From positions 1 through 64,000 of the forward strand of contig NZ_JACDNP010000006.1 in assembly GCF_013839425.1 (NCBI RefSeq): 64,000 bases of DNA, given 5' to 3'. Origin of the DNA: Halorhabdus salina (GTDB lineage: Archaea > Halobacteriota > Halobacteria > Halobacteriales > Haloarculaceae). The number at the start of each line of letters is the position of its first letter. The stretch's first letter is position 1. Positions 1 through 64,000 of the stretch are shown here, in pieces. The position numbers were made by a program, and so were the translations under genes. The notes beneath the pieces are model-generated. The model was not told the DNA's origin. It did not search any database and saw only the letters and a program-made list of their open reading frames with translations.

Positions 1-79
1 GTCTCGCTACTCACGGCTTCCGTTGGTCGCCGTTCACGATAATCGAGACCTCTCTCCGATCGGTCTCGCTACTCACGGC
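1..79. repeat. Short direct repeat, two copies 61 bp apart
   Basis: The same 18-base word (starting GTCTCGCTAC) occurs at 1-18 and at 62-79. The rest of 1-278 has no gene I can support: its open frames show no family resemblance. The first copy touches the window edge, so the array may continue to the left. Confidence 0.6.
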
Positions 80-278
80 TCGTGTCACTTCCCGTTCGCA
101 ATTATGGAGACGCTCACGCCGTTCGCGTCTCCCTATGCGGGGGATGGGCGTGAGCGAACGTCGATCGGCGCTTGCACCGATCGGAAGTCGAACCCATGGA
201 CTACGGGAAGACGATGGCTTCGCTTCGCCCAGCCCTGCGACTTCCCTGCGCTCGTTCGCTTGCTGTGCTCGCTTACGA

Positions 279-335
279 GACTCCTTCGGGACCGGATTTT
301 AAGCCCGCCGCCTTTGGCCGCTCAGCCATCCTCGC
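279..335 (-). pseudogene. tRNA-Leu(UAA)-like 5' fragment
   Basis: Read on the minus strand, this matches the 5' part of a haloarchaeal tRNA-Leu: acceptor strand GCGAGGA, a D-arm with GGCC, an anticodon loop CTTAAAA with anticodon TAA, and a leucine-type variable arm TCCCGAAGGAGTC. The T-arm and the 3' acceptor strand TCCTCGC do not follow. A weak T-loop-like GGTTCGA appears about 65 bases later but does not form a matching stem. The top anticodon-stem pair is also mismatched (G-G). A truncated tRNA, possibly left by an integration or deletion, is more likely than a working gene. Confidence 0.45.
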
Positions 336-407
336 GTGTTCACCATTCTGACCGACAGCCAAAACGCGGTTTCGCTCACAGCCCGCCAGTCAATCCTGCG
401 GGGTGGC

Positions 408-2027
408 TTATCCCTGTCCTGGGGCGTCGCCGGATTCGCAGTCGTTGATATACTCCTGGGCGTACGGGTGGTCGGGATAGAGTTCGAGGGCCGTCTCCAT
501 TTTTTCCGTGGCGGTCTCACAGTCTCCGCGCCAGTAGGCCAGTAGTCCGTCGTCGAAGGCTGTGTCCATCTCGCCCGACTCGTTTTCGACGCCGAGCCCG
601 GCCAGCATTTCCGTTGCGACCTCGATGGGAAGCCCAAACGTAATCTCTTGAATATTGGCATCAGACGGGCCAAAGGTGGCGATTCCGACCACTTCGCCGT
701 CGCTGTTGTACATCGGTCCGCCGCTGTTGCCCCTGTTGATCGCGGCGTCGGTCTGAATCGTGTTGATGCCCGAATTAAGACGGCGACGGGCGCTGACGAT
801 CCCCGTCGTGAGCGTCGGCTGGAGTGCCTGTTCGCGATCCTCGAAGAGATCGTGGATGCCAATGCCTGGATAGCCAATGACGAACAACTCATCGCCGGTT
901 TCGACGCCTTCGGCGCTGCCCATCGTGACTGACGGCAGGTTGGTCTGGTCGACTTTCAGGACGGCAACGTCCCGGCCCCAGGTTGGGGTTCCGTCCACTT
1001 CGGTGACAACCGTGCCTTGGTCTCTCACTTCGGCTGACCAGCTTTCGACCTCGATGTCGTCATCCGGCGTCGCACGCCCGTTTAGCGCGTTGAATTCGGT
1101 GTCGACTCCGGATAGCTGACTGTACTCCAGATAGTAGTCCATCAACTTATCGTAGAGTGTGTTCTCGATCTCTCCTTTCTCGGTATTTGTTAGACCCGAG
1201 TCAGCGAAGCTCTCAGCTAGCGATTCGCGGATGGCCCCCGCAGTGATCGATGCGAGGTGTTGGTACAGAAGCCGTTCCGGGTCGTCGTCGGCCAACACGA
1301 CGTGGGCGTTCGTGACGATGTACCCGTCCGGTGAGACGATAAAGCCCGATCCGGTCGCGCCGTTCTGGAGGTGGCCGCGTTCGGTGCCGGCGCTTTCGCT
1401 CTCGTCACGGCGGAGCTTGGCATCTTGAACGGCATCGATCACTTCGATATCCGGCGTACTCGTCCGCTCGTACCGGCCGGCGAGTTCCCCGTTGCGAGAC
1501 AGTTCGAGGATCGCCGTCTCCCCTTGGTCAGCCCGCTGGTAGTCGTATCCCGCCGTGCCCCCGCTTTCGGTCTGGAGAATGATCCGTGCCCCTTGCCTGA
1601 CGCCGTACTCGCCCTGGAAATCACCGTTTTCGCCGGTGATCGTGAATGTCTTATCACGGTTGAATCGGATTTGCTCGTCTCCGCTGGTGAGGTCCCAGGT
1701 CCCGTAGACGTCACTCGGATAGATTGTCGTCAATTCGGGCCACGCGACCGTTCCCGAAACGCGACTGTTGATGTGCGTGATCGCAGCTTTATCCCGCTGG
1801 ATAGTCCGTTTCTCGATGTTGGGTACCTCCGGCGTCACTGTTTCGGTGACCGTCTCGGTTGGCGTGGTCGTCGCAGTTGGCGTTGCCGTCGGTCCGCTTG
1901 TGGAGGTCGGCGTATCGTCGTCCGACCCAGCGCAGCCCGCGATCCCGACGGCAACGGCGGCCGCTGCGCTCCGAAGAACCCGACGACGGGACACCTTCGA
2001 CCGACCGTACTCACTTTTCGATCCCAT
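408..2027 (-). CDS. Tat-exported trypsin-like serine protease (HtrA/DegP type) lipoprotein
   Basis: This 539-residue protein should act outside the membrane, anchored by a lipid. The N-terminus has a twin-arginine motif SRRRVLR (13-19) and a lipobox ending at Cys32, followed by a Thr/Pro-rich linker to about residue 68. Residues 95-190 form a beta-rich domain I cannot name. The protease domain follows, with catalytic His242 (TNAHVV), Asp353 (GRDVAVLK) and Ser435 (GNSGGP). About 90 residues are inserted between His and Asp. The C-terminus (493-526) resembles one TPR repeat; there is no PDZ domain. The start fits the signal sequence, with no alternative needed. The gene diverges from the trp operon. 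Family assignment is firm; the substrate is unknown. Confidence 0.85.
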   Translation of the reverse strand: MGSKSEYGRSKVSRRRVLRSAAAAVAVGIAGCAGSDDDTPTSTSGPTATPTATTTPTETVTETVTPEVPNIEKRTIQRDKAAITHINSRVSGTVAWPELTTIYPSDVYGTWDLTSGDEQIRFNRDKTFTITGENGDFQGEYGVRQGARIILQTESGGTAGYDYQRADQGETAILELSRNGELAGRYERTSTPDIEVIDAVQDAKLRRDESESAGTERGHLQNGATGSGFIVSPDGYIVTNAHVVLADDDPERLLYQHLASITAGAIRESLAESFADSGLTNTEKGEIENTLYDKLMDYYLEYSQLSGVDTEFNALNGRATPDDDIEVESWSAEVRDQGTVVTEVDGTPTWGRDVAVLKVDQTNLPSVTMGSAEGVETGDELFVIGYPGIGIHDLFEDREQALQPTLTTGIVSARRRLNSGINTIQTDAAINRGNSGGPMYNSDGEVVGIATFGPSDANIQEITFGLPIEVATEMLAGLGVENESGEMDTAFDDGLLAYWRGDCETATEKMETALELYPDHPYAQEYINDCESGDAPGQG

Positions 2028-2110
2028 GCTATATTGTGGTCAATTCACACACATAGTAGTTCGGGAGAGGAAGGCTCACAGTTCTACAGCGTCGGTAATT
2101 GTGGTCCAAC

Positions 2111-2142
2111 ACGCTTAAGTTAGTGTACGGAGTTGTACACTA
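2111..2142 (+). promoter_or_regulatory. trp promoter with candidate TRP-box dyad operator
   Basis: A TATA-like CTTAAG lies at 2114-2119. Immediately after it is a perfect 8-bp inverted repeat: TAGTGTAC (2121-2128), a 6-base spacer, and GTACACTA (2135-2142). The dyad covers the expected transcription start just before the ATG at 2151. Its core resembles the TGTACA TRP box bound by the tryptophan-sensing repressor TrpY in Methanothermobacter. A repressor operator is inferred from this placement; no regulator gene is in the window. Confidence 0.6.
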
Positions 2143-2150
2143 TAACTCGA

Positions 2151-3173
2151 ATGAGTACATCAATGACCACAATACAAGAACACGTCGAGCGGGTCACTGA
2201 CGGAGGGAATTTGACCGTTGACCAGGCTCGTGATGCCTCGCGGGCGGTTTTTGAGGATGCCACGGAGGCACAGATCGGCGCGCTGTTGAGCGCGCTCCGG
2301 GCGAAGGGTGAGACGGAAGCTGAGATCGCCGGCTTTGCTCAGGGAATGCGCGAGGCCGCGCGGACGATTGAACCGGACCGGGATCCGCTGGTCGACATCG
2401 TCGGCACGGGTGGGGACGACTACGACACGATCAACGTCTCGACGACTAGCGCGCTCGTCGCTGCGGGTGCGGGCGTCCCCATCGCCAAGCATGGCAACTA
2501 TTCGGTGTCCTCCTCCTCGGGCAGTGCCGATGTCTTAGAGGAGGTCGGCGTCACCGTCGATGCCGAACCGCCGGCCGTCGAAGACGCTATCGAGCGCGAG
2601 GGGATCGGCTTCATGCTCGCGCCGGTGTTTCACCCGGCGATGAAGGCCGTCATCGGGCCGCGAAAGGAACTCGGGATGCGGACGATCTTCAACATCCTCG
2701 GCCCGTTGACGAACCCTGCCGGCGCGGACGCACAGGTACTGGGCGTCTACGATCCCGAACTCGTCCCACTGATCGGCCGGTCGCTCGCCCACATGCCCGT
2801 CGAGCATGCGCTGGTCGTTCACGGTGCCGGACTCGACGAGATCGCCGTCCACGACGAGACGACGGTCGCCGAAGTCGACGGCGAGGACGTCACGGAGTAC
2901 ACGCTCTCCCCGAATGATCTCGGCGTGGGGCGTCACGACATCGACGACGTCGCGGGCGGCACGCCCAGTGAAAACGCGAGTGCGCTTCGCGGCATCGTCG
3001 AGGGATCCAGGGACGGCGCCAAGCGCGACATCATCCTGGCCAACGCTGGCGCGGCGGTCTACGTCGCCGGCGACGCGTCCTCGATCGAAGACGGCGTCGA
3101 GGCAGCGCGCCAGGCAATCGACTCGGGGGCGGCCGGCGAGAAGCTCGATGACTTACGCGGAGTGGGCGCATGA
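2151..3173 (+). CDS. trpD: Anthranilate phosphoribosyltransferase
   Basis: This enzyme transfers phosphoribose from PRPP to anthranilate in tryptophan synthesis. Visible family motifs are the PRPP-binding GTGGD (85-89), KHGN (113-116) with the following SSSGSADVLE, and NILGPLTNPA further on. I chose ATG 2151 (340 residues), which suits a leaderless transcript from the TATA at 2114; a TTG at 2133 lies inside the operator dyad, and ATG 2163 is also possible. It is the first gene of trpDFEG and its end overlaps trpF by 4 bases, which suggests translational coupling. Length and motifs are normal for the family. Confidence 0.95.
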   Translation: MSTSMTTIQEHVERVTDGGNLTVDQARDASRAVFEDATEAQIGALLSALRAKGETEAEIAGFAQGMREAARTIEPDRDPLVDIVGTGGDDYDTINVSTTSALVAAGAGVPIAKHGNYSVSSSSGSADVLEEVGVTVDAEPPAVEDAIEREGIGFMLAPVFHPAMKAVIGPRKELGMRTIFNILGPLTNPAGADAQVLGVYDPELVPLIGRSLAHMPVEHALVVHGAGLDEIAVHDETTVAEVDGEDVTEYTLSPNDLGVGRHDIDDVAGGTPSENASALRGIVEGSRDGAKRDIILANAGAAVYVAGDASSIEDGVEAARQAIDSGAAGEKLDDLRGVGA

Positions 3174-3808
3174 CGCGGGTGAAGATCTGTGGCCACACAC
3201 GAGTTGATGACGTGCGTGCGAGCGTGGACGCGGGTGTCGACGCCATCGGCGTCATCGCTGACGTCCCTATCGAGACGCCCCGGGAAGTCACCCCGGAGAC
3301 AGCCGCGACGTTGCTCGCCGCCGTCCCGCCGTTCGTCGCCGGGACGCTCGTGACGATGCCAGAGACGGTCGCCGCCGCCCGTGACCTCGTCGAGGCGACC
3401 GAACCGGACGCGGTACAGATCCACGGAACGCTCGATCCTGGCGAGGTTGCCGACCTCGGGGCGGCGATTGCCCAGCCCGTACTGGTCGCCGTCGACCACG
3501 AAGCAGATCTCAAAGCCTACGCCGACGCGGCCGACGCGCTCGTCGTCGACACGCTCGCTGCGGACGGTGGTGGCGGGACCGGGAAGACCCACGACTGGGA
3601 GCAGACCGCGGCGGTCGTCGAGTCACTTGACGTTCCTATCGTGCTCGCGGGCGGCCTCACACCCGAAAATGTCGCTCAGGCCGTCGAGACGGTCGAACCG
3701 TACGGTGTCGATACGGCAAGCGGCGTCGAGAGCGACGGCGGCATCAAGGACCACGAGGCCGTCGCCGCGTTCGTCGACCGGGCCAGATCCGAACAGGTGG
3801 TCGCATGA
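3170..3808 (+). CDS. trpF: Phosphoribosylanthranilate isomerase
   Basis: TrpF converts phosphoribosylanthranilate to CdRP, the step after TrpD. The 212-residue protein begins with the beta-strand VKICG containing the catalytic-type Cys7. The catalytic-type aspartate is Asp127 (VVDTL), followed by the phosphate-binding GGTGKTHDW (135-143) and the LAGGL strand. It overlaps trpD by ATGA at 3170-3173 and trpE by ATGA at 3805-3808, so the operon is tightly coupled. The TIM-barrel length is normal. Confidence 0.95.
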   Translation: MTRVKICGHTRVDDVRASVDAGVDAIGVIADVPIETPREVTPETAATLLAAVPPFVAGTLVTMPETVAAARDLVEATEPDAVQIHGTLDPGEVADLGAAIAQPVLVAVDHEADLKAYADAADALVVDTLAADGGGGTGKTHDWEQTAAVVESLDVPIVLAGGLTPENVAQAVETVEPYGVDTASGVESDGGIKDHEAVAAFVDRARSEQVVA

Positions 3809-5418
3809 CTGGCGACCCGTCCCTAGCCAGAACGGAGTTCCTGAACCTGGCCGACGCCGACGAGCCGGGTGTGATCCGGGTGGCGATCGACCTCGACGCC
3901 GACGTCGATCCACTCACGGCGTACGCGGCCCTGACCGGCCCCAACACGGACGCCGAGACAGCTGACTACGCGTTCCTGCTCGAAAGCGCCGAGAAGGTCG
4001 CCTCCAGCGATCCGGACGGGGCGTTCGCCCCGACGACCGACGACCGTCACGCCCGCTATTCCTTCGTGGGGTACGATCCAGTTGCTGTCGCGACGGTCGA
4101 GGGGGACGAAACCACGGTCGAGACGATCGACGACCGCTACGCCGAGTTGATCGATACCAACGGCGGCGACGTCCTCGACGAGTTGCGGACGACGCTTCCC
4201 GACGTGCCCCGGCGCGGCTTCCCGGACCACGATCGCCAGACCCTCGAGGGTGGGCTCGTCGGCTTTCTGGCCTACGAGGCGGTCTATGACCTCTGGCTCG
4301 AGGAGGTCGGTCTCGACCGGCCGGACTCGCGGTTCCCGGACGCCCAGTTCGTCCTGAACACGCAAACGCTCGTATTCGATCACGGCACGGACACGCTCTC
4401 GCTCGTGTTCACGCCAGTCGTCCGGCCCGAGGAAGACGCCGGGGCGCGATACGACGAACTGCTGACGGAGGCCGAGCGCGTCGAGTCACTGCTCGCGAGC
4501 GCTGGGCAACCGGAAACGGGCGGATTCAGGCGGACGAACGAAGTCGCTGGCCCGCAGGACACCTACGAGGAAGCGGTCGAACGCGCGAAGGAAGGCGTCC
4601 TCGACGGCGAGATCTACCAGGGCGTGATTTCTCGCAAACGGGAGCTGTACGGCGACGTCGATCCGCTGGCGCTGTATGATTCCCTCCGGACGATCAACCC
4701 CTCGCCATACATGTACCTGCTGGGCTACGGCGACCTGACGATCGTCGGCGCGAGTCCGGAGACGCTGGTCTCGGTCGGCGGCGACCGAATCACGTCGAAT
4801 CCGATCGCTGGCACCTGCCCCCGCGGGACCAGTCCCGTCGAAGACCGCCGACTTGCTGGCGAAATGCTCGCCGACGAGAAAGAACGGGCCGAACACACCA
4901 TGCTGGTCGATCTGGCTCGCAACGACGTCCGCCGGGTCGCGCAGGCGGGCAGCGTCCGCGTCGAGGAGTTCATGAACGTCCTGAAGTACAGCCACGTCCA
5001 GCACATCGAATCGACGGTGACAGGGACGCTTGCCCAGGACGCTGACGCCTTCGACGCAACGCGGGCGGCGTTCCCCGCGGGAACGCTTTCCGGTGCGCCG
5101 AAGATCCGTGCCATGGAAATCATCGAGGACCTGGAACCTAATCCGCGCGGCGTCTACGGCGGTGGCGTGGGGTATTTTTCCTGGAACGACGACGCCGACT
5201 TCGCGATCGTCATCCGGTCGGCGGCACTCGAACACGGCGTCGATGCCACCGACGCCAACGGGGGCACCGATCGGATCACCGTCCAGGCCGGGGCCGGGAT
5301 CGTCGCCGATAGCGATCCAGCAAGCGAATACGAAGAGACCGAACAGAAGATGGGCGGCGTGATCGATGCTATCGAACGGATCGAGCGCGAGACGCCCATC
5401 GAGGAGGTGTCACGATGA
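3805..5418 (+). CDS. trpE: Anthranilate synthase component I
   Basis: TrpE makes anthranilate from chorismate, using ammonia supplied by TrpG. The 537-residue protein has an N-terminal regulatory-type domain (about 1-240) and the chorismate-binding domain. Signatures visible in the latter are the AGTCPRGTSP region, a conserved DEKERAEHTMLVDLARND-like helix, LSGAPK, and QAGAGIVADSDP near the end. ATGA overlaps link it to trpF and trpG. The trpC, B and A genes are not in the window; in other haloarchaea they form a separate operon. Confidence 0.95.
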   Translation: MTGDPSLARTEFLNLADADEPGVIRVAIDLDADVDPLTAYAALTGPNTDAETADYAFLLESAEKVASSDPDGAFAPTTDDRHARYSFVGYDPVAVATVEGDETTVETIDDRYAELIDTNGGDVLDELRTTLPDVPRRGFPDHDRQTLEGGLVGFLAYEAVYDLWLEEVGLDRPDSRFPDAQFVLNTQTLVFDHGTDTLSLVFTPVVRPEEDAGARYDELLTEAERVESLLASAGQPETGGFRRTNEVAGPQDTYEEAVERAKEGVLDGEIYQGVISRKRELYGDVDPLALYDSLRTINPSPYMYLLGYGDLTIVGASPETLVSVGGDRITSNPIAGTCPRGTSPVEDRRLAGEMLADEKERAEHTMLVDLARNDVRRVAQAGSVRVEEFMNVLKYSHVQHIESTVTGTLAQDADAFDATRAAFPAGTLSGAPKIRAMEIIEDLEPNPRGVYGGGVGYFSWNDDADFAIVIRSAALEHGVDATDANGGTDRITVQAGAGIVADSDPASEYEETEQKMGGVIDAIERIERETPIEEVSR

Positions 5419-6041
5419 GCGAGTCGGCGAGCGGAAGCCGCGTCGACGCGGCCACCGAGGTCCTGTTCGTGGACAACTTCGACTCGTTCACGTACAACCT
5501 GGTTGAGTACACGTCCGAACACGCCAACACGACCGTCCTGAAGAACACGGCTTCGCTTGCGGACGTGCGGGCGGCCAACCCTGACGCCATCATCATCAGC
5601 CCGGGGCCAGGTCACCCGAAGAACGATCGCGATGTCGGCGTGACGATGGACGTCCTCCGTGCGGTCAGCCCCGAGGTGCCGACACTGGGTGTCTGTCTCG
5701 GTCTGGAGGCCGCGGTCTACGAGTACGGTGGCACGGTCGGCCACGCCCCTGAGCCGATTCACGGGAAAGCGGCGTCGATCGAGCACGACGGCAGGGGCGT
5801 CTTCGCCGGTCTCGATCAGGGCTTTCAGGGCGGGCGCTATCACTCACTCGTCGCTAGTGACGTCCCGGACTGTTTCGACGTGACGGCTACAACGGCGGCC
5901 GAGACCGAGAATGGGGTGGTCGAACTGGTCATGGGGGTCCGCCATCGCGAGCATCCAATCGAGGCCCTCCAGTTTCACCCCGAGTCCGTGTTGACTGCCG
6001 TCGGACATGATGTGATCCGGAACTTCCTCGCTGGGGTGTGA
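5415..6041 (+). CDS. trpG: Anthranilate synthase component II (glutamine amidotransferase)
   Basis: TrpG hydrolyses glutamine and channels ammonia to TrpE. The 208-residue class I amidotransferase has the N-terminal DNFDSFTYNLV, the oxyanion-type loop SPGPGHP (62-68), the nucleophile Cys94 in GVCLG, and His188/Glu190 in FHPES. The residues after GVCLG are LE instead of the common HQ. It ends trpDFEG. A short hairpin (CCCCG/CGGGG, 6168-6182) lies downstream but lacks a clear T-run, so I do not call it a terminator. Confidence 0.95.
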   Translation: MSESASGSRVDAATEVLFVDNFDSFTYNLVEYTSEHANTTVLKNTASLADVRAANPDAIIISPGPGHPKNDRDVGVTMDVLRAVSPEVPTLGVCLGLEAAVYEYGGTVGHAPEPIHGKAASIEHDGRGVFAGLDQGFQGGRYHSLVASDVPDCFDVTATTAAETENGVVELVMGVRHREHPIEALQFHPESVLTAVGHDVIRNFLAGV

Positions 6042-6285
6042 CCCACCCCCCGCGTTCGACTCCGACCCACCAGACGGGGCCGCTATCTATTTCTACTCGA
6101 TCACTTTCACTCCGGTCTGGGAAGTCTTATGTGGTCCCACCTCCTTCCATTTCAGCGTGCGCGAGTACCCCGCGAGCCGGGGCTTTCGCGGTCACGTCTC
6201 TCTACCGTGACACTGACTGGAATCGCACGCAATCAACCAAACCAAGGGGTTATGCCGTAGCCGAGCCAATCGAATTTCGACACAA

Positions 6286-6363
6286 ATGACACGAACGCAG
6301 CGCCGATCGACAGGACGGATCGACGGTCAGTCGCCCGCCATTACCGGGGGGGCCGAGCAGTGA
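6286..6363 (+). CDS. Possible 25-codon leader peptide overlapping the nrdJ start
   Basis: An ATG at 6286 opens a 25-codon frame that stops with the TGA at 6361-6363. That stop overlaps the GTG start of nrdJ in a GTGA arrangement, the usual sign of translational coupling. The frame differs from that of nrdJ, so it is not an N-terminal extension. The peptide is rich in Arg and Gly, resembles nothing I know, and may matter only for ribosome delivery to the GTG. The stretch 6042-6285 contains no other gene I can see. Confidence 0.4.
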   Translation: MTRTQRRSTGRIDGQSPAITGGAEQ

Positions 6364-9300
6364 GCGACGCCGAATTGAGCGTCGACGAGGTGACGCTGCC
6401 GATCAAGCGGACCGACGGCGAGACGCTCGCCGACCGACTGACTGATAACGCCTATCACAACATCTTGCCGGCGCGGTATCTCCGGAAGGACGCCGACGGC
6501 GACCTCGTCGAGGACCAAGAGGATCTCTTCGAACGGGTTGCCAAGAACATCGCCCTGGCCGAGGCGGTCTACGAGGCCCAAAACCAGGACGTCGAGATCA
6601 CGGTCACGCCCGACCAGCTCAAACCCGATCACCCGCGGCGGGACGAACTCGCCGCGGAGGTCTTCGGGAAAGGGACGACGGCTGATGCGGACGCGGAGAC
6701 CACTCTCACCCAGTACAACGTGAACAAGTTCGCCTACGAGACGGTCGTCCCTGAACTCCCCGAGGCTGTCCGTGCACACGTCGAGGACACCGCCGCGGAG
6801 TTCCAGCGGCTGATGGGGGATCTCTCCTTCATGCCGAACTCGCCGACGCTGATGAACGCCGGCGACGAACTCCAGCAGCTGTCTGCCTGTTTCGTCGATA
6901 GTCCCGCCGACGACATCGACGACATCCATCAGACAGCAAAAGAAGCCGCACAGGTCTTCCAGTCCGGCGGCGGCATGGGCTATGCCTTCTGGAAACTCCG
7001 CCCGTACGGGGACGCAGTCGGCTCGACGGGCGGAATTGCCTCCGGGCCGATCACGTTCATGCGTACCTTCGACCAGATGTGTGAGACGATCGCCCAGGGT
7101 GGCGCGCGGCGCGGTGCCCAGATGGGCGTCATGCGCGTCTCCCATCCGGACGTCATCCAGTTCATTCACGCCAAGAACAAGGACGTCTCCCTGGCTCACA
7201 CCCTACGGCTGAACGATCCTGACGACTTCACCCACACCTCCTTTGCTGACGCCTTGGATGAGGGCCGTGAACTAATCGACGACGAGGGCAAAGTTCCCGA
7301 ACACCTCCGCAACGCCGTCGAGGGCCACCTCTCGAATTTCAACATCTCGGTGGGTATCACCGACGACTTCATGGACGCCCTCCGGAACGACGAGGAGTTT
7401 ACCTTCACGAACCCACGGACTGGCGAGGCCCACATCGTCACCGAGGAAACCAAAGAACTGTACGACATGTTCGGCCTCGGCGAGTACGTCACGGTCGGCG
7501 AGGAACTGTCCGTTCCCGCCGAAGAACTCTGGGACGACATCGTCGAGGGCGCCCACGAGAACGGCGAACCGGGCGTCATCTATCTGGAACGCGTCAACAA
7601 GGAACACTCCTTCGACGTCGAAGCGAATCCAGATCATCAGATTCTCGCGACGAACCCGTGTGTCACCGGTGACACGCTGATCAGTACCGAGGACGGTCTC
7701 GTGCCGGCCGAGGAACTGTACGAACAGGGTGTCGCGCGGGACGTTGTCGTCGACGGACGTCTGAGCGAAGACCGCGTCAAGGAGGCCAGTAGCGTCTTCA
7801 AGACCGGCGAGAAGGACGTGTACAAGCTCGAAACGGAGGAGGGGTACGAACTCCATCTGACGGCCGACCATCGATTGATGACCGACGATGGATGGACCGA
7901 AGCACAGAACCTGGAACCCGGCGACACGGTCCACGTTCAGGATCGCAAGGGTGAGTTCGGGAAGCACGGTTCGGCTGAAGAGGGACGCGTCCTCGGCTGG
8001 CTGGTCGGTGATGGGCATCTCAAACACGGCGAAGAGCGAGCAGTCCTGAACTTCTACGACGAGGACGCGCAGGTCTCCGGGCAGTTCGCCGACGACGTCA
8101 ACGAGATCGTGCGTGCGCCCACTGGCAACGCCGACTACGAGATCGGCGTCAACGAGATCGCGCGGAGCGACGAGTACCGCGGTGCCCAGGCCGTCGAACA
8201 GCGAATCCGCTCGGCGCGCCTCTATGAGTACGCCGAACAGGCTGGCCTCGCCGAGGCGAAACTCCAGGTTCCCGACGCTGTCATGCGCGGGAGCGAGGAG
8301 ATGGCTCGCGGGTTCCTGCGGGCGCTGTTCTCCGCCGATGGGGGCGTTCAGGGCAACGTCGAGAAGGGTGTTTCCGTCCGACTGGCGAGCGTCGACGCGG
8401 ACTTCCTCAAGGATGTCCAGCGACTGCTGATCAACTTCGGCATCGCGAGCAAGGTCTACGAGGACCGGAAGGAAGCCGGAACAAGAGAATTACCCGACGG
8501 AACCGGCGGTACGGCCGAATACGAAACCGAAGGGTTCCACGAACTCGTCATTGTCAAGGACAATCTGGTCCGGTTCCGCGACGAGATCGGGTTCCTGCTC
8601 GACACCAAGCAGGAGTCCCTTGAAGACCGTCTCGCTGACTACGATCGGGGCCCGTACAGCGAGCGGTTCGAGGCGACTGTCCAGTCCGTCGAGTACGACG
8701 ATCATGAAGCAGTGTACGACCTGACTGAGCCGGAAACCCACTCGTTCGTCGCGAACGGGCTTGTAACCCATAATTGCGGTGAGCAACCGCTCGAAGAGTA
8801 CGAGGCCTGTAACCTCGGGCACATCAATCTCTCGACGGTCGCCGACACGGACGCGCCGGACTGGCGAGTCTGGTCTGATCGACACGCCGACGAGTACGAC
8901 GACTTCGAGGATGCGGTCGACGCCTATCTCGAAGAGGCAATCGATTTCGCGGAACTCGACCATCGCATCGAGATGGGGACGCGCTTCCTCGAAAACGTCG
9001 TCACGATGTCGGACTTCCCGGTCGCCGAGATCGAGGAGAAGGTCCGGAATATGCGCAAGATCGGGCTTGGCATCATGGGGCTGGCCCAGCTGTACATCCA
9101 GCTCGGTGTCAAATACGGTAGCGACGAAGCCGACGAGATCGCCCGCCAGGTCATGCAGCACATCAACTACGAGTCCAAGTGGGCGAGTCACGAACTCGCC
9201 GAGGAACGGGGCTCCTTTGCGGAGTGGGACGACTCGAAGTACGCCGATCCAACCGAGTACAACGAGTGGTTCGAACACTACGTCGGCACGGACGCTGCTG

Positions 9301-10607
9301 ACTTCGATGACGGGTTCGCCATTCGCAATCACAACACGACGACGATTGCACCGACCGGAACGACCAGCATGGTCGGCAACACGACCGGCGGGTGTGAACC
9401 AGTCTACAACGTCGCCTACTACAAGAATGTCTCCGACGACGTGCAGGGCGATGAGATGCTCGTCGAATTCGACGACTACTTCCTGCGGGTTCTGACGGAG
9501 AACGGCATCGACGTCGAGGCCGTCAAGAAAGAAGCCCAAGAGCAGATGGCCGAAAACGACTTCGACGGCGTCGAAGGGCTGTCGACGGTGCCAGACGCCA
9601 TCGGCGAGTTGTTCGTCACGACGGGCGACCTCTCGCCCAAGCAGCACGCCTCGATCCAGTGTGCCCTACAGGACGGTGTGGACTCGGCCATCAGCAAGAC
9701 CGTCAACGCGCCCAACGACTCCGACGTCGAGGACGCCAAGGACGTCTTCGAGTACATCTACGAACACGGCGGCAAGGGCGTCACCTACTACCGTGACGGC
9801 ACCCGGAGCAAGCAGGTGCTGACCACGCGGGCTGACAACACCGACTTCGCCGACATGGACGAGGAAGAGGCCGCCGAAACCATCGTCGCACAGATCGACG
9901 ACGTTTTCGGCGGGCTGGAGGCGTTCCTGGACAACGATGGCGTCCGGGATCGACTTACCACGGATATCGAGGACCTGCTCAACGGCGACACCGCACGCAA
10001 GTACGCCGAGAAGAAACCGCGTCCCGACCAACTGCACGGCGTCACCCAGCGCATCGAGACTGGCTACGGCAAACTGTACGTGACGATCAACGAGGACCCC
10101 AAGACAGGCGAACCGTTCGAGCTGTTCGCCAACACGGGTCACTCCGGTGGGTTCACCAATTCCTTCACGGACGCGCTGGCGAAGACGATCTCGGTGGCAC
10201 TGCGCTCGGGCGTCGATCCCTACGAGATCGTCGACAAGCTCCAGGGCATCCGATCGCCGAAGGTCGCCTGGGACAAGGGCGAGCAGATCAACTCCATCCC
10301 GGACGCCTTCGGAACGGCTCTGCGGCGCTATCTCGACGACGAGATCGACCGCACGTACCCACAGCAGCGCACCTTAGAGGAAACGGCTGACGAAGACCGC
10401 CCCGCTGAGCACACGGCCGCGATGTCCAGTTCGGAGGACCACTCGACCGATGGCGGGGCCACAGCCACTGATTCGCCTTCGCTGGCCGATCAGCAGGACA
10501 TCATCGCGAACGGCGAGAGTCCCGAGTGTCCCGAATGTGGCTCGATGTCGCTGTACTACTCCGAAGGCTGCAAGACCTGCGAGTCCTGTGGCTGGTCTGA
10601 GTGCTGA
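6360..10607 (+). CDS. nrdJ: Adenosylcobalamin-dependent (class II) ribonucleoside reductase precursor with intein
   Basis: The enzyme reduces ribonucleotides to deoxyribonucleotides using a B12-generated thiyl radical. The precursor has 1415 residues and the spliced product would have 1043. Visible parts are an N-terminal ATP-cone-like region, the active-site stretch with NSPTLMNAG and SACF (Cys177), the GGG and ARRGAQMG loops, the NPCGE radical-site motif split by the intein, and APTGTTSM with TTGGCEP. A C-terminal zinc-ribbon-like tail has CPECG and CxxCxxC, presumably carrying the redox cysteines. GTG 6360 is the start because family members begin MSDAELS-like; it overlaps the stop of a 25-codon leader frame. 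Fe- or O2-dependent classes are excluded by the motifs. Confidence 0.95.
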   Translation: MSDAELSVDEVTLPIKRTDGETLADRLTDNAYHNILPARYLRKDADGDLVEDQEDLFERVAKNIALAEAVYEAQNQDVEITVTPDQLKPDHPRRDELAAEVFGKGTTADADAETTLTQYNVNKFAYETVVPELPEAVRAHVEDTAAEFQRLMGDLSFMPNSPTLMNAGDELQQLSACFVDSPADDIDDIHQTAKEAAQVFQSGGGMGYAFWKLRPYGDAVGSTGGIASGPITFMRTFDQMCETIAQGGARRGAQMGVMRVSHPDVIQFIHAKNKDVSLAHTLRLNDPDDFTHTSFADALDEGRELIDDEGKVPEHLRNAVEGHLSNFNISVGITDDFMDALRNDEEFTFTNPRTGEAHIVTEETKELYDMFGLGEYVTVGEELSVPAEELWDDIVEGAHENGEPGVIYLERVNKEHSFDVEANPDHQILATNPCVTGDTLISTEDGLVPAEELYEQGVARDVVVDGRLSEDRVKEASSVFKTGEKDVYKLETEEGYELHLTADHRLMTDDGWTEAQNLEPGDTVHVQDRKGEFGKHGSAEEGRVLGWLVGDGHLKHGEERAVLNFYDEDAQVSGQFADDVNEIVRAPTGNADYEIGVNEIARSDEYRGAQAVEQRIRSARLYEYAEQAGLAEAKLQVPDAVMRGSEEMARGFLRALFSADGGVQGNVEKGVSVRLASVDADFLKDVQRLLINFGIASKVYEDRKEAGTRELPDGTGGTAEYETEGFHELVIVKDNLVRFRDEIGFLLDTKQESLEDRLADYDRGPYSERFEATVQSVEYDDHEAVYDLTEPETHSFVANGLVTHNCGEQPLEEYEACNLGHINLSTVADTDAPDWRVWSDRHADEYDDFEDAVDAYLEEAIDFAELDHRIEMGTRFLENVVTMSDFPVAEIEEKVRNMRKIGLGIMGLAQLYIQLGVKYGSDEADEIARQVMQHINYESKWASHELAEERGSFAEWDDSKYADPTEYNEWFEHYVGTDAADFDDGFAIRNHNTTTIAPTGTTSMVGNTTGGCEPVYNVAYYKNVSDDVQGDEMLVEFDDYFLRVLTENGIDVEAVKKEAQEQMAENDFDGVEGLSTVPDAIGELFVTTGDLSPKQHASIQCALQDGVDSAISKTVNAPNDSDVEDAKDVFEYIYEHGGKGVTYYRDGTRSKQVLTTRADNTDFADMDEEEAAETIVAQIDDVFGGLEAFLDNDGVRDRLTTDIEDLLNGDTARKYAEKKPRPDQLHGVTQRIETGYGKLYVTINEDPKTGEPFELFANTGHSGGFTNSFTDALAKTISVALRSGVDPYEIVDKLQGIRSPKVAWDKGEQINSIPDAFGTALRRYLDDEIDRTYPQQRTLEETADEDRPAEHTAAMSSSEDHSTDGGATATDSPSLADQQDIIANGESPECPECGSMSLYYSEGCKTCESCGWSEC
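7659..8774 (+). mobile_element. Intein with LAGLIDADG homing endonuclease in NrdJ
   Basis: Residues 434-805 of the NrdJ precursor (372 residues) form an intein. It starts with Cys434 (CVTGDTLI, block A), has a block B TADH, and ends with HN before Cys806. Two LAGLIDADG-type blocks are visible: LGWLVGDGH and FLRALFSADGG. All splice-site residues are present, so splicing should work; whether the nuclease is active cannot be seen. Removal joins NP to CGEQPL, and Cys806 is the conserved active-site radical cysteine. Inteins at this ribonucleotide reductase site are known in other archaea. Confidence 0.95.
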
Positions 10608-10697
10608 CGCGCTGACTGGCACTACCTGATATTTTCCGTTGGTCGACTTGTTTTCCGCCACCCGAACCGTCAAGCGCCCGGCTGTCGATGCGTCTGT

Positions 10698-10817
10698 ATG
10701 AGCGAGACAGGCGGTCGCCCCTGTCCGCGCTGTGGTCGGCCACTTTTTTCGCGCCACTGCAAGTACGTCTGTCCGGCCCACGGGGTCATCTACGACTGTG
10801 CGGACACGTTCTATTGA
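10698..10817 (+). CDS. 39-residue zinc-finger protein
   Basis: An ATG at 10698 opens a 39-codon frame ending TGA at 10815. It holds two knuckle-like pairs: Cys9-x2-Cys12 in CPRCG, and Cys21-x3-Cys25 followed by His28, plus Cys34. Such CPxCG small proteins are widespread in haloarchaea. Codon use matches the neighbours. It lies 90 bp after nrdJ on the same strand and could be co-transcribed. The molecular role is unknown; a single zinc-bound fold is likely. Confidence 0.75.
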   Translation: MSETGGRPCPRCGRPLFSRHCKYVCPAHGVIYDCADTFY

Positions 10818-10837
10818 ATTCGCGACCGTCTCACCGG

Positions 10838-11515
10838 TCAGGAACTCAGCGAGTCGAGCGTCGGGAGTCGATCCCGGCGCTGGAGGTGTCGGATCGCTGG
10901 GCCAGCCAGGACAAGGAGTCCTAGCCCACCGGCACCGAGGAGTAGCGGCAGGCTCTCGCTGGCTCCCGATAGCGTGAGTGTTCGCATCGACGACCCAGTC
11001 AGGACGCCCGCAACCACCCACGGAATCTCGCCGACGAAAGTTCCGGTGACGAACGCCCTGGCCGACACCGTCGAAAGGCCAGCGCCGTAGGAGATCACGT
11101 CGGCAGGAACGGGGAACAGTCGGGCGGCCACGACTCCACGGAGTTCACCCACTGCCGTGACGACGTCGCGACTTCGCCGGTAGAGTCGACCGAATAGACC
11201 AGCCTCCCGCGGGGCCCGCCTGGCCAGGACGTAGGGCGGAATGCACGTGAGTACCGCGCCCGCGAGTGCGACCGGGACGCCGAGTGGCACGCCGAGTCCG
11301 TACCCAGCGAGAATCGAGAGGAGCGAGATCGGCCAGAGGACGAGCGGCCGGACGGTATACAGGACGGCGAGGACGCCGACGAACGCGAGTGGCGATCCGG
11401 CGACGGTTTCGACGGTAGTGATCACGTCTGTTGGTGAACTCGTCACGGTCGCGATCGCAGCGACCACGAGCACGACCCCGAGTACCATCGCTTGCCGTCG
11501 GACCGCCGGGTGCAT
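10838..11515 (-). CDS. TVP38/TMEM64-family membrane protein
   Basis: The 225-residue protein has about six hydrophobic segments, with the central VRPLVLWP and GYGLGVPLG stretches and the SYGAGLSTVS region typical of the TVP38/TMEM64 (SNARE-associated Golgi, DedA-like) family. Members are thought to act in lipid or small-solute movement across membranes, but no substrate can be read from the sequence. I chose ATG 11515, since the longer upstream frame (to 11734) is not membrane-like and overlaps the divergent gene. It is convergent with the 39-residue zinc-finger gene. Confidence 0.8.
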   Translation of the reverse strand: MHPAVRRQAMVLGVVLVVAAIATVTSSPTDVITTVETVAGSPLAFVGVLAVLYTVRPLVLWPISLLSILAGYGLGVPLGVPVALAGAVLTCIPPYVLARRAPREAGLFGRLYRRSRDVVTAVGELRGVVAARLFPVPADVISYGAGLSTVSARAFVTGTFVGEIPWVVAGVLTGSSMRTLTLSGASESLPLLLGAGGLGLLVLAGPAIRHLQRRDRLPTLDSLSS

Positions 11516-11598
11516 CACTCTGTAGTGGGGTTGAGTCCGGCAAACCTCTTGTGGTCGTCGCCCGATGATTCTTGGCGCTCGCGCCCGAATTGTCGACT

Positions 11599-12057
11599 GT
11601 GACCGACGACCGCGACGACGACGCGAACGAGCCAGCGAATCGCGGTACGGCCGGCTCTGCCAAACCGGGGAAGCCAGCCGAATCTGGGGGGCCAGACCCT
11701 GGGGACCCGGATCCAGTCGCCCTCGGGATGGCATTGCTGGCCCACTGTGAGGATCCAGCGCTATCGGTCGCCGAGGCGGTCGATCGCTTAGAGACGATTA
11801 CGACGGATCCCCGCGTCACTCGCGAAATCTTGGAGACGGCCGAGGCAAACGGGATCATCAAGCGCGAGGAGACGACGATCGAACCCGTCGGTGGCAACTA
11901 CGTCAATTTCGAGAGCCAGGTCATCACCCGAGAGGGCGAATTCACCTGTCGACGGTGTGGGGCCGAGATCTCGACGGGGCACTTCGTCAACTTCGACGCG
12001 GGCGAACTCGGTCCCTTTGGCTCGTCGTGCATTCGGAAGGTGACCGGACGGGAGTGA
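11599..12057 (+). CDS. DUF5830-like conserved haloarchaeal protein with C-terminal Cys pair
   Basis: Of 152 residues, the first 40 or so are disordered and acidic. The rest has a small helical region (DPVALGMALL to TREILETAEANGI) that looks like a degenerate winged helix, then a C-terminal part with CRRCG, an ISTGHF segment and a lone Cys in GSSCIRK, perhaps binding zinc. I recognise it as a haloarchaeal conserved protein, probably DUF5830. GTG 11599 is preferred because upstream codons look non-coding; a TTG at 11572 is possible. The function is unknown. Confidence 0.7.
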   Translation: MTDDRDDDANEPANRGTAGSAKPGKPAESGGPDPGDPDPVALGMALLAHCEDPALSVAEAVDRLETITTDPRVTREILETAEANGIIKREETTIEPVGGNYVNFESQVITREGEFTCRRCGAEISTGHFVNFDAGELGPFGSSCIRKVTGRE

Positions 12058-12076
12058 CTGGCTCCCGGGCAAGCGA

Positions 12077-13174
12077 TCACTGGGTGCGCAACTGCTCGAC
12101 GAGTTCCGTGATGGCGTTGTGCTGTTTTTTGAGTAGCTGGTTCTGTCGTTTGACTGCCGTCGAGAGTTCGCCCATCTGCTCTCGTAGCTCCTCGACCTCC
12201 TCGGCGGTTGCGACGTCGGGATCGGAGTCGGCAGACAGGTTCAGCGTTTCGTCTCCGCGGTCGGCTGCTCCCATCTCGCTGTCACCGATATCGGTGTCGA
12301 TGGACCGGGCTTCGTCGGTTGTGTCATTGTTCGAATCGACCACAGATTGCTCCGTCTGTTGGGGTTCTGGCTGATCGGACGCAGATTCGGGAGTGGTCGA
12401 TTCGACGGCTGTCCCGGCAGCCGGTTCGGTCGCTGGCTCTGCCGGCGGGTCCTCGACTTCGGCGTCGGTCACGAGTGGGTCGATGTCCGAGCCGAGCGTG
12501 AGGTCGTTCCCGTCCGGGGCCTTGTCATCATCCTCGTCCAGCCCGACGACGCGATCGAGTTCGGCAAGCGTCGCCACGTCGTAGTACTCGAAGACGGCCT
12601 TCTTGAGTGTCTCTTCGACGAGGCGCGCGTCGTCGCGTGGTGTCTTGATGCGTTGTGGGCGGCCGTCGATCGAGATGACGACTTCGGTGGCGACGCTGCC
12701 CTCTTCGAAGGCCAGGCCCGTGAGGTCCTCGTAGGCGTAGGTTTCGAAGTCGTCGTCCCAGACGGTCGCGCCGATGTGTCTGACCAACTGTTGTTCGGCA
12801 ATCACGAGCGTCAACTCACTGAACCGGAAGGCCCCGACGACCGACTCTCCATCAGCGATGACGCCGTGTGCGCCGAGGATCCCCTCAAGCAGGAGTGTCA
12901 GGACGTCTCGCGTGTGATCGCCGGGCACGGAAAACGAGCGCGTGCCGTCGACGTAGGTGAGCTTGAATGTCGTTTTTCGCCGCCCCTCAGAGAGTTCGAG
13001 GCGGTCGGCGTCGTGGGGGAACGCATCGATGCCTTCGTCGCTCAGCAGTCCCTCTGCGTTGTAGACGAGCGTCCGTGTGGGGGTTGCACAGACCACGTCC
13101 TCGTCGCCGATCGGCACGCCTGCCCGAAGTTCCTCGTCACCGAGTTCCTCCCGGACGAGGGCTGGAATCTCCAT
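12077..13174 (-). CDS. Haloarchaeal conserved protein with acidic linker and coiled-coil tail
   Basis: The 365-residue protein has an N-terminal globular domain (1-200) of alternating strands. It looks like two PH-like halves: one around TRTLVYNAEGLLSDEG, the other around FETYAYEDLTGLAFEEG. An acidic, Ser/Thr/Pro-rich linker (about 220-325) and a predicted coiled coil (326-365) follow. ATG 13174 is supported by a TATA-like ATTTAAG about 27 bp upstream (13197-13204), so the transcript should be leaderless. No enzyme motif is visible and I do not assign a function. Confidence 0.65.
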   Translation of the reverse strand: MEIPALVREELGDEELRAGVPIGDEDVVCATPTRTLVYNAEGLLSDEGIDAFPHDADRLELSEGRRKTTFKLTYVDGTRSFSVPGDHTRDVLTLLLEGILGAHGVIADGESVVGAFRFSELTLVIAEQQLVRHIGATVWDDDFETYAYEDLTGLAFEEGSVATEVVISIDGRPQRIKTPRDDARLVEETLKKAVFEYYDVATLAELDRVVGLDEDDDKAPDGNDLTLGSDIDPLVTDAEVEDPPAEPATEPAAGTAVESTTPESASDQPEPQQTEQSVVDSNNDTTDEARSIDTDIGDSEMGAADRGDETLNLSADSDPDVATAEEVEELREQMGELSTAVKRQNQLLKKQHNAITELVEQLRTQ

Positions 13175-13317
13175 GCTCAAGGTGTGCCTGTCCGGCGGCT
13201 TAAATCCGCGGGTAGACGGCGTCGGTCGGCAATTCCAGTTTCGCTGTCGTCGTCGCTGGCCGGTGGACACTGATCGCGTTTCGGTCGGCGTTCCCTCCGG
13301 CGACTCGAAGATGAGAA

Positions 13318-13325
13318 GGTTAAAG
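13318..13325 (+). promoter_or_regulatory. TATA-like box of tRNA-Met
   Basis: GGTTAAAG lies about 30 bp before the first base of the tRNA-Met gene at 13352, the normal archaeal spacing. The rest of 13175-13351 shows no gene. Confidence 0.5.
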
Positions 13326-13351
13326 GCTCCCCTCGCGCAATTCGGGATTGC

Positions 13352-13486
13352 GCCCGGGTGGCTTAGCTGGACATAGCGCCGCACTCATAGGGTCTTTCCA
13401 CGTGTGTGCGTCTGCATGCCTGTCGAGGGTCGTCCCCTCGGACCTGGGTTATGCGGAGATCGAGGGTTCGGAGCCCTCCCCGGGCA
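13352..13486 (+). tRNA. Elongator tRNA-Met(CAT) with intron
   Basis: Acceptor strands GCCCGGG (13352-13358) and CCCGGGC (13479-13485) pair, followed by A. The anticodon stem CCGCA (13379-13383) pairs with TGCGG (13452-13456), with anticodon CAT at 13386-13388. About 61 bases (13390-13450) interrupt the loop after position 37, the usual place for archaeal introns; removal leaves 74 bases. The T-stem GAGGG/CCCTC closes a TTCGGAG loop. Elongator tRNA-Met introns are known in haloarchaea, and the tRNA endonuclease would remove it. Confidence 0.95.
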
Positions 13487-13613
13487 TTCTCAACCCGTCG
13501 CGAACTATCTGTGAGCGACAGCCCTGCGAATGATTTGCGGAGGGCGACGAACCCTGAAAGGTATCGCGCGAACGCCAGTGAGCGCGAGGGTGGGAAATCT
13601 TTGATTTCCCGTT

Positions 13614-13635
13614 GTTCGGAGCCCTCCCCGGGCAT
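13614..13635 (+). repeat. 22-bp copy of the tRNA-Met 3' end (candidate att site)
   Basis: The 22 bases 13466-13487, covering the T-loop, T-stem and 3' acceptor of tRNA-Met, recur exactly at 13614-13635. A 3'-tRNA direct repeat is the footprint left by tyrosine-recombinase integration. Only 126 bp separate the copies, too little for an intact element, and no integrase gene is present. This looks like the scar of an excised or deleted element. Confidence 0.7.
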
Positions 13636-13862
13636 ACTTTATTCGTGGCTCGCGTCGGCGAGCCATACCTCCAAGAATGCGCTGTGGAGGGCGGAGAATC
13701 CGGGAGGGTCTGTGCGAGCGCCAGCGAGTGCAGAGGAGGCCAGACGGAGTCTGGCTGTCGTTCGGCAGCACTCTTCTGGCACTCCTCTGAAACATCATCT
13801 GGCTACGTAGGACCGATAGTAAGTGGTGTGTCTTCACCTGCTGGATACGTGAGTGATCCGGC

Positions 13863-14350
13863 GTGAGTCAGGCGCTCACGGCCACCGATCTCCGCGTCGA
13901 GTGGACCGTCGGTAAGCGCTCGCAGGACGCCGACACACTGCACTGGCCCGACCCCGACAGCGAGGTGCTGCGACCGGCCTGTGACCAGGCGACGGTCAGC
14001 TACGACGGTGCTTCTCGCGAGATCGCGCCGGGAATCTACTGACCTGCGACCTCTGTCAGAACCCGGTGTGTTTCGGCGGCGATCATCACCGGCGTGGCCA
14101 TATCTGTTCAGGTCTGTTACTGAACCGTTCACTTCGAATCCAGGCCTGCCATGTGGCCGTCGTCGCCGTGATCGAGGGCGGGATACCGACTTTCGGGCGG
14201 AGATCGAAAAGGGTCCTGGCCGTCGAGTCCGGGCAGCGGCGTGTCCGGTGCGAGAGCAGTGACGCCGTCGACGGTGACTGGTTGCAGTGGCGGGAGGATC
14301 CGCTTGCGTATCATCGCGGGCCGCTCGCGCGTGCGGTTGGCGGGGGGTGA
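13863..14350 (+). pseudogene. Frameshifted small zinc-finger gene
   Basis: A GTG at 13863 opens a 59-codon frame (motif LHWPDPDSEVLRPACD) that stops at 14042. Immediately after, another frame continues with TCDLC, PVCFGGDHH and RRGHIC, a zinc-finger-like pattern that fits as its extension, and runs to 14350. A single frameshift near 14040 would join them. The join is inferred from the motif pattern only. I do not recognise the family. It lies just beyond the tRNA-Met 3' repeat, in a region that otherwise looks like mobile-element debris. Confidence 0.4.
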
Positions 14351-14356
14351 GTCGGC

Positions 14357-14491
14357 ATGAAGCCGCTCGCTCTGAGATCCGGCTTCGGTTCCTACATGGT
14401 CGTCACGACCGTCGTGATCAGTGCTGGACTCGTCGGTGTCGACATCGCGGGTGGAGCGCCGAAGTGGGCACGGCCCAAAGCATGGACTTGA
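14357..14491 (+). CDS. Possible 44-residue membrane peptide
   Basis: ATG 14357 opens 44 codons with one hydrophobic segment (residues 14-31, VVTTVVISAGLVGVDIAG). It follows the broken zinc-finger frame by 6 bases. Nothing in the sequence identifies a family, and it may be debris of the same element. Confidence 0.3.
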   Translation: MKPLALRSGFGSYMVVTTVVISAGLVGVDIAGGAPKWARPKAWT

Positions 14492-14668
14492 ACCCCCTCG
14501 ACGCAGACGTACGTCGGGGTGGAATCGGCGATCACCCGACTCGCGAGTGTCTGACGTGCGTCCTACATGTCCGGGCTGTGGGTTCCGAGATGGGTTTTGA
14601 GATAATCGACAGCAAGCGCGGCTCTTTCAAACTCAGAAGACGCTATTCGCCGATGAACATTCCGGAAT

Positions 14669-14676
14669 GGTTAAAC
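14669..14676 (+). promoter_or_regulatory. TATA box of the pilin gene
   Basis: GGTTAAAC lies about 32 bp before the ATG at 14705, as expected for a nearly leaderless haloarchaeal transcript. Confidence 0.5.
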
Positions 14677-14704
14677 TACAACCGGTCATTGTTGCGGGTG
14701 TCGC

Positions 14705-15184
14705 ATGCAGATAAAGCAACTATTCGATGGAGAGGATCGCGGGGTGTCGCCGGTCATCGGCGTCATCCTGATGGTAGCGATTACAGTCATCCTGGCAGCC
14801 GTCATCGCGACGTTCGTGATGAACATGGGGCCGCCCGAGGATACGGCGCCGACGGGGAGTTGGGACACGAGTTCTGATCTGTCCGGGTCGAACCACAGTG
14901 TGGTATTCTCCTACGGCGGCGGGGAAGACATCAGCGGTGAAGAATTGACTGTTTCGGTGTCTGGCGCTAGCGACAGTAAATACGACGGTGATTTCGGATG
15001 GGAAGAACTCGGAGGCCCATCTGATGTCGGCGCAAGCGGGAGTGTGAACGTGAGTGCTGGATCTATTGCAAGTACAGACACTTTTTCGGCGAAAGACGTT
15101 GAATTCGGCAACGCAACGATCGAAATTGTCTGGGAGTCCAGCAGCGCCGACAAGTCGAGGACGCTAAAGACCTGGGAGAACTGA
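14705..15184 (+). CDS. Archaeal type IV pilin (PilA-like)
   Basis: The 159-residue precursor has the typical prepilin N-terminus: a charged leader ending DRG, then VSPVIGVILMVAIT and a hydrophobic helix to about residue 40. PibD should cut between Gly13 and Val14. The mature rest is Ser/Gly-rich with no Cys and many negative charges, fitting a surface filament subunit. The hydrophobic core is almost the family consensus. It sits alone in the tRNA-Met remnant region with its own TATA box, so it may have arrived with mobile DNA. Whether it builds an adhesion pilus cannot be told. Confidence 0.9.
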   Translation: MQIKQLFDGEDRGVSPVIGVILMVAITVILAAVIATFVMNMGPPEDTAPTGSWDTSSDLSGSNHSVVFSYGGGEDISGEELTVSVSGASDSKYDGDFGWEELGGPSDVGASGSVNVSAGSIASTDTFSAKDVEFGNATIEIVWESSSADKSRTLKTWEN

Positions 15185-15239
15185 CCGACGAGGTGTCTTT
15201 TCGCGGTTTTTTTCACGCATCGCGATTACGTGGTAGCCC

Positions 15240-15593
15240 GTGTCCCGGGGCCGTGCCTCCCGAACAGCACCTACGCGAGTGCCAGCGCGGATCGTACTGC
15301 GGGCGGACAGTCCGTGTTGTGAGTGTGACTTCAAGCGTCCATACGTTGTGCGGACCCACGCTGGGCGCGAGTATGTCGACGCCCGTCCCCAGGGATGCGC
15401 CTCGATCGCCGGGGAGGGGTCGGCGATAACTGACGGTCTGGGCTGTCCGTGGTGTCACGAACCGGCCCGCGACGGCGACGGACTGACGTGGGTCTGTGAG
15501 CGCGAGGGTTGGGACCCGCCGATTTCACGTCGTTTGGCAGCTTTCCCCGGGGATTTATACGGAGCCACGAACGATGGTGAGTGGCGACGCTGA
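15240..15593 (+). CDS. Hypothetical protein with CxxC pairs, possibly a fragment
   Basis: A GTG at 15240 gives 117 codons. The middle and end have zinc-ribbon-like pairs, CCEC and CPWC, with a lone Cys in TWVCEREGW. The first 25 residues are Arg/Pro-rich and look poorly coding. I do not recognise the family. It may be a small real gene with a later start, or debris like that at 13863. No promoter is evident, and 15594-15732 shows nothing. Confidence 0.35.
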   Translation: MSRGRASRTAPTRVPARIVLRADSPCCECDFKRPYVVRTHAGREYVDARPQGCASIAGEGSAITDGLGCPWCHEPARDGDGLTWVCEREGWDPPISRRLAAFPGDLYGATNDGEWRR

Positions 15594-15732
15594 CAAATGC
15601 ACGTACGGGGTCAACTCTTCCGGTTGCACGCTACGGCGTCTGCCTCTGCAGACAGGGGCCGCGAGCTTTCCAGTGGATCGGCCACTCTTTCTCCGACACT
15701 TTGCACGAGGCGTGGCAGTCAGCAGTGCGTGC

Positions 15733-16221
15733 TTAGTGATCGAACGGGCCTGCGGTGTCCGTCGTCCGCACTTCCCACGAAAACTCGCCGGACTCGTAGA
15801 CGTGGCCGGTGAGATATTCGTAGCTACCGCCCACAACTGCGGCTGGATTGAAACGCGTCGTCCCCAAGCTCTTGTCCAGTAATTCCCCATCGAGGGTGAA
15901 TTCGATCTCGTACCAGGCGGACTCAGTGAAGATCCCGTCGTACGTCTGGCTGTCACCGGGTGTTACCGTCGTTGCTGCAGTCATATTGCGTTGGGATGCT
16001 GGCACAGTGGCTGTGCCAGGTACGTCGCCGGCATCCGTCCCCGGCTCCGATCCTACATCCGTTACGGTAACTCCAATCGCATGCGGCAGGTGATGATCGT
16101 TCTCGAATCGAAGGCTTCCCGCTGGCGGGGCCTCCTCTGTGAACGCACTACAGCCAGCGAGGGCCCCAACCGTGACTGTGCTGAGCGATGCGAGGAATCG
16201 ACGTCTGCGTATGGAGGGCAT
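15733..16221 (-). CDS. Small Tat lipoprotein
   Basis: The 162-residue protein starts with RRRRFL (5-10) and a lipobox LAGC with Cys24, so it should be Tat-exported and lipid-anchored. The mature part (about 30-155) is a beta-sandwich-like domain with the strand pattern GSLRFENDHHLPHAIGVTV. I cannot name the family. A TATA-like AATTAAATAC (16246-16255) about 28 bp upstream of ATG 16221 supports this start. Confidence 0.75.
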   Translation of the reverse strand: MPSIRRRRFLASLSTVTVGALAGCSAFTEEAPPAGSLRFENDHHLPHAIGVTVTDVGSEPGTDAGDVPGTATVPASQRNMTAATTVTPGDSQTYDGIFTESAWYEIEFTLDGELLDKSLGTTRFNPAAVVGGSYEYLTGHVYESGEFSWEVRTTDTAGPFDH

Positions 16222-17309
16222 CTTCCCTTCGTTTTACCGGACCGTATTTAATTGTTCGAGTCCGTCCGAATCGCTATCGGAGGTTTCTCTGTCGGCGTCT
16301 GCGACAAGCCGGATCAACCCGCTCCTGTGTGGATCGTCTGCTGGCAATCTCTACCGTTTCCACGGCTGGACCGTCCGTTCGGGGCAGCAATTCGCTTGGC
16401 TCTCGAGGCACGAGTGGACACTGCACCGACGACCCCGGCTCCCAGCATGCCCCGACTGCCCAGTGATTCCCCTTCTAACCGCTTGTTCCCACCGCTCACG
16501 CTCGGTCGAACCTCCTCGGGAGCGGCCGGGAGGCGACTTGAACCGGTCACGGCGGGGCCAGTGATCCTCTGGGGCTGGGTGTAGTAATCGAGAACGCGTC
16601 CGTCTGATCGGCGTGAGTGTGTGAACCTGTCCCAGAAACTATTTCGAAACTTTCATGTATTGGGGTAAAGAATGATTTCATGGCCGCGAGTTATAGGTTG
16701 TCCACCCATAGTCCACAACAGGCATCCTGTGCCTGCGGCCCTTTTGACACCACACATGCACTACGGTGGAGTCTCGCCTTCGTGATCAGAGTCGGTAACT
16801 CGAGACACAAAGAACAGGGACCTCTCCCGGACGGGAGCGGGTTTCGGCAATTCATCAGGCGTGTTTTGAACGCCCTCGCGGGCCCGGAATTTCGAGCTGC
16901 GATCTGCGCCGCAAACGAACCTGTTGTTTGTGGGTTTGGCGCTTCAACAACTGGCTACCGGGAGAACACGTGATCCCACTCAGAATTGGGCCAAGCTTCT
17001 GCTTGTCTGTCCGTCAACGAACGTCCGGACGACGAAATCGCCCAATACAGGGATGGGACCGTCGTAGTTGCCGCCTTGGCCACGGAGACAGCACCGGGAA
17101 ACGGCGTGTTCCGGTACTCATCGCCCGGCCATAGTTTATCAATCACGATTGATCCTGTCTGCCCTTCACAATTGGGATCCATTCCAATTATTTTATACGG
17201 GTGAGCGACCAACGTGCAGCAGAATGGAACGACGCGACGGATGGCGACCGAGGACAGTCGGTCGGCGGCACCGTCCGCGGACCGGATCGTACAGCAACAG
17301 GAGCGAGCG
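16222..17309. other. About 1.1 kb without a supportable gene
   Basis: Several frames are open here (longest about 140 codons), but none shows family motifs, a good start or coding-like codon choice. The segment looks less GC-rich than its surroundings around 16600-17000. A TATTTTATAC box at about 17187-17197 probably serves ribE. I saw no FMN-riboswitch-like fold upstream of ribE. Confidence 0.5.
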
Positions 17310-17948
17310 ATGTTCACGGGTATAATTGAAGACGTCGGCACCATCGTCGAGATCGACCGACGGGCAGAAGCGCTGGTTCTGACGATTCACAGTGAGGAGA
17401 TCGCGCCTGAACTCGGCGATAGCGTGGCCGTCAACGGCCCATGCCTGACTGTTGTCGATATCGACCGGGCGGCCCAGACGTTCACCGTCGAAGTGACGCC
17501 CGAGACCTACCGACGGACGACGCTGGAAGAACTCCGCCCGGACAGCCCGGTCAATCTCGAATCGGCACTGACGCTGGCAGATGAACTTGGCGGCCACCTC
17601 GTGACGGGCCACGTCGACGGGACCGGCGTCGTGACGGATCTCCGCCGGGAAGAGAAAGCCCGGATCTACTCGATCCGGCCGCCCGAAGACTTGCTGCCGT
17701 ACCTGGCTCCGAAAGGGTCGGTGGCCGTCGACGGCGTCAGTTTGACCGTCGTTGACGTCGATCGCACGTTCAGCGTCTCGATCACCGACTTCACCGAAGA
17801 GGAGACGCTCCTCCGGGAGACGAGTGTCGGCGACACGGTCAACATCGAAGTCGACGTGATCGCCCGATATCTCGAACGACTGGCCGGCAGCGCCGATGCC
17901 GGTGCTGGTGATCTGATGGAGAAATTAGCATCAATGGAGGGTACATAA
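17310..17948 (+). CDS. ribE: Riboflavin synthase, bacterial alpha-subunit type
   Basis: This enzyme makes riboflavin from two lumazine molecules. The 212-residue protein has the two lumazine-binding repeats of the bacterial/yeast family. The first starts MFTGIIEDVG, with VNGPCLTV inside; the second starts near GHVDGTG (about 100), with VDGVSLTV. I chose ATG 17310 because it gives the canonical MFTGI start; a GTG at 17214 and an ATG at 17241 lie upstream in frame. Many archaea use an unrelated riboflavin synthase, so this type suggests acquisition from bacteria. Its TAA overlaps the next ATG (TAATG). Confidence 0.92.
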   Translation: MFTGIIEDVGTIVEIDRRAEALVLTIHSEEIAPELGDSVAVNGPCLTVVDIDRAAQTFTVEVTPETYRRTTLEELRPDSPVNLESALTLADELGGHLVTGHVDGTGVVTDLRREEKARIYSIRPPEDLLPYLAPKGSVAVDGVSLTVVDVDRTFSVSITDFTEEETLLRETSVGDTVNIEVDVIARYLERLAGSADAGAGDLMEKLASMEGT

Positions 17949-19186
17949 TGAGTATCGTCGATTCCGACCGCGACCGATCCCGCTATGACGACATCGAGGC
18001 TGTGATCGCCGCACTCGAAGCCGGCGAGATGATCTTGATCGTCGACGAGGCGGGCCGGGAAAACGAGGGCGACCTCTACGTGCCGGCCGAGGCAGTCACG
18101 CCCGAACAGATCAATTTCATGCTCACGGACGGGCGCGGGCTGGTCTGTGCACCGATGGGTCCCGAGCTGACCGACGACCTCGGGCTCGAACAGATGGTGC
18201 CCCGGTCCCAGAATACCGAGGAGATGGGCACCGCATTCACCGTCTCGGTCGACGCCGTCTCGACGGGCACGGGCATCTCGGCGTACGACCGCGCGGAGAC
18301 GATCCAGGCCCTGGCCGATCCCGAGACTGCCCCCACGGACTTGGAGAAACCAGGCCACATTTTCCCCCTGGAAGCGCGGGCTGACGGCGTTCTGGATCGA
18401 GCCGGTCACACCGAGGCGGCGGTCGATCTGGCCCGGATCGCTGGCTATCGGCCCGCGGGCGTGATCTGCGAGGTCGTCGACGACGACGGGACGATGGCCC
18501 GCGAGGACCGCCTTCTGGAATTTGCCGAGGAACACGACTTGCCGACCGTGACCGTCGCGGATGTCGTCGAGTACCGATATTTGACCGAGACGTTGGTCTC
18601 TCGCGAGGTCGAGACGCGCCTTCCCACGGAGTTCGGCGAGTTCGACCTCTATGGGTACGATTATCGCGGTGAGACTCATGTCGCCCTGGTCAACTTCGAG
18701 GACGTCGATCCCGGGACGGACCGCCCACTCGTGCGGATCCATTCGAAGTGTCTGACCGGTGACGCCCTCCACTCGCTGAAGTGTGACTGTGGCTTCCAGC
18801 TCGATCAGACCCTCCAACGAATCAGCGAGGAGGGTGGCGTCTTGCTGTATCTCGATCAGGAAGGGCGAGGGATCGGCCTGCTGAACAAACTCAAAGCCTA
18901 CCAGCTCCAGGAAGAGGGCTATGACACTGTCGAGGCCAACCGTGAGCTCGGGTTCGAGCCCGACGAACGGCGCTTCGATGCCGCCGCCCAGATGCTCAAG
19001 GATATCGGCCTCGACAGGGTGCGTCTGCTGACGAACAATCCCCGGAAAATCACGGCCTTAGAGCGGTTTGGCTTCGACGTCGAGACCGACTCCCTGGAGA
19101 TCGAACCCAATCCGGAAAACGAATCGTACCTCGCAACGAAGGCCGAAAAGCTCGGCCATCAACTCGACGTGTTCAACACGGACTAA
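17948..19186 (+). CDS. ribBA: Bifunctional DHBP synthase / GTP cyclohydrolase II
   Basis: The 412-residue protein fuses two riboflavin enzymes. Residues 1-205 are 3,4-dihydroxy-2-butanone-4-phosphate synthase, with DEAGRENEGD (33-42) and AGHTEA. Residues 210-412 are GTP cyclohydrolase II, with zinc ligands Cys268, Cys279 and Cys281 (CLTG to KCDCG) and YLDQEGRGIGL. The fusion is a bacterial layout; archaea usually have a separate RibB and the unrelated GTP cyclohydrolase III. It overlaps ribE by one base and is 25 bp from ribH, so the three form an operon. No ribD (deaminase/reductase) is in the window. Confidence 0.93.
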   Translation: MSIVDSDRDRSRYDDIEAVIAALEAGEMILIVDEAGRENEGDLYVPAEAVTPEQINFMLTDGRGLVCAPMGPELTDDLGLEQMVPRSQNTEEMGTAFTVSVDAVSTGTGISAYDRAETIQALADPETAPTDLEKPGHIFPLEARADGVLDRAGHTEAAVDLARIAGYRPAGVICEVVDDDGTMAREDRLLEFAEEHDLPTVTVADVVEYRYLTETLVSREVETRLPTEFGEFDLYGYDYRGETHVALVNFEDVDPGTDRPLVRIHSKCLTGDALHSLKCDCGFQLDQTLQRISEEGGVLLYLDQEGRGIGLLNKLKAYQLQEEGYDTVEANRELGFEPDERRFDAAAQMLKDIGLDRVRLLTNNPRKITALERFGFDVETDSLEIEPNPENESYLATKAEKLGHQLDVFNTD

Positions 19187-19211
19187 CACAAAACGGACCT
19201 AACACCGATCC

Positions 19212-19688
19212 ATGACAGACTACGACGTGACAGAACTGGAAGGCGAACTGGACGCGAGCGACCGCGAATTCGGTATCGTGGTCAGCCGCTTCAACGACCT
19301 CATCACGGGCAAACTACTCGATGGCGCCCTGGACACGCTGACGCGCCACGGCGCTAGCGAGGACGACATCGACGTGGCCCGCGTGCCGGGCTCCTGGGAA
19401 ATTCCATTGGTGGCACAACGCATGGCCGAGTCCGGCGACTACGATGCCGTGATCGCCCTCGGTGCGGTCATCCGGGGAGAAACACCGCACTTCGAGTACG
19501 TCTCCAACGAAGCGACGAAGGGTGTCGCCAAGGCGACCCTGGACACCGACGTGCCGATCGCCTTCGGCGTGCTGACAACAGACACCACCGAGCAGGCGAT
19601 CGACCGCGCGGGCGTCAAACAGGGCAACAAAGGCAGCGAAGCCGCCGAGAGCGCCATCGAGATGGCCGATCTGCTCGGCGAGTTCTGA
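19212..19688 (+). CDS. ribH: 6,7-dimethyl-8-ribityllumazine synthase
   Basis: RibH condenses the DHBP and ribitylaminouracil products into lumazine, the substrate of RibE. The 158-residue protein shows the family signatures [21 protein letters not shown] (with the catalytic-type His), [11 protein letters not shown] and GNKGSEAA. Length is normal for an icosahedral or pentameric lumazine synthase. It is last in the ribE-ribBA-ribH cluster. ATG 19212 is well placed. Confidence 0.93.
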
Positions 19689-20115
19689 GGGCGCGTCAGG
19701 TTCTTCGACCGCAGGGTCGTCTGACCGACGCTCGATTGGCAGACAGACCGCGTGGTTCCCCAACCGTGGACTTCTGAGTTCCACTAGTTCACTTCCGGGG
19801 GATTGTTCTCTTGACGCGCCCAAGATAGAAGGCGCGAATTTCGCCTGGTTATGAGCACGAAAAACGTCCGCCGAGCGCAGCGAGCGAGGATACCCGAGCG
19901 GGAAAAAGATGGTCTATATCTTCCACGCGATTCTATCAGGGGTTGATATATTGGTCAGTACCGAAGTAGTGTGAACTCGAAAGTCAAGACGTGACGTAAC
20001 ACTGAGTGGCTAGGTATTCCCGAAGTCGGTGAAACCAACCGACTCGTGAACTGTTGTATGCCATTCTGTGACCAGTCGCGACTTTTTTTCTCGGCGGGTG
20101 CTGTAGTAGCCCCCG
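19689..20115. other. 427 bp without a gene
   Basis: No coding frame is supported. The stretch includes a short inverted repeat (AGGCG/CGCCT around 19831-19847) and a tract of CGAGCG-type repeats (about 19873-19900) common in haloarchaeal spacers. I see no RNA gene. Confidence 0.4.
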
Positions 20116-20937
20116 ATGACAGTCGTTCTCGCCGGCGTCGGCGCAGACCAGTCCAACGTCGGCCGCAACCTCCCGCTGTACGACGACGGGACCTTCGAGT
20201 ACATCCCGATCCCCGAGAAGTGTTCCGAGACCGGCGAATCCGAGACGTTCCGAACCTGGTCCCTCCGGACGGGTGACGTTGCCGCCGATCTTCTCTCGAA
20301 AATCCGCCCCGCGCCCGGTCGCGAGGCGGCCTGGATCACCGATCCCGACCGGATCGCCGACTGGCCGCTCCATCGCGATCCGAACTTCGAGGCGCTGACC
20401 TACGGCGAACACCGCGGAAGTGTCGACCGGCGACAGCGCTACGTCCCCTTTCTGGAAGCGCTGGAGCCGGGCGATATCGTCGGGTTCTACGCCGGACTGG
20501 CCCCGGCCGATGGTGGCGACCCACACCGGTACCTAATCGGGTATTTCACCGTCGAGTCGGTCGTCACCACCCAGGGGCTGTCTCAGGCGGAACAGCGCCG
20601 ACTCCTGGCCGACCACGCCGATAACGCCCACGCCAAACGGGCCGACGACGGCGAACTCTACTACGATCGCATCGGCGCCGACGGAAAGTACGTCGTCATC
20701 GTCGAGGGCCGGCGACCGGGCGGGCTGTTCGAGCGCGATCCCATCCGTCTGAGCGAGAAATACGTCAAACCGGGCAACGAACGGGCCGGCTATTACCTCC
20801 GCGATCTGATCGCCGCGGACTGGAACCTGGCCGGTCCGGACGCCGACCCCGTCGCGCTGACACGGAAACCGGCAATGCAGTTCGATCTCTCCACTGAGGC
20901 GTTCGTCGATCGGGTCGGGATTCCGGACGAGCGCTGA
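20116..20937 (+). CDS. Nmad3-like conserved protein (putative nucleotide-modification-associated)
   Basis: The 273-residue protein begins MTVVLAGVGADQSNVGRN and continues with PLYDDGTFEYIPIPE, a layout I associate with the Nmad3 family, whose members occur near DNA-modification genes. Other conserved-looking pieces are a GDIVGFYAGL strand, HRYLIGYF, and KYVKPGNERAGYYL. No DNA methyltransferase or phage gene is nearby, so its role here is unclear. The family call is by pattern memory and is moderate. Confidence 0.55.
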   Translation: MTVVLAGVGADQSNVGRNLPLYDDGTFEYIPIPEKCSETGESETFRTWSLRTGDVAADLLSKIRPAPGREAAWITDPDRIADWPLHRDPNFEALTYGEHRGSVDRRQRYVPFLEALEPGDIVGFYAGLAPADGGDPHRYLIGYFTVESVVTTQGLSQAEQRRLLADHADNAHAKRADDGELYYDRIGADGKYVVIVEGRRPGGLFERDPIRLSEKYVKPGNERAGYYLRDLIAADWNLAGPDADPVALTRKPAMQFDLSTEAFVDRVGIPDER

Positions 20938-20979
20938 CAGCTCCTGGTTCTATCCAGAAAATTGAATGCCAGTGGGCCG

Positions 20980-21036
20980 TCACTGCAGTTCTTCAACGAG
21001 AGCATCGACCGCTTTGTCCACGAGTTCGTCCGTCAC
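20980..21036 (-). CDS. 18-codon remnant overlapping the wHTH gene
   Basis: A GTG at 21036 overlaps the stop of the upstream wHTH gene (GTGA) and opens only 18 codons (VTDELVDKAV to EELQ). Two-gene antitoxin/toxin modules in haloarchaea often have this coupled layout. The peptide may be the stub of a lost partner gene, or noise. Confidence 0.25.
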   Translation of the reverse strand: MTDELVDKAVDALVEELQ

Positions 21037-21404
21037 CGCTCGTCCTCCACGCTCGGGTGGGATTCCTCGGGGGTGTGTTCGCGCCACGTCTCTTTGTCTT
21101 CCGCGCCGAGTTGCTCGTTGAACAGTGCCGTCGCTCGTTCGTAGCCGTCGTATCCGTCGAGTCGCTCGGAATCGTCAGTAACTGCCCAGTATGTGGCCTT
21201 GTGTTCGACGAGATCGTGGTCCTTCAACCGCGACAGTGCGGTACTGACAGCACCCGCGTCTGCGTCGATCTGGGCGGCGAGTTCGCGTGCCTTGAACGCG
21301 CGATCGTCGTTGACAGCGAGAAACCCGAGTACACGATCCGGCACTGAGAGACGTGCGAGTTCCTCCTCGCTCGTGTTCTCGAAGGTATCCCGGTCAATTG
21401 ACAT
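21033..21404 (-). CDS. Winged-helix DNA-binding protein, antitoxin-like
   Basis: The 123-residue protein has a winged-helix domain (about 22-85: VPDRVLGFLA, KARELAAQ, VSTALSRLKDHDLVEHKATYWAV) and a charged C-terminal tail. Close relatives in haloarchaea are typically the first gene of a two-gene toxin-antitoxin-like pair, and would bind their own promoter. Here the expected partner is missing or reduced to an 18-codon frame. It diverges from the metalloregulator operon. Function is inferred from the family only. Confidence 0.7.
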   Translation of the reverse strand: MSIDRDTFENTSEEELARLSVPDRVLGFLAVNDDRAFKARELAAQIDADAGAVSTALSRLKDHDLVEHKATYWAVTDDSERLDGYDGYERATALFNEQLGAEDKETWREHTPEESHPSVEDER

Positions 21405-21594
21405 TGCTGTCCGAACGTATGTCGTTCGACGTGAAGAGTATTATGCCTGTAAACAACGAAAATGCTGAAAGCGATCTTTCTGAGATCATTCGAAACGCGG
21501 CGGTTGTCCTTCCCAAACGGGGCTCAAAGACTGAGCGCGGCGGCACCGTTGGCTTTGGCTTCTGTGCCCACAATCATTTATTTTCAGCCGGCAG

Positions 21595-21617
21595 ACTTAA
21601 GAGTTAGACACAGCTAA
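21595..21617 (+). promoter_or_regulatory. Promoter and candidate metalloregulator operator
   Basis: A TATA-like ACTTAAGA (21595-21602) is followed by the dyad TTAG (21604-21607), six bases, CTAA (21614-21617), just before the ATG at 21629. Half-sites of the TTAG..CTAA kind resemble DtxR-family operators. The placement between TATA and start fits autorepression by the regulator encoded next. The rest of 21405-21594 shows no gene. Confidence 0.5.
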
Positions 21618-21628
21618 ATTCGGCCAAC

Positions 21629-22327
21629 ATGGATACTGCTGTCATGGAAGATTACCTCAAGGTGATCTACGAACTCGAACGCGATCGGGGGCCGCCGGTG
21701 GGGACGTCGGCGATTGCGGACGCGCTCGGCGTGACACCGCCGACGGCCACGCGCATGCTGGAGAAATTGGCCGAACAAGCCCTCCTCGAACGCGAGAAAT
21801 ACAGCGGCGTCGAGTTGACCGAACACGGCCGGGCGATCGCCATCGAGACGATCCGCCACCACCGACTCTTGGAAGCCTATCTCGTCGAGCATCTCGGGTA
21901 CGAGTGGGAAGAGGTCCACGACGAGGCCGAGCGACTCGAACACCACATCAGCGAGGACTTCGAGGAACGGATCGCCAGCGAACTCGACCATCCGCCGGTC
22001 GATCCACACGGCGAGCCGATCCCGAATGCAGACCTGGAGCCCCCGGTCGAAGAGGGTGTCAAGCCGCTTTCGGCCCACGAGGAACGCGACACTGTTGTCG
22101 TCGCGAGCGTCCGTGAACGCGATGTCGAGACCTTGCGCTATCTCGAAGCGGAGGGTATCGTCCCCGGACGCGAACTCGATATCGTCGAGATCACGCCCGT
22201 CGGAACGTACGTCCTCGAATGTGAGTGTGACAGCCGCCAGCTTCCGGAGTCGACGGCCGAGCGGATCTACGTTCGCTCGGCATCGACCGGCGAGGAGGCT
22301 GCCACTAAGGAGGTGCCGGGACTGTGA
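21629..22327 (+). CDS. DtxR/MntR-family metal-dependent repressor
   Basis: The 232-residue protein has an N-terminal winged helix (residues 1-65: MEDYLKVIYEL, PVGTSAIADALGVTPPTATRMLEKL). A metal-binding/dimerisation domain (66-140) with HHRLLEAYLVEHLGYEW and the EAERLEHHIS helix follows, then a C-terminal SH3/FeoA-like domain (about 155-222). It is likely a Mn2+- or Fe2+-sensing repressor like SirR/IdeR. Its end overlaps the GDT1-type transporter gene by 4 bases, so the two are one operon and metal homeostasis is the probable job. The metal cannot be read from the sequence. Confidence 0.88.
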   Translation: MDTAVMEDYLKVIYELERDRGPPVGTSAIADALGVTPPTATRMLEKLAEQALLEREKYSGVELTEHGRAIAIETIRHHRLLEAYLVEHLGYEWEEVHDEAERLEHHISEDFEERIASELDHPPVDPHGEPIPNADLEPPVEEGVKPLSAHEERDTVVVASVRERDVETLRYLEAEGIVPGRELDIVEITPVGTYVLECECDSRQLPESTAERIYVRSASTGEEAATKEVPGL

Positions 22328-23022
22328 GCGAGTACGTCGAGATTCTCATCGTTGCCTTCGCGTTCCAGCTGTCGGTGTTGCCCGGCGAAAAGGTGCAACT
22401 CATCATCGCGGGGTTGTCGACGCGGTACCATCCACTGGTGGTCGTTTCGGCGGCCGGGACAGCTTTCGCCGGGTGGACGGCCCTGGAGATCCTCTTCGGC
22501 GAGGCGATACAGAGTGCACTCCCGGAACTGTACCTCAACGCCTTCACTGCGGGATTGTTCGTCCTGTTTGCGATCCTGCTGGTCCGGTCGGCACCAAAGC
22601 CGAGTTCGGACACGGCTACGACTGACGGTGGCGTCACGGCCGGCGTGAGCGATCTCGACGTTTCGATTTTCGGCCGGGAGATACCGCCACTGCTGGGTGG
22701 CTGGGTTCCCATTTTCGCGATGATGGCCGCCGGCGAGTTCGGTGACAAGACCCAATTAGTCACGATCGGTCTGGCAGCGGATTACGGCGCGACGTCGGCA
22801 ATCTGGGTCGGCGAGATGCTGGCGATCATCCCCATTAGCCTGCTCAACGCCTATTTCTTCCACCGCTTTGCCCACCTGGTGAACCTCCGGAAGGCCCACT
22901 TTGCCGGTGCGGCGATCTTCGTGTTCTTCGCCGCGGATACCGTCCTCGCCGTTACGACTGGATTCTCAGTCTGGGAGACGATCATCGAAGGGGCCTCCAG
23001 TTTCGTCCTCGCGCTCGTCTGA
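22324..23022 (+). CDS. GDT1/TMEM165 (UPF0016) family cation transporter
   Basis: The 232-residue membrane protein has two related halves of three helices joined by a Thr/Asp/Gly-rich loop (about 93-110). The second half has the family motif EFGDKTQ. The matching site in the first half is degenerate: LPGEKVQ replaces the usual E-x-G-D-K-[TS]. Family members export Mn2+ or Ca2+. The GTG start overlaps the stop of the DtxR-like gene (GTGA), supporting manganese efflux under metalloregulator control. The odd first motif may change specificity. Confidence 0.82.
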   Translation: MSEYVEILIVAFAFQLSVLPGEKVQLIIAGLSTRYHPLVVVSAAGTAFAGWTALEILFGEAIQSALPELYLNAFTAGLFVLFAILLVRSAPKPSSDTATTDGGVTAGVSDLDVSIFGREIPPLLGGWVPIFAMMAAGEFGDKTQLVTIGLAADYGATSAIWVGEMLAIIPISLLNAYFFHRFAHLVNLRKAHFAGAAIFVFFAADTVLAVTTGFSVWETIIEGASSFVLALV

Positions 23023-23125
23023 ACCATCGAGTGTGTTCCAACGCTGTGAGGATCATCCGAAAGATTATCGGTTGGTTCATTGTAGTTCGAAATACGTCGC
23101 CGGCGTCACGAACGGGGGGCTCATC

Positions 23126-23599
23126 ATGACTGACACTCGCGCACTGACTAACGACGTATCGCTTGGAGATCACTCGATCACGCGGACTGGCGGGAAGTAT
23201 CTCTGTGGCCTGCTCAGGTGTGCGCTGGCCGGTCGAGATCGCGTTGCCACCGGTACGCTTGCGACTCGCCTGGGCGTGAGTCGTGCAAGCGTCACCGAAA
23301 TGGTCGAGAAATTCGGTGCCGGCGAACTCGTCGATCACGAACACTACCGCGGCGCAACGTTAACGGCCGAGGGAGAGACCCTGGCACGCCATCTCCAGTG
23401 GCGTCGGTGCGTGACCGAACGCTTCTTCGAGGGGGAACTCGGTCTCGATCTCGACGTCGACTGCGCCTATCGAATCGGGTTCGAATTGCCCGACGAGGGC
23501 GTCGACTGCCTGGCGTCGCTGATCGACCACCCCTGTGATCGGCTGTGTCAAGCGAGCGACGCCGCCGAGTGCCCGCGACTCACGGTCGCCACGGCGTGA
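23126..23599 (+). CDS. Second DtxR-like winged-helix regulator
   Basis: The 157-residue protein has a winged helix (about 20-75: KYLCGLLRCAL, VATGTLATRLGVSRASVTEMVEKFGAGELVDH) and a metal-sensing-like helical domain with RRCVTERFFEGELGLDLD and HPCDRLCQ. It lacks the C-terminal SH3 domain of its neighbour. ATG 23126 is chosen; the upstream frame continues but reads across the end of the transporter gene. Two regulators of one family around a cation transporter suggest a metal-homeostasis locus. Confidence 0.75.
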   Translation: MTDTRALTNDVSLGDHSITRTGGKYLCGLLRCALAGRDRVATGTLATRLGVSRASVTEMVEKFGAGELVDHEHYRGATLTAEGETLARHLQWRRCVTERFFEGELGLDLDVDCAYRIGFELPDEGVDCLASLIDHPCDRLCQASDAAECPRLTVATA

Positions 23600-23844
23600 C
23601 CTGTCTGTCGTCGCTTCTCGGACAGCCTCTGGGTTCTCTCCCGAGAATTCCATACTGCTGGATAGTCCACTGTATTTCCGCGAAACTTCATTATAGGGGT
23701 CGATAAAACGTTTCGCCGTCGTAGCTGCCGTTATAAAATGACACACCACTTGACGTTGAGGGCGTGAAACGGGCTGAAAGCATCCGAAGGCTCTGGCATC
23801 TATAAGGACACCCCGTCCAATGGAGTAGATAGACGGTGTCCCCG

Positions 23845-24093
23845 ATGTCAAGTTCCACGCCCCCACTCTCGGATCACGGACCGCCCGCCAACGGACAGCC
23901 TACCCGCTCGCGGCGCTGGTTGCTCGAACCAGTCCGTGGTATCGCGTTTTGGGCTGCGATTGCCCTTCCATTCGTCCAGCTCCCGCTACTGGTCTCGGGA
24001 CTGGAAGAGCCCTCGACCGCCGCGGCGTTTCTTGCCCTGCTGGCCCTGAACGTGTTTATGCTGTACGTCGGCCACGCCTACCAGCGCGAGTGA
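23845..24093 (+). CDS. Small membrane protein, two hydrophobic segments
   Basis: The 82-residue protein has a polar N-terminal 25 residues and two hydrophobic stretches (about 32-49 and 57-74). A TATA-like CTATAAGG at about 23797 precedes ATG 23845; a GTG at 23836 is also in frame. I do not recognise a family. 23600-23796 holds no visible gene. Confidence 0.6.
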   Translation: MSSSTPPLSDHGPPANGQPTRSRRWLLEPVRGIAFWAAIALPFVQLPLLVSGLEEPSTAAAFLALLALNVFMLYVGHAYQRE

Positions 24094-24104
24094 CTCTCCT
24101 GTTT

Positions 24105-24451
24105 TCGGTCGCCGCTACTGCTGTGAACGAGCGCGGCGATCGCACGTGGCGTCCACGTGATCGCAACCGGAGACTTCCCCATACCGAGACTAAGCACGTG
24201 CATCAATATCGCCCCGCCAACCATCGACCACGCTTCTATCGTCTCGATCGGCAAATCGGATCGAGCCAGCGCGTCAGGACCCTTCCAGTTGCGAAGCTCA
24301 ACGCCGCGCCGAAGCTCATACCAGCGATATTGTAGTGGATCGCGGCGAACAGGACCGGCGGAAACGTCGCCAGTCGGGCCTTGATCGCGGCGAACACGCT
24401 GCCCCAGACGGCTGCCAGCACGACGAACAACAGGGCGTTCCGATAGCGCAC
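24105..24451 (-). pseudogene. EamA/DMT-family transporter pseudogene
   Basis: The first 70 or so codons (24451 down to about 24240) encode the N-terminus of an EamA permease: FVVLAAVWGSVFAAIKA, then FPPVLFAAIHYNIAG. A different frame then continues with IETIEAWSMVGGAILMH and ITWTPRAIAALV, a stretch from the second half of such proteins. Roughly 100 central residues and the last helices are missing. An internal deletion and frameshift have destroyed a gene normally about 300 codons long. Confidence 0.75.
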
Positions 24452-24581
24452 AGTTCGGATTTGAATCGGTGACTTCTACGCATTTCACTTCTGACAGTTC
24501 ACGACAATCGAGGCAACTCCTGTGTGACCGTCACGAGCCCAACAAGAAGGCTGATTACGATGCCCCTACAGGCATGAATCG

Positions 24582-25223
24582 ATGGCTTCGACGTGGAAGC
24601 GTGATTTCGCCAGCGGGTTGATCGTCCTGGCTCCGTTGCTCGTGACGATCGTCGTCCTTCTGTGGCTGTACAACCGTTTGAAGGCAGTCCCGATCAGAAT
24701 CGATCCTGACCCATTTTTCGTCTTCGGTACCAAGATCGATCTGAGTCCGGAGCCACTGGGTGTGGTTCTGACGATCGTCGTGTTCGTTCTTCTGGTGTTT
24801 GCCGTCGGCTATTTGATGCGAACCGCCTTTGGTGCGATCGTCGAATCGGCGATCGACGATCTGATGAACCGATTGCCGGGGCTGCGCGTCGTCTACAACG
24901 CTTCGAAGATGGCTGCCGAGACTGCCCTGACTGGGACCGACGAGTTGCAGGCACCGGTGAAGCTCGAACCCTGGAATGGCATGCGGATGACTGCATTTCT
25001 GACCGGCAAAACGACTGAAGATGGGCGTGAGGTGCTCTTCTTACCCACGGCACCGAACATCACCACTGGCTTCGTCATCGAGGTTGAACCCGAACAGTAT
25101 ACGAAAACCGACGAACGTGTCGAGGAAGCACTCACGCGGATTCTCTCGGCTGGGTTCGGCGAGAGTGACGAGCAGGCCGCCCAGATTGACGTCGAAGAAC
25201 TAGCCGAAAGCAAGTCGTCCTGA
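24582..25223 (+). CDS. DUF502-family membrane protein
   Basis: The 213-residue protein has two hydrophobic helices (about 11-31 and 58-81), then a soluble domain with NRLPGLRVVYNASK and VLFLPTAPNITTGFV, the family hallmarks of DUF502. Members are found in bacteria, archaea and plants, and their function is not established. ATG 24582 fits the usual short N-terminus; another ATG 8 bases upstream is out of frame. Confidence 0.85.
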   Translation: MASTWKRDFASGLIVLAPLLVTIVVLLWLYNRLKAVPIRIDPDPFFVFGTKIDLSPEPLGVVLTIVVFVLLVFAVGYLMRTAFGAIVESAIDDLMNRLPGLRVVYNASKMAAETALTGTDELQAPVKLEPWNGMRMTAFLTGKTTEDGREVLFLPTAPNITTGFVIEVEPEQYTKTDERVEEALTRILSAGFGESDEQAAQIDVEELAESKSS

Positions 25224-25261
25224 CTGCGTGGGTGCGTTTTCTCTCAGCAGCGACCGACCGC

Positions 25262-26185
25262 TTAGACGTAGGTGAACCACTCGTCGCGCTCGCCTGACTC
25301 GACGATATCGAAGAATGTCCGCTGCATCTCGTCGGTGACTGGCCCTTTCGTGCCCGGACCAACCTCGACGTCGTCGACGCTTCGGATCGGCGTGACTTCC
25401 GCGGCGGTCCCCGAGAAGAACAGTTCGTCGGCGGTGTAGAGTTCACCACGGGAGATCGTCGCGTCGTCGTGGACCGTATAGCCCTGTTCTTCGGCCAGCT
25501 CGATCACGGTCTGGCGGGTGATGCCGTCGAGGTTCGATTCGGCGAGGCCGGGCGTGTAGATCTCGCCGTCTCGGACCAGAAACAGGTTCTCACCCGGCCC
25601 TTCGGCGACCTGGCCGTCCTTGTTGAGCAGAATGGCCTCGGTGTAATCGTTGCTGTCGGCTTCCAGACTCGCTAGCACGCTGTTGACGTACGTGCCCGTG
25701 GTCTTGGCGTTGGTCGGCATCTGGCTGGAGGCGTACTTCCGCCAGGACGAGACCGCCACGTCGACACCCTCTTCGAGGGCATCTTCACCCAGATACGTCC
25801 CCCACGGCCAGGCCGCGATGGACACCTTGACCGGAGCATCGCCGGGATCCAGTCCGAGCATGTCGTAGCCGTAGAAGGCGATCGGGCGGATGTAACACGA
25901 CGGGAGATCCTCGCGGTCGATCAACTCGATTGTCGCCTCGGTGAGTTCATCCCGATCGAAGGGAATCTCCATGCCGTAGGGTTTGGCTGACTGGTAGAGC
26001 CGATCGAGGTGTTCCTCCCATCGGAAGATCGCCGGCCCGTTGTCGGTGTCATAACAGCGCACCCCTTCGAAGACACCGGTCCCGTAGTGGAGGCCGTGGG
26101 TGAGCACGTGCACCTGGGCGTCCTCCCAGTCGACGAACTCTCCGTCCATCCAGATTGTCCCGACATCCATGTCGTCGAAACTCAT
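25262..26185 (-). CDS. ilvE: Branched-chain amino acid aminotransferase
   Basis: This PLP enzyme of fold type IV does the last step of Leu, Ile and Val synthesis. The 307-residue protein shows THGLHYGTGVFEG near residue 30, the PLP lysine Lys161 in PTNAKTTG, the E-GPGEN loop and FFSGTAAEVTPI near the end. It stands alone, convergent with the DUF502 gene and divergent from the ferredoxin gene. ATG at codon 6 (MDVGTIW) is an alternative start. Confidence 0.93.
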   Translation of the reverse strand: MSFDDMDVGTIWMDGEFVDWEDAQVHVLTHGLHYGTGVFEGVRCYDTDNGPAIFRWEEHLDRLYQSAKPYGMEIPFDRDELTEATIELIDREDLPSCYIRPIAFYGYDMLGLDPGDAPVKVSIAAWPWGTYLGEDALEEGVDVAVSSWRKYASSQMPTNAKTTGTYVNSVLASLEADSNDYTEAILLNKDGQVAEGPGENLFLVRDGEIYTPGLAESNLDGITRQTVIELAEEQGYTVHDDATISRGELYTADELFFSGTAAEVTPIRSVDDVEVGPGTKGPVTDEMQRTFFDIVESGERDEWFTYV

Positions 26186-26392
26186 ACCCGCTTCAAAGCA
26201 CCCCTCCGTTAAGAGTCTTCACGGTTTGTCGGTGGGAGGTCTGTCCTGGTCTGTCGGTCCGTTTCGTGTTATTTGACCCCGCCGCTATCTTTCCCCGGAC
26301 ACGGAACCTGCGCCATCTCTCACTTCGGTTTGGACGACGAATATTCGTCTCACTCGAGTACGATCCCGAGACGTGGGAATTGGGTTATACCG

Positions 26393-26400
26393 TTTTTATT
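26393..26400 (+). promoter_or_regulatory. TATA box of the 2Fe-2S ferredoxin
   Basis: TTTTTATT at 26393-26400 lies about 26 bp before the ATG at 26423, giving a leaderless transcript. Confidence 0.45.
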
Positions 26401-26422
26401 CGTGGATTTCACTCATCTGATG

Positions 26423-26821
26423 ATGCCATCAGTAGAATACCTCAATTTCGACGCCATGGCCGAGAACGGTTGGGATATCCAGGATGAAGACCTGTTTGAG
26501 AAGGCTGACGCCGCCGACCTCGACGACGAGGATTACGGCGTTCTGGAGCTCGATCAAGGCGAGTACATTCTCGATGCGGCCGAAGACCAGGGATTTCACT
26601 GGCCATTTTACTGCCGTGAGGGCAAGTGTGCCGTTTGCGCGACACAGGTCGTCGAGGGTGACATCGACATGGACACCCAGGAAGTCATCTCAGACGATGA
26701 GATGGCGGACGAAAACGTCCGACTGACGTGCGTCGGGACGACAGTCGAAGAGGACATCAAGATCATCTATAACGCCAAACATCTGAACTTGGATTGGTAC
26801 GACTATTCGTACGATAGCTGA
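26423..26821 (+). CDS. Halophilic plant-type [2Fe-2S] ferredoxin
   Basis: The 132-residue protein has the acidic N-terminal insertion typical of haloarchaeal ferredoxins (EYLNFDAMAENGWD to about 40) and the plant-type fold. The cluster ligands are Cys64, Cys69, Cys72 and Cys103. The loop reads CREGKCAVC instead of the common CRAGACANC, and the C-terminus is shifted (DWYDYSYDS), so this may be a paralogue of the major ferredoxin with a different partner. ATG 26420 is directly adjacent and equally possible. Confidence 0.92.
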   Translation: MPSVEYLNFDAMAENGWDIQDEDLFEKADAADLDDEDYGVLELDQGEYILDAAEDQGFHWPFYCREGKCAVCATQVVEGDIDMDTQEVISDDEMADENVRLTCVGTTVEEDIKIIYNAKHLNLDWYDYSYDS

Positions 26822-27082
26822 GATAGTCGGGAGTGCTGTCGTATCGGCCTTCAGAACGCCCTTTTTGTGGATGAAGAGAATCGTGGCCTGACAGACACGT
26901 CTGCAGACGTTGCAGTCTCCTTCTCCGCATTTGGCGGTGTCACTGGGATACGTGGTCAAAGCTGTGGCTCTCCGATTGAGATCGGGCACACGTGGGGAGA
27001 CGAAGACGTCGGCTGCTGACTATCCGCGTCCACCCTGGTCAGTAGCAGCCAAACACATCGCACTCGAGAATGTGCCTGCTCC

Positions 27083-27784
27083 TCACCGCTCGTGGACGTG
27101 GACCGTCACGATGTCGTCGTCTTCGACGTCGAGGGCGATCCGGAGTTGGTCCGGGGCGATGATTTCCAGTTCCGCGTCGTCGTAGTGGGTTCGTTCGGGC
27201 GTGATGACATGGGCGTCGTCGTAGGTTGTGCTCTCGCTTTCGAGTGTGATCGGATAACAGTACGCCGGCCCATAGGTCCGGTCACCATCTTCCCACCCTT
27301 CGATCTCGACCGGATCCAGCGCGTTCATCCGCGCTCGGGCGCGCGTACTTCTATCGTCGAGATCGAGGTTGAACGTCCCGGGGTAGGGTTCATAGCCCAG
27401 CTTTTCGATAAACTGGTCGTGATAGCCCGACAGCGAGACGTAGTGACGGCCCTCGCCCATACCGCTGGATACGTCACCCGATAGTGTCACACCGATGCCG
27501 TGTTCGAAGATACGCTGGTATTCGGCATACTCTTCTTGCAGGAGGCGTTCGCCGTCATCGGTGACCCGGACCCACTGGCCGTCGCTGACGATTTCACGTG
27601 CCAGCAGATCTCCATCCTCAAGCCGCTGTAATCGGCGGGATGCGGTCTGATTCGAGGCGTCGAGTTTCGATGCGAGCCCGGCACAGGAGATCTTGGCGTC
27701 GCCGTCGACGGCCCCGGCCAGCGCCAGCAGCTTCAGCGTCGCCAGTTCGGCGTACCCGATGTCCTCGTCCGGGAGTTCGACCAT
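27083..27784 (-). CDS. ribK: CTP-dependent riboflavin kinase with N-terminal winged helix
   Basis: RibK makes FMN from riboflavin, using CTP in archaea. The 233-residue protein joins an N-terminal winged helix (about 10-85: [40 protein letters not shown]) to the archaeal kinase domain (about 100-233). The latter has [25 protein letters not shown] and [13 protein letters not shown] 27784 is preferred to longer frames upstream. The fused DNA-binding domain suggests it may also regulate riboflavin genes, including ribE-ribBA-ribH 8 kb away. Confidence 0.9.
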
Positions 27785-28127
27785 CGCCAGGTGATTGGCC
27801 GGGCCGACAGATAAGCACACCGGGACCGGGCGAGAACTGTCCCGGCGGCCGCTCTCGTGGGGAGTCCCAAACGAGTTTGTTTGTTCGCTCTCACAGTTCT
27901 CTGTGTCCAGCAAAGACTGTTGGGCGAGATAGAACGCGCATATTCAGCGTCGAATCCGGCATACAAAGCGCGGAGAATCCGCCATCTGGAGATCCGCGAA
28001 TCAGCACGTTTGTCAGGTAAACGAACAGCATCCGATCGACTTGCTGACTTCACGTTCCATGCAGCATGCCGATTTTAACTGGCTTGGAGATCTGTGACGG
28101 TGGCCCGTCTGTGGGCCACTCTGCAAT
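27785..28127. other. 343 bp spacer with one hairpin
   Basis: No gene is supported. A perfect 7-bp inverted repeat (GTGGCCC at 28100-28106, GGGCCAC at 28113-28119) lies just past the Taw1 stop codon and may help end that transcript, though no T-run follows. Confidence 0.4.
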
Positions 28128-29126
28128 CTATTGACCGCCGGACTGGCCGCCCTTCGGCGTCCACTGGGCCGCTCTCTGTTCCCAGAAGTCGCTCTCGGGC
28201 GCGAGTTCCTCGACCCAAGTATCTTCCTCCCTGGCGAGCAGGGCGACCCGGGAGTCGGCCGACTCTTTCAGGCTGTCGTGATCAGGCAGGTGCCCGCCGA
28301 CCGCCTCGGTGAACTCGATCACGTCAGCGTGGTCGGGCATCGACGACCGATCGAGGCGACCCCGCGAGTGCCCGACGTGCATGTAGGCCTTCAGCTCGTA
28401 GAAATCGACGTCCGCGCGGGCGGCCATGCCGGCGTACCACGCCGGCCGATGCATGTTGTACCCGTCGATCAGTGTCGTCCGAAGCACTGTTCGAGTGTCG
28501 TCCTTCGTAGCTAGAACGTCGAGCGTATCGATCAGCCGCTCCCAGGCCTCGTCGTCGACGGGTTTGACCACGTCGTCGAAGGTCCGCCGGTCGGCGGCGT
28601 CGACAGAGACGTACAGTTGGGTGGGATCGCACTTGGCGAGCATCTCGGGATCGGTCCCGTTCGAGACCAGGAAGGTCGTAATCCCGCGGTCATGGAAGGC
28701 TTCGATGAGTTCCGGCAGGTGGGGGTACAGCGTCGGTTCGCCGTCCAGCGAGATTGCGACGTGTCGGGGTTCCATCGCCTCCTCGAAGCGTTCCCGGGGA
28801 ACCTCGTCGTTGCCGCCATAGCCCGAGAGGAGCGTCCGCTGGAGGTCGATCGAGGCCGCAACGACCGCTTCGGGGTCGTCCCACTGTACGTCCTCAAGTT
28901 CGTAGGTGTGGCCGGCGTGATCGCGCCAGCAGAAGACACAGCGCTCGTTACACCGGACGACGGGCGTCATCTGGATGCACCGGTGGGAGCGAATGCCGTA
29001 GAACGCGTACTTATAACAGCGCCCTTCTCCCCGGAGTGCGTTGTCGGTCCACCCGCAGGTCTGAGCGGCGGTGTGGCCCTCGCTGTGATAGTCGGGATCG
29101 GACACTTGTCGGGCCTGGTCGCTCAT
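28128..29126 (-). CDS. taw1: 4-demethylwyosine synthase (tRNA-Phe modification)
   Basis: Taw1/TYW1 is a radical SAM enzyme that builds the tricyclic wyosine base at G37 of tRNA-Phe from pyruvate. The 332-residue protein has the radical SAM motif Cys59-x3-Cys63-x2-Cys66 (CNERCVFC) and three more cysteines, 24, 37 and 50, placed as for the second iron-sulfur cluster of the family. Also visible are SLDGEPTLYP and LVSNGT. I chose ATG 29126 (MSDQARQV) over a longer frame. It diverges from argS. Confidence 0.92.
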   Translation of the reverse strand: MSDQARQVSDPDYHSEGHTAAQTCGWTDNALRGEGRCYKYAFYGIRSHRCIQMTPVVRCNERCVFCWRDHAGHTYELEDVQWDDPEAVVAASIDLQRTLLSGYGGNDEVPRERFEEAMEPRHVAISLDGEPTLYPHLPELIEAFHDRGITTFLVSNGTDPEMLAKCDPTQLYVSVDAADRRTFDDVVKPVDDEAWERLIDTLDVLATKDDTRTVLRTTLIDGYNMHRPAWYAGMAARADVDFYELKAYMHVGHSRGRLDRSSMPDHADVIEFTEAVGGHLPDHDSLKESADSRVALLAREEDTWVEELAPESDFWEQRAAQWTPKGGQSGGQ

Positions 29127-29277
29127 CGACGCCTGATAGCCTACCGATCCGGAAAAGCATACGGATACCCACAACGACGCGGCACCTGTCCGGGAGTCGT
29201 CGGCGTGAGTACTTGGGACATCTGGGACTCCCTTCCCATCTCGTAATCCATTTAGTCGCCGGTGGGGAAGCAGGAGT

Positions 29278-31029
29278 ATGTTCCGCGAGTTCCGCGCGTC
29301 GGTCGCCGACGCGCTCGAAGACGCCCTCGCGACGTTGGATCTCCCGGTCGATGATCTCGGGATCGAACGCCCACCCGAGGATGTCCCCGCGGTGGTCGCC
29401 TCCAGCGTCGCCTACCGGCTAGCTGAGGCGGCCGGCGCACCGCCGCCGAAGATCGCTGCCGACATCGCCGCGGCGATCGACCCGGCCGAGTACGCCCACT
29501 TGGGGAGTGTCGAGACGCAAGGCCCGTACGTCAACTTCCTGCCCGAGGAGACGTACTTCGAAAAGACGCTCGAAGCCGCCCAGGATGACGAATACGGCCA
29601 CTTGCCCGCGACCGGTGACTCGGTCGTCGTCGAACACACTAGCGCCAACCCGACCGGCCCGGTTCACGTCGGGCGGGCGCGCAATCCGATCGTCGGCGAC
29701 TCGCTGGCTCGCGTCCTCGAATATGCCGGCAACGACGTCGAGGTTCACTATTACGTCAACGACGCCGGCCGCCAGCTCGCGCTGTTCACCTGGGCCTACG
29801 AGACCTTCTCGGAGGACGACCTTCCCGAACCCGAACGGGACTCCCTCGAATATGAGATGGTCCGGTACTACCGGAAAGGCAACAGCTACCTCGAGGACGC
29901 TGATGCGGCCGACAGCGAGGCTGCCGAAGCCGAGATCCAGGCGATCCTCCAGGGACTGGAAAACGGCGACGAAGACACCTACGAACGCGTCAGCGAGGTC
30001 GTCGACACGGTCCTGGGTGGGATGCGCGACACGCTCCAGCGGTTGCCGGCCGCCTTCGACCAGTTCATCAAGGAGACGCGATTCATGCGCGACGGGTCGA
30101 CCGACGCCCTCGTCGATCGCCTGCAGGCCCTCGATGCCGCCGTCTACGAAGCGGATGCCTGGCAACTCGACTTGCCGGACTTCGAGAAGAACCTCGTATT
30201 CTTGCGGTCGGACGGCACCTCGCTGTACACGACCCGCGATCTGGCCCACCACGAGTGGAAGTTCGAGCACTACGACCGGGCCGTGACGGTGCTGGGCGAG
30301 GATCACAAGCTTCAGGCCGACCAGCTCTCGGCGACACTCGATCTCCTCGACCACGACACCGACTGTCTCGATCAGGTGTTCTACTCGTGGGTCAACCTGC
30401 CCGAGGGCGGGATGAGTACCCGCGAAGGGACTGGGATCGACCTCGACGACCTGCTTGACGAGGCGATCGACCGCGCCCGCGAGGAGGTCGAGGACCGACT
30501 GGACGACCGCCTCCGGGACGACGATCTCACCGAGGACGATCTCGATCGGATCGCCCACCAGGTCGGCATTGGAGCCGTTCGCTTCGACATCGTCGCCAAA
30601 CAGCCCACCAAGGGTATCACCTTCGAGTGGGATCGTGCGCTGGACTTCGAGGCTCAGTCGGCCCCCTACGTCCAGTACGTTCACGCCCGCTGTTGTGGCA
30701 TTCTGGACGAAGCAAGTGAGGCAGGACATGCGGTTCCCGATTCGATCGACGCCGGCCTGTTATCGGCTCCCGAGGAACGCGACCTCTTGCGGGAGATTGC
30801 TCGCTTCCCGGCCGTGATCGAGCAGGCGGCCGACGAACTCCGTCCGCACGTCGTCGCGACGTACACGCGGGCCTTCGCGGAAGCGTTCAACGCCTTCTAC
30901 CGGGAGTGTCCGGTACTGACCGCCGACGAGGAGCGCCGTGAGGCGCGACTGGCGCTGGTCGCCGCTTCACGAACGACGATTGCGAACGCACTCGACGCCC
31001 TCGGCGTCGCCGCGCCTGACTCGATGTAA
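29278..31029 (+). CDS. argS: Arginyl-tRNA synthetase
   Basis: This class I enzyme charges tRNA-Arg. The 583-residue protein has an N-terminal additional domain (1-110), the HIGH-like HVGR (130-133), the KMSK-like MSTREG (379-384) and a C-terminal DALR anticodon-binding helical domain with [11 protein letters not shown] and the closing [15 protein letters not shown]. Length is normal. A CATTTAG TATA-like box lies about 28 bp before the ATG. Confidence 0.95.
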
Positions 31030-31090
31030 GCGCGCCAGCAATGAGGGGTGGCGAGCGGCTGGGACAACGACGCAATCGAAAATCGACTAT

Positions 31091-31906
31091 TCAGCGATTG
31101 AACAACCCGAAAACGCCGCCCGAATCGTTATCGGTCTCATTGTCTGTGTCCTCGTTCGCTTCGTCTGCGGGGAACCAGTCGGTATCCTCGGGGGCGATTG
31201 TTTCGACCGGTTCTCCCAGAAGGACGCGTTTGAGCGAAGCTGCCAGCCGACGGTAGGCCGCGGCGGCGGGACTGTCTGGCGCGTTGATCACGTGCGGTTC
31301 CCGTGTCGTCGCTTCCGGATCGTCCGGGATGACCGCAAGCATGTCGTGCTGGATCTCGGCGGCGACGGCTTTGATGTCTTCCGGCCCGGTCGCCCGCGTC
31401 AAAATGGATCCGATGACCTTTCCGTCGACCCGGGCTGCGAGGTCGGCGGTCTTGTTTGCGTCCCCGATCGCGACGCTGTCCGGGGTTGTCACCAGCACGA
31501 CGCTGTCTGCGAGGCCGAGCGGGACTGTCGCCTCGTGGCTCAGGCCCGCCCCGGTGTCGATCAACACCGCGTCGTAGGCGTTGATCAGCGTCCGGATCAC
31601 TTTGTTGAGCTTTGCTGGATCAGCGTCGGCAAACGCCTCCAGGCTCTGCTCGCCTGGCACCACCGTAATATCGCCCGGTGCTCCAGTCAGGGTATCGCTG
31701 ACTGTCGCGTCCTCGGCGAGGACTTCGTGGAGGCTGTGGTCGTACTCGACGTCGAGCATGGCTGCCAGGTTCGCCATCCCCAGGTCCGCGTCGACGACGG
31801 CGACGTCGTGGCCTGCCTCTTGGAGTGCGACCCCGACGTTGACGGCTGTCGTGGTCTTCCCGACCCCGCCCTTGCCGCCAGCGATCGTAAAGACGTGTCC
31901 CGTCAT
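31091..31906 (-). CDS. MinD/ParA-type ATPase
   Basis: The 271-residue protein has the deviant Walker A KGGVGKTT (12-19), VDADLGMANL as switch I region, and IDTGAGLS as the Walker B-like strand. An acidic C-terminal tail (about 235-271) ends in GVFGLFNR, which could be an amphipathic membrane-binding or docking end. Haloarchaea carry several MinD homologues involved in cell positioning rather than division. ATG 31906 follows a good TATA at 31936-31943. It diverges from prf1. Confidence 0.85.
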   Translation of the reverse strand: MTGHVFTIAGGKGGVGKTTTAVNVGVALQEAGHDVAVVDADLGMANLAAMLDVEYDHSLHEVLAEDATVSDTLTGAPGDITVVPGEQSLEAFADADPAKLNKVIRTLINAYDAVLIDTGAGLSHEATVPLGLADSVVLVTTPDSVAIGDANKTADLAARVDGKVIGSILTRATGPEDIKAVAAEIQHDMLAVIPDDPEATTREPHVINAPDSPAAAAYRRLAASLKRVLLGEPVETIAPEDTDWFPADEANEDTDNETDNDSGGVFGLFNR

Positions 31907-31935
31907 CTCTGCTGTCAGAACACTCTCGTGGCATA

Positions 31936-31943
31936 CATATAAA
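31936..31943 (-). promoter_or_regulatory. TATA box of the MinD-like gene
   Basis: CTTTATAT-type box (CATATAAAG on the plus strand) about 32 bp before ATG 31906. The remaining spacer to prf1 (31944-32120) shows no gene. Confidence 0.5.
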
Positions 31944-32120
31944 GCCGTTTGTCCGTCAGACTGGCGTACGACGTTATGGCTCCCATTGACACCGAAGATC
32001 ACCAGACAGCTGCCAATCTGGTGGCAGCGACGTTCCTCCCGTGTGCGTATCTATCGGTCGAACCGAGATCGAAACCTGGAGGGCAAAGGATACTTACCCG
32101 GCATCCGGCTAATACGGGTA

Positions 32121-33374
32121 ATGAGTAGCCAGGAACAGGAAGGCGACCAGACCGACCGGCAGAAATACGAGTTCCGGAAGGTCATCGAGGAGCTGGAAGA
32201 CTACCGGGGATCCGGGACCCAGCTCGTGACGATCTACGTCCCGGATGATACCCAGGTGAGCGAAGTCGTGGCCCACGTGACCCAGGAACACAGTGAGGCC
32301 AGCAATATCAAGTCCAAGGACACCCGGACGAACGTCCAGGACGCACTCAAGAGTATCAAGGACCGGCTGCGATACTACGACACTTATCCGCCGGACAATG
32401 GCATGGTACTGTTTTCCGGTGCGGTCGACACCGGTGGCGGGCGGACGGACATGATCACGCGCGTCCTCGAGAATCCGCCCCAGCCGATCCAGTCGTTCCG
32501 CTATCACTGCGATTCGGAATTCCTGACCGAACCGCTCGCAGAGATGCTGACCGACAAGGGCCTATTCGGGTTGGTTGTCCTGGATCGCCGCGAGGCAAAC
32601 GTCGGCTGGCTGCGGGGCAAACGCGTCGATCCTGTCAAATCCGCTTCCTCGCTGGTGCCGGGCAAACAGCGCAAAGGTGGCCAGTCCGCCCAGCGGTTCG
32701 CCCGCCTGCGCCTGGAGGCCATCGACAACTTCTATCAGGAGGTCGCGGAGATGGCAAACGAGCTGTTCGTGCCCGAACGCCACGACCTGGACGGGATCCT
32801 CGTCGGCGGCCCCTCCCCGACCAAAGACGAATTCCTCGACGGCGATTACCTCCACCACGAACTTGGAGACATGGTCCTGGGGAAGTTCGACGTCTCCTAC
32901 ACTGACGAATCGGGGCTGTACGACCTCGTGGATGCTGCCGAGGAGATCCTCGCTGAACACGAGATCCTTCAGGACAAGCAGGTCATGGAGCAGTTCTTCA
33001 AGGAACTGCACGACGGCGACCTGGCGACATACGGCTTCGAGCAAACCAGACAGAACCTCAACATGGGCTCGGTCGAGCAACTCCTCATCAGCGAAGACCT
33101 CCGGAAGGAGGCCCTCTCGTATGAATGTCCAAACGGGCACGACGAGTACGAACTCGTCGATCCGGACGCGAACGCCCCCGAGCGGACGTGTTCGACTTGC
33201 GGCGAGTCGATGGATGCCACGGACCGCCAGGATGCCATCGAACACCTCATCGAACTGGCTGAACAGCGCGGGACCGAGACGGTCTTCGTCTCGACGGACT
33301 TCGAGAAGGGCGAACAGTTGTTGACGGCCTTTGGCGGCATCGCGGGTATTCTCCGGTACTCGACCGGCATCTAA
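32121..33374 (+). CDS. prf1: Peptide chain release factor aRF-1
   Basis: This factor reads all three stop codons and releases the peptide. The 417-residue protein has the decoding motif NIKS (62-65), the catalytic GGQ (186-188, within KQRKGGQSAQ), and a C-terminal domain with a zinc-ribbon-like insertion (YECPNGH to CSTCGES). The frame is open upstream past 31581, but ATG 32121 is the family start and follows a TATA-like ATACTTAC about 30 bp upstream. Confidence 0.95.
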   Translation: MSSQEQEGDQTDRQKYEFRKVIEELEDYRGSGTQLVTIYVPDDTQVSEVVAHVTQEHSEASNIKSKDTRTNVQDALKSIKDRLRYYDTYPPDNGMVLFSGAVDTGGGRTDMITRVLENPPQPIQSFRYHCDSEFLTEPLAEMLTDKGLFGLVVLDRREANVGWLRGKRVDPVKSASSLVPGKQRKGGQSAQRFARLRLEAIDNFYQEVAEMANELFVPERHDLDGILVGGPSPTKDEFLDGDYLHHELGDMVLGKFDVSYTDESGLYDLVDAAEEILAEHEILQDKQVMEQFFKELHDGDLATYGFEQTRQNLNMGSVEQLLISEDLRKEALSYECPNGHDEYELVDPDANAPERTCSTCGESMDATDRQDAIEHLIELAEQRGTETVFVSTDFEKGEQLLTAFGGIAGILRYSTGI

Positions 33375-33413
33375 CTGCCAGCGGACAGAGTGCTGAGCGT
33401 GATGGTAGGGGCC

Positions 33414-33588
33414 GTCGCCGGGACTTCCCGGCGACGCGCCATCGAAACGCCAGTGGGAATGGGGGAATGACACCGGGTGGTGTCCGGGCGTTCGGTACAG
33501 TTACAGTGGCGGAGCCACTGCAAGGCAATAGTTAGAATCCCCCTTGAAAACCTGTTGTACCCAATCAGTTGGGTATCGTTCACAACAG
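33414..33588. other. Cluster of inverted repeats between convergent genes
   Basis: Four perfect stems lie in 175 bp: GTCGCCGGGA/TCCCGGCGAC (33414-33435), GACACC/GGTGTC (33469-33484), CAGTGGC/GCCACTG (33504-33520), and TACCCAA/TTGGGTA (33558-33575). The last is nested in an outer CTGTTGT/ACAACAG (33552-33588), which reaches 9 bp into the minus-strand gene. They could end both converging transcripts or form a structured RNA. Confidence 0.5.
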
Positions 33589-33972
33589 CTGTTCGAGTTG
33601 ACGGCGTCGCCCCTCGAGGTCGATCGATGTCTCGATGCCCTCTGCGATGGCGAGGCGATCGACGACGAGTAACGGATCGACGCCGGCGCGTTCAACAACT
33701 TCGAGCAGTGCCGAAATCTCCTGGCGATACACGGCCAGTGAGGACAGCAGGCCGACCACCAGCGCCATCGGGATCGCCGCCTCGGCTTCCCCGGGAAAGG
33801 AATCGTCGATCGCCCGGAAGTCGGGCGGCTCCGCCGGCGGATCCTCAACCGGGAGCAATCGGAGACATCGCGAGCAGATCGCCGCACCCGGCTCTTCGCC
33901 CGGCAAATATTCCTGCTGGTCCGGCGGGACCTGAAACGCGAGCAATGCCCCACCACAATCCGGACAGTCCAT
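33580..33972 (-). CDS. DUF6276-like zinc-ribbon protein
   Basis: The 130-residue protein has two CxxC pairs at the N-terminus (CPDCGG at 3-8 and CSRCLR near 33), so a zinc ribbon is likely, then a helical domain (60-130). It is a conserved haloarchaeal protein, probably DUF6276, of unknown function. ATG 33972 is chosen because it starts MDCPDCGG; the longer frame adds a non-conserved extension. Confidence 0.65.
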   Translation of the reverse strand: MDCPDCGGALLAFQVPPDQQEYLPGEEPGAAICSRCLRLLPVEDPPAEPPDFRAIDDSFPGEAEAAIPMALVVGLLSSLAVYRQEISALLEVVERAGVDPLLVVDRLAIAEGIETSIDLEGRRRQLEQLL

Positions 33973-34040
33973 ACCCCTGCCTGAGTGCTTGAGCGACAAA
34001 AAACTACGTCGTCACGTGGCCGGCCGGGATGGGGCCGGTT

Positions 34041-34721
34041 TCACTGGGTCGCCGCTTGCTCGGCTTCGCGGGCTGCCTCGCGTTCTTCTTTCTCGGCAGC
34101 TTCCTTGTTGGCCTTGATCTTTTTCATCCGGAAGATCTCTTCGCGCTCTTGCTCTTCGAGTTTCTGCTCGATGTACTCCTTGTTCTCGTTGAGCTGTGGG
34201 AGCAACGTAAACTCCAGGGCGTTGACCCGCCGCTTGGTCGTCTCGATCTCTTCGAGGAGTTCTTTCATTGCGGTCTCGACTTCCGCGGCGAGGATGATCT
34301 GTTCGAGCAGTTTCTCGTAGGACTCGGCAACTTCGTCGATCCGGGCGCTCGTCCCGAGAACGCCGTAACCACGCTCGTCAAGGCTTTTGCGTACCTTCGT
34401 CGATTCGATCTGCGGGACGACCACGCCCATGATGTTCTTCGACTGCGTCGAGATTTCAGGATGCTCCTTGAGCGCGGCAGCGGCCCCACGGACGGCGACG
34501 TCGCCGTCCATCGCTCGTGCCATGTCGATGCGCTCCTGGGCGTCCTCGTAGGTGTCCTCTAAGTCCGCCCGGACGTCCTGGGCCTGATCGAGGATATCCA
34601 TGAACTCCATGATGAGGCCGTCACGCTTCTTCTCTAAGGTGTCGTGGCCCCGTTCTGAGAGCTCGATCCGGTCCTCGATCTGCATGAGGTTTTTCCGGGT
34701 CGGCTTGACGTCCTGTGCCAT
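34041..34721 (-). CDS. atpD: A-type ATP synthase subunit D
   Basis: Subunit D is the central rotor shaft of the A1 motor. The 226-residue protein is almost all helical with long coiled coils at both ends (about 10-80 and 140-220), starting [20 protein letters not shown], which is characteristic. It is separated from atpB by 1.7 kb holding two other genes, and has its own TATA box at 34746-34754, so it is probably transcribed on its own. Confidence 0.93.
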
Positions 34722-34745
34722 TACCCAGGCCTATCCAACCCATCC

Positions 34746-34754
34746 AGTTAATCC
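34746..34754 (-). promoter_or_regulatory. TATA box of atpD
   Basis: GGATTAACT, read on the minus strand, lies about 29 bp before the atpD ATG at 34721. Confidence 0.5.
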
Positions 34755-34808
34755 TTTTCAGTCGGTGCGCCAACCGCCGAACCCTCCGATTCTGGCATCG
34801 CTTGCCGG

Positions 34809-35843
34809 TCACAGCCAGAGGCCCTGTTCGCGATCGATCCAGGTGACGATTACCGTGTGGGGCAGCGTTAACACGGCGATCCCGACGAGATACAGGCCCA
34901 CGGCCCCGCCGATCGACTCGCCGGCCGGGACCAGCCTGAACAGACCGCCGATGAGGGCGAGTGCTGCGATCGAAAGCGGTGCCGCCTCCAGGCCAACCCG
35001 GCCGATCGCTCGCCACCACCGACCGTCTTCGACGGCCGTCCGGACGCGCCCGTCGAGCCAGCCGACGCGAGCGAGGTGCCGGACCGAGTGCCACAGACAG
35101 AAGTAGACGCCGATCGCCAGGATCGGTTCGACGACGAGAAAGACGACCCACAGCAACGTCACTTCGACAGCATCGCGTCGCCAAGCATGCCCGCCACCCG
35201 AGCGATGACGGCCGCACAGGAGCGTCGCGATCGTCACGATGCCGAAGGCCGCTGCCAGTGCGATTCTGCCACTCGGCTCGAACAGTGGCCACGTCCCGAC
35301 TGCCCCACCGAACGGCGCGACAAACGAGTCGAGGACGGCCCGGTAGCGTTCGGGAAAGCCAATCAGCGGCACAAGCATCGGCAACCCGCCCCGAACGACG
35401 GTCGTCAGCCCTTGCTGGGTCCGATCGAGATACGTGGCTCCGAAGACGTCCCGGAGAACGTACAGTTCGCCTTGGCCCCAGTGAAACCAGGTTAGTCCGA
35501 TGAACAGGACTGCGGCCAGCACTGGTGTGAGCCACCACAGCGCCAGGTAGCCGACACCCAGCACCGCATAGAGGCCACCGACAATAGCGAGCCCCCGCAG
35601 GGTTACCCGCCCGTCGAGCGCCCGGGGCAACGCGACGTAATCGAGTGCGCCGTGTGGCAACCCGAATACGACAACGCTCGCGAGCAAGGGCAGATACCGA
35701 ATTGAGTCAGAAACAGGCCCTATCAGGGGAAAGATGACCGCGAGTCCAGCCAGGGGGAGCCACCCGCTCCACTGGAGCAGACCGGCCAGCCGACGCGGAT
35801 CGTCGGCCCGTGTCGCGATCGAATCGCGGGCGAGGAGAGACAC
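34809..35843 (-). CDS. Brp/Blh beta-carotene 15,15'-dioxygenase
   Basis: Brp/Blh cleaves beta-carotene to retinal, the chromophore of rhodopsins. The 344-residue membrane protein has 8-10 hydrophobic helices and the conserved iron-ligand-type histidines His64 (GLPHGALDY), His121 (TWFHWGQGE), His252 and His256 (WHSVRH) and His329 (LPHT). GTG 35843 is the only good start. It lies between atpB and atpD on the same strand. No rhodopsin gene is in the window. Confidence 0.88.
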   Translation of the reverse strand: MSLLARDSIATRADDPRRLAGLLQWSGWLPLAGLAVIFPLIGPVSDSIRYLPLLASVVVFGLPHGALDYVALPRALDGRVTLRGLAIVGGLYAVLGVGYLALWWLTPVLAAVLFIGLTWFHWGQGELYVLRDVFGATYLDRTQQGLTTVVRGGLPMLVPLIGFPERYRAVLDSFVAPFGGAVGTWPLFEPSGRIALAAAFGIVTIATLLCGRHRSGGGHAWRRDAVEVTLLWVVFLVVEPILAIGVYFCLWHSVRHLARVGWLDGRVRTAVEDGRWWRAIGRVGLEAAPLSIAALALIGGLFRLVPAGESIGGAVGLYLVGIAVLTLPHTVIVTWIDREQGLWL

Positions 35844-36215
35844 GCCTCATGATTGGTGACCGCTCGGCAGGAAGGTTTCGGCGGGGGCTCTCGGCTAACT
35901 CGGTGAAACAACATACAGCCTGCTGACAGTGCACTGGGTTGGCGTACAAGATGCAGACCATCTTTTTCCCACTCGGGTTCGCGCAGATCGCGAACCGCTC
36001 GTGGCAAAAACATGGGTGAAAAAAGGCCGGACTCGCTTCGCTCGTCCGGTGAATCGAGCGACCAAACGGGTCCTTCGGACCGCTTGGTCGCACGAATGCT
36101 CCTGTGCGAGATCTGCGCATTCTATCTTGCATTGCACATCCTCTCAGACTTGTTATACAGACTCCTCTTTCATTGGGTTCGGAAAGAGCCTCGGCGGGAA
36201 ACCGCGGGTGGCGGC
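35844..36215. other. 372 bp spacer with two hairpins
   Basis: No gene is supported. Two stems occur: CCGGAC/GTCCGG (36027-36049), and a long near-perfect stem of about 15 bp with a TTC loop (GCGACCAA at 36058 to TTGGTCGC ending 36091). They lie downstream of the small membrane gene at 36216 and upstream of brp on the minus strand, so they could end the atp transcript before brp. Confidence 0.5.
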
Positions 36216-36425
36216 TCAGCGCTCGGCATCTCCCGACTCGTCGCTGCGACGATAGTAGTACTGCGAACCGTAGTACGTCAGCACGGCGACGATCCAGGTC
36301 ACGACGATCGGGGGTGTCACGGTGCCGCTCGTCGCGAACTGATAGCCACCGATCGCGACTAAGACCACGACAGTAACGAGAAATCCGTTCCGGGCGCCGC
36401 GCATAACCGGGTCGGCTTCGACCAT
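36216..36425 (-). CDS. Small two-helix membrane protein
   Basis: The 69-residue protein has two hydrophobic helices (about 12-30 and 36-54), then YYYRRSDES and an acidic end. It lies 39 bp after atpB on the same strand and may belong to the ATP synthase transcript. No family is recognised. ATG 36425 is preferred to one further upstream. Confidence 0.6.
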   Translation of the reverse strand: MVEADPVMRGARNGFLVTVVVLVAIGGYQFATSGTVTPPIVVTWIVAVLTYYGSQYYYRRSDESGDAER

Positions 36426-36464
36426 GACGAAGGCGTTCACACAGCGGGTACTTACCGCTGGGGA

Positions 36465-37880
36465 TCAGTCGGCCGTCGCTTCTGGGGACGTCTCGGTCTC
36501 TTCGTCCCCGTAGTTTTCCTCAATGTACTCCTCGCCGATCCGGTTGAGTTCCTCCTTTGGCAGATCCGAGAGGAGATCCCAGGCGATGTCTAGCGTCTGG
36601 TCGATCGTCCGGTCGGTGTTGTAGCCCTGATCGACGAACTCGCTCTCGAAGCGATCGGCAAAGTCCAGGTACTTGTTGTCACGCTCGCTGAGGGCCTCGC
36701 GACCGACGATGTTCACCAGATCGCGCAGGTCTTCACCCTCGGCGTAGGCAGCGAACATCTGGTCTGAGACGTCGCCATGGTCCTCACGGGTCAGTCCCTC
36801 GCCGATCCCTTCGTCCATCAGCCGGGACAGCGAGGGGAGGACGTTGATCGGCGGCCGGACGCCCTGGCTGTTGAGGTCGCGGTTGACGTAGATCTGGCCC
36901 TCGGTGATGTAGCCTGTCAGGTCCGGGATCGGGTGAGTGTCGTCGTCGCTTGGCATCGTCAAGATCGGGATCTGGGTGATCGATCCCTCGACGCCCTCGA
37001 TCCGCCCGGCCCGCTCGTACAGACCCGCTAGATCGGTGTACATGTACCCGGGGTAGCCCCGACGACCTGGGACTTCCTCGCGGGCGGCCCCGATCTCCCG
37101 CAGGGCCTCACAGTAGTTGGTCATGTTCGTCATGATCGTCAGGACGTGATACCCTTTCTCGAAGGCCAGGTATTCGGCGGTCGTCAGCGCCAGCCGCGGC
37201 GTGATCGTCCGCTCGACTGCGGGGTCGTCCGCGAGGTTCATGAACACGACCGAGCGTTCGAGTGCACCCGTGCGCTCGAAGTCGTCCATGAACTCGTTGG
37301 CCTCCTCGGCGGTGATCCCCATCGCCGCGAAGACGACGGCGAACTCGCTTTCCTCGCCCTCTTCTTCCTCTTCGGGCACCTCTGCCTGGCGAGCGATCTG
37401 CAAGGCGAGTTCGTTGTGGGGCAGCCCCGACCCGGAGAACAGGGGGAGTTTCTGCCCCCGAACGAGGGTGTTCATGCCGTCGATGGCAGAAATCCCTGTC
37501 TGGATAAACTCACGCGGATACTCCCGGGAGACCGGGTTGATCGCCTTGCCGACGATGTCCTGGCGCTCGTCCGGGACGATGTCGGGGCCATCGTCGATCG
37601 GCTGGCCGGTCCCGTCGAGCACCCGGCCCAGCAGATCTTCGGTGACGGGCATCTTCATCGTCTCGCCGAGGAACCGGACCGAACACTCCCGATCGATTCC
37701 CTGGGTACTCTCGAAGACCTGAATGGCGACGTGGTCGCTGGTCGACTCCAGCACCTGTCCCCGGCGGATCTCGCCATCGCCGGTTTCGATCTCGACGATC
37801 TCGTCGTAGCCGACCGGTTCGTCCGTCTCGACGAACACGAGCGGACCTGAGACTTCAGTAATCGTCTGATACTCTTTCAT
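36465..37880 (-). CDS. atpB: A-type ATP synthase subunit B
   Basis: Subunit B is the non-catalytic nucleotide-binding subunit of A1. The 471-residue protein has the N-terminal barrel ([16 protein letters not shown]), a P-loop-like region reading [12 protein letters not shown] in place of a true Walker A, and [14 protein letters not shown]. The C-terminus is acidic. It overlaps atpA by 4 bases. The operon order atpHIKECFAB matches other haloarchaea. Confidence 0.96.
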
Positions 37881-39640
37881 TGGTACATCCCCCGTAGCTC
37901 CTCTGCAATGTCGGCTTCGATCTCCTCGATGAACGCCTCGTACCCTTCGGTCGTGCCGATCCGGTTGAGTCTCGGAGCGGCGTCAATGTCCGTGATCTCG
38001 TCGACCGGTACACCGGCATCAAGCGCATCGAACGCCTCATCGTTGAGGGTCTTGATGGCTTCCATCATCCGATAGGTCTTTGCCGGCTCACAGTAGGTGT
38101 CGACGTCGTGGAGGGCGTTCTGCTGGAGGTAGGCCTCCCGGATGTACCGGGCGACTTCCAGGGTCAGTTGCTGGTCGGCGGGCAAGGCGTCCTGGCCGAC
38201 CAACTGGACGATCTCCTGAAGTTCACTCTCCTCGTCTAGGGTGTCGATCACCCACTGGCGGATCTCCGGCCAGTCGTCGGCGACGGCATCAGTGAACCAC
38301 GGATCGAGCTGATCGCGGTACAGCGAATAGGATTCGTCCCAGTTGATCGCCGGGAAGTGCCGCCGTTCGGCCAGGTCGGCGTCAAGCGCCCAGAAGGTCT
38401 TGACGATCCGCAGGGTGTTCTGGGTCACCGGCTCCGAGAAGTCTCCGCCCGGCGGGGAAACGGCGCCGACGACTGTCACCGATCCCTCGGTACCGTTCGA
38501 ATTCTGGTAGTACCCGGCCCGCTCGTAGAACTCGCTGAGGCGCGCCCCGAGATAGGCAGGATACCCCTCTTCGCCGGGCATCTCCTCAAGTCGCGAGGAG
38601 ATCTCCCGCAGGGCTTCGGCCCATCGTGAGGTCGAGTCGGCCATCAGCGCGACGTCGTAGCCCATGTCCCGGTAGTATTCGGCGATCGTGATGCCCGTAT
38701 AGACCGACGATTCACGCGCCGCGACGGGCATGTTCGACGTATTCGCAATGAGGCTCGTCCGGCTCATCAGCGGCTTGCCGGTCTTGGGATCGTCCAGTTC
38801 GGGGAAGTCCTCGATGACCTCGGTCATCTCGTTGCCCCGCTCGCCACAGCCGACGTAGACGACGATGTCCGCGTCGGCCCACTTGGCCAGTTGGTGCTGG
38901 GTCACGGTTTTCCCGCTCCCGAAGGGCCCCGGAATCGCGGCCGTCCCGCCTTTCGCGACGGGGAACAGGCCGTCGAGGATGCGCTGGCCGGTCACCAGCG
39001 GATCGGTCGGCGTCTCCTTGTCACCGGCGGGCCGGGCCTGGCGGACCGGCCACTCCTGGTGCATGGTGATCTCCTCGCCGTTGTCGAGCTCGACCACCGT
39101 CTCGTCGACGGTAAAGTTCCCCTTCTTGGCGTCGACAACCTCGCCGCCGTCATAATCGGGCGGCACCATCACTTTGTGTTCGATGCTCTCGGTTTCGGGA
39201 ACGGTCCCGACGATGTCACCGGCGGCAACTTCGTCGCCGTCCTCGACAGTGGGCGTAAACTCCCAGGTTTTCTCGATGTCGATCCCGGGGGCGTCGACCC
39301 CACGGTCGAGGAACGCCGAGTCCATTTTCTCCTCTAAGCCTTCAAGGGGGCGCTGGACGCCGTCGTAGATGTTGTCCAGAATCCCCGGCCCGAGGTCGAC
39401 GCTGAGTGGCGCACCCGTACTCTCGACAGGTTCGCCAGGGGCGACGTCCGAAGTCTCTTCGTAGACCTGGATCGTCGTCAGGTCGCCCTCGATCTCGATA
39501 ATTTCGCCCATCAGCCCTTCTGAACCGACGTAGACCACGTCGTTCATCCGGGCGGAAAGGCCCGTCGCCGTGACGACGGGACCACTCACGCTCTCGATGA
39601 CGCCGTCTTCACGGACGTCGGAATGTGTAGCTTGACTCAT
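37877..39640 (-). CDS. atpA: A-type ATP synthase catalytic subunit A
   Basis: Subunit A hydrolyses or makes ATP. The 587-residue protein has the N-terminal barrel, the non-homologous bulge region (about 110-200), Walker A GPFGSGKT (238-245), the [10 protein letters not shown] loop, and [12 protein letters not shown]. There is no intein, although subunit A genes of some archaea carry one. It overlaps atpF and atpB by 4 bases each. Confidence 0.96.
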
Positions 39641-39969
39641 GATTGTTCGTCCTCCTCCATCAGGTCGATGCCGATGGCGCGTTTGATCTGGTCGCGCAAC
39701 CCGCCGCTGCCGGCACCGCCGCCCAGCGTCACCAGGACGGGATCGACGCTCGTCTCGACGCGCTCGCGCACCTCACGCGACAGGTGTTCGAGGTCCGGCT
39801 CGTGCATGACGATGATCCCGACCTCGCTGTCCTCGAGTAGCTCCGTGACGGCCGCGTCCATTTCCTCGCGGTCCGGCTCGGCCGGGACGTTCGCGAACTT
39901 GCGGACGCCGGCCAGCCGGAAGCCAGTCGTGAAATCGCCGCTGCCGATGACCGCGATCTCCTTGCTCAT
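39637..39969 (-). CDS. atpF: A-type ATP synthase subunit F
   Basis: Subunit F sits on the central stalk with D. The 110-residue protein has the small Rossmann-like fold: [20 protein letters not shown] at the start and [14 protein letters not shown] in the middle. Normal length; ATGA overlaps with atpC and atpA show tight coupling. Confidence 0.94.
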
Positions 39970-41039
39970 AGCATCACCAGATCACGTTCGATCTCGTCCA
40001 ATCCGAGACCGCTCTCACGGCCACGGGCGATCGCCCGGATATTGTCGATCTCGCGCTCTTTGGCCAGAATGTACGACAGCACAGCGGTGATCGACACTGG
40101 GTACCGGTAAGACAGCGTATCGGCGTATTCCAGCAACGCAGCGTCGAGCGCGTGCTCGAACCCGATCAGATCCGCGGCCGCCTCGAGGTCGTCGATCGCG
40201 GCCTCGAGATCCTCGCCGTATTCGCTGTCCCGGACGTGGTCGACGAGCTGATCCGTATCACCAGCCAGTTGTCTGACTTCCTCGGCGTCGAAGAGGGTTC
40301 CTCCTTCGATATAGTATTCTGACGGGTCAATGTCCGCACCGCTGCGGGCGATCCGTAGGGCGTTCCGGAGGTTCCGGAAGTCGATCTCGGCCCGAAGGAA
40401 CTCCAAATACAGCTGGGTGGCTCGGTCTGCCGACTGGGCGTCGGGCAGCCCCTCCATCAGTTTCTCGTAGAACGTCCGGTCGACGGCGTTTTCGAGGGGC
40501 ACGAGCAGTTCCTCGACCTCGAAATCGTCGAGAGCCGCTTCTAGGGGTTCGTGGAAGATCGTCCCGTCAAGCCCCTCGATGACGCCCTCGATCGACTCTT
40601 TGGCGGCCAGCCGATCGAGTGTCGCTTCGGTGAGTTCCCCCGCTTTGATCAGGTCCGACTCGATGGCCTCGGCGTCGGCACCCGAGTAAATGCCACGCAG
40701 GATTGTCTTGACGTTCCAGGCGTCAAAGCGCCGCAGGTAGCGGGCGACGTTCTCGTATAGCCCGCCCTCGGCCCACCGCAACAGGTCCTCGAAGTGCTTG
40801 GCCATGTTCCGGGTGAGGGCATACTCGATAAGGTCGACGCCCGAGTACCGGGCCCCGAGGTCGTTCATCTCCCGCTCGTACTCGGTTTCCTCCATGAAGC
40901 GGGCGATCTCGCTGGTCCCCATCCGGACCAGTTTGCGGTAGTCGTCTTCGTCAAAGAGCGCGGCTCGGCGGGCCCGGACTCGCGCGACGACGTACTCGTA
41001 GTTGCTCGACTCACCGGAAGTCCGTGTAGTCGGACTCAT
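39966..41039 (-). CDS. atpC: A-type ATP synthase subunit C
   Basis: Subunit C (V-type d/AC39 family) links the central stalk to the membrane ring. The 357-residue protein is all helical, with the three-repeat layout of the family: YEYVVARVRARRAALFD at the start, EKLMEGLPDAQSADRA mid-way and KEREIDNIRAIARGRESGL near the end. It overlaps atpE and atpF by 4 bases. Confidence 0.94.
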   Translation of the reverse strand: MSPTTRTSGESSNYEYVVARVRARRAALFDEDDYRKLVRMGTSEIARFMEETEYEREMNDLGARYSGVDLIEYALTRNMAKHFEDLLRWAEGGLYENVARYLRRFDAWNVKTILRGIYSGADAEAIESDLIKAGELTEATLDRLAAKESIEGVIEGLDGTIFHEPLEAALDDFEVEELLVPLENAVDRTFYEKLMEGLPDAQSADRATQLYLEFLRAEIDFRNLRNALRIARSGADIDPSEYYIEGGTLFDAEEVRQLAGDTDQLVDHVRDSEYGEDLEAAIDDLEAAADLIGFEHALDAALLEYADTLSYRYPVSITAVLSYILAKEREIDNIRAIARGRESGLGLDEIERDLVML

Positions 41040-41638
41040 TGCTCGGGTTCGCCCTCGACGTCGGTGCCTGCGAACAGGCGATCGCTAATCTCGCGAATCT
41101 CCTGCTCCCAGACGGCTTCCAGCAGCGAGTCGAAGGTGTTGTTCACCCGGACCCGCGAAGCAGTACTCTCGACGACGACGCCGCCAAGACACTCTCGCTG
41201 TCCCGCATGTGTTGCCTCGTAGTCTTCGAGGATCTCCTCGACTAACGCTTCGTCGCCAGGTCGGCAGTACACTTCGATCTCGCCGCCATCGAACTCTCTG
41301 AGGGCAGCTTCCAGCAACTCGCGGGTGAGTGATTCACGGCGGTCGTCCGATAACGCGACCAGTTCGTCTTCGACCTGCTCGCGGACCGTCGACAGTGCCG
41401 TTCGCCGGGCCTTCAGGCGCTCCTGTTTTGCCTTGAGGGTCGCACTGGAGAGGCGCTGTTCGCGCTCCTGTTCGATCTGGCGCTGTACCTCCTGCTCACG
41501 CTCGTCGCGGATCTCATCGGCGTCGCTTTCGGCGTCGGCGAGGATCCCTTCGGCCTCCTCCTCGGCCTCAGCACGGATCTCTTCCGCGCGCGTGCGTGCT
41601 TCCTCTCGGATGTCTTCGACGACCGTTTCGAGGCTCAT
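41036..41638 (-). CDS. atpE: A-type ATP synthase subunit E
   Basis: Subunit E forms the peripheral stalk with H. The 200-residue protein has a long Glu/Arg/Ala-rich coiled coil (about 5-100) and a globular C-terminal domain (110-200) with LGGVVVESTASRVRVNNTFDSLLE, the family signature. It overlaps atpC by 4 bases and lies 18 bp after atpK. Confidence 0.94.
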   Translation of the reverse strand: MSLETVVEDIREEARTRAEEIRAEAEEEAEGILADAESDADEIRDEREQEVQRQIEQEREQRLSSATLKAKQERLKARRTALSTVREQVEDELVALSDDRRESLTRELLEAALREFDGGEIEVYCRPGDEALVEEILEDYEATHAGQRECLGGVVVESTASRVRVNNTFDSLLEAVWEQEIREISDRLFAGTDVEGEPEQ

Positions 41639-41656
41639 ACTTCGAGAACCTCGTTA

Positions 41657-41917
41657 CTACGACAACGTCAGGAAGACGACGACCAGTGCTAGGATGACGA
41701 TCGTCTCGGGAATAACCGTCAGGATGAGAACACGACCGAACAGACTCTCGTCTTCCGCGATAGCGCCGACGGCTGCCGAGCCGATTCCGCGCTCGGCGTA
41801 GCCCGCACCGAACGACGCCAGCCCGACGGCGAGTGCCGCCGCGGCCAGGGCCGGGATTGCAGGATCCGATTCGTACGTCTGGAGTAGCACGTCCGTCAGG
41901 GTTGGTAGTACGCTCAT
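41657..41917 (-). CDS. atpK: A-type ATP synthase membrane rotor subunit K (proteolipid)
   Basis: Subunit K forms the ion-carrying ring. The 86-residue protein has two hydrophobic helices (about 19-43 and 61-85) with the ion-binding carboxylate Glu71 in IPETIVI of helix two. The glycine/alanine-rich helix one is typical. It is separated from atpI by 203 bp, with a TATA-like box at 41971-41978, so it may have an extra promoter that raises its copy number. Confidence 0.94.
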   Translation of the reverse strand: MSVLPTLTDVLLQTYESDPAIPALAAAALAVGLASFGAGYAERGIGSAAVGAIAEDESLFGRVLILTVIPETIVILALVVVFLTLS

Positions 41918-41970
41918 GATTGGATTCCGTATGGTGTATCCGAACAGGCGTGACTTCGCCCCAGCACGTT

Positions 41971-41978
41971 CATAAAGC
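41971..41978 (-). promoter_or_regulatory. Candidate internal promoter before atpK
   Basis: GCTTTATG, read on the minus strand, lies about 57 bp before the atpK ATG in the only sizeable gap of the atpHIKECFAB run. It would give a leader of about 30 bases. Confidence 0.4.
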
Positions 41979-42120
41979 TTCTCAAACCACGTCGCTATTC
42001 CGTCGTAATCTCTGGGTATCGCTGCTATCTACCGGTCAGCCCAGCGAGACTGTCTCGAACGGGGACTCTCTGTAACGTATGCGATCGAGAACTCTCCCCG
42101 ACGGCGACGCTAGCGGTGAC

Positions 42121-44313
42121 TTAGCTTTCGGCCGTGTACGTCCGTTCCTGCCCGAACGGATTGTAGGCTTTGCCACCGCCCTCGTAGAACTTGCTGAAGA
42201 ACTCGACGTACTCCAGACGGACCGCCTGCAGACCCGCCGAGGAGATACCGAGCACCAGCACGAGTAAGTGGCCAAGCAGGAGGACGACGATCCCGCCGAG
42301 CCAGCCCAGCGCGAGCATCACGGGACCGCTCCCGTTGACCAGCCCCGAAAAGATGACCGTGCCGTGTTCGGGAAAGCCATTGAAGAAGATGAGGTGGAAC
42401 TCACCTTCGTGGATGTACGCACCGAACACCAGCAGGTTCACCGCGAGGGCCATCCCGGCCTTGGCGAGCAGGACAGCCGCCAGCCGCGTATAGGACACGA
42501 CGTGGCCGAACGCCTGCGTGATGCTTTCGATCAGGGCGATGCCCCCTTCCGCGTAGACTGCCAGGGCCAACCCGATGAGAGCGACGACGAGACCGACTTT
42601 ACCGACCATGGGTGAGAAGCCAGCAAAGCCCAGCGGCAGCGCTCCGCCACTGTCGAGGACGGTGAACATGAAGTCCGGCTTGGGGCCACTGACGTGCGTG
42701 CTGAAGACCCACACCCAGAGGCCCACGGTGAGCATAATCCACGAACCGCTCTCGACGAATGCCTCGCCGACGCCGTGTCTGACGTTGTTGATGAAATCCA
42801 GTGCCCGACCACCGGCCAAGTGGAAGACACCGGCGATGATACTGACCAGCAGCCACGCCTGGGCGAACGCGATGTAGTGTGGTTGGAGTCCCTTGTGGAT
42901 CGGCGGGTGGCCGTTCCAGACGAGTTCTCCGAGCTGGTGGAGGCCGAAGAACTCGCCATAGAGGACGCCAAACAGAGCCGTGAAGCCCCCGGCCCACATG
43001 CCGACGCCACCGAGGCTCCGCAAGACGTCGTTTTCCATGCGCGAGTAGACGGCATAGCCCAGCAGGACGTACAGAAGCCCGTACCCGAGGTCACCGATCA
43101 TGAACCCGAAGAACAGCGGGAACGTCAGGAACAGCGCCACCGTTGGGTCCAGTTCTGTGTACTTCGGCCGGTTGATGACTTCGACCAGCGACTCGAAGGG
43201 ACGGGCCGGCCCAGGGTTCTCCTGGACCACAGGCGGCATCCCCGTGCTCATCGGGAGGATCCCGCTCGTGCCTCCATCGGCGGCCGCCGTTGATTCGCCA
43301 CCGTCGGCGGCTACCTCGGTGGCGTCACCCTCGTCTGCGCCGGGCGTCGCCTCGACTGGTTCGCTCTCGGTCGGATGGCCATCCTCGTCGTACTCGGCAC
43401 GCTCGAGTTCGTCGATGTCGACGTGCTCGCCAACGGCGTCCCGGAGCGCGGCCTCGAAGGCCTCAACCTCGTCGGTGGGGATCCATCCCTCGGCGACGAA
43501 GGCGTTCTCGGTGGTCGCGAAGGTCAGCGGTGCCTCGCGCTTTTGGACCTCGATCGTGAGCTTCTCTTCGGCCGCAAGCAGGAAGCTCGCGACGTCGAGT
43601 TTCAGCTCCTCGATCTCGTTTTCGACGGTCGATAGCTGAGACTCCAGTTGCTGGCGACGGTGGTGGAGTTCTTCGAGGTACGTCTCTGGGTCGCCTTCTC
43701 CGTCGGGTAACTCGACGGCCGCGAACTCCGCCCCGACCATCGCGTCGTCAAGCGCCTGGTTGTCGGCAGGGTAAGAGAAGGCAGCCAGCGCTGCTCCCTC
43801 GGCGAAGACCTCAAATTCCTCGACCGCGTCGGCGTCGGCGAGCGCCCCCCGAACTGCGTCCGGATCGCCTTCGCCGACGGCGACTGACAGGGCGTCATAA
43901 CCCGACAGCAGGTCAAGGTCGATCCCGAGCCGGACGAAAAACTCCATGCGATCGATCCCGTCTTCGACCTCTCGTAGGTCACGTTGGAGTTCCTCGCGTC
44001 TGTCGTCGAGTTCGGTCACCTCTTGGCGGATCTCTTCGAGTTCCTCCTCGAGGGCCTCGTCGGTGACGAGCCGGGTCGGCCCGGCGTCTTCGGGTTCGAT
44101 TTCGAGTGTCGACTCCAGAGCGCGGACGGTGACCAGTTTATCCGATGCCTGGTCGGCCCCTTCTGTCGGATCTCCTGGTTCGAACCCCTCGAAGGAGCCA
44201 TCGTACTCGGTGATGTGTAGCAGGTCGATGTCGTGGACGGCTTCGATCACGTCGGCCATAACGGTCTTCGAGCCGGTCACCGAGATCCGGCTCATTTGCT
44301 CAGGTCTGAGCAT
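42121..44313 (-). CDS. atpI: A-type ATP synthase subunit I (membrane stator)
   Basis: Subunit I (V-type a homologue) forms the ion half-channels. The 730-residue protein has a long cytoplasmic N-terminal half with coiled coils (about 80-300), an acidic Ser/Gly/Ala-rich linker (about 340-395), and a C-terminal half with seven to eight membrane helices. The latter includes FGFMIGDLGYGLLY and SYTRLAAVLLAKAGMAL, which holds the essential-type arginine. ATG 44313 (MLRPEQMS) matches relatives and overlaps the end of atpH by 14 bases. Confidence 0.94.
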   Translation of the reverse strand: MLRPEQMSRISVTGSKTVMADVIEAVHDIDLLHITEYDGSFEGFEPGDPTEGADQASDKLVTVRALESTLEIEPEDAGPTRLVTDEALEEELEEIRQEVTELDDRREELQRDLREVEDGIDRMEFFVRLGIDLDLLSGYDALSVAVGEGDPDAVRGALADADAVEEFEVFAEGAALAAFSYPADNQALDDAMVGAEFAAVELPDGEGDPETYLEELHHRRQQLESQLSTVENEIEELKLDVASFLLAAEEKLTIEVQKREAPLTFATTENAFVAEGWIPTDEVEAFEAALRDAVGEHVDIDELERAEYDEDGHPTESEPVEATPGADEGDATEVAADGGESTAAADGGTSGILPMSTGMPPVVQENPGPARPFESLVEVINRPKYTELDPTVALFLTFPLFFGFMIGDLGYGLLYVLLGYAVYSRMENDVLRSLGGVGMWAGGFTALFGVLYGEFFGLHQLGELVWNGHPPIHKGLQPHYIAFAQAWLLVSIIAGVFHLAGGRALDFINNVRHGVGEAFVESGSWIMLTVGLWVWVFSTHVSGPKPDFMFTVLDSGGALPLGFAGFSPMVGKVGLVVALIGLALAVYAEGGIALIESITQAFGHVVSYTRLAAVLLAKAGMALAVNLLVFGAYIHEGEFHLIFFNGFPEHGTVIFSGLVNGSGPVMLALGWLGGIVVLLLGHLLVLVLGISSAGLQAVRLEYVEFFSKFYEGGGKAYNPFGQERTYTAES

Positions 44314-44632
44314 GTACCGCCTCCTCGAACGACTCGACGACGTAGTTGACCACCTCGTCGACGCGTTCGTCGGCGTGGGCTTCGAGGCGCTCGCGCGTCT
44401 CGCGCCCTTCCTCGAGGATCTCTTCGCGATCGGCATCGATCTCCTCGCGGGCTTCTTCGAGACGCTGTTCGGCCGACTCCGCGGCCGCCGCCTTGGCGTC
44501 GGCGCGGATCTGTTCGGCCTCCTCGCGGGCCTCTTCGAGACGCCGATCGTGTTCTGTCTCGGCGTCGGTGACGATCTCCGTTGCCTCGCGCTCGGCCTCC
44601 TTGATACGGTCGAGAACCTCGGGCCTGGGCAT
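44300..44632 (-). CDS. atpH: A-type ATP synthase subunit H (peripheral stalk)
   Basis: This 110-residue protein is nearly one coiled coil of Glu, Arg and Ala (about 5-95), starting PRPEVLDRIKEAEREA, and heads the ATP synthase operon. It pairs with subunit E as the peripheral stalk. A TATA box at 44659-44666 gives a short leader. It diverges from the methyltransferase gene. Confidence 0.92.
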   Translation of the reverse strand: MPRPEVLDRIKEAEREATEIVTDAETEHDRRLEEAREEAEQIRADAKAAAAESAEQRLEEAREEIDADREEILEEGRETRERLEAHADERVDEVVNYVVESFEEAVHAQT

Positions 44633-44658
44633 CTATCAGTCGTCGTTTGCCAGAGCGC

Positions 44659-44666
44659 CTATATGG
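44659..44666 (-). promoter_or_regulatory. TATA box of the ATP synthase operon
   Basis: CATATAGG-type box on the minus strand, about 30 bp before the atpH ATG at 44632. A second TATA-like element, ATTAAC (about 44732-44738), points the other way for the methyltransferase. Confidence 0.5.
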
Positions 44667-44764
44667 GCGTTGCGAAGTATCTGTCTCGATCACTGGTGAT
44701 TCCCGGCAAGGGTTGCTTCGTTCGATCCGGGGAATTAACCCGATGTGGCCCTAATTACGCTCTA

Positions 44765-45385
44765 ATGGGGCTGCTCGAAGATAAGGACCGCGCGCGGCTG
44801 TTCTACAAGTACCTCTCGACGGTGTATGACCGGATCAACCCATTCATCTGGAACGAGGAGATGCGCACCGACGCGCTGGATCTGCTCGACATCGAGGCTG
44901 ACGACCGCGTCCTCGACGTCGGCTGCGGGACCGGATTCGCCACGGAGGGTCTCCTCGAACACACCGAGAACGTCTACGGGCTCGATCAGAGTCCCCACCA
45001 GCTCGACGAAGCCTTCGAGAAGTTCGGGACCCGCGGGCCCGTCCAGTTCTGTCTAGGTGATGCCGAGCGGCTGCCGTTCGCCGAGGCTACCTTCGACCTC
45101 GTCTGGTCGTCGGGCTCGATCGAATACTGGCCCAATCCCGTCGATGCACTCAAAGAGTGTCGTCGCGTCGCGCGCCCGGGCGGACAAGTACTTATCGTTG
45201 GCCCGAACTACCCCGGCTCGACGATCTTCCAGAAACTCGCCGACGCGATCATGCTGTTTTACGATGCCGAGGAGGCAGACCGGATGTTCAAGGCAGCCGG
45301 CTTCCAGTCGGTCGAGCACGTGACGATGGGCCCCTCCTATAACCCGGAAATCGCGATTACGACCGTCGCTCGCGTTCCCGAGTAA
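44765..45385 (+). CDS. SAM-dependent methyltransferase, probably menaquinone/quinone type
   Basis: The 206-residue class I methyltransferase has the SAM-binding motif VLDVGCGTGFATEG (about 46-59), GLDQS, and LPFAEATFDLVWSSGSIEYWPNP. The start ARLFYKYLSTVYDRINPFIWNEEMR is close to a haloarchaeal group annotated as quinone (MPBQ/MSBQ-like) methyltransferases. The substrate call is by family resemblance only. It stands alone, with a TATA-like box near 44735. Confidence 0.8.
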   Translation: MGLLEDKDRARLFYKYLSTVYDRINPFIWNEEMRTDALDLLDIEADDRVLDVGCGTGFATEGLLEHTENVYGLDQSPHQLDEAFEKFGTRGPVQFCLGDAERLPFAEATFDLVWSSGSIEYWPNPVDALKECRRVARPGGQVLIVGPNYPGSTIFQKLADAIMLFYDAEEADRMFKAAGFQSVEHVTMGPSYNPEIAITTVARVPE

Positions 45386-45428
45386 CAGCTCCCCTGCGGT
45401 CCGAGCAGAGTGGCCACCCTCCTGTCAG

Positions 45429-45893
45429 CTACTCAGCGATGGGCTCGAGTTCCGTGAGCACGCGCCCGTCCCGACTAATCGTTATCTCGACGGTCGCGCC
45501 ATCACTGAGCAGCGGCGTGTTCGAGGTCGCAAGTTCGACGGTCCCGGCTTCGCCCGCGGTCCAGTTCCCGCGCGTTTGGCTATTGAACGGTCCGGTCGGC
45601 CCGCTTTTGAACCCCTTGGCTGCAAAGAACGGAATCGGTGGCTGGTGATCGAGCGACTGACCGTCGACTTTGATTTGGACGTCCACGGAGTCCGGATCTA
45701 ATGCTTGGCCTCCCTCGTGTGTGAGCGTGATACTGTCAGTACTTGCGTCCGCCGTGGCGCTGAACCGGGTCGTCGGTATCGAGGGTTCGACGTCCGGCGT
45801 GAGGATGACTGCACTCATCGTCCCCGCCAGCACGATCGTTATCGCCAATAAGAGCACAGTCCCGACGACCGGCGATATCGCACGCTGTGCCAT
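45429..45893 (-). CDS. Type IV pilin-like protein
   Basis: The 154-residue protein has a class III prepilin start: QRA, then ISPVVGTVLLLAITIVLAGTMSAVIL. PibD should cut between Ala5 and Ile6. The rest is a beta-rich extracellular domain. ATG 45893 gives the short leader; the longer upstream frame is not signal-like. It lies 62 bp after the secreted-protein gene on the same strand and is likely in one transcript with it. Confidence 0.85.
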   Translation of the reverse strand: MAQRAISPVVGTVLLLAITIVLAGTMSAVILTPDVEPSIPTTRFSATADASTDSITLTHEGGQALDPDSVDVQIKVDGQSLDHQPPIPFFAAKGFKSGPTGPFNSQTRGNWTAGEAGTVELATSNTPLLSDGATVEITISRDGRVLTELEPIAE

Positions 45894-45955
45894 TGGCGGG
45901 GGGTGGCCCCACTCTGGTACTTCAACGAGAGGATTGTCCGAATGTACGTCGCCAG

Positions 45956-47173
45956 TCAGCCGCTGCCTACCGTGACTGAGATGCTGTCGCCGCCTGTTGT
46001 CGCCGTCACTGTCTGGCCGTCGAGTTGAGCGAGCCACAATTGTCCGTCGGATCCAGTTGTCCCGACGGTCGCTTCTCCGACTGAAAGGGTCGCGGCCACT
46101 GGCTCGTTCCTATCGGGGGTACTGACTACGATCTTTGCGGGTCCGTCAACCGTCGTTCGGTTGATCTCGATCGCCAGTACCTCGGTTTTGTTGGCGGCGA
46201 CGGTGGTTGTCGGCAATCGGGATAATTGGAGGCGATGGACTTCGTGGAAGACGCCTGTGGTCCGGCCATCGAAGTAGGCGTCCAGTGTGCCGTGGGCGTG
46301 GCTGAGTCTGACCGGATAGATCGCCGAGTCACCGAATCCACTGATGCTCGGGTTCGACACCAGGTTGTCGAACGCCCACGGATAGATCTCTTGGGCGCGC
46401 TGATGGGCGCTGACCAACGGCGAAGAGCCGTTCGTTGCGAACTCGTTCGTCCCGCTGTCGGCGCGCGCTGTCCACCGTGTCGCTTCCCGGATGTACGCGC
46501 CGCCGTCGATCGTTGCTAGGACGATCCCGCCATTAGCCGTACTGGTCGCGACACGGGCCGGATCCCGATCCCCCTGCGTCGCCCCGGCGACGGTTTCCAT
46601 CAGTGGCCCGGTCAACGACACGATCTCGGCATCGACTCGTGCGAGACTGACGGCCAGAGCCGGTGGCAATGAGACATCGTGTCGTTGTGTGACGCCCTTG
46701 ACGGTATCTGCGCGCATTCTGACGGTGTGAGCCGCTGTTTCGATCCGCGTGAGCTCACGGAACAGTTTCGTTGCGGTCATCTCTCCCTGGTTGTACGCCC
46801 GAACCGCGTCGATGCGTGCCGTTCGTAATGTTTGGCCCTGGGTGCGCAACCGTTCGACGATTTCCCGAACCGTATCGATCTGGGCAGATCGACTCTCGGC
46901 GGTTGCAAACTGCCGCTGGAATGTCCGGCTATCTACACGACTCTGGAGCTGCTCACGCTCGCTCGACAGCGCGCCGGAAAGGTCGGCGTCAACGGTGTGT
47001 TGGCCGCTGGTCGCACCGTTTTGGAGTTGCAATCGGTTGATGGTCTCGTTTTCGGCGCTGACTGTCTGGAAATTGGCCGTCGCGGTGCTTGTGGGAGTTG
47101 GGACGGCAGCGACAGTGCCGACCAGTAGGAGGGCAACCAGGCCAAGCGTCACGAGAACCGAACGTCGTCGCAT
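45956..47173 (-). CDS. Haloarchaeal secreted surface protein
   Basis: The 405-residue protein has a Sec-type signal (RRRSVLVTLGLVALLLVGTVAA, about 2-24). A helical region (about 70-190) rich in QLQSR and ERLRTQGQTL patterns follows, then beta-rich domains to the end. There is no C-terminal membrane anchor. Such proteins occur in haloarchaea next to a membrane-anchored wHTH protein, as here. I cannot give a function. Confidence 0.65.
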   Translation of the reverse strand: MRRRSVLVTLGLVALLLVGTVAAVPTPTSTATANFQTVSAENETINRLQLQNGATSGQHTVDADLSGALSSEREQLQSRVDSRTFQRQFATAESRSAQIDTVREIVERLRTQGQTLRTARIDAVRAYNQGEMTATKLFRELTRIETAAHTVRMRADTVKGVTQRHDVSLPPALAVSLARVDAEIVSLTGPLMETVAGATQGDRDPARVATSTANGGIVLATIDGGAYIREATRWTARADSGTNEFATNGSSPLVSAHQRAQEIYPWAFDNLVSNPSISGFGDSAIYPVRLSHAHGTLDAYFDGRTTGVFHEVHRLQLSRLPTTTVAANKTEVLAIEINRTTVDGPAKIVVSTPDRNEPVAATLSVGEATVGTTGSDGQLWLAQLDGQTVTATTGGDSISVTVGSG

Positions 47174-47359
47174 CAGCGTTCGATTATACGGCGGGATACA
47201 AAAACCCAGCTACACCGACGTCACCATTCGTTCAGTCGCCGTTTCGGCATGCCGAGGTCGCTTTGGGACGCGGTCTAACGCCGCGAGACTATTTATCCCG
47301 CCCGCTAACGTTTCACAGATAGAAAGGGTTTTCCACCAGGCAGGATAGGTGAGCAGTAC

Positions 47360-48541
47360 ATGGCCCCGCTGTCCCGCGCGGCGGTCCTGGCCCTGGGTGC
47401 CGTCTTCGTCCTTCAGGTCGGGCTCGTCGCGGGTGCGCCCGTATTCAGCCCCAGTAGTGGATACGCTGTCGCTGATGGTGCTGTTGACGGGAATACGACG
47501 ATGACGATCGATCTCCAGGCTGACGGCGACGCGCGCTGGACCGTGGTACTGTCTGTCCCCCTTCAACACCAGGCGGCTATCGAGTCGTTCCAGGAGACGG
47601 GTGAGACGTTCGAAGCCGGCGACAGCGATGTCCTCTCAATCGAGACGTTCCGGCAATTTAGTTCGCTCGCCAGCCAGGCGACCGATCGGGAGATGAGACT
47701 CGAGACCGTCACTCGCGAGGCGAGCGTCGACAATGCGACCGGACGGCTCGCGTTATCGTTCTCCTGGACGAACTTCGGGCGCGCCGAAGGGGCGTACCTC
47801 TATGTCGACGACGTTTTCGAATCGCCGACCGGAACGTGGTTCGATGGACTGGCTGCCCACCAGCAACTCGTAATCGAGGCACCTGATAGCTTCGAGATTA
47901 CCAGCGCCCCCAAGGGGTTTACCAACAAGACAATCCGATGGGACGGGCCGACTGAATTCGAGCCGTCGTATCTATCGATCACGTATCATTTAGACGCGAC
48001 GACGAACACACCAACCGCGACTGAAACGACTGCTGGCTCAGTGGATAGTGGTGATAGCATCGGTCCACTGCCCATTGTCTTTTTCCTGTTGATCGTGGGG
48101 TCCGGTGCTATCTACGTGTTCCGCCGCGGCGAGTTCCCGCTGTCTGATCGTACCGATACATCTGCTAGTTCGTCGTCGACCGCCACCGACGACCAGGCGG
48201 TCGAGGCATCTGTTCACGAACCCGCAGGCGCGTCGGCCGACGAAACTGACGAGCAACCGGCCGACGAAACTGACGAGCAACCGGCCGACGAAACTGACGA
48301 CGAATCCGGCCCCGGTTCACTTCCGGACCGCGAGTTGTTGAGTGACGAAGAGTACGTCGAGGCGTTACTCGAGCACAATGGCGGCCGGATGAAACAGGCG
48401 GCCATCGTCTCCGAGACCGACTGGTCGAACGCGAAGGTCTCTCAATTGCTCTCTTCGATGGCCGAGGATGGTCGCGTCGAGAAACTCCGGATCGGTCGCG
48501 AAAATCTCATCTCGCTGCCGGACTTCGGAAACGAAGAGTAG
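47360..48541 (+). CDS. Membrane-anchored winged-helix protein (candidate one-component sensor)
   Basis: The 393-residue protein has a signal peptide (about 5-25), an extracellular beta-rich domain (about 35-215), one membrane helix (about 234-252, LPIVFFLLIVGSGAIYVF), an acidic linker and a cytoplasmic winged helix (about 327-390: EEYVEALLEHNGGRMKQAAIV, WSNAKVSQLLSSMAEDGRVEKL). That layout suggests a receptor passing an outside signal to DNA. It diverges from the secreted-protein and pilin genes, plausible targets. The start may also be a few codons on. Confidence 0.75.
   Translation: MAPLSRAAVLALGAVFVLQVGLVAGAPVFSPSSGYAVADGAVDGNTTMTIDLQADGDARWTVVLSVPLQHQAAIESFQETGETFEAGDSDVLSIETFRQFSSLASQATDREMRLETVTREASVDNATGRLALSFSWTNFGRAEGAYLYVDDVFESPTGTWFDGLAAHQQLVIEAPDSFEITSAPKGFTNKTIRWDGPTEFEPSYLSITYHLDATTNTPTATETTAGSVDSGDSIGPLPIVFFLLIVGSGAIYVFRRGEFPLSDRTDTSASSSSTATDDQAVEASVHEPAGASADETDEQPADETDEQPADETDDESGPGSLPDRELLSDEEYVEALLEHNGGRMKQAAIVSETDWSNAKVSQLLSSMAEDGRVEKLRIGRENLISLPDFGNEE
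48236..48301 (+). repeat. 24-bp tandem repeat coding an acidic linker
   Basis: Two full 24-base units (48236-48259, 48260-48283) and most of a third (to 48301) encode ADETDEQP repeats in the linker of the membrane wHTH protein. Copy number could vary by slippage. Confidence 0.8.
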
Positions 48542-48622
48542 CTGCTTTGGTCCGTGCGTATCGCTTCTGGAAGATAGACGCCTTCGTCACGTACTTGGTC
48601 AACCAGCCCGCTAGACCCCCCA

Positions 48623-49465
48623 ATGGAGTACCTGGAGCGCCGACGGGGCCTCGTAGAAGAGCGACTCGAAGCGGTGCTGTCACGGGTCGATCCCGAGACG
48701 CTTTCGGCGGAACTTGAACACGTCGTGCTTTCGGGCGGCAAACGGGTCCGACCGACGGTGACGCTGCTGGTCTGTGAGGCGGCCGGTGGCGATCCGGAAG
48801 ACGCGGTCGATTATGCCGTCGGCGTCGAACTTGTCCACAACGCCTCGCTGGTTGTCGACGACATCATCGACGAATCCGAGTTGCGACGCGACGCCCCTAG
48901 CGCGTGGTCGGCGTTCGGTCACGGGCCGGCGATCGTCGCCAGCGACGGATTACTCGGTGAGGCCTTTGCCATGTTTTCGACCGACGAACGCGCAATGCGA
49001 GCGGTTTCTGAGGCGATGGTCAATCTCGGCGAAGGCGAAGCAACCGAACTCGTTGCCAGGCCCGGCTCGGAAGCGGGCTATCGTCAACTCGCGCGCCGCA
49101 AGACGGGAGCACTGTTTCGGGCCGCGGCTGAACTGGGCGCGATTGCTGCTGACGCGGATGCCCACACTGTCGAGGCATTCGGGCAATATGCCGAACGCGT
49201 TGGCGTCGCCTTTCAGATGCGTGACGATGTCCTCGATGCGACGGCCGATGCCGAACAACTGGGAAAACCTGCTGGCCACGACGCCGCGATGGAACGACCT
49301 TCGATCGTGCAGGTGACCGATCTGTCGCCCGGAGAAGCCGACGAACGGGCTCGTGGAGAGTCACAGGCAGCCCTCGATCAACTCGATGCGCTCGCGGCTG
49401 AAAACCAGCAGGCACTGGAGTACTTACGAGATCTGGCGAAGTTTGTTGTAGCCCGACAGCGCTGA
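48623..49465 (+). CDS. Polyprenyl (geranylgeranyl-type) diphosphate synthase
   Basis: This enzyme elongates isoprenoid diphosphates for archaeal lipids, carotenoids or quinones. The 280-residue protein has the first aspartate-rich motif DDIID (79-83), GGKRVRP before it, and the second motif DDVLD (201-205). Length is slightly short. The residues before the first motif (VHNASLVV) do not tell chain length. It follows the wHTH gene by 81 bp on the same strand. It could supply phytoene and carotene synthesis upstream of the Brp/Blh enzyme. Confidence 0.88.
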   Translation: MEYLERRRGLVEERLEAVLSRVDPETLSAELEHVVLSGGKRVRPTVTLLVCEAAGGDPEDAVDYAVGVELVHNASLVVDDIIDESELRRDAPSAWSAFGHGPAIVASDGLLGEAFAMFSTDERAMRAVSEAMVNLGEGEATELVARPGSEAGYRQLARRKTGALFRAAAELGAIAADADAHTVEAFGQYAERVGVAFQMRDDVLDATADAEQLGKPAGHDAAMERPSIVQVTDLSPGEADERARGESQAALDQLDALAAENQQALEYLRDLAKFVVARQR

Positions 49466-49495
49466 GTCGCCGGCCGGACGCGTTCGTTCACTCGT

Positions 49496-49950
49496 TCACG
49501 TTTCTTCCGAGAACATTCGCCACCGTGAGGTCGGGATCCCACGTCGGCCCGACGGCGCGGCCGGCCCGGTTTGCTGTCGGTGCCAGCGGGATGTGGGCTG
49601 ACTGGTGACTGCATGGGTCATCTCGGCGCAATCGCCCGCGGGATGGGCGTTTTCCACATTCGTTTGCCTGTACTCGTCGGTCGACATCGCGCCCGTCGAT
49701 ACCAGTAGATCGCCGTAGGATCGTTGGTACGTCTCACCGTCTTCGCTCGTCTCTGTCAGTTCCTGTCGATCGGGGTCGATTGCTGTTGCCTTTGGGCCGG
49801 TCCGGAGATCGATGTCTCGTTCTTTCGGGAACCAGTTGGTCGGGATCGCCACGAGCTCTTCGAGGCGATCGATCCCGTCGCTGACGTAGTCTGGGGACCA
49901 CAAGCTCCGTAGCGGACTCACTCGCCACGTTCGAGGACCACAATCTCACG
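49496..49950 (-). pseudogene. CoA-disulfide reductase / NADH oxidase pseudogene
   Basis: Several pieces of a flavin disulfide reductase can be read. REIVVLERGE is followed by an in-frame TGA (49918-49920) and then a YGACGP stretch. After a frame change, DYVSDGIDRLEELVA, ERDIDLRTG, SYGDLLVSTGA and NVENAHPAGDCAEMTHAV follow. The FAD-binding start, about 150 middle residues (the NAD domain) and the dimer domain are lost. A stop, a frameshift and deletions make this non-functional. Confidence 0.85.
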
Positions 49951-50219
49951 AGCTGGATCGTCTCACTTTGCCTTACTCGCCGCCCTCATCCTGGCCGCGT
50001 CGCCGCCCACACCTACGAGTGTCTTACCCATCTCGGGTGTTCGATCCGACCACGCGAAAGTATTGGACTGGATAGACAAGTCTCGTGTGCGGGCAACGAT
50101 ATGGTGGCACGAGCCGAGGTGGTTCTTCCGGTCCGGGCGTGCCTTCTGATCGGACAGCTTGAGCAGTTTCCGGTCTTGCCGCTCGACGTCGTGTCTCGAA
50201 GGGAAAATACCGAGTGCCG

Positions 50220-50387
50220 CTACAGCGTGATCGCGTCAACCGGACACTGCTGTTCGGCCTGTTCGGCCTCCGGCGTCACTTCGTCGCTGACGGCTTTGGC
50301 CAGTCCGCCGTCCATTTCGAACGTTTCTGGCGCGACGCTCGCGCAGATCTCACAGCCCGTACAGAGGTTTTGATCGACTTCTACCAT
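50220..50387 (-). CDS. 55-residue 4-cysteine ferredoxin
   Basis: An ATG at 50387 opens 55 codons ending TAG at 50220. The cluster motif is Cys9-x2-Cys12-x2-Cys15 (CTGCEIC) with Cys48 in QCPVDAI, as in small single-cluster [4Fe-4S] ferredoxins. A TATA-like AGTAAAAAGA (50406-50415) lies about 25 bp upstream. The spacers on both sides (49966-50219 and 50416-50654) hold no other gene I can support. The redox partner is unknown. Confidence 0.85.
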   Translation of the reverse strand: MVEVDQNLCTGCEICASVAPETFEMDGGLAKAVSDEVTPEAEQAEQQCPVDAITL

Positions 50388-50654
50388 CGTATCACTTCCA
50401 ACTGTGTCTTTTTACTCGTGCTGTTTAGTTCAGACGAGTGTTCCCACGTGCTGGAAACGGAAGTGAACATCCAGGCAGAATTCTGTCTAGTCGGCACGGA
50501 GAGCGCGATATCGGTCCGATGGTGTCGGCTACTGTGGGGCGTCACCTTCCGTGCGATGTGGCTGTGAGCTACTTTACTCGGCCACAAGAGCGGTCTTGGG
50601 GTACGATCCAAGACACCTGTGGGTCGAAGTTTGTATCGTTCCGGACCGTCGAGA

Positions 50655-50951
50655 CTAGCTTTCCCAGGGCGCTTGGGCGCCGTCGTGATCTTCATCTTCG
50701 TCCGGACTGTCGTCGTCTTCCTCGTCGAGGAACTCCTCGTCTTCAGGGATGAACACGCCTTGACGCATTGCTTCGAGCCGCGGCATCATACTGAAATGGT
50801 AGTAGACACTCCAGACGAGGCCGACCACGACGGCCATTCCACCCATCGCCAGCGGATCCTCGATTCCGAGTTCCACAACGAGGAATGCACCGGACATGAC
50901 GAGGGCCACGTTGTAGACGTATATCGCAAGTTCGGAACGATCGATGTCCAT
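50655..50951 (-). CDS. Small membrane protein with acidic tail
   Basis: The 98-residue protein has two hydrophobic helices (about 9-27 and 34-51) and a very acidic C-terminal tail (about 68-92). ATG 50951 (MDIDRSEL) is preferred to one nine codons earlier. Conserved-looking in style but not recognised. It follows the DUF1684 gene on the same strand by 80 bp. Confidence 0.6.
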   Translation of the reverse strand: MDIDRSELAIYVYNVALVMSGAFLVVELGIEDPLAMGGMAVVVGLVWSVYYHFSMMPRLEAMRQGVFIPEDEEFLDEEDDDSPDEDEDHDGAQAPWES

Positions 50952-51031
50952 GGTATACCATCGCGGGACCAGGCTCAAAGGAACTGTCGGTCCCGATCGC
51001 TCGGCACTCGCTCGTCACGTCTGCCTGCCCG

Positions 51032-51592
51032 TCAGTTGTCCTGACCGATAGTTTGGCCCGGATAGTCTTTCTCGCCAGCTTCAACACGGATATCGAGCCA
51101 GTTTGCCATCGGAATGAGCGGGCACTCGTAGGCCCCATTGTACGCACAAGTCGGGTTATACGCCTGATTGAAGTCAAGGATCCACTCGCCGTTGTCGGTC
51201 TGCTGGCGCTTGGGTTCGAGGTCGAGATACCGTCCAGCTCCATACGTTTCCGCGCCGTTCGTCTCGTCGCGGAACGGTACCCAGAACCGGTCCTCGCCCG
51301 ATGCCGGCCGGTAGGCCTGTAGCGTGACGCGCTCGCCGTCGATCTCGACGGTGAGCTCGCCGTAGCGGACGTATCGTTGCTTGCCGTCGGCGGTCGTTTC
51401 GACGGTGATCTCCTCTTTCTCATCGTGTTCGTCAAGCGGGACCTCGAAGCGATAGGCCTGGTCTACGTCGTAGTAGTCGAGTCCGGGGAAGTCGGCGTGA
51501 TTTGGGATCGGTGATCGCGGATTGTCGGCGAAATACGTCTCTTTTTCCCCTCGTTGCTCGCGAATTCGCTGGCTGTAGTCTTCGGTACTCAT
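51032..51592 (-). CDS. DUF1684-family protein
   Basis: The 186-residue protein shows the DUF1684 signatures: REQRGEKETYFADNPRSP, YYDVDQAYRFEV, VPFRDETNGAETYGAGRYLDL, and DFNQAYNPTCAYN followed by CPLIP. This beta-rich family occurs in bacteria and archaea; its function is not established. ATG 51592 is the family-like start, and the longer frame adds non-conserved residues. Confidence 0.88.
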   Translation of the reverse strand: MSTEDYSQRIREQRGEKETYFADNPRSPIPNHADFPGLDYYDVDQAYRFEVPLDEHDEKEEITVETTADGKQRYVRYGELTVEIDGERVTLQAYRPASGEDRFWVPFRDETNGAETYGAGRYLDLEPKRQQTDNGEWILDFNQAYNPTCAYNGAYECPLIPMANWLDIRVEAGEKDYPGQTIGQDN

Positions 51593-51682
51593 CACGCTCT
51601 CATACGGCCCCCGGATAGTTAACGGTATTGCGCAAGTCAATCAACACCGAGAGGGAAGCCCCCGCGATCTTATCGTCTTCGC

Positions 51683-52930
51683 TTACTGTTGGAGTCGACT
51701 CAACCACTGACCGACCCGACCGGAACTGCCCGTCACGAGTCGGTCGGAGTTGAACACCCGAATCGCGAGCCAGATCATCACGATGGCGAAGATTGCCTCG
51801 TACATGATCCCGCCGACAACCATCGTGGTGTCGTTCAACAGCAGCCGTTTGGGGGCGATCGCGGGGTGAGTGAACGGAATCGCGAGCAGGATCGCCCGAA
51901 TCGGTAGTGACAGTTTGGCGACGTCCGTAAACATCGTCGCGAACATGGGAACAATCGCCAGGATGGAGATTGGGAACAGTAGCATTTGGGCACCCTGACG
52001 GTCGCCGGCGAAAATGCCCAACACGAGCGCAAGCGCGAGGACGCCGACCAGTGAGAGGAACAGTGAGACGCCGACGATTGCGTAGTCGACGATTCCCAGC
52101 GAGAGGGCGGCACTCGCCGCCCCGTCGGTGAACGACGACTGGTAGTAGTAGATCGAGACCGTATAGAGGGCCGCCCCGAGCAGCCCGATCGAGGCGCTAC
52201 CGATGAGTTTCGCCGCGACGATCGTCGACCGTTTCACAGGCATCGTCAACAGGGTTTCGAGAGTTTTGTTCTCTTTTTCGGCCCCCATCGAGTTGATCAC
52301 CATCTGGCCAGAGAAGATAATCACGAACATGATGACCACGGGGATGAAGATGAACTGCGTGGCAAATGATCCCGAGAGTGCCCCTGGTGAGGTGTTTTCG
52401 AGGGTTTTGTCCTCCAGGTAGGTCGTGTACTCCGGCCGGATCGGATTGAGCATTGCTGGCGTCGTTCCGGTGACGTTCAGCGTCAGGGCCGTGCCGGCCT
52501 GATCGACCTGTCTCTTTATTTGGGTCGAAGATGTGATGCCCGAGAGGGAAAGCGAGCGTACGACCGAGTGAATCCCGATGTTCCCGGCTGCCCGCTGCTG
52601 GATGCGTTCGGTGAACCCGTCGGGGATGACGATCAGTGTGTCCCCCCCTGCCTCCGAGACTGCCTCGATGGTGGCCGAGGGGTCCCCGGATTCGGCGTAA
52701 TAGACGACTGCGGCGTTCTGCGAGAGCGAGGCATTGACCAGCTCGCCGTATTCGCCGTCGTCCTCGTTGAGGATGCCGATATCGGGTTGCCCGGCCGCGG
52801 CGTCGTCGATGCCCCCGATCCCCTGGCCCAGCCCGATAAACATCACGGGGATCAAGAGGATCGGCAGGAGGTATCGTGGCCGGAGCAATTCGCGAGTCTC
52901 CTTCCAGAGAAGCCGCCAGAAGTGATTCAT
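51683..52930 (-). CDS. ABC-2 type exporter permease (NatB-like)
   Basis: The 415-residue permease starts MNHFWRLLWKETRELLR, has a first helix (about 20-38), a large extracellular domain (about 40-190), then five to six helices (about 195-405), including the ENKTLETLLTMPVKRSTIVAAK segment typical of ABC-2 and NatB proteins. It pairs with the ATPase encoded upstream, overlapping it by 4 bases. NatAB exports Na+ in Bacillus, but the cargo here cannot be inferred. Confidence 0.88.
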   Translation of the reverse strand: MNHFWRLLWKETRELLRPRYLLPILLIPVMFIGLGQGIGGIDDAAAGQPDIGILNEDDGEYGELVNASLSQNAAVVYYAESGDPSATIEAVSEAGGDTLIVIPDGFTERIQQRAAGNIGIHSVVRSLSLSGITSSTQIKRQVDQAGTALTLNVTGTTPAMLNPIRPEYTTYLEDKTLENTSPGALSGSFATQFIFIPVVIMFVIIFSGQMVINSMGAEKENKTLETLLTMPVKRSTIVAAKLIGSASIGLLGAALYTVSIYYYQSSFTDGAASAALSLGIVDYAIVGVSLFLSLVGVLALALVLGIFAGDRQGAQMLLFPISILAIVPMFATMFTDVAKLSLPIRAILLAIPFTHPAIAPKRLLLNDTTMVVGGIMYEAIFAIVMIWLAIRVFNSDRLVTGSSGRVGQWLSRLQQ

Positions 52931-53643
52931 GCGACCGCCTCCAGAAAGGCTTCTTCGAGATTCTCGGCGTCGTATTGATCGATCAATTCCGGGGGGGTAC
53001 CCTCGGCGACGATCTCGCCTTCGTTGAGTAGCCCGATCCGATCACACAGGTATTCGACTTCGAGCATGTTGTGGCTCGACAGCAAGACACTGCGATCCTG
53101 GCCGGGAAACTCCTTGACGATCTCCCGGATCGTCCGGGCGTTTTCGACGTCTAATCCCGACGTGGGCTCGTCTAAGATCGCCAGGTCAGGTTCGGTCATG
53201 ATCGTACTCGCCAGCAGGAGCTTCCGGGTCATCCCCTTCGAATACTCGCTGGTCTTGCTCTCGATACGCTCGTCCAGATCGGCGATCTCGATACCGTGCT
53301 CGACGAGTTCCTGGGGCGAGTCGCTGTAAAAGTCTGCGACGAATTCCAGGTATTGCCGGCCGGTGAGGTTGTCGTAGGATCCGGCATCTTCGGGTAGATA
53401 CCGGATGCGTTTGCGTACCTCGTTGGGATCGCTCTCGACGTCCGCGCCGAAGACGGATACCTCTCCGCCACCGACGGTCAACAGTGTCGAGAGCGTCCGC
53501 AGGGTCGTGGTCTTGCCAGCGCCGTTGGGGCCGACCAATCCAAAGATCTCGCCGGGGTCGACGCTGAAAGAGACACTACGGAGGGCCTGTACGTCGTCGT
53601 ATCGTTTCTGCAGGTCAGTCACCTGCACTGCCGTGGGACTCAT
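52927..53643 (-). CDS. ABC exporter ATP-binding protein (NatA-like)
   Basis: The 238-residue ATPase has Walker A GPNGAGKT (about 37-44), the signature YSKGMTRKL in place of LSGGQ, Walker B LAILDEPTSGLD and the switch His in SSHNMLEVE. ATG 53643 is chosen over an upstream ATG giving 25 extra non-conserved residues. It is coupled to the permease gene by an ATGA overlap. Confidence 0.9.
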   Translation of the reverse strand: MSPTAVQVTDLQKRYDDVQALRSVSFSVDPGEIFGLVGPNGAGKTTTLRTLSTLLTVGGGEVSVFGADVESDPNEVRKRIRYLPEDAGSYDNLTGRQYLEFVADFYSDSPQELVEHGIEIADLDERIESKTSEYSKGMTRKLLLASTIMTEPDLAILDEPTSGLDVENARTIREIVKEFPGQDRSVLLSSHNMLEVEYLCDRIGLLNEGEIVAEGTPPELIDQYDAENLEEAFLEAVA

Positions 53644-53740
53644 CGTCGCTCGTAGGGGCAGTCTCAGACCGGATAAATCACCGTTTCGATCCTGGCGGAA
53701 TTGACCGCTGGCAAACACGAGCCCCTGGTTGGCAGCCAGT

Positions 53741-54064
53741 TCAGACTACGTCGGGCCGAACGCGAAAGCGCTGATACTCGCCGTGGGAGAGTTCCAGTGC
53801 GCCAAGCCACCAGTTCCAGCGTTCGACGAGCGTCGATCCCTCGGGCGCGTCGGCCAGGTTTGTGATGACGATCTCGACGCGCAGTGGCTCGTCGAAATCG
53901 GCCGCGTACACCCCTCGATCCGCTAGGTCGGCCGCCTCCCGAGCGACGATCCGTGCAACGTCCGGATCGATCTCGAATCGTTCGATCAGCCGGGCCTGTA
54001 AGCGCTGTCGGTCCACGTCGGAGGGTTCGGCCCTCTCCTCTTGAAGCCTCCGAGTTGCGCTCAC
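53741..54064 (-). CDS. Conserved haloarchaeal hypothetical protein
   Basis: GTG 54064 overlaps the stop of the aldo/keto reductase pseudogene (GTGA) and opens 107 codons. The protein has helical RQRLQARLIERFEIDPDVARIVAREAADLAD and strand-like LRVEIVITNLADAP, ending WLGALELSHGEYQRFR. It reads like a real, well-conserved protein, but I cannot name it. Its coupling to the reductase predates the decay of that gene. Confidence 0.55.
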   Translation of the reverse strand: MSATRRLQEERAEPSDVDRQRLQARLIERFEIDPDVARIVAREAADLADRGVYAADFDEPLRVEIVITNLADAPEGSTLVERWNWWLGALELSHGEYQRFRVRPDVV

Positions 54065-54722
54065 TCGTGACCAATGATCGGTTGGGGCTCGTAGGGTGCT
54101 TCGAGGTACTCGATGTCCGACTCGCTGAAACCGATCTCCATGGCCTCGACGGCGTCTTCCAAGTGCTCGACGCTGGTCATTCCGACAATCGGGGCCGTGA
54201 CGTGCTCGTTTTGGTACTGCCAGGCCAGGGCGATCTGGGCCATGGTACGCCGTGCTCGGCGGCCAGTTCCTGCACGCGCTCGTTGATTTCACGGCCGCCG
54301 CGGGTGTACTGGTCGGTCAGATTATGGGAGTTCTCGGGGTCGCCGCGATCGGTCGCTTCGAGCTCGTCAAACGGGCGCGTCAGGAAACCTTCGCCCAGCG
54401 GCTCCCACGGAATGACGCCGATGTTCACTTCCTGGGTCAGTGGGAGCATTTCGCGCTCTTCCTCGCGATAGGCCAGGTGGTAGTGGTTTTGCATCGTCTC
54501 ATAGTTGACCAGCTCTTCGCGCTCGCTTACGCCCAAGCGTTCGGCCAGCTGATAGGAGTTTGCGGTATCGAAGAAGTTCACCCCCCGGTCGATCGCCCGT
54601 TCGATGATCTCCCGACTGTCTTCCTCGTCTAACATCCATGGTTCCTCGTCGCCAAAACTCATCGTGCCGAGGCACAGCTCACTGATTTCCATCCCGGTCG
54701 AACCGAGTGTCGTGTACTCCGT
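54061..54722 (-). pseudogene. Aldo/keto reductase pseudogene
   Basis: The N-terminal part reads YTTLGSTG, MEISELCLGTMSFGDEEPW and DRGVNFFDTANSY, but the expected start codon is ACG (54720-54722) instead of ATG. After TANSY about 100-120 residues including the catalytic Tyr and Lys region are missing, then ETMQNHYHLAYREEEREML resumes. Near 54240 the frame changes to MAQIALAWQYQNEHVTAPIVG to the end. Lost start, deletion and frameshift together show a dead gene. Confidence 0.9.
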
Positions 54723-54800
54723 GCAGTGGTTGTTTGCTGTCCAGCATCAAATCCGTCACGTGCGAATGATTATGTCCTCACGAATATGTGGATTGAGGGG

Positions 54801-55346
54801 CTACACCTCGTAGGCGTAGAACTGTTCGGGATCGGGGAAGAACTGCTCGGGGTCGTCGTGTTCGATCGTTCTCACCAGCGTGCCATCGAGTTGCTTGACG
54901 TGCGTGAACATCTTTCCGTGCTCGATGGCCGCCCGGACCAGCGGCGGGGCGTGTTGCATCCGGTAGGTTCCGGCCACGAACAGTGCCAGCTGTTTATCGA
55001 GGTCGAGGCATTCAGTGACGATAAAGGCGTGTCCGGTACTCGTTGCCTGATAGACGACCGTCTCCTCGAAAGACGCCCGATCAGCGAACGGTTGCAACTC
55101 CTCGGCCTGGTTGCTTGGGACGATGTACACCAGGCCCCACTCTTCGTCCTGGCCCGCGTCGGGGGGTTTCGGCGTCGTATCGTCGGACGTGAGCATGAGC
55201 GTCTCGAAGCCGTCCGCGGCCCGGTCTCTCGCCATCGCCTCGACATCCTGTACGGTCTGTTCCCACCCGCTGTGGGCCTCTCCACTAGTCGCGAGCAATT
55301 GTTCGCCGTCGTCCAGAGACACGTCGCCGGGACCGAGTTTGACCAT
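54801..55346 (-). CDS. Haloarchaeal conserved protein (DUF7529-like)
   Basis: The 181-residue protein starts MVKLGPGDVSLDD and has GFETLMLTSDDTTPKPP, WGLVYIVPSNQ, TVVYQATSTGHAFIVTE and the end DPEQFFPDPEQFYAYEV. It looks like a complete soluble alpha/beta protein common in haloarchaea, probably DUF7529. Function unknown. ATG 55346 is preferred to one two codons earlier. Confidence 0.65.
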   Translation of the reverse strand: MVKLGPGDVSLDDGEQLLATSGEAHSGWEQTVQDVEAMARDRAADGFETLMLTSDDTTPKPPDAGQDEEWGLVYIVPSNQAEELQPFADRASFEETVVYQATSTGHAFIVTECLDLDKQLALFVAGTYRMQHAPPLVRAAIEHGKMFTHVKQLDGTLVRTIEHDDPEQFFPDPEQFYAYEV

Positions 55347-55397
55347 GGTCACTGTTACAGCCCCACACCATTAAGGCGTGCCCATCGACTGGAACCG

Positions 55398-55805
55398 TCA
55401 CCTGACGGTAACGCCGAGTCCGACTTCGAGCAGGATCGAAACGCCCAGCAAGACGAGGCTGGCGACAAACACTTTCACGTCGCGGCTCACGCGGCCTCCG
55501 TCTGGAACGTGGTTGCCCTCAAGCGGCGGCAGCGTGCGGATCCGTCGCTCGAAGCCGAATGCTTGCTCTCCTTCGAGGCTCATCCCGAACAACCGGGAGA
55601 CTGGTCCGCGTCCGTGTGGTGTCGGTTGGATGGCGAAGGTGCCAACGCCGAACAACAGAAATCCGACCACGAACAGCGCGTACTTGAGTGTCACCAGCCC
55701 GTTGCCAAACGCCAGCGACGGGATGGCCAGAATGAGGATCACGGCTGTCGAGACGTACCCGACCCAGAGCACGAACTCGACGTACCGCAATCGGTTAGGA
55801 GTCAC
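55398..55805 (-). CDS. Small haloarchaeal membrane protein
   Basis: The 135-residue protein has four hydrophobic segments: two in 9-60 (VEFVLWVGYVSTAVILILAIP, LVTLKYALFVVGFLLFGVGTF), and one near the C-terminus (about 110-130) preceded by a polar stretch. Its GTG start lies 11 bases inside the end of dppF, so it is probably the last gene of the peptide-transporter transcript. No function is assigned. Confidence 0.6.
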   Translation of the reverse strand: MTPNRLRYVEFVLWVGYVSTAVILILAIPSLAFGNGLVTLKYALFVVGFLLFGVGTFAIQPTPHGRGPVSRLFGMSLEGEQAFGFERRIRTLPPLEGNHVPDGGRVSRDVKVFVASLVLLGVSILLEVGLGVTVR

Positions 55806-57132
55806 TGGTACGACGCGTGATGACTGGCGTTACGTCCTCGTAGTCGGACTCGTGGCGGTGACAGTAGCTCATGTGATTGTGCTCTCCAACGGGGTGAAAG
55901 TCCGGTCGCTTGAGATCACAGGCGCCGTTGAACGTGTCGTTCAGGTGATCACGTGCATCCGCCGGCCGTCCCTCTTTGACCAGTCCGGCAGCTGTTTCGA
56001 TGTGCTCGCTGACGTCCGTCGGGACGTCGAGGTCGCCAAAGAGATCCGTGACTGTCTCATCGATATCGTCGTACGCCGAGAAGCTACCGAGTTGGCGTTT
56101 GAGCCGATCGACGGTACTGAGGCTCATTCGTGACCGTTCACGGACGACTTCCCGGAAGCGTTCGATCGCGTCCCAGACTGCCTCGTCGACATGCTTGTAG
56201 CCCTCCGGCCGGATCTTGGCTGGACACCGCGTCGAGAACTGACAGCCAGTCGGTGGATCGCGGGGACTGGGTGGGGTACCCGGCAGCGTGATCCGGTGGG
56301 AGGATGTTGACGGATCCGGGTGTGGGATCGCTGAGAGTAGCGACCGCGTATAGGGATTGTGGGCGTCTGCATAGACCGCCTCGGTATCACTTATCTCCAT
56401 CATTTTTCCGAGATACATGACTGCGACCCGATCACAGATGTGCCTGACGACGGCCAAGTCGTGAGCGATGAACAGGTACGTGAGGTCGAACTCCTCTTGG
56501 AGGTCTTCGAGCAGCGTGATGATCTTTGCCTGCACGGAGACGTCGAGCGCGCTGACCGGCTCGTCGAGGACAAGAAACTCAGGTTCGAGGGCCAACGCTC
56601 GTGCGATGCCGACCCGCTGGCGCTGGCCGCCCGAGAACTGGTGGGGATATCGGTAGTAGTGTTCCTCTCGGAGCCCAACTGACGTCAGCAGGTCTAACAC
56701 CCGCTCCTGGCGCTCCGTTTTGGTCTTCCAGTCGTGAGCATCGAGCGGTTCGCGAATGATTTCTCCGACCGTCATTCGATCGTTCAGACTGGATTCAGGG
56801 TCCTGAAAGACCATCTGGGCATTGCGACGCCACGTTTTCAATTCGTCGCCCGACAGCGTCGTGATATCGGTCCCGTCGAAAGAGATCGTTCCCTCGGTCG
56901 CCTCCTCGAGGCGGACGAGCGTCCGACCGAGCGTGCTCTTCCCGCAGCCGGACTCACCGACGAGTCCCAGCGTCTCTCCTCGCTGTATCGAGAAGCTCAC
57001 GCCGTCGACGGCTTTGACGGAGGAACTTTCGAACATGCCTCCGCCGCCGTAGTGCTTTTTCAGGTTCTCGACTTCGATCAGCGTCTCACCCAATTGTGCC
57101 GTCTGTTCGGGCTGTTCTATCCCGCTATTCAT
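55795..57132 (-). CDS. dppF: Peptide ABC transporter ATP-binding protein, OppF/DppF type
   Basis: The 445-residue ATPase drives peptide or related solute uptake. It has Walker A GESGCGKS, the signature QFSGGQRQR, Walker B FLVLDEPVSALDVSVQ, and the OppF C-terminal region with GCQFSTRCP. An extra 100-residue helical insert (about 320-410) precedes a closing CDLKRPDFHPV and HxxxYCHRH stretch, longer than in bacteria. It overlaps dppD by 8 bases. Confidence 0.92.
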   Translation of the reverse strand: MNSGIEQPEQTAQLGETLIEVENLKKHYGGGGMFESSSVKAVDGVSFSIQRGETLGLVGESGCGKSTLGRTLVRLEEATEGTISFDGTDITTLSGDELKTWRRNAQMVFQDPESSLNDRMTVGEIIREPLDAHDWKTKTERQERVLDLLTSVGLREEHYYRYPHQFSGGQRQRVGIARALALEPEFLVLDEPVSALDVSVQAKIITLLEDLQEEFDLTYLFIAHDLAVVRHICDRVAVMYLGKMMEISDTEAVYADAHNPYTRSLLSAIPHPDPSTSSHRITLPGTPPSPRDPPTGCQFSTRCPAKIRPEGYKHVDEAVWDAIERFREVVRERSRMSLSTVDRLKRQLGSFSAYDDIDETVTDLFGDLDVPTDVSEHIETAAGLVKEGRPADARDHLNDTFNGACDLKRPDFHPVGEHNHMSYCHRHESDYEDVTPVITRRTSDS

Positions 57133-58222
57133 CGTTGCTCACCTCTGTTTTGACGTCGTCGCCGCCCGCAAGCGCTCTGTGATGTTTGAGCCGCTCTCCT
57201 TCCGCTTTGTCCTCGGGATACAACAGACACGCTGCAGTGTGTTCGACTGTCTCGCCGACATCGATGTGTTGGGGTGCCATCTTGTCGCAGGCCCCGAATG
57301 CCTGTGGACACCGGGGAGCAAACCGGCAGTGATCGGCCGGGGCGTTTGGTGTTGGTACCTCGCCCTCGATGGTGTTGAGCCCCTCTCCACGGGAGTGTTC
57401 GCCCGGTATCGACTCGATGAGAGCACGCGTGTATGGATGCTCCGGACGCTCGAAGAGGTTCTCGACTGACGCTTTCTCGACGATCTGTCCGGCGTACATC
57501 ACGTTCACGCGGTCAGAGATATCGGCGATGACTCCCATGTCGTGCGTGATGAACAGAATCGCAAGGTTACGCTCCTCCTGGAGATCCTTCAGCAGATCCA
57601 GTATCTGTGCCTGGATCGTCACGTCGAGGGCGGTTGTCGGCTCGTCGGCGATCAGCAGGTCGGGTTCACAGGCTAGCATCATCGCGATGACCGCTCGCTG
57701 GCGCATCCCGCCGGAGAACTCGTGGGGGTGCTCGTCGAGGCGGCGTTTCGCGTCGGGGATACCGACCGATTCTAGTAACTTTGTCGCCTCTTTGGTCGCT
57801 TGTGCACCAGTAATATCGCGGTTGATCTCTAGGGCCTCCCGGATCTGGTTTCCGATCGTGTAGACCGGATTGAGCGACTGCTGGGGATCTTGAAACACCA
57901 TTCCGATCCCGCTTCCCCGGACTTCCCGGTACTCGGCATCGGAGAATGCAGTCAACTCTTGACCGTTAAACCGGATCGACGATTCCGGGAGCACCTCACC
58001 CGGGGAGTCGACTAGGCCCATGATCGAGCGGGCGGTGACACTCTTGCCCGAGCCCGATTCACCGACGATGCCGACTGTTTCGCCGGGGTAGACATCGAAA
58101 CTTACGTCGTCGACGGCCCGGATCGTCTCCCGGTCGGTATGGAAGACTGTCTGAAGATTTCGGACCGACAGCAGCGGGTCACCCTCGTCGCGTGCGCTCT
58201 CGGCGGTTTCCTCACGGGACAT
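57125..58222 (-). CDS. dppD: Peptide ABC transporter ATP-binding protein, OppD/DppD type
   Basis: The 365-residue ATPase has Walker A GESGSGKS, signature EFSGGMRQR, Walker B LLIADEPTTALDVTIQ, and the Oligo_HPY tail with HCRFAPRCP, ACDKM and ACLLY. The four cysteines match those that bind an iron-sulfur cluster in some DppD proteins. It lies directly after dppC (one-base overlap) and overlaps dppF. Confidence 0.93.
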   Translation of the reverse strand: MSREETAESARDEGDPLLSVRNLQTVFHTDRETIRAVDDVSFDVYPGETVGIVGESGSGKSVTARSIMGLVDSPGEVLPESSIRFNGQELTAFSDAEYREVRGSGIGMVFQDPQQSLNPVYTIGNQIREALEINRDITGAQATKEATKLLESVGIPDAKRRLDEHPHEFSGGMRQRAVIAMMLACEPDLLIADEPTTALDVTIQAQILDLLKDLQEERNLAILFITHDMGVIADISDRVNVMYAGQIVEKASVENLFERPEHPYTRALIESIPGEHSRGEGLNTIEGEVPTPNAPADHCRFAPRCPQAFGACDKMAPQHIDVGETVEHTAACLLYPEDKAEGERLKHHRALAGGDDVKTEVSNDE

Positions 58223-59766
58223 CAGGCACCACCTCCTGCAGCCGCTTCCTCTGCCTCAGCGCTTTCGGTCTCGGGGTCGATCGCGTCTCGGATTCCATCG
58301 CCTAAGGCGTTGAGGCCAGTGACTAGTACGACGATGACTAGTCCAGAGAGCAGCGATATATGCCACGACGACGTCGCAACGTAGCTTTGGCCGAGCGAGA
58401 CGGCCCGCCCCCAGGCCGGTGTCGGCGCACTGATCCCGAGGCCGTTACCGAGGAACGATAGCGCTGAGAGGCTGATGATGATGCCGCCGGTCGTCATCGA
58501 AGCGTACACCAGTAGGTAGCCCACGATGTACGGGAGCATGTGTTTGCGCATGATCGTGCGGGGGCGCTGTCCGAAGCTTCGTGCGGCATCGACCCATTCC
58601 TCTTGGGCAACTTGCAGGGCGGGACCGCGTACGGCCCGCCAGAGAAGTGGCCAGGTCGTAAACGCGAACACGAGCGCGAGGATGAACCCGCCGTCGAGGA
58701 TGTTCCCGAGCCAGTGATTCGCGAAGACGGCACTCACCATGATCAACAGGATCAACCGTGGCACCGAGACGATCCCATCGGCAGTAGTAAGGATACCGAG
58801 GTCGATCGAACCGGCGTAATACGCCGAGACCATCGACAGTATGGCCGCAATGAGCGTCGCGATCCCGATCGCCATCCCGGCGACGATCATCGTGATCCGT
58901 GCTCCACCCATGAGGAACGTGAACAGATCGCGACCGTTACTTAGTGTTCCGAATGGATGGAATCGGTCGTAGTTGTCGTAGGTCATCGGCCCGACGTTCT
59001 CACCGCTGCCCTTGGATTTCGAGTTGAAATTTGCCTCGCCGACGAAGACCGTTTCGACTGATTCGGCCTCCGTGTCGTAGTACTTGATCTCGTGGCTGTA
59101 GGAACTCTGGATGTTCTGCTCGACGGTCGTCGGCCCGAGCGCTGGACCGAAAATCGCCATCGACAGGTACAGCAACAGGACGAGGATACCAAACTGTCCC
59201 CAGCGGTGGCCCCGGAGCCGACCGACCATATCGTCGGTCGGCGTCCAGTCGGCCTGTCGGTAGTGATCGCGGTAGATTTTCCAGCCGCGAAACAGCCAGT
59301 AGCTCACGAACAGTGCGTAGACGACGATGAGCGTGAGCCGAAGTGCCCACGCGAGTGCGGGTTCCAGCCCCAGGAACGTCCCCTTCCAGGGGCCGTTCGG
59401 GCCGAGCATATATCCCTGATTGGGGATCGTCTCGCGGCCAAACAGCGTCGGGAGCGATCCGGCCCACTCCGTGAGGCCCGTCAAAAACGTCGAGCCGGCC
59501 GCTTGGATGTCGAGGACCGTACTCGTTGCGCTCCCGGAGACAGCCCCGACGAGCAGTTCGACGAGCGCCGTCACGCCGACGAACGCTCGTTCGACCATGG
59601 CGAACGCGAGTGTCGCGTACGTGCCGAACTCGACGGCGACTAAGGCGAATAGCCCGGCGAGCCACTGGAGGAACGGCCGCGGCGATTCGACGATTCGCGT
59701 CCGGAGCGGAACGCGTTCGAACCCAGTCAACTCCTCGCGCGTCGTGGTAGCTGTAGTATCCGACAT
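58222..59766 (-). CDS. dppC: Peptide ABC transporter permease, DppC type with N-terminal extension
   Basis: The C-terminal half is a standard DppC permease: SNGRDLFTFLMGGARIT, EEWVDAARSFGQ as the coupling helix, and LSFLGNGLG. In front lies an extension of about 200 residues with three hydrophobic helices (about 36-60, 64-82, 145-167), making 514 residues against the usual 300. Long forms also occur in other haloarchaea. ATG 59766 is used; a GTG at 59775 overlapping the dppB stop (GTGA) is equally plausible. Confidence 0.9.
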   Translation of the reverse strand: MSDTTATTTREELTGFERVPLRTRIVESPRPFLQWLAGLFALVAVEFGTYATLAFAMVERAFVGVTALVELLVGAVSGSATSTVLDIQAAGSTFLTGLTEWAGSLPTLFGRETIPNQGYMLGPNGPWKGTFLGLEPALAWALRLTLIVVYALFVSYWLFRGWKIYRDHYRQADWTPTDDMVGRLRGHRWGQFGILVLLLYLSMAIFGPALGPTTVEQNIQSSYSHEIKYYDTEAESVETVFVGEANFNSKSKGSGENVGPMTYDNYDRFHPFGTLSNGRDLFTFLMGGARITMIVAGMAIGIATLIAAILSMVSAYYAGSIDLGILTTADGIVSVPRLILLIMVSAVFANHWLGNILDGGFILALVFAFTTWPLLWRAVRGPALQVAQEEWVDAARSFGQRPRTIMRKHMLPYIVGYLLVYASMTTGGIIISLSALSFLGNGLGISAPTPAWGRAVSLGQSYVATSSWHISLLSGLVIVVLVTGLNALGDGIRDAIDPETESAEAEEAAAGGGA

Positions 59767-59771
59767 CGGTG

Positions 59772-60863
59772 TCACCTCTCAGTGTCCTCCAACGTGATCC
59801 GCGGGTCGATGAACGTATACAAGATGTCCTGGGCAATGTTCACGGTCACCTGGACGATGATGAACAGGAAGACAAGCGCCATCACGAGCGGGATGTCCGG
59901 TCCCAAGACGCCCCGGAAGAACATGTTGCCAAGCCCCCGGATCGAGAAGACCTTCTCGACGAGGACTGATCCTCCGATCAGCAGGTAGAATTCGCTCATG
60001 ATGATCGGGAGGAGTGGGATCAAGGCGTTCCGGCCGACGTGTTTGGTCACGATTCGCCGCCCGGAGACGCCTTTTGCCTTTGCGGTCTCGACGTACTTCG
60101 AGTTGATGCTCTCTAGGACGGCCGTTCGACCGATTCGGATCTCGTTACCCATCGACGACGATCCCAGGACGAGCGCTGCCGGCAGGATCCACTTGATTGC
60201 AGTGGCGATGTTTGTCCATTTCGGGACGGGGACCCAAATTGCCTCGAGAAGTGGCATGCCGGCGAAGACCTGACTACTCCCGAACAAGTTCCCTACCGAA
60301 TCTGAGGTTCCAATCACGTCGGTCGAAACCCAGAGGTCGGGATAGAACGACAAAAGACCGCCGGCAGAGAGCAGTCCGACAACCATCACGGCGAGCCAGA
60401 AGTTCGGCATCGCCCGCCAGATGATCCCTCCGCCCGAGGCGATGTAGTCCCGCCAGGTGTTGGCCCGGAGGCCGGCGTACAGACCGCCGGGGATGCCGAC
60501 CACTAACGCGACAACGACTGACCAGAATCCGAGCCACAGCGTTACAGGCATCCGGTTCAAGATGAGATCGCCGACCGGCGTGCCACGCTGGATAATCCAC
60601 GACTGGCCGAAGTCAAACGTGAGCAGGTCGGTGAGGACCTTGAGATACTGCGACCAGAGAGGGACTGTCGAGCCGTCTTGGTAGATGAGCCCGAGTGCGA
60701 CTTTCAGTTGGTGGATGTCCTCCGGTGTGGCGTCCTGTCCGAGGATGTTCAATACAGGGTCGATCGGCCCCAAGTATAGGACCATAAAACTCATCGTGAT
60801 CCCGAACAGGAACACAGGGACAGCGAGCAACAGCCGTTTGAATAAGTACAGTAAGCGGTTCAT
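59772..60863 (-). CDS. dppB: Peptide ABC transporter permease, DppB type
   Basis: The 363-residue permease has about six helices, the first being LLLAVPVFLFGITMSFMVLYLG. It has the periplasmic GQSWIIQRGTPVGDLI region and the coupling helix YVETAKAKGVSGRRIVTKHVGRNALIP, all typical of DppB/OppB. It heads the permease/ATPase run; dppA lies 260 bp upstream on the same strand. Confidence 0.93.
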   Translation of the reverse strand: MNRLLYLFKRLLLAVPVFLFGITMSFMVLYLGPIDPVLNILGQDATPEDIHQLKVALGLIYQDGSTVPLWSQYLKVLTDLLTFDFGQSWIIQRGTPVGDLILNRMPVTLWLGFWSVVVALVVGIPGGLYAGLRANTWRDYIASGGGIIWRAMPNFWLAVMVVGLLSAGGLLSFYPDLWVSTDVIGTSDSVGNLFGSSQVFAGMPLLEAIWVPVPKWTNIATAIKWILPAALVLGSSSMGNEIRIGRTAVLESINSKYVETAKAKGVSGRRIVTKHVGRNALIPLLPIIMSEFYLLIGGSVLVEKVFSIRGLGNMFFRGVLGPDIPLVMALVFLFIIVQVTVNIAQDILYTFIDPRITLEDTER

Positions 60864-61059
60864 TTCATCCCACCACGTAGCGTCTGTAGACGGTCGTGTG
60901 TCCTGCCACTCTGGAGAGCGTCGGTGTCTATGTCCTTCCGGTGGTCCGGTGACGATCGAGACGACAGTACGATCTCTCGTCGTTCAGGGGACGATATCGT
61001 CAGCCACGACGATGGCTCCATCGAGGGCATGACTACGTTATCCGATCGTGGTATCGGCT

Positions 61060-61077
61060 ATATTGGTTTAACAATAT
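61060..61077. promoter_or_regulatory. Inverted repeat and AT-rich element between dppA and dppB
   Basis: ATATTG (61060-61065), six bases GTTTAA, CAATAT (61072-61077). It lies 47 bp after the dppA stop in the 260-bp gap before dppB. It could shape the 3' end of dppA mRNA or be a regulatory site. The rest of 60864-61123 shows no gene. Confidence 0.35.
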
Positions 61078-61123
61078 CGATTGGAGTCCAGCAGACGGGG
61101 CCGAACTGCAGTTGTGTCTGTGT

Positions 61124-63016
61124 TTATCCCTGGTAATTCGAGTCGTACCCTTCGGCCCCACCGGGGAAGACCTGTTTGGGAACCAGGTGGTACGCCGCTT
61201 CGCCGCGACCCTTGAAGACGCTCTCGACGAAGTCCTCACGGGTGAGCACGTAGGCCATTGCCTCGCGGACGGGCTTTGGCACCTTCTCCATGTTGAAGCC
61301 GATGTAGTACGTGTTGATCGAGGGGGTCGAGACCATGTTCACTTCTGTCCCGTCGCTCATTGGGCCGTACGTACCCAGCGTCTGGCCCTGGTCGTTGGTC
61401 GACTCCTCGGTAGCCAGTCCGGGATCGTACTGGGCCGTCGGGATACCGGCGACGTCAGCGTTCCCGTTCTGGAAGTAGCTATAGAGGGCAGTGGTATCGG
61501 TGATGATCGCGTCGTGGAGGTCGAAGTCCGGGGTCTCGCCGTGGTAGTCTTCGAACGGCGAGGCACGGAACTCGCCACCATTCCCTTCCTGCCACTGCTC
61601 GAAGACGAACGGGCCACTGCCGACCGGGCTCGTCGAGAACTCTTGCCATTCCATATCGCCATCATAGCCATCGATATCGCCGACGATTCCTTCGGGGACG
61701 ACCGAGAACGCAGAGTATGCGAGCACTTCGAGCGCGTAGCTGAACGGCGCGGCGAGCGAAATCGTGAACGTGTAGTCACCCGTCGCCTCGACGGCGGCCG
61801 TCTCGGGGACGACATTGCCGTCATCGTCGGTCTCGTGTTCGATCTGGAGCACCGACAGCGGGAAGTACGTGTTCGTGGAATTGTCCGACTCGACGAGTCG
61901 CCGCATCGAGTAGACGACGTCAGCAGCGGTGACCTCGCCGTAGTCGCCGTGGAATTGAACTCCTTCCTTGAGCGTGAACTCGTACTCGGTGAGGTCGTCG
62001 CTGACGGTATAGTCCTCGATGATGAGGGGTTCGACCTCCGTCGTCCCGTTGACGTAGTTCATCGGCGCGTCGAACATGTCCATGATCTTGTCCCCACTTT
62101 GCGTGTTCCCGGAAGCGATCGGGTCCAAGGAACTGAACGTGGACGAGGTGCCGTTGAGGACGTCGTCGTTCTGGAGGCTGTTGACGGAGTTGATCGCCTT
62201 CGCCCGGGAGGGCCCCATCCCGCCCGGCGGGTTGTAATCGACGCGATCGTACCAGAACAGCTGGTCGACGGTGTGATAGACCGGCAACAGTGCCGCCGAG
62301 TCCCACAGCGCCCGCTCGATCTTGACTGTCGCGTCGTCACGAGTACTCGTGGCCTCGTCACTCAGGCCGGGATTGTTCTGGATTCGGTCGAACTGTTCGG
62401 TGACGTACTGGCGAACTTTTGGGTCGCCCTTGGTGTCTTCGGACCAGAACAGTGTCTCGCCGTTGGGTGTGTAGCTCTCGGCGTCGTAGATCGTGTTCTC
62501 CGGGTCGACGAGCTGCAGGAAGTTCTGGGCGCCTGGGTAGTCGGCGACCCAACCGAGCGTGTAGGCCTCGTGGTTCCCGCTCTGGGTAGTTTCGATCAGC
62601 GACCCGAAGTCCGAGTCGCTGATGTTCATGTTGATGTGTGCAGATTCCAGGCGTGCACGGATTGTGTTCGCCATCTCCTTCCATGCCGGGCTCTGGTACT
62701 GTAGCCAGTCGAGATCGTAGTTGTTGTCCGGCCCGTAGCCCGCCTCTTCCATCACTCGTTTGGCTTCGCCGACTTGGGCCTCGTTGAGGCCGTAGGGGTA
62801 CGAACTCGGCGGCTCGTATGCGTCACCTTCGGTTTCGGTGTCTCCACCACTGCCTTCGGTTTCGGTGTCTCCACCACTGCTTTCGGTTTCGGTGTCTCCA
62901 CCACTGCTTTCGGTTTCGGTATCGCCGCCACCACAGCCGGCCAGTCCGATACTCACCGTTGCGGCTCCGGTCGCTTTGAGGAACCGCCGCCGGTTCATTT
63001 CATTGTCGTCAGACAT
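61124..63016 (-). CDS. dppA: Peptide-type solute-binding lipoprotein, family 5, circularly permuted
   Basis: The 630-residue protein captures substrate for DppBCDF outside the membrane. It has a Tat motif NRRRFLKA (8-15), lipobox Cys28 and a linker of TETESSGGD-type repeats (31-66). The family-5 fold follows in an unusual order. Residues 73-278 (PYGLNEAQ, AKRVMEEAGYG, LGWVADYPGAQNFL, LLPVYHTVDQLFW) match the normal C-terminal third. Residues 285-626 (TFSSLDPIAS, VEPLIIEDYTVSDD, YEFTLKEGVQFH, ADVVYSMRRL, SPVGSGPF, YYIGFNMEKVPKPVREAMAY, GGAEGY) match the normal N-terminal two thirds. Both pieces look complete and the frame is intact. MNRRRFL (62998) is an alternative start. Confidence 0.9.
   Translation of the reverse strand: MSDDNEMNRRRFLKATGAATVSIGLAGCGGGDTETESSGGDTETESSGGDTETEGSGGDTETEGDAYEPPSSYPYGLNEAQVGEAKRVMEEAGYGPDNNYDLDWLQYQSPAWKEMANTIRARLESAHINMNISDSDFGSLIETTQSGNHEAYTLGWVADYPGAQNFLQLVDPENTIYDAESYTPNGETLFWSEDTKGDPKVRQYVTEQFDRIQNNPGLSDEATSTRDDATVKIERALWDSAALLPVYHTVDQLFWYDRVDYNPPGGMGPSRAKAINSVNSLQNDDVLNGTSSTFSSLDPIASGNTQSGDKIMDMFDAPMNYVNGTTEVEPLIIEDYTVSDDLTEYEFTLKEGVQFHGDYGEVTAADVVYSMRRLVESDNSTNTYFPLSVLQIEHETDDDGNVVPETAAVEATGDYTFTISLAAPFSYALEVLAYSAFSVVPEGIVGDIDGYDGDMEWQEFSTSPVGSGPFVFEQWQEGNGGEFRASPFEDYHGETPDFDLHDAIITDTTALYSYFQNGNADVAGIPTAQYDPGLATEESTNDQGQTLGTYGPMSDGTEVNMVSTPSINTYYIGFNMEKVPKPVREAMAYVLTREDFVESVFKGRGEAAYHLVPKQVFPGGAEGYDSNYQG
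62836..62925 (-). repeat. 27-bp tandem repeats in the dppA linker
   Basis: About three and a half near-identical 27-base units (GGTGTCTCCACCACTGCTTTCGGTTTC-type on the plus strand, differing at a few bases) encode the GGDTETESS linker after the lipobox. Limits are approximate. Confidence 0.7.
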
Positions 63017-63042
63017 GATGTGACCACGTAACAAAGACGAAC

Positions 63043-63052
63043 GTTTATATTT
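63043..63052 (-). promoter_or_regulatory. TATA box of dppA
   Basis: AAATATAAAC, read on the minus strand, centres about 31 bp before ATG 63016, giving a leaderless transcript. Confidence 0.6.
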
Positions 63053-63499
63053 ACTGGTACTGGCTACATTTCCATCTGGTTCTGAGTTCCCGACACGACG
63101 TGGCGGGCATTTGGCCATATTTGTTCCATAATATAATTATCATTCATTCACCTTTTCTCGACACTGGGCCACGGTTCGATTGAGGTCACCGACCTGTCTG
63201 TTGCCGGGCATTTTCGGGCCACTTGACCCGGTACTGATGGCGACGATGGCTTTCGGCTTCATCGAGACTCGATTCAGCTGCAGGTAGACTTACTGTGTTT
63301 GTTTTCTCTGGTCTACACCCACTTGCCACATACCTTGGCACCGCGCTTCGTTCGTTATAGTCGGCATCAGCAGGGGTGACGCGGATTTGAACCGGATGCA
63401 GACATTTTTGCTCACTCCGTTCGCTGTGCGGGCTGTGTCTGCCTGGGTTCACATCTGATTGGACCACTTGTCGCTCGCGGATTTGCTCACCGCAAAATA
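63053..63499. other. Spacer with a partial tRNA-like repeat
   Basis: No gene is supported over these 447 bp. Bases 63381-63394 repeat 14 bases of the tRNA-Val T-arm (63509-63522), and the flanking CAGGGGTGACGC looks like a decayed acceptor end. The 63125-63140 stretch is AT-rich (contains ATAATTAT). Confidence 0.4.
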
Positions 63500-63574
63500 T
63501 GGGTTGGGGCGGATTTGAACCGCCGACCTCCTCCATGTCAAGGAGGTGTCATAACCAACCTAGACTACCAACCC
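63500..63574 (-). tRNA. tRNA-Val(GAC)
   Basis: On the minus strand the acceptor GGGTTGG pairs with CCAACCC, followed by A. The anticodon stem CTCCT/GAGGA (with flanking bases) carries loop TGACATG, anticodon GAC. The T-arm GGCGG-TTCAAAT-CCGCC is perfect. No intron. Confidence 0.95.
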
Positions 63575-63712
63575 GTTCGTTTCGATGTATTCCAACTTCT
63601 CTCACAGATGCAATTGAAGGTTTCGAAACGCAATCGCCCGACTCCACGACCGGGACGGTCCGCTCGTCACCGCTGTTTCACCCGGTATGGCAACTGGTAG
63701 GCCAGGATGGGA

Positions 63713-64000
63713 TCACTGGTAGGCCTGAATTCGTCGGTGGAAGAATCCGGCCGTCAACAGTGCTGCCAGTCCCGTCCCGAGTACGACGAAGATGTACATG
63801 TCCTGAACACCCACCAGATCGGCGATCCAGCCGCCGACCACCTGCCCGAACACCCGCCCCGTTCCGAGACCGAGTGCCGCAAGCAGCGCCTGGGCCGAGG
63901 CACTCATCGCTTCGGGCGCGTATTCGTGGGCGAGTGACACTGATGCAAGTGTAAAGAGGGCAAAACCAGCCCCTTGTGGAATCTGGGCCAGGAAGACGGC
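63713..64000 (-). CDS. MFS transporter, C-terminal part (runs off the window)
   Basis: The 95 visible codons end a major facilitator protein. They cover two to three helices: AVFLAQIPQGAGFALFTLAS, then EYAPEAMSASAQALLAALGLGTGRVFGQVVGGWIADLVG, and MYIFVVLGTGLAALLTAGFF, with a short tail. The wording resembles MFS_1/LacY-like sugar permeases, but the substrate cannot be told. The start lies beyond 64000. Confidence 0.75.
   Translation of the reverse strand, partial: AVFLAQIPQGAGFALFTLASVSLAHEYAPEAMSASAQALLAALGLGTGRVFGQVVGGWIADLVGVQDMYIFVVLGTGLAALLTAGFFHRRIQAYQ

Follow-up and report, generated by a model that had tools for sequence, protein, structure and literature searches.

Integron cassette arrays carry a folded end signal with paired arms and a variable apical part, and they grow at one end. 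Casposons, with a Cas1-family integrase, duplicate their target at a tRNA end. The sequences that we describe here, modules that lie directly behind the tRNA genes of haloarchaea, differ from integron cassettes in that they contain no genes and in that their arms follow each tRNA. Another class of tRNA-related sequence is the t-elements of Haloferax volcanii, reportedly described by Hoelzle and colleagues in 2012. Like the modules they have tRNA-like parts; as RNAs, t-elements are cut by tRNase Z and RNase P (PMC4326828, PMC4946936), and in the cited portions of those accounts they lie upstream of 5S rRNA. The modules, in contrast, are predicted to fold into a long hairpin that mostly pairs the T-loop sequence, and they are always found behind a tRNA.

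Two further haloarchaeal systems are similar in other respects. Integrative elements (IGEs) at tRNA 3' ends share with the modules a direct repeat of the 3' part of the tRNA, a tRNA that remains whole and an older copy in the distal position, according to the cited portion of PMC7921747; the modules, however, are gene-free, about 95-235 nt long, of fixed spacing, equipped with an antisense arm and present at many tRNAs per genome. An earlier mention of such sequences as remnants possibly concerns the same phenomenon in part, and the portion consulted gives no structure, family or mechanism. The SMRs, MITEs and PATEs of Haloquadratum are likewise short, non-coding and palindrome-rich, and the SMRs favour certain targets and have no known engine (PMC3119063). 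As described in the cited sections of that study, the Haloquadratum repeats target near-terminal palindromes of other elements rather than tRNA tails, and have no arms taken from a tRNA of their own.

The window analyzed here, a 64,000-nt stretch of Halorhabdus salina DNA (contig NZ_JACDNP010000006.1, positions 1-64000), carries two exact copies of GTTCGGAGCCCTCCCCGGGCAT on the + strand, at 13466-13487 and 13614-13635, with 0 mismatches and a gap of 126 bp (13488-13613). At up to 3 mismatches no further match exists in the 64 kb, and 100 shuffles gave a chance expectation of 0.00 for such a pair. The first copy comprises one flanking T and, before it, the final 21 nt of the elongator tRNA-Met gene, which contains an intron (13352-13486, + strand; RF00005, 44.6 bits, E 2.2e-7). 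An ARAGORN run on the window did not detect this gene. The original prediction, which had reported an exact 22-bp duplication of the 3' end of an intron-containing tRNA-Met, was therefore correct in both the repeat and its host. A search of 13000-17500 against Rfam (E at most 1) returned the tRNA as its sole match and no known RNA family. We estimate at roughly 93% the probability that the 22-mer repeat is part of a family of structured modules found pervasively at the tRNA ends of haloarchaea. The members of this family are non-coding, strongly folded modules of about 95-235 nt directly behind tRNA genes, often one to three behind each. The family is apparently new to description, as we found no account of it in the open-access literature searched.

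The 126-nt interior of the repeat is a non-coding module, which the listed open reading frames merely traverse. Module A (13487-13634, + strand, ~148 nt) begins with a linker hairpin, H1 (GTCGC..GCGAC, 13497-13519), followed by an antisense arm (GGAGGGC..GAACCC, 13539-13554) that pairs in the fold with the tail copy as helices 2 and 3, then by the apical hairpins P4 and P5 (CGCGCGAACGCCAGTGAGCGCG; GGGAAATCTTTGATTTCCC; 13563-13610), and closes with a sense copy of the tRNA tail; the second 22-mer (13614-13635) is this sense arm and the module's end. Its RNA fold has a z-score of -4.4, and it scores 139.2 bits with covariance model R1, which was built from an alignment of 27 sequences that includes module A itself. 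The hairpin motif GCGAACGNNAGTGAGCGC is uncommon in the window, where its one match lies inside module A. Module B (13635-13781, + strand), outside the training set, follows in tandem (R1 109.5 bits, E 6.7e-19) and ends in a degenerate tail copy (13760-13781). The earlier reader overlooked that likeness extends past the 22-mer, at about 70% over 124 bp (13466-13589 versus 13614-13736, own-genome search), because two homologous modules stand in tandem. Remains of further modules lie at 15444-15626 on the same strand, comprising an end (15444-15553; R1 13.9 bits) and a start (15554-15626; 31.3 bits), and 15496-15554 resembles the end of module A at 76%. The sole tRNA that ARAGORN reported in the window is a tRNA-Val(GAC) on the - strand (63500-63574). 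A degenerate module sits behind it (63372-63499, - strand), where the tail of this tRNA-Val recurs at offset 128 with 4 mismatches.

Evidence for a conserved structure comes from the modules of tRNA-Met loci. RNAalifold on the alignment of 27 such modules (A1), from which two were left out because their interior differs (G010_2 and G096_2), gave 26 pairs, 17 of them with changes on both sides. Three further pairs were added by hand, and in the resulting 29 pairs (780 cells) 95.1% of cells are paired and 17 pairs show changes on both sides. Double-change cells number 142 compared with 42.1 in shuffled data, a level that 0 of 500 shuffles attained; the covariation score is 0.510 compared with 0.201 when shuffled, and pairing falls to 32-43% when the partner is shifted by 1-3 columns. 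Covariation of the tRNA-Met modules is thus strong, and it sits in helices 1, 5 and 6, that is, in the linker hairpin (4 of 5 pairs changed on both sides), P4 (9 of 10) and P5 (4 of 5). The tRNA tail supplies the 3' strand of helices 2 and 3, which barely vary and are little informative alone.

The spacing of the repeat is conserved as well. We examined 90 tRNA-Met loci with up to 12 kb of downstream DNA; they represent 89 genomes out of the 137 in the family that matched tRNA-Met. A tail copy (at most 3 mismatches) was present in 19 loci, and in all 19 the first copy lies 143-156 nt behind the tRNA, a uniformity that is not that of scattered att sites of large elements. In three Halorhabdus relatives (G001, G005 and G006) the copy lies at 148-149 nt; a fourth (G004) has module A with a degenerate end, while G002 is without module A and has a relative of module B directly behind tRNA-Met. 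Module A is proximal to B in both Halorhabdus genomes that hold both (the window's genome, G000, and G006). In G269 two tandem modules are identical at 153 of 155 positions. The original prediction had taken the repeat as the marker of a past integration, its copies only 126 bp apart since the element was gone or had been moved, and had proposed a comparison across strains. This comparison shows the repeat at the same distance in relatives, largely as expected of a stable local feature, and an interior that is a conserved, covarying module rather than the remains of a large element; together with the same arrangement at many other tRNAs, it speaks against that interpretation.

Integrative elements do nevertheless use this tRNA. 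In G003, about 38 kb of DNA with an integrase separates tRNA-Met from module B. The G003 insert encodes a tyrosine recombinase (L016:15793-16332; PF00589, E 4.9e-18). As an observation apart, the insert (L016:2938-20000, L017 and L018:1-1266) contains several viral-family proteins and is provirus-like, and a left-end motif like that of G003 (AAACTTTACATACCC) lies behind tRNA-Met in G015 and G141, and more loosely in G018 and G027. In G018, a single 3.04-Mb contig holds tRNA-Met loci near 46 kb and near 3.03 Mb (L136 and L137), and the sequences behind the two are identical for at least 190 nt.

In the window itself, module B is followed by the relic of an integrative element's left end (13782-14042, + strand), recognized by the match of 13760-13831 to the tRNA/element junction of G003 (73.6%) and by an open reading frame, 13863-14042, whose match to viral family phrog_12896 (E 1.6e-9) covers only positions 1-55 of 261 and which thus looks like a truncated viral gene. 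The debris behind the repeat that the original prediction had described is therefore real and partly a provirus relic, although it is separate from the 22-bp repeat. The supposed broken zinc-finger gene is this reading frame related to phrog_12896, and no zinc-finger family matched it; the pilin in the debris is genuine (14705-15184; Pilin_N, E 1.4e-22), and G002 contains a partial relative. Behind module B of G003, DNA that matches window position 16547 onward begins within about 280 nt, indicating that 13782-16546 is extra DNA in the window. On the - strand, a 162-aa reading frame at 15733-16221 has a lipoprotein-like start and no family match. Elsewhere, 6360-10607 encodes 1415 aa that, from the translation only, read like an intein-interrupted ribonucleotide reductase.

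The modules are widespread among haloarchaea. Matches to R1 occur in 54 of 146 family genomes at E at most 0.01 (41 of 96 among good ones) and in 101 of 392 genomes of the order at E at most 1e-4, representing 43 of 95 genera. All 28 loci that were checked lie directly behind tRNA-Met: 18 are R1 loci in other families and 10 are named loci that a gapped tail-tail pattern picked up, at least 6 of which were already among the 89 family genomes. In both sets the tail copies are a consequence of how the loci were selected, but the adjoining tRNA gene is not. The named holders include Halorientalis persicus, H. pallida, H. marina, Natronorubrum texcoconense, Halopiger goleimassiliensis and Halorhabdus amylolytica. 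A virus or plasmid origin of the module was considered and rejected: blastn of 13340-13770 gave one 41-bp match among phages and two tRNA-only matches among plasmids, none containing a module, and a pattern scan found 0 viral contigs with a module end. A scan for the tRNA-Met tail found one viral contig (L052) that has its 20 nt exactly.

Modules are by no means restricted to tRNA-Met. Eighteen weak R1 loci of the family lie away from this tRNA, and among the 17 examined (G087 was left out) 12 hold another tRNA, the remaining 5 having none by ARAGORN. A copy of the own tail with at most 4 mismatches is found in 10 of the 17, with at most 1 in 8 of them, at Leu-TAA (two loci), Ser-CGA, Arg-CCG (two), Pro-CGG, Leu-CAA (three) and Arg-GCG. 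At three tRNA-Leu(CAA) loci (L171, L174 and L179) the modules measure 203-244 nt, and by eye their interiors seem to repeat the anticodon and variable arms of tRNA-Leu too.

A survey independent of R1 searched the 500 nt downstream of each tRNA for that tRNA's own last 20 nt with at most 2 mismatches. Duplicates, one falsely predicted intron and tRNAs followed by less than 400 nt of DNA were dropped, and beyond the window's genome the survey covered the best-scoring tRNAs only. In the window's genome, 16 of 40 tRNAs (the window's elongator tRNA-Met being absent from the 40) have such a copy, compared with 2 of 1292 for foreign tails and 0 of 40 upstream. The corresponding counts are 10 of 30 in G006 (foreign 1 of 768, upstream 0 of 30) and 9 of 31 in three genomes from three other families, G166, G167 and G220 (7 of 796 and 0 of 31). 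In a phylum sample of 12 other genomes, which includes one haloarchaeon with 2 of the 33 loci, the count is 0 of 33, with 6 of 860 for foreign tails and 0 of 33 upstream. When up to 4 mismatches are allowed, the four samples yield 20 of 40, 11 of 30, 11 of 31 and 2 of 33 tRNAs, with 0, 0, 0 and 2 upstream. In the samples examined, the modules are confined to haloarchaea.

Sixty-two modules collected in this way share one anatomy of linker hairpin, antisense arm, apical hairpins and tail copy. An exact complement of at least 10 nt to the own tail is present in 30 of the 62 interiors, compared with 38 of 1390 comparisons with foreign tails and 0 of 70 control segments. The fold z-score is -3 or lower in 38 of 62 modules (median -3.83) and in 0 of 62 control segments. 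In all 62, identity between copy and tRNA stops no more than 5 nt upstream of the 20-mer, which is at the T loop; past the discriminator base identity is rare, with no further match in 33 of 62. In 57 of 62 modules the interior pairs with 12 or more of the final 20 nt of the tail copy, and for the most part the fold predicts no free T loop. Swapping in a foreign tail weakens the fold by a mean of 5.5 kcal/mol, although only 22 of 62 modules fold strictly best with their own tail, an effect weaker than hoped because the T-loop sequence is common to most tRNAs.

The modules also have a preferred strand. The tRNA-sense strand folds better in 26 of 29 tRNA-Met modules (p 1.5e-5) and in 41 of 62 others (p 0.015), compared with 52 of 100 and 34 of 58 in controls and 105 of 129 among tRNA genes. 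In the conserved helices G-U cells outnumber A-C cells 35 to 10, or 22 to 10 without pair 86-120, the weakest. This bias and the G-U excess argue for selection on one strand, more easily as RNA than as DNA, although a recombination mechanism that uses one DNA strand may also be responsible. The idea that the modules are terminators was rejected, as T-runs show no clear difference between tRNAs with and without a module: TTTT occurs within 12 nt behind 8 of 20, 2 of 11 and 3 of 11 tRNAs with a module and behind 5 of 20, 6 of 19 and 2 of 20 without.

Between conserved flanks, whole modules are present in some genomes and absent from others. Five genome pairs (G089/G093, G092/G094, G094/G095, G065/G068 and G074/G081) differ in this way; their shared flanks are 72.7-89% identical over 1000-1292 nt and begin 71-126 nt behind the last tail. 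There are 9 such comparisons in total, under a filter that let the distances differ by at most 15 nt. G089, which has no module, and G093, which has one, are for example 89% identical over 1237 nt that begin 126 and 118 nt, respectively, past the last tail. Between the window's genome and G006 the same tRNA may have 0 versus 1, 1 versus 3, or 2 versus 3-4 copies. The best match of a module from the window's genome is the distal G006 module for iMet (0.88), Val-TAC, Ser-TGA and Thr-GGT, which favours growth on the tRNA side; Arg-CCG is an exception, in that the module common to both genomes is by BLAST the middle of three, which misfits simple proximal growth, and the first iMet module is a mosaic.

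Modules behind different tRNAs are related through their apical parts. Whole-interior identity between different tRNAs (mean 0.58, maximum 0.79) is uninformative, unlike the apical segments, which were taken from 54 of the 62 modules (8 were dropped for want of a recognizable arm or for length). Apical cores of different tRNAs are at least 80% identical in 17 of 1366 pairs, compared with 0 and 0 in two shuffled sets, and at least 70% identical in 159 pairs, compared with 2 and 6. Those of Val-CAC and Arg-TCG in the same genome are 90% identical.

The architecture, the covariation, the specificity for the own tRNA, the strand bias, the sharing of apical cores and the presence or absence of modules between conserved flanks are observations. 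To account for them, we propose that the modules are a non-autonomous mobile repeat and that mobility is the main force shaping the family, a reading that we hold to be on balance probable. Each module consists of four parts: a linker hairpin; a stretch antisense to part of the T arm and acceptor of the resident tRNA; an apical section, with at least one hairpin, that recurs in modules of other tRNAs; and the last ~20 nt of the resident tRNA in sense orientation, which together with the antisense stretch close the long hairpin. Insertion, aimed at the tRNA end, is probably the main process, and a single strand, either the tRNA-sense RNA or that DNA strand, is probably the folded form that matters. 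Each new module would be added between the tRNA and the older modules and leave the tRNA intact, while older modules would decay and whole modules would be lost between direct repeats. In a more specific version, which we advance tentatively, the module would be a tRNA-parasitic element, a non-coding RNA or single strand that, when folded, ends in the host tRNA's tail, that spreads from tRNA to tRNA and that takes on arms matching each new host gene in sense and antisense, its arrays growing on the tRNA side as CRISPR arrays grow at the leader. Counting against mobility, no recombinase, transposase or reverse transcriptase is linked to the modules, no free or circular form was seen, patchiness is explicable by loss alone, and the strand bias and part of the covariation also fit a cellular RNA.

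A cellular, cis-acting RNA is in our judgment less probable, although it is the main rival. The module would be transcribed behind the tRNA and its hairpins would act in 3' processing, in termination or as a released small RNA, with the tail copy serving as a tRNase Z-type signal or keeping the antisense arm off the tRNA. Covariation, better folding of the sense strand and the excess of G-U over A-C are what one would expect of such an RNA, and Haloferax employs tRNA-like t-elements as substrates of RNase P and tRNase Z, according to the cited portions of PMC4326828 and PMC4946936. However, half or more of the tRNAs in the same genome are without modules, and orthologous tRNAs within one genus hold from 0 to 3, which is odd for a needed signal. 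Rather improbable in our view is a neutral by-product of DNA metabolism, in which strand switching at the tails of tRNAs would create inverted copies, gene conversion with the tRNA as donor would keep the sense copy and quasi-palindrome correction the antisense copy, and unequal crossing over would multiply the whole. Near-identical tandem modules are consistent with this, as are the repeat-mediated deletions described in the cited portion of PMC3119063 for Haloquadratum, but it leaves unexplained the apical cores common to different tRNAs, the narrow 143-156 nt spacing across families, the strand bias and the confinement to haloarchaea in our samples.

Very unlikely, finally, is the idea that the repeat is an attL/attR scar left at tRNA-Met by a single lost integrative element. 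The use of this tRNA by integrative elements, as by the one with a tyrosine recombinase in G003, and the relic behind module B lend it some credit, and what survives of the original integration reading is that such elements are real and that whole modules are gained or lost, so that an insertion process may underlie the repeat. Equal spacing and a covarying interior in many genera, and the same arrangement at many other tRNAs, contradict it, and we reject a one-element scar for the 22-bp pair unless many elements left the same small remnant.

Of the tRNA genes sampled in five haloarchaea, about a third to half carry modules, which makes them a major genome feature that annotation passes over, and they account for repeats of tRNA tails otherwise taken as scars of lost viruses or islands. 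If the modules are mobile, as we propose, they would rank among the smallest elements that target tRNA ends and would raise the question of how their arms come to fit dozens of tRNAs. If they are instead functional, they would represent an unknown layer of tRNA expression.
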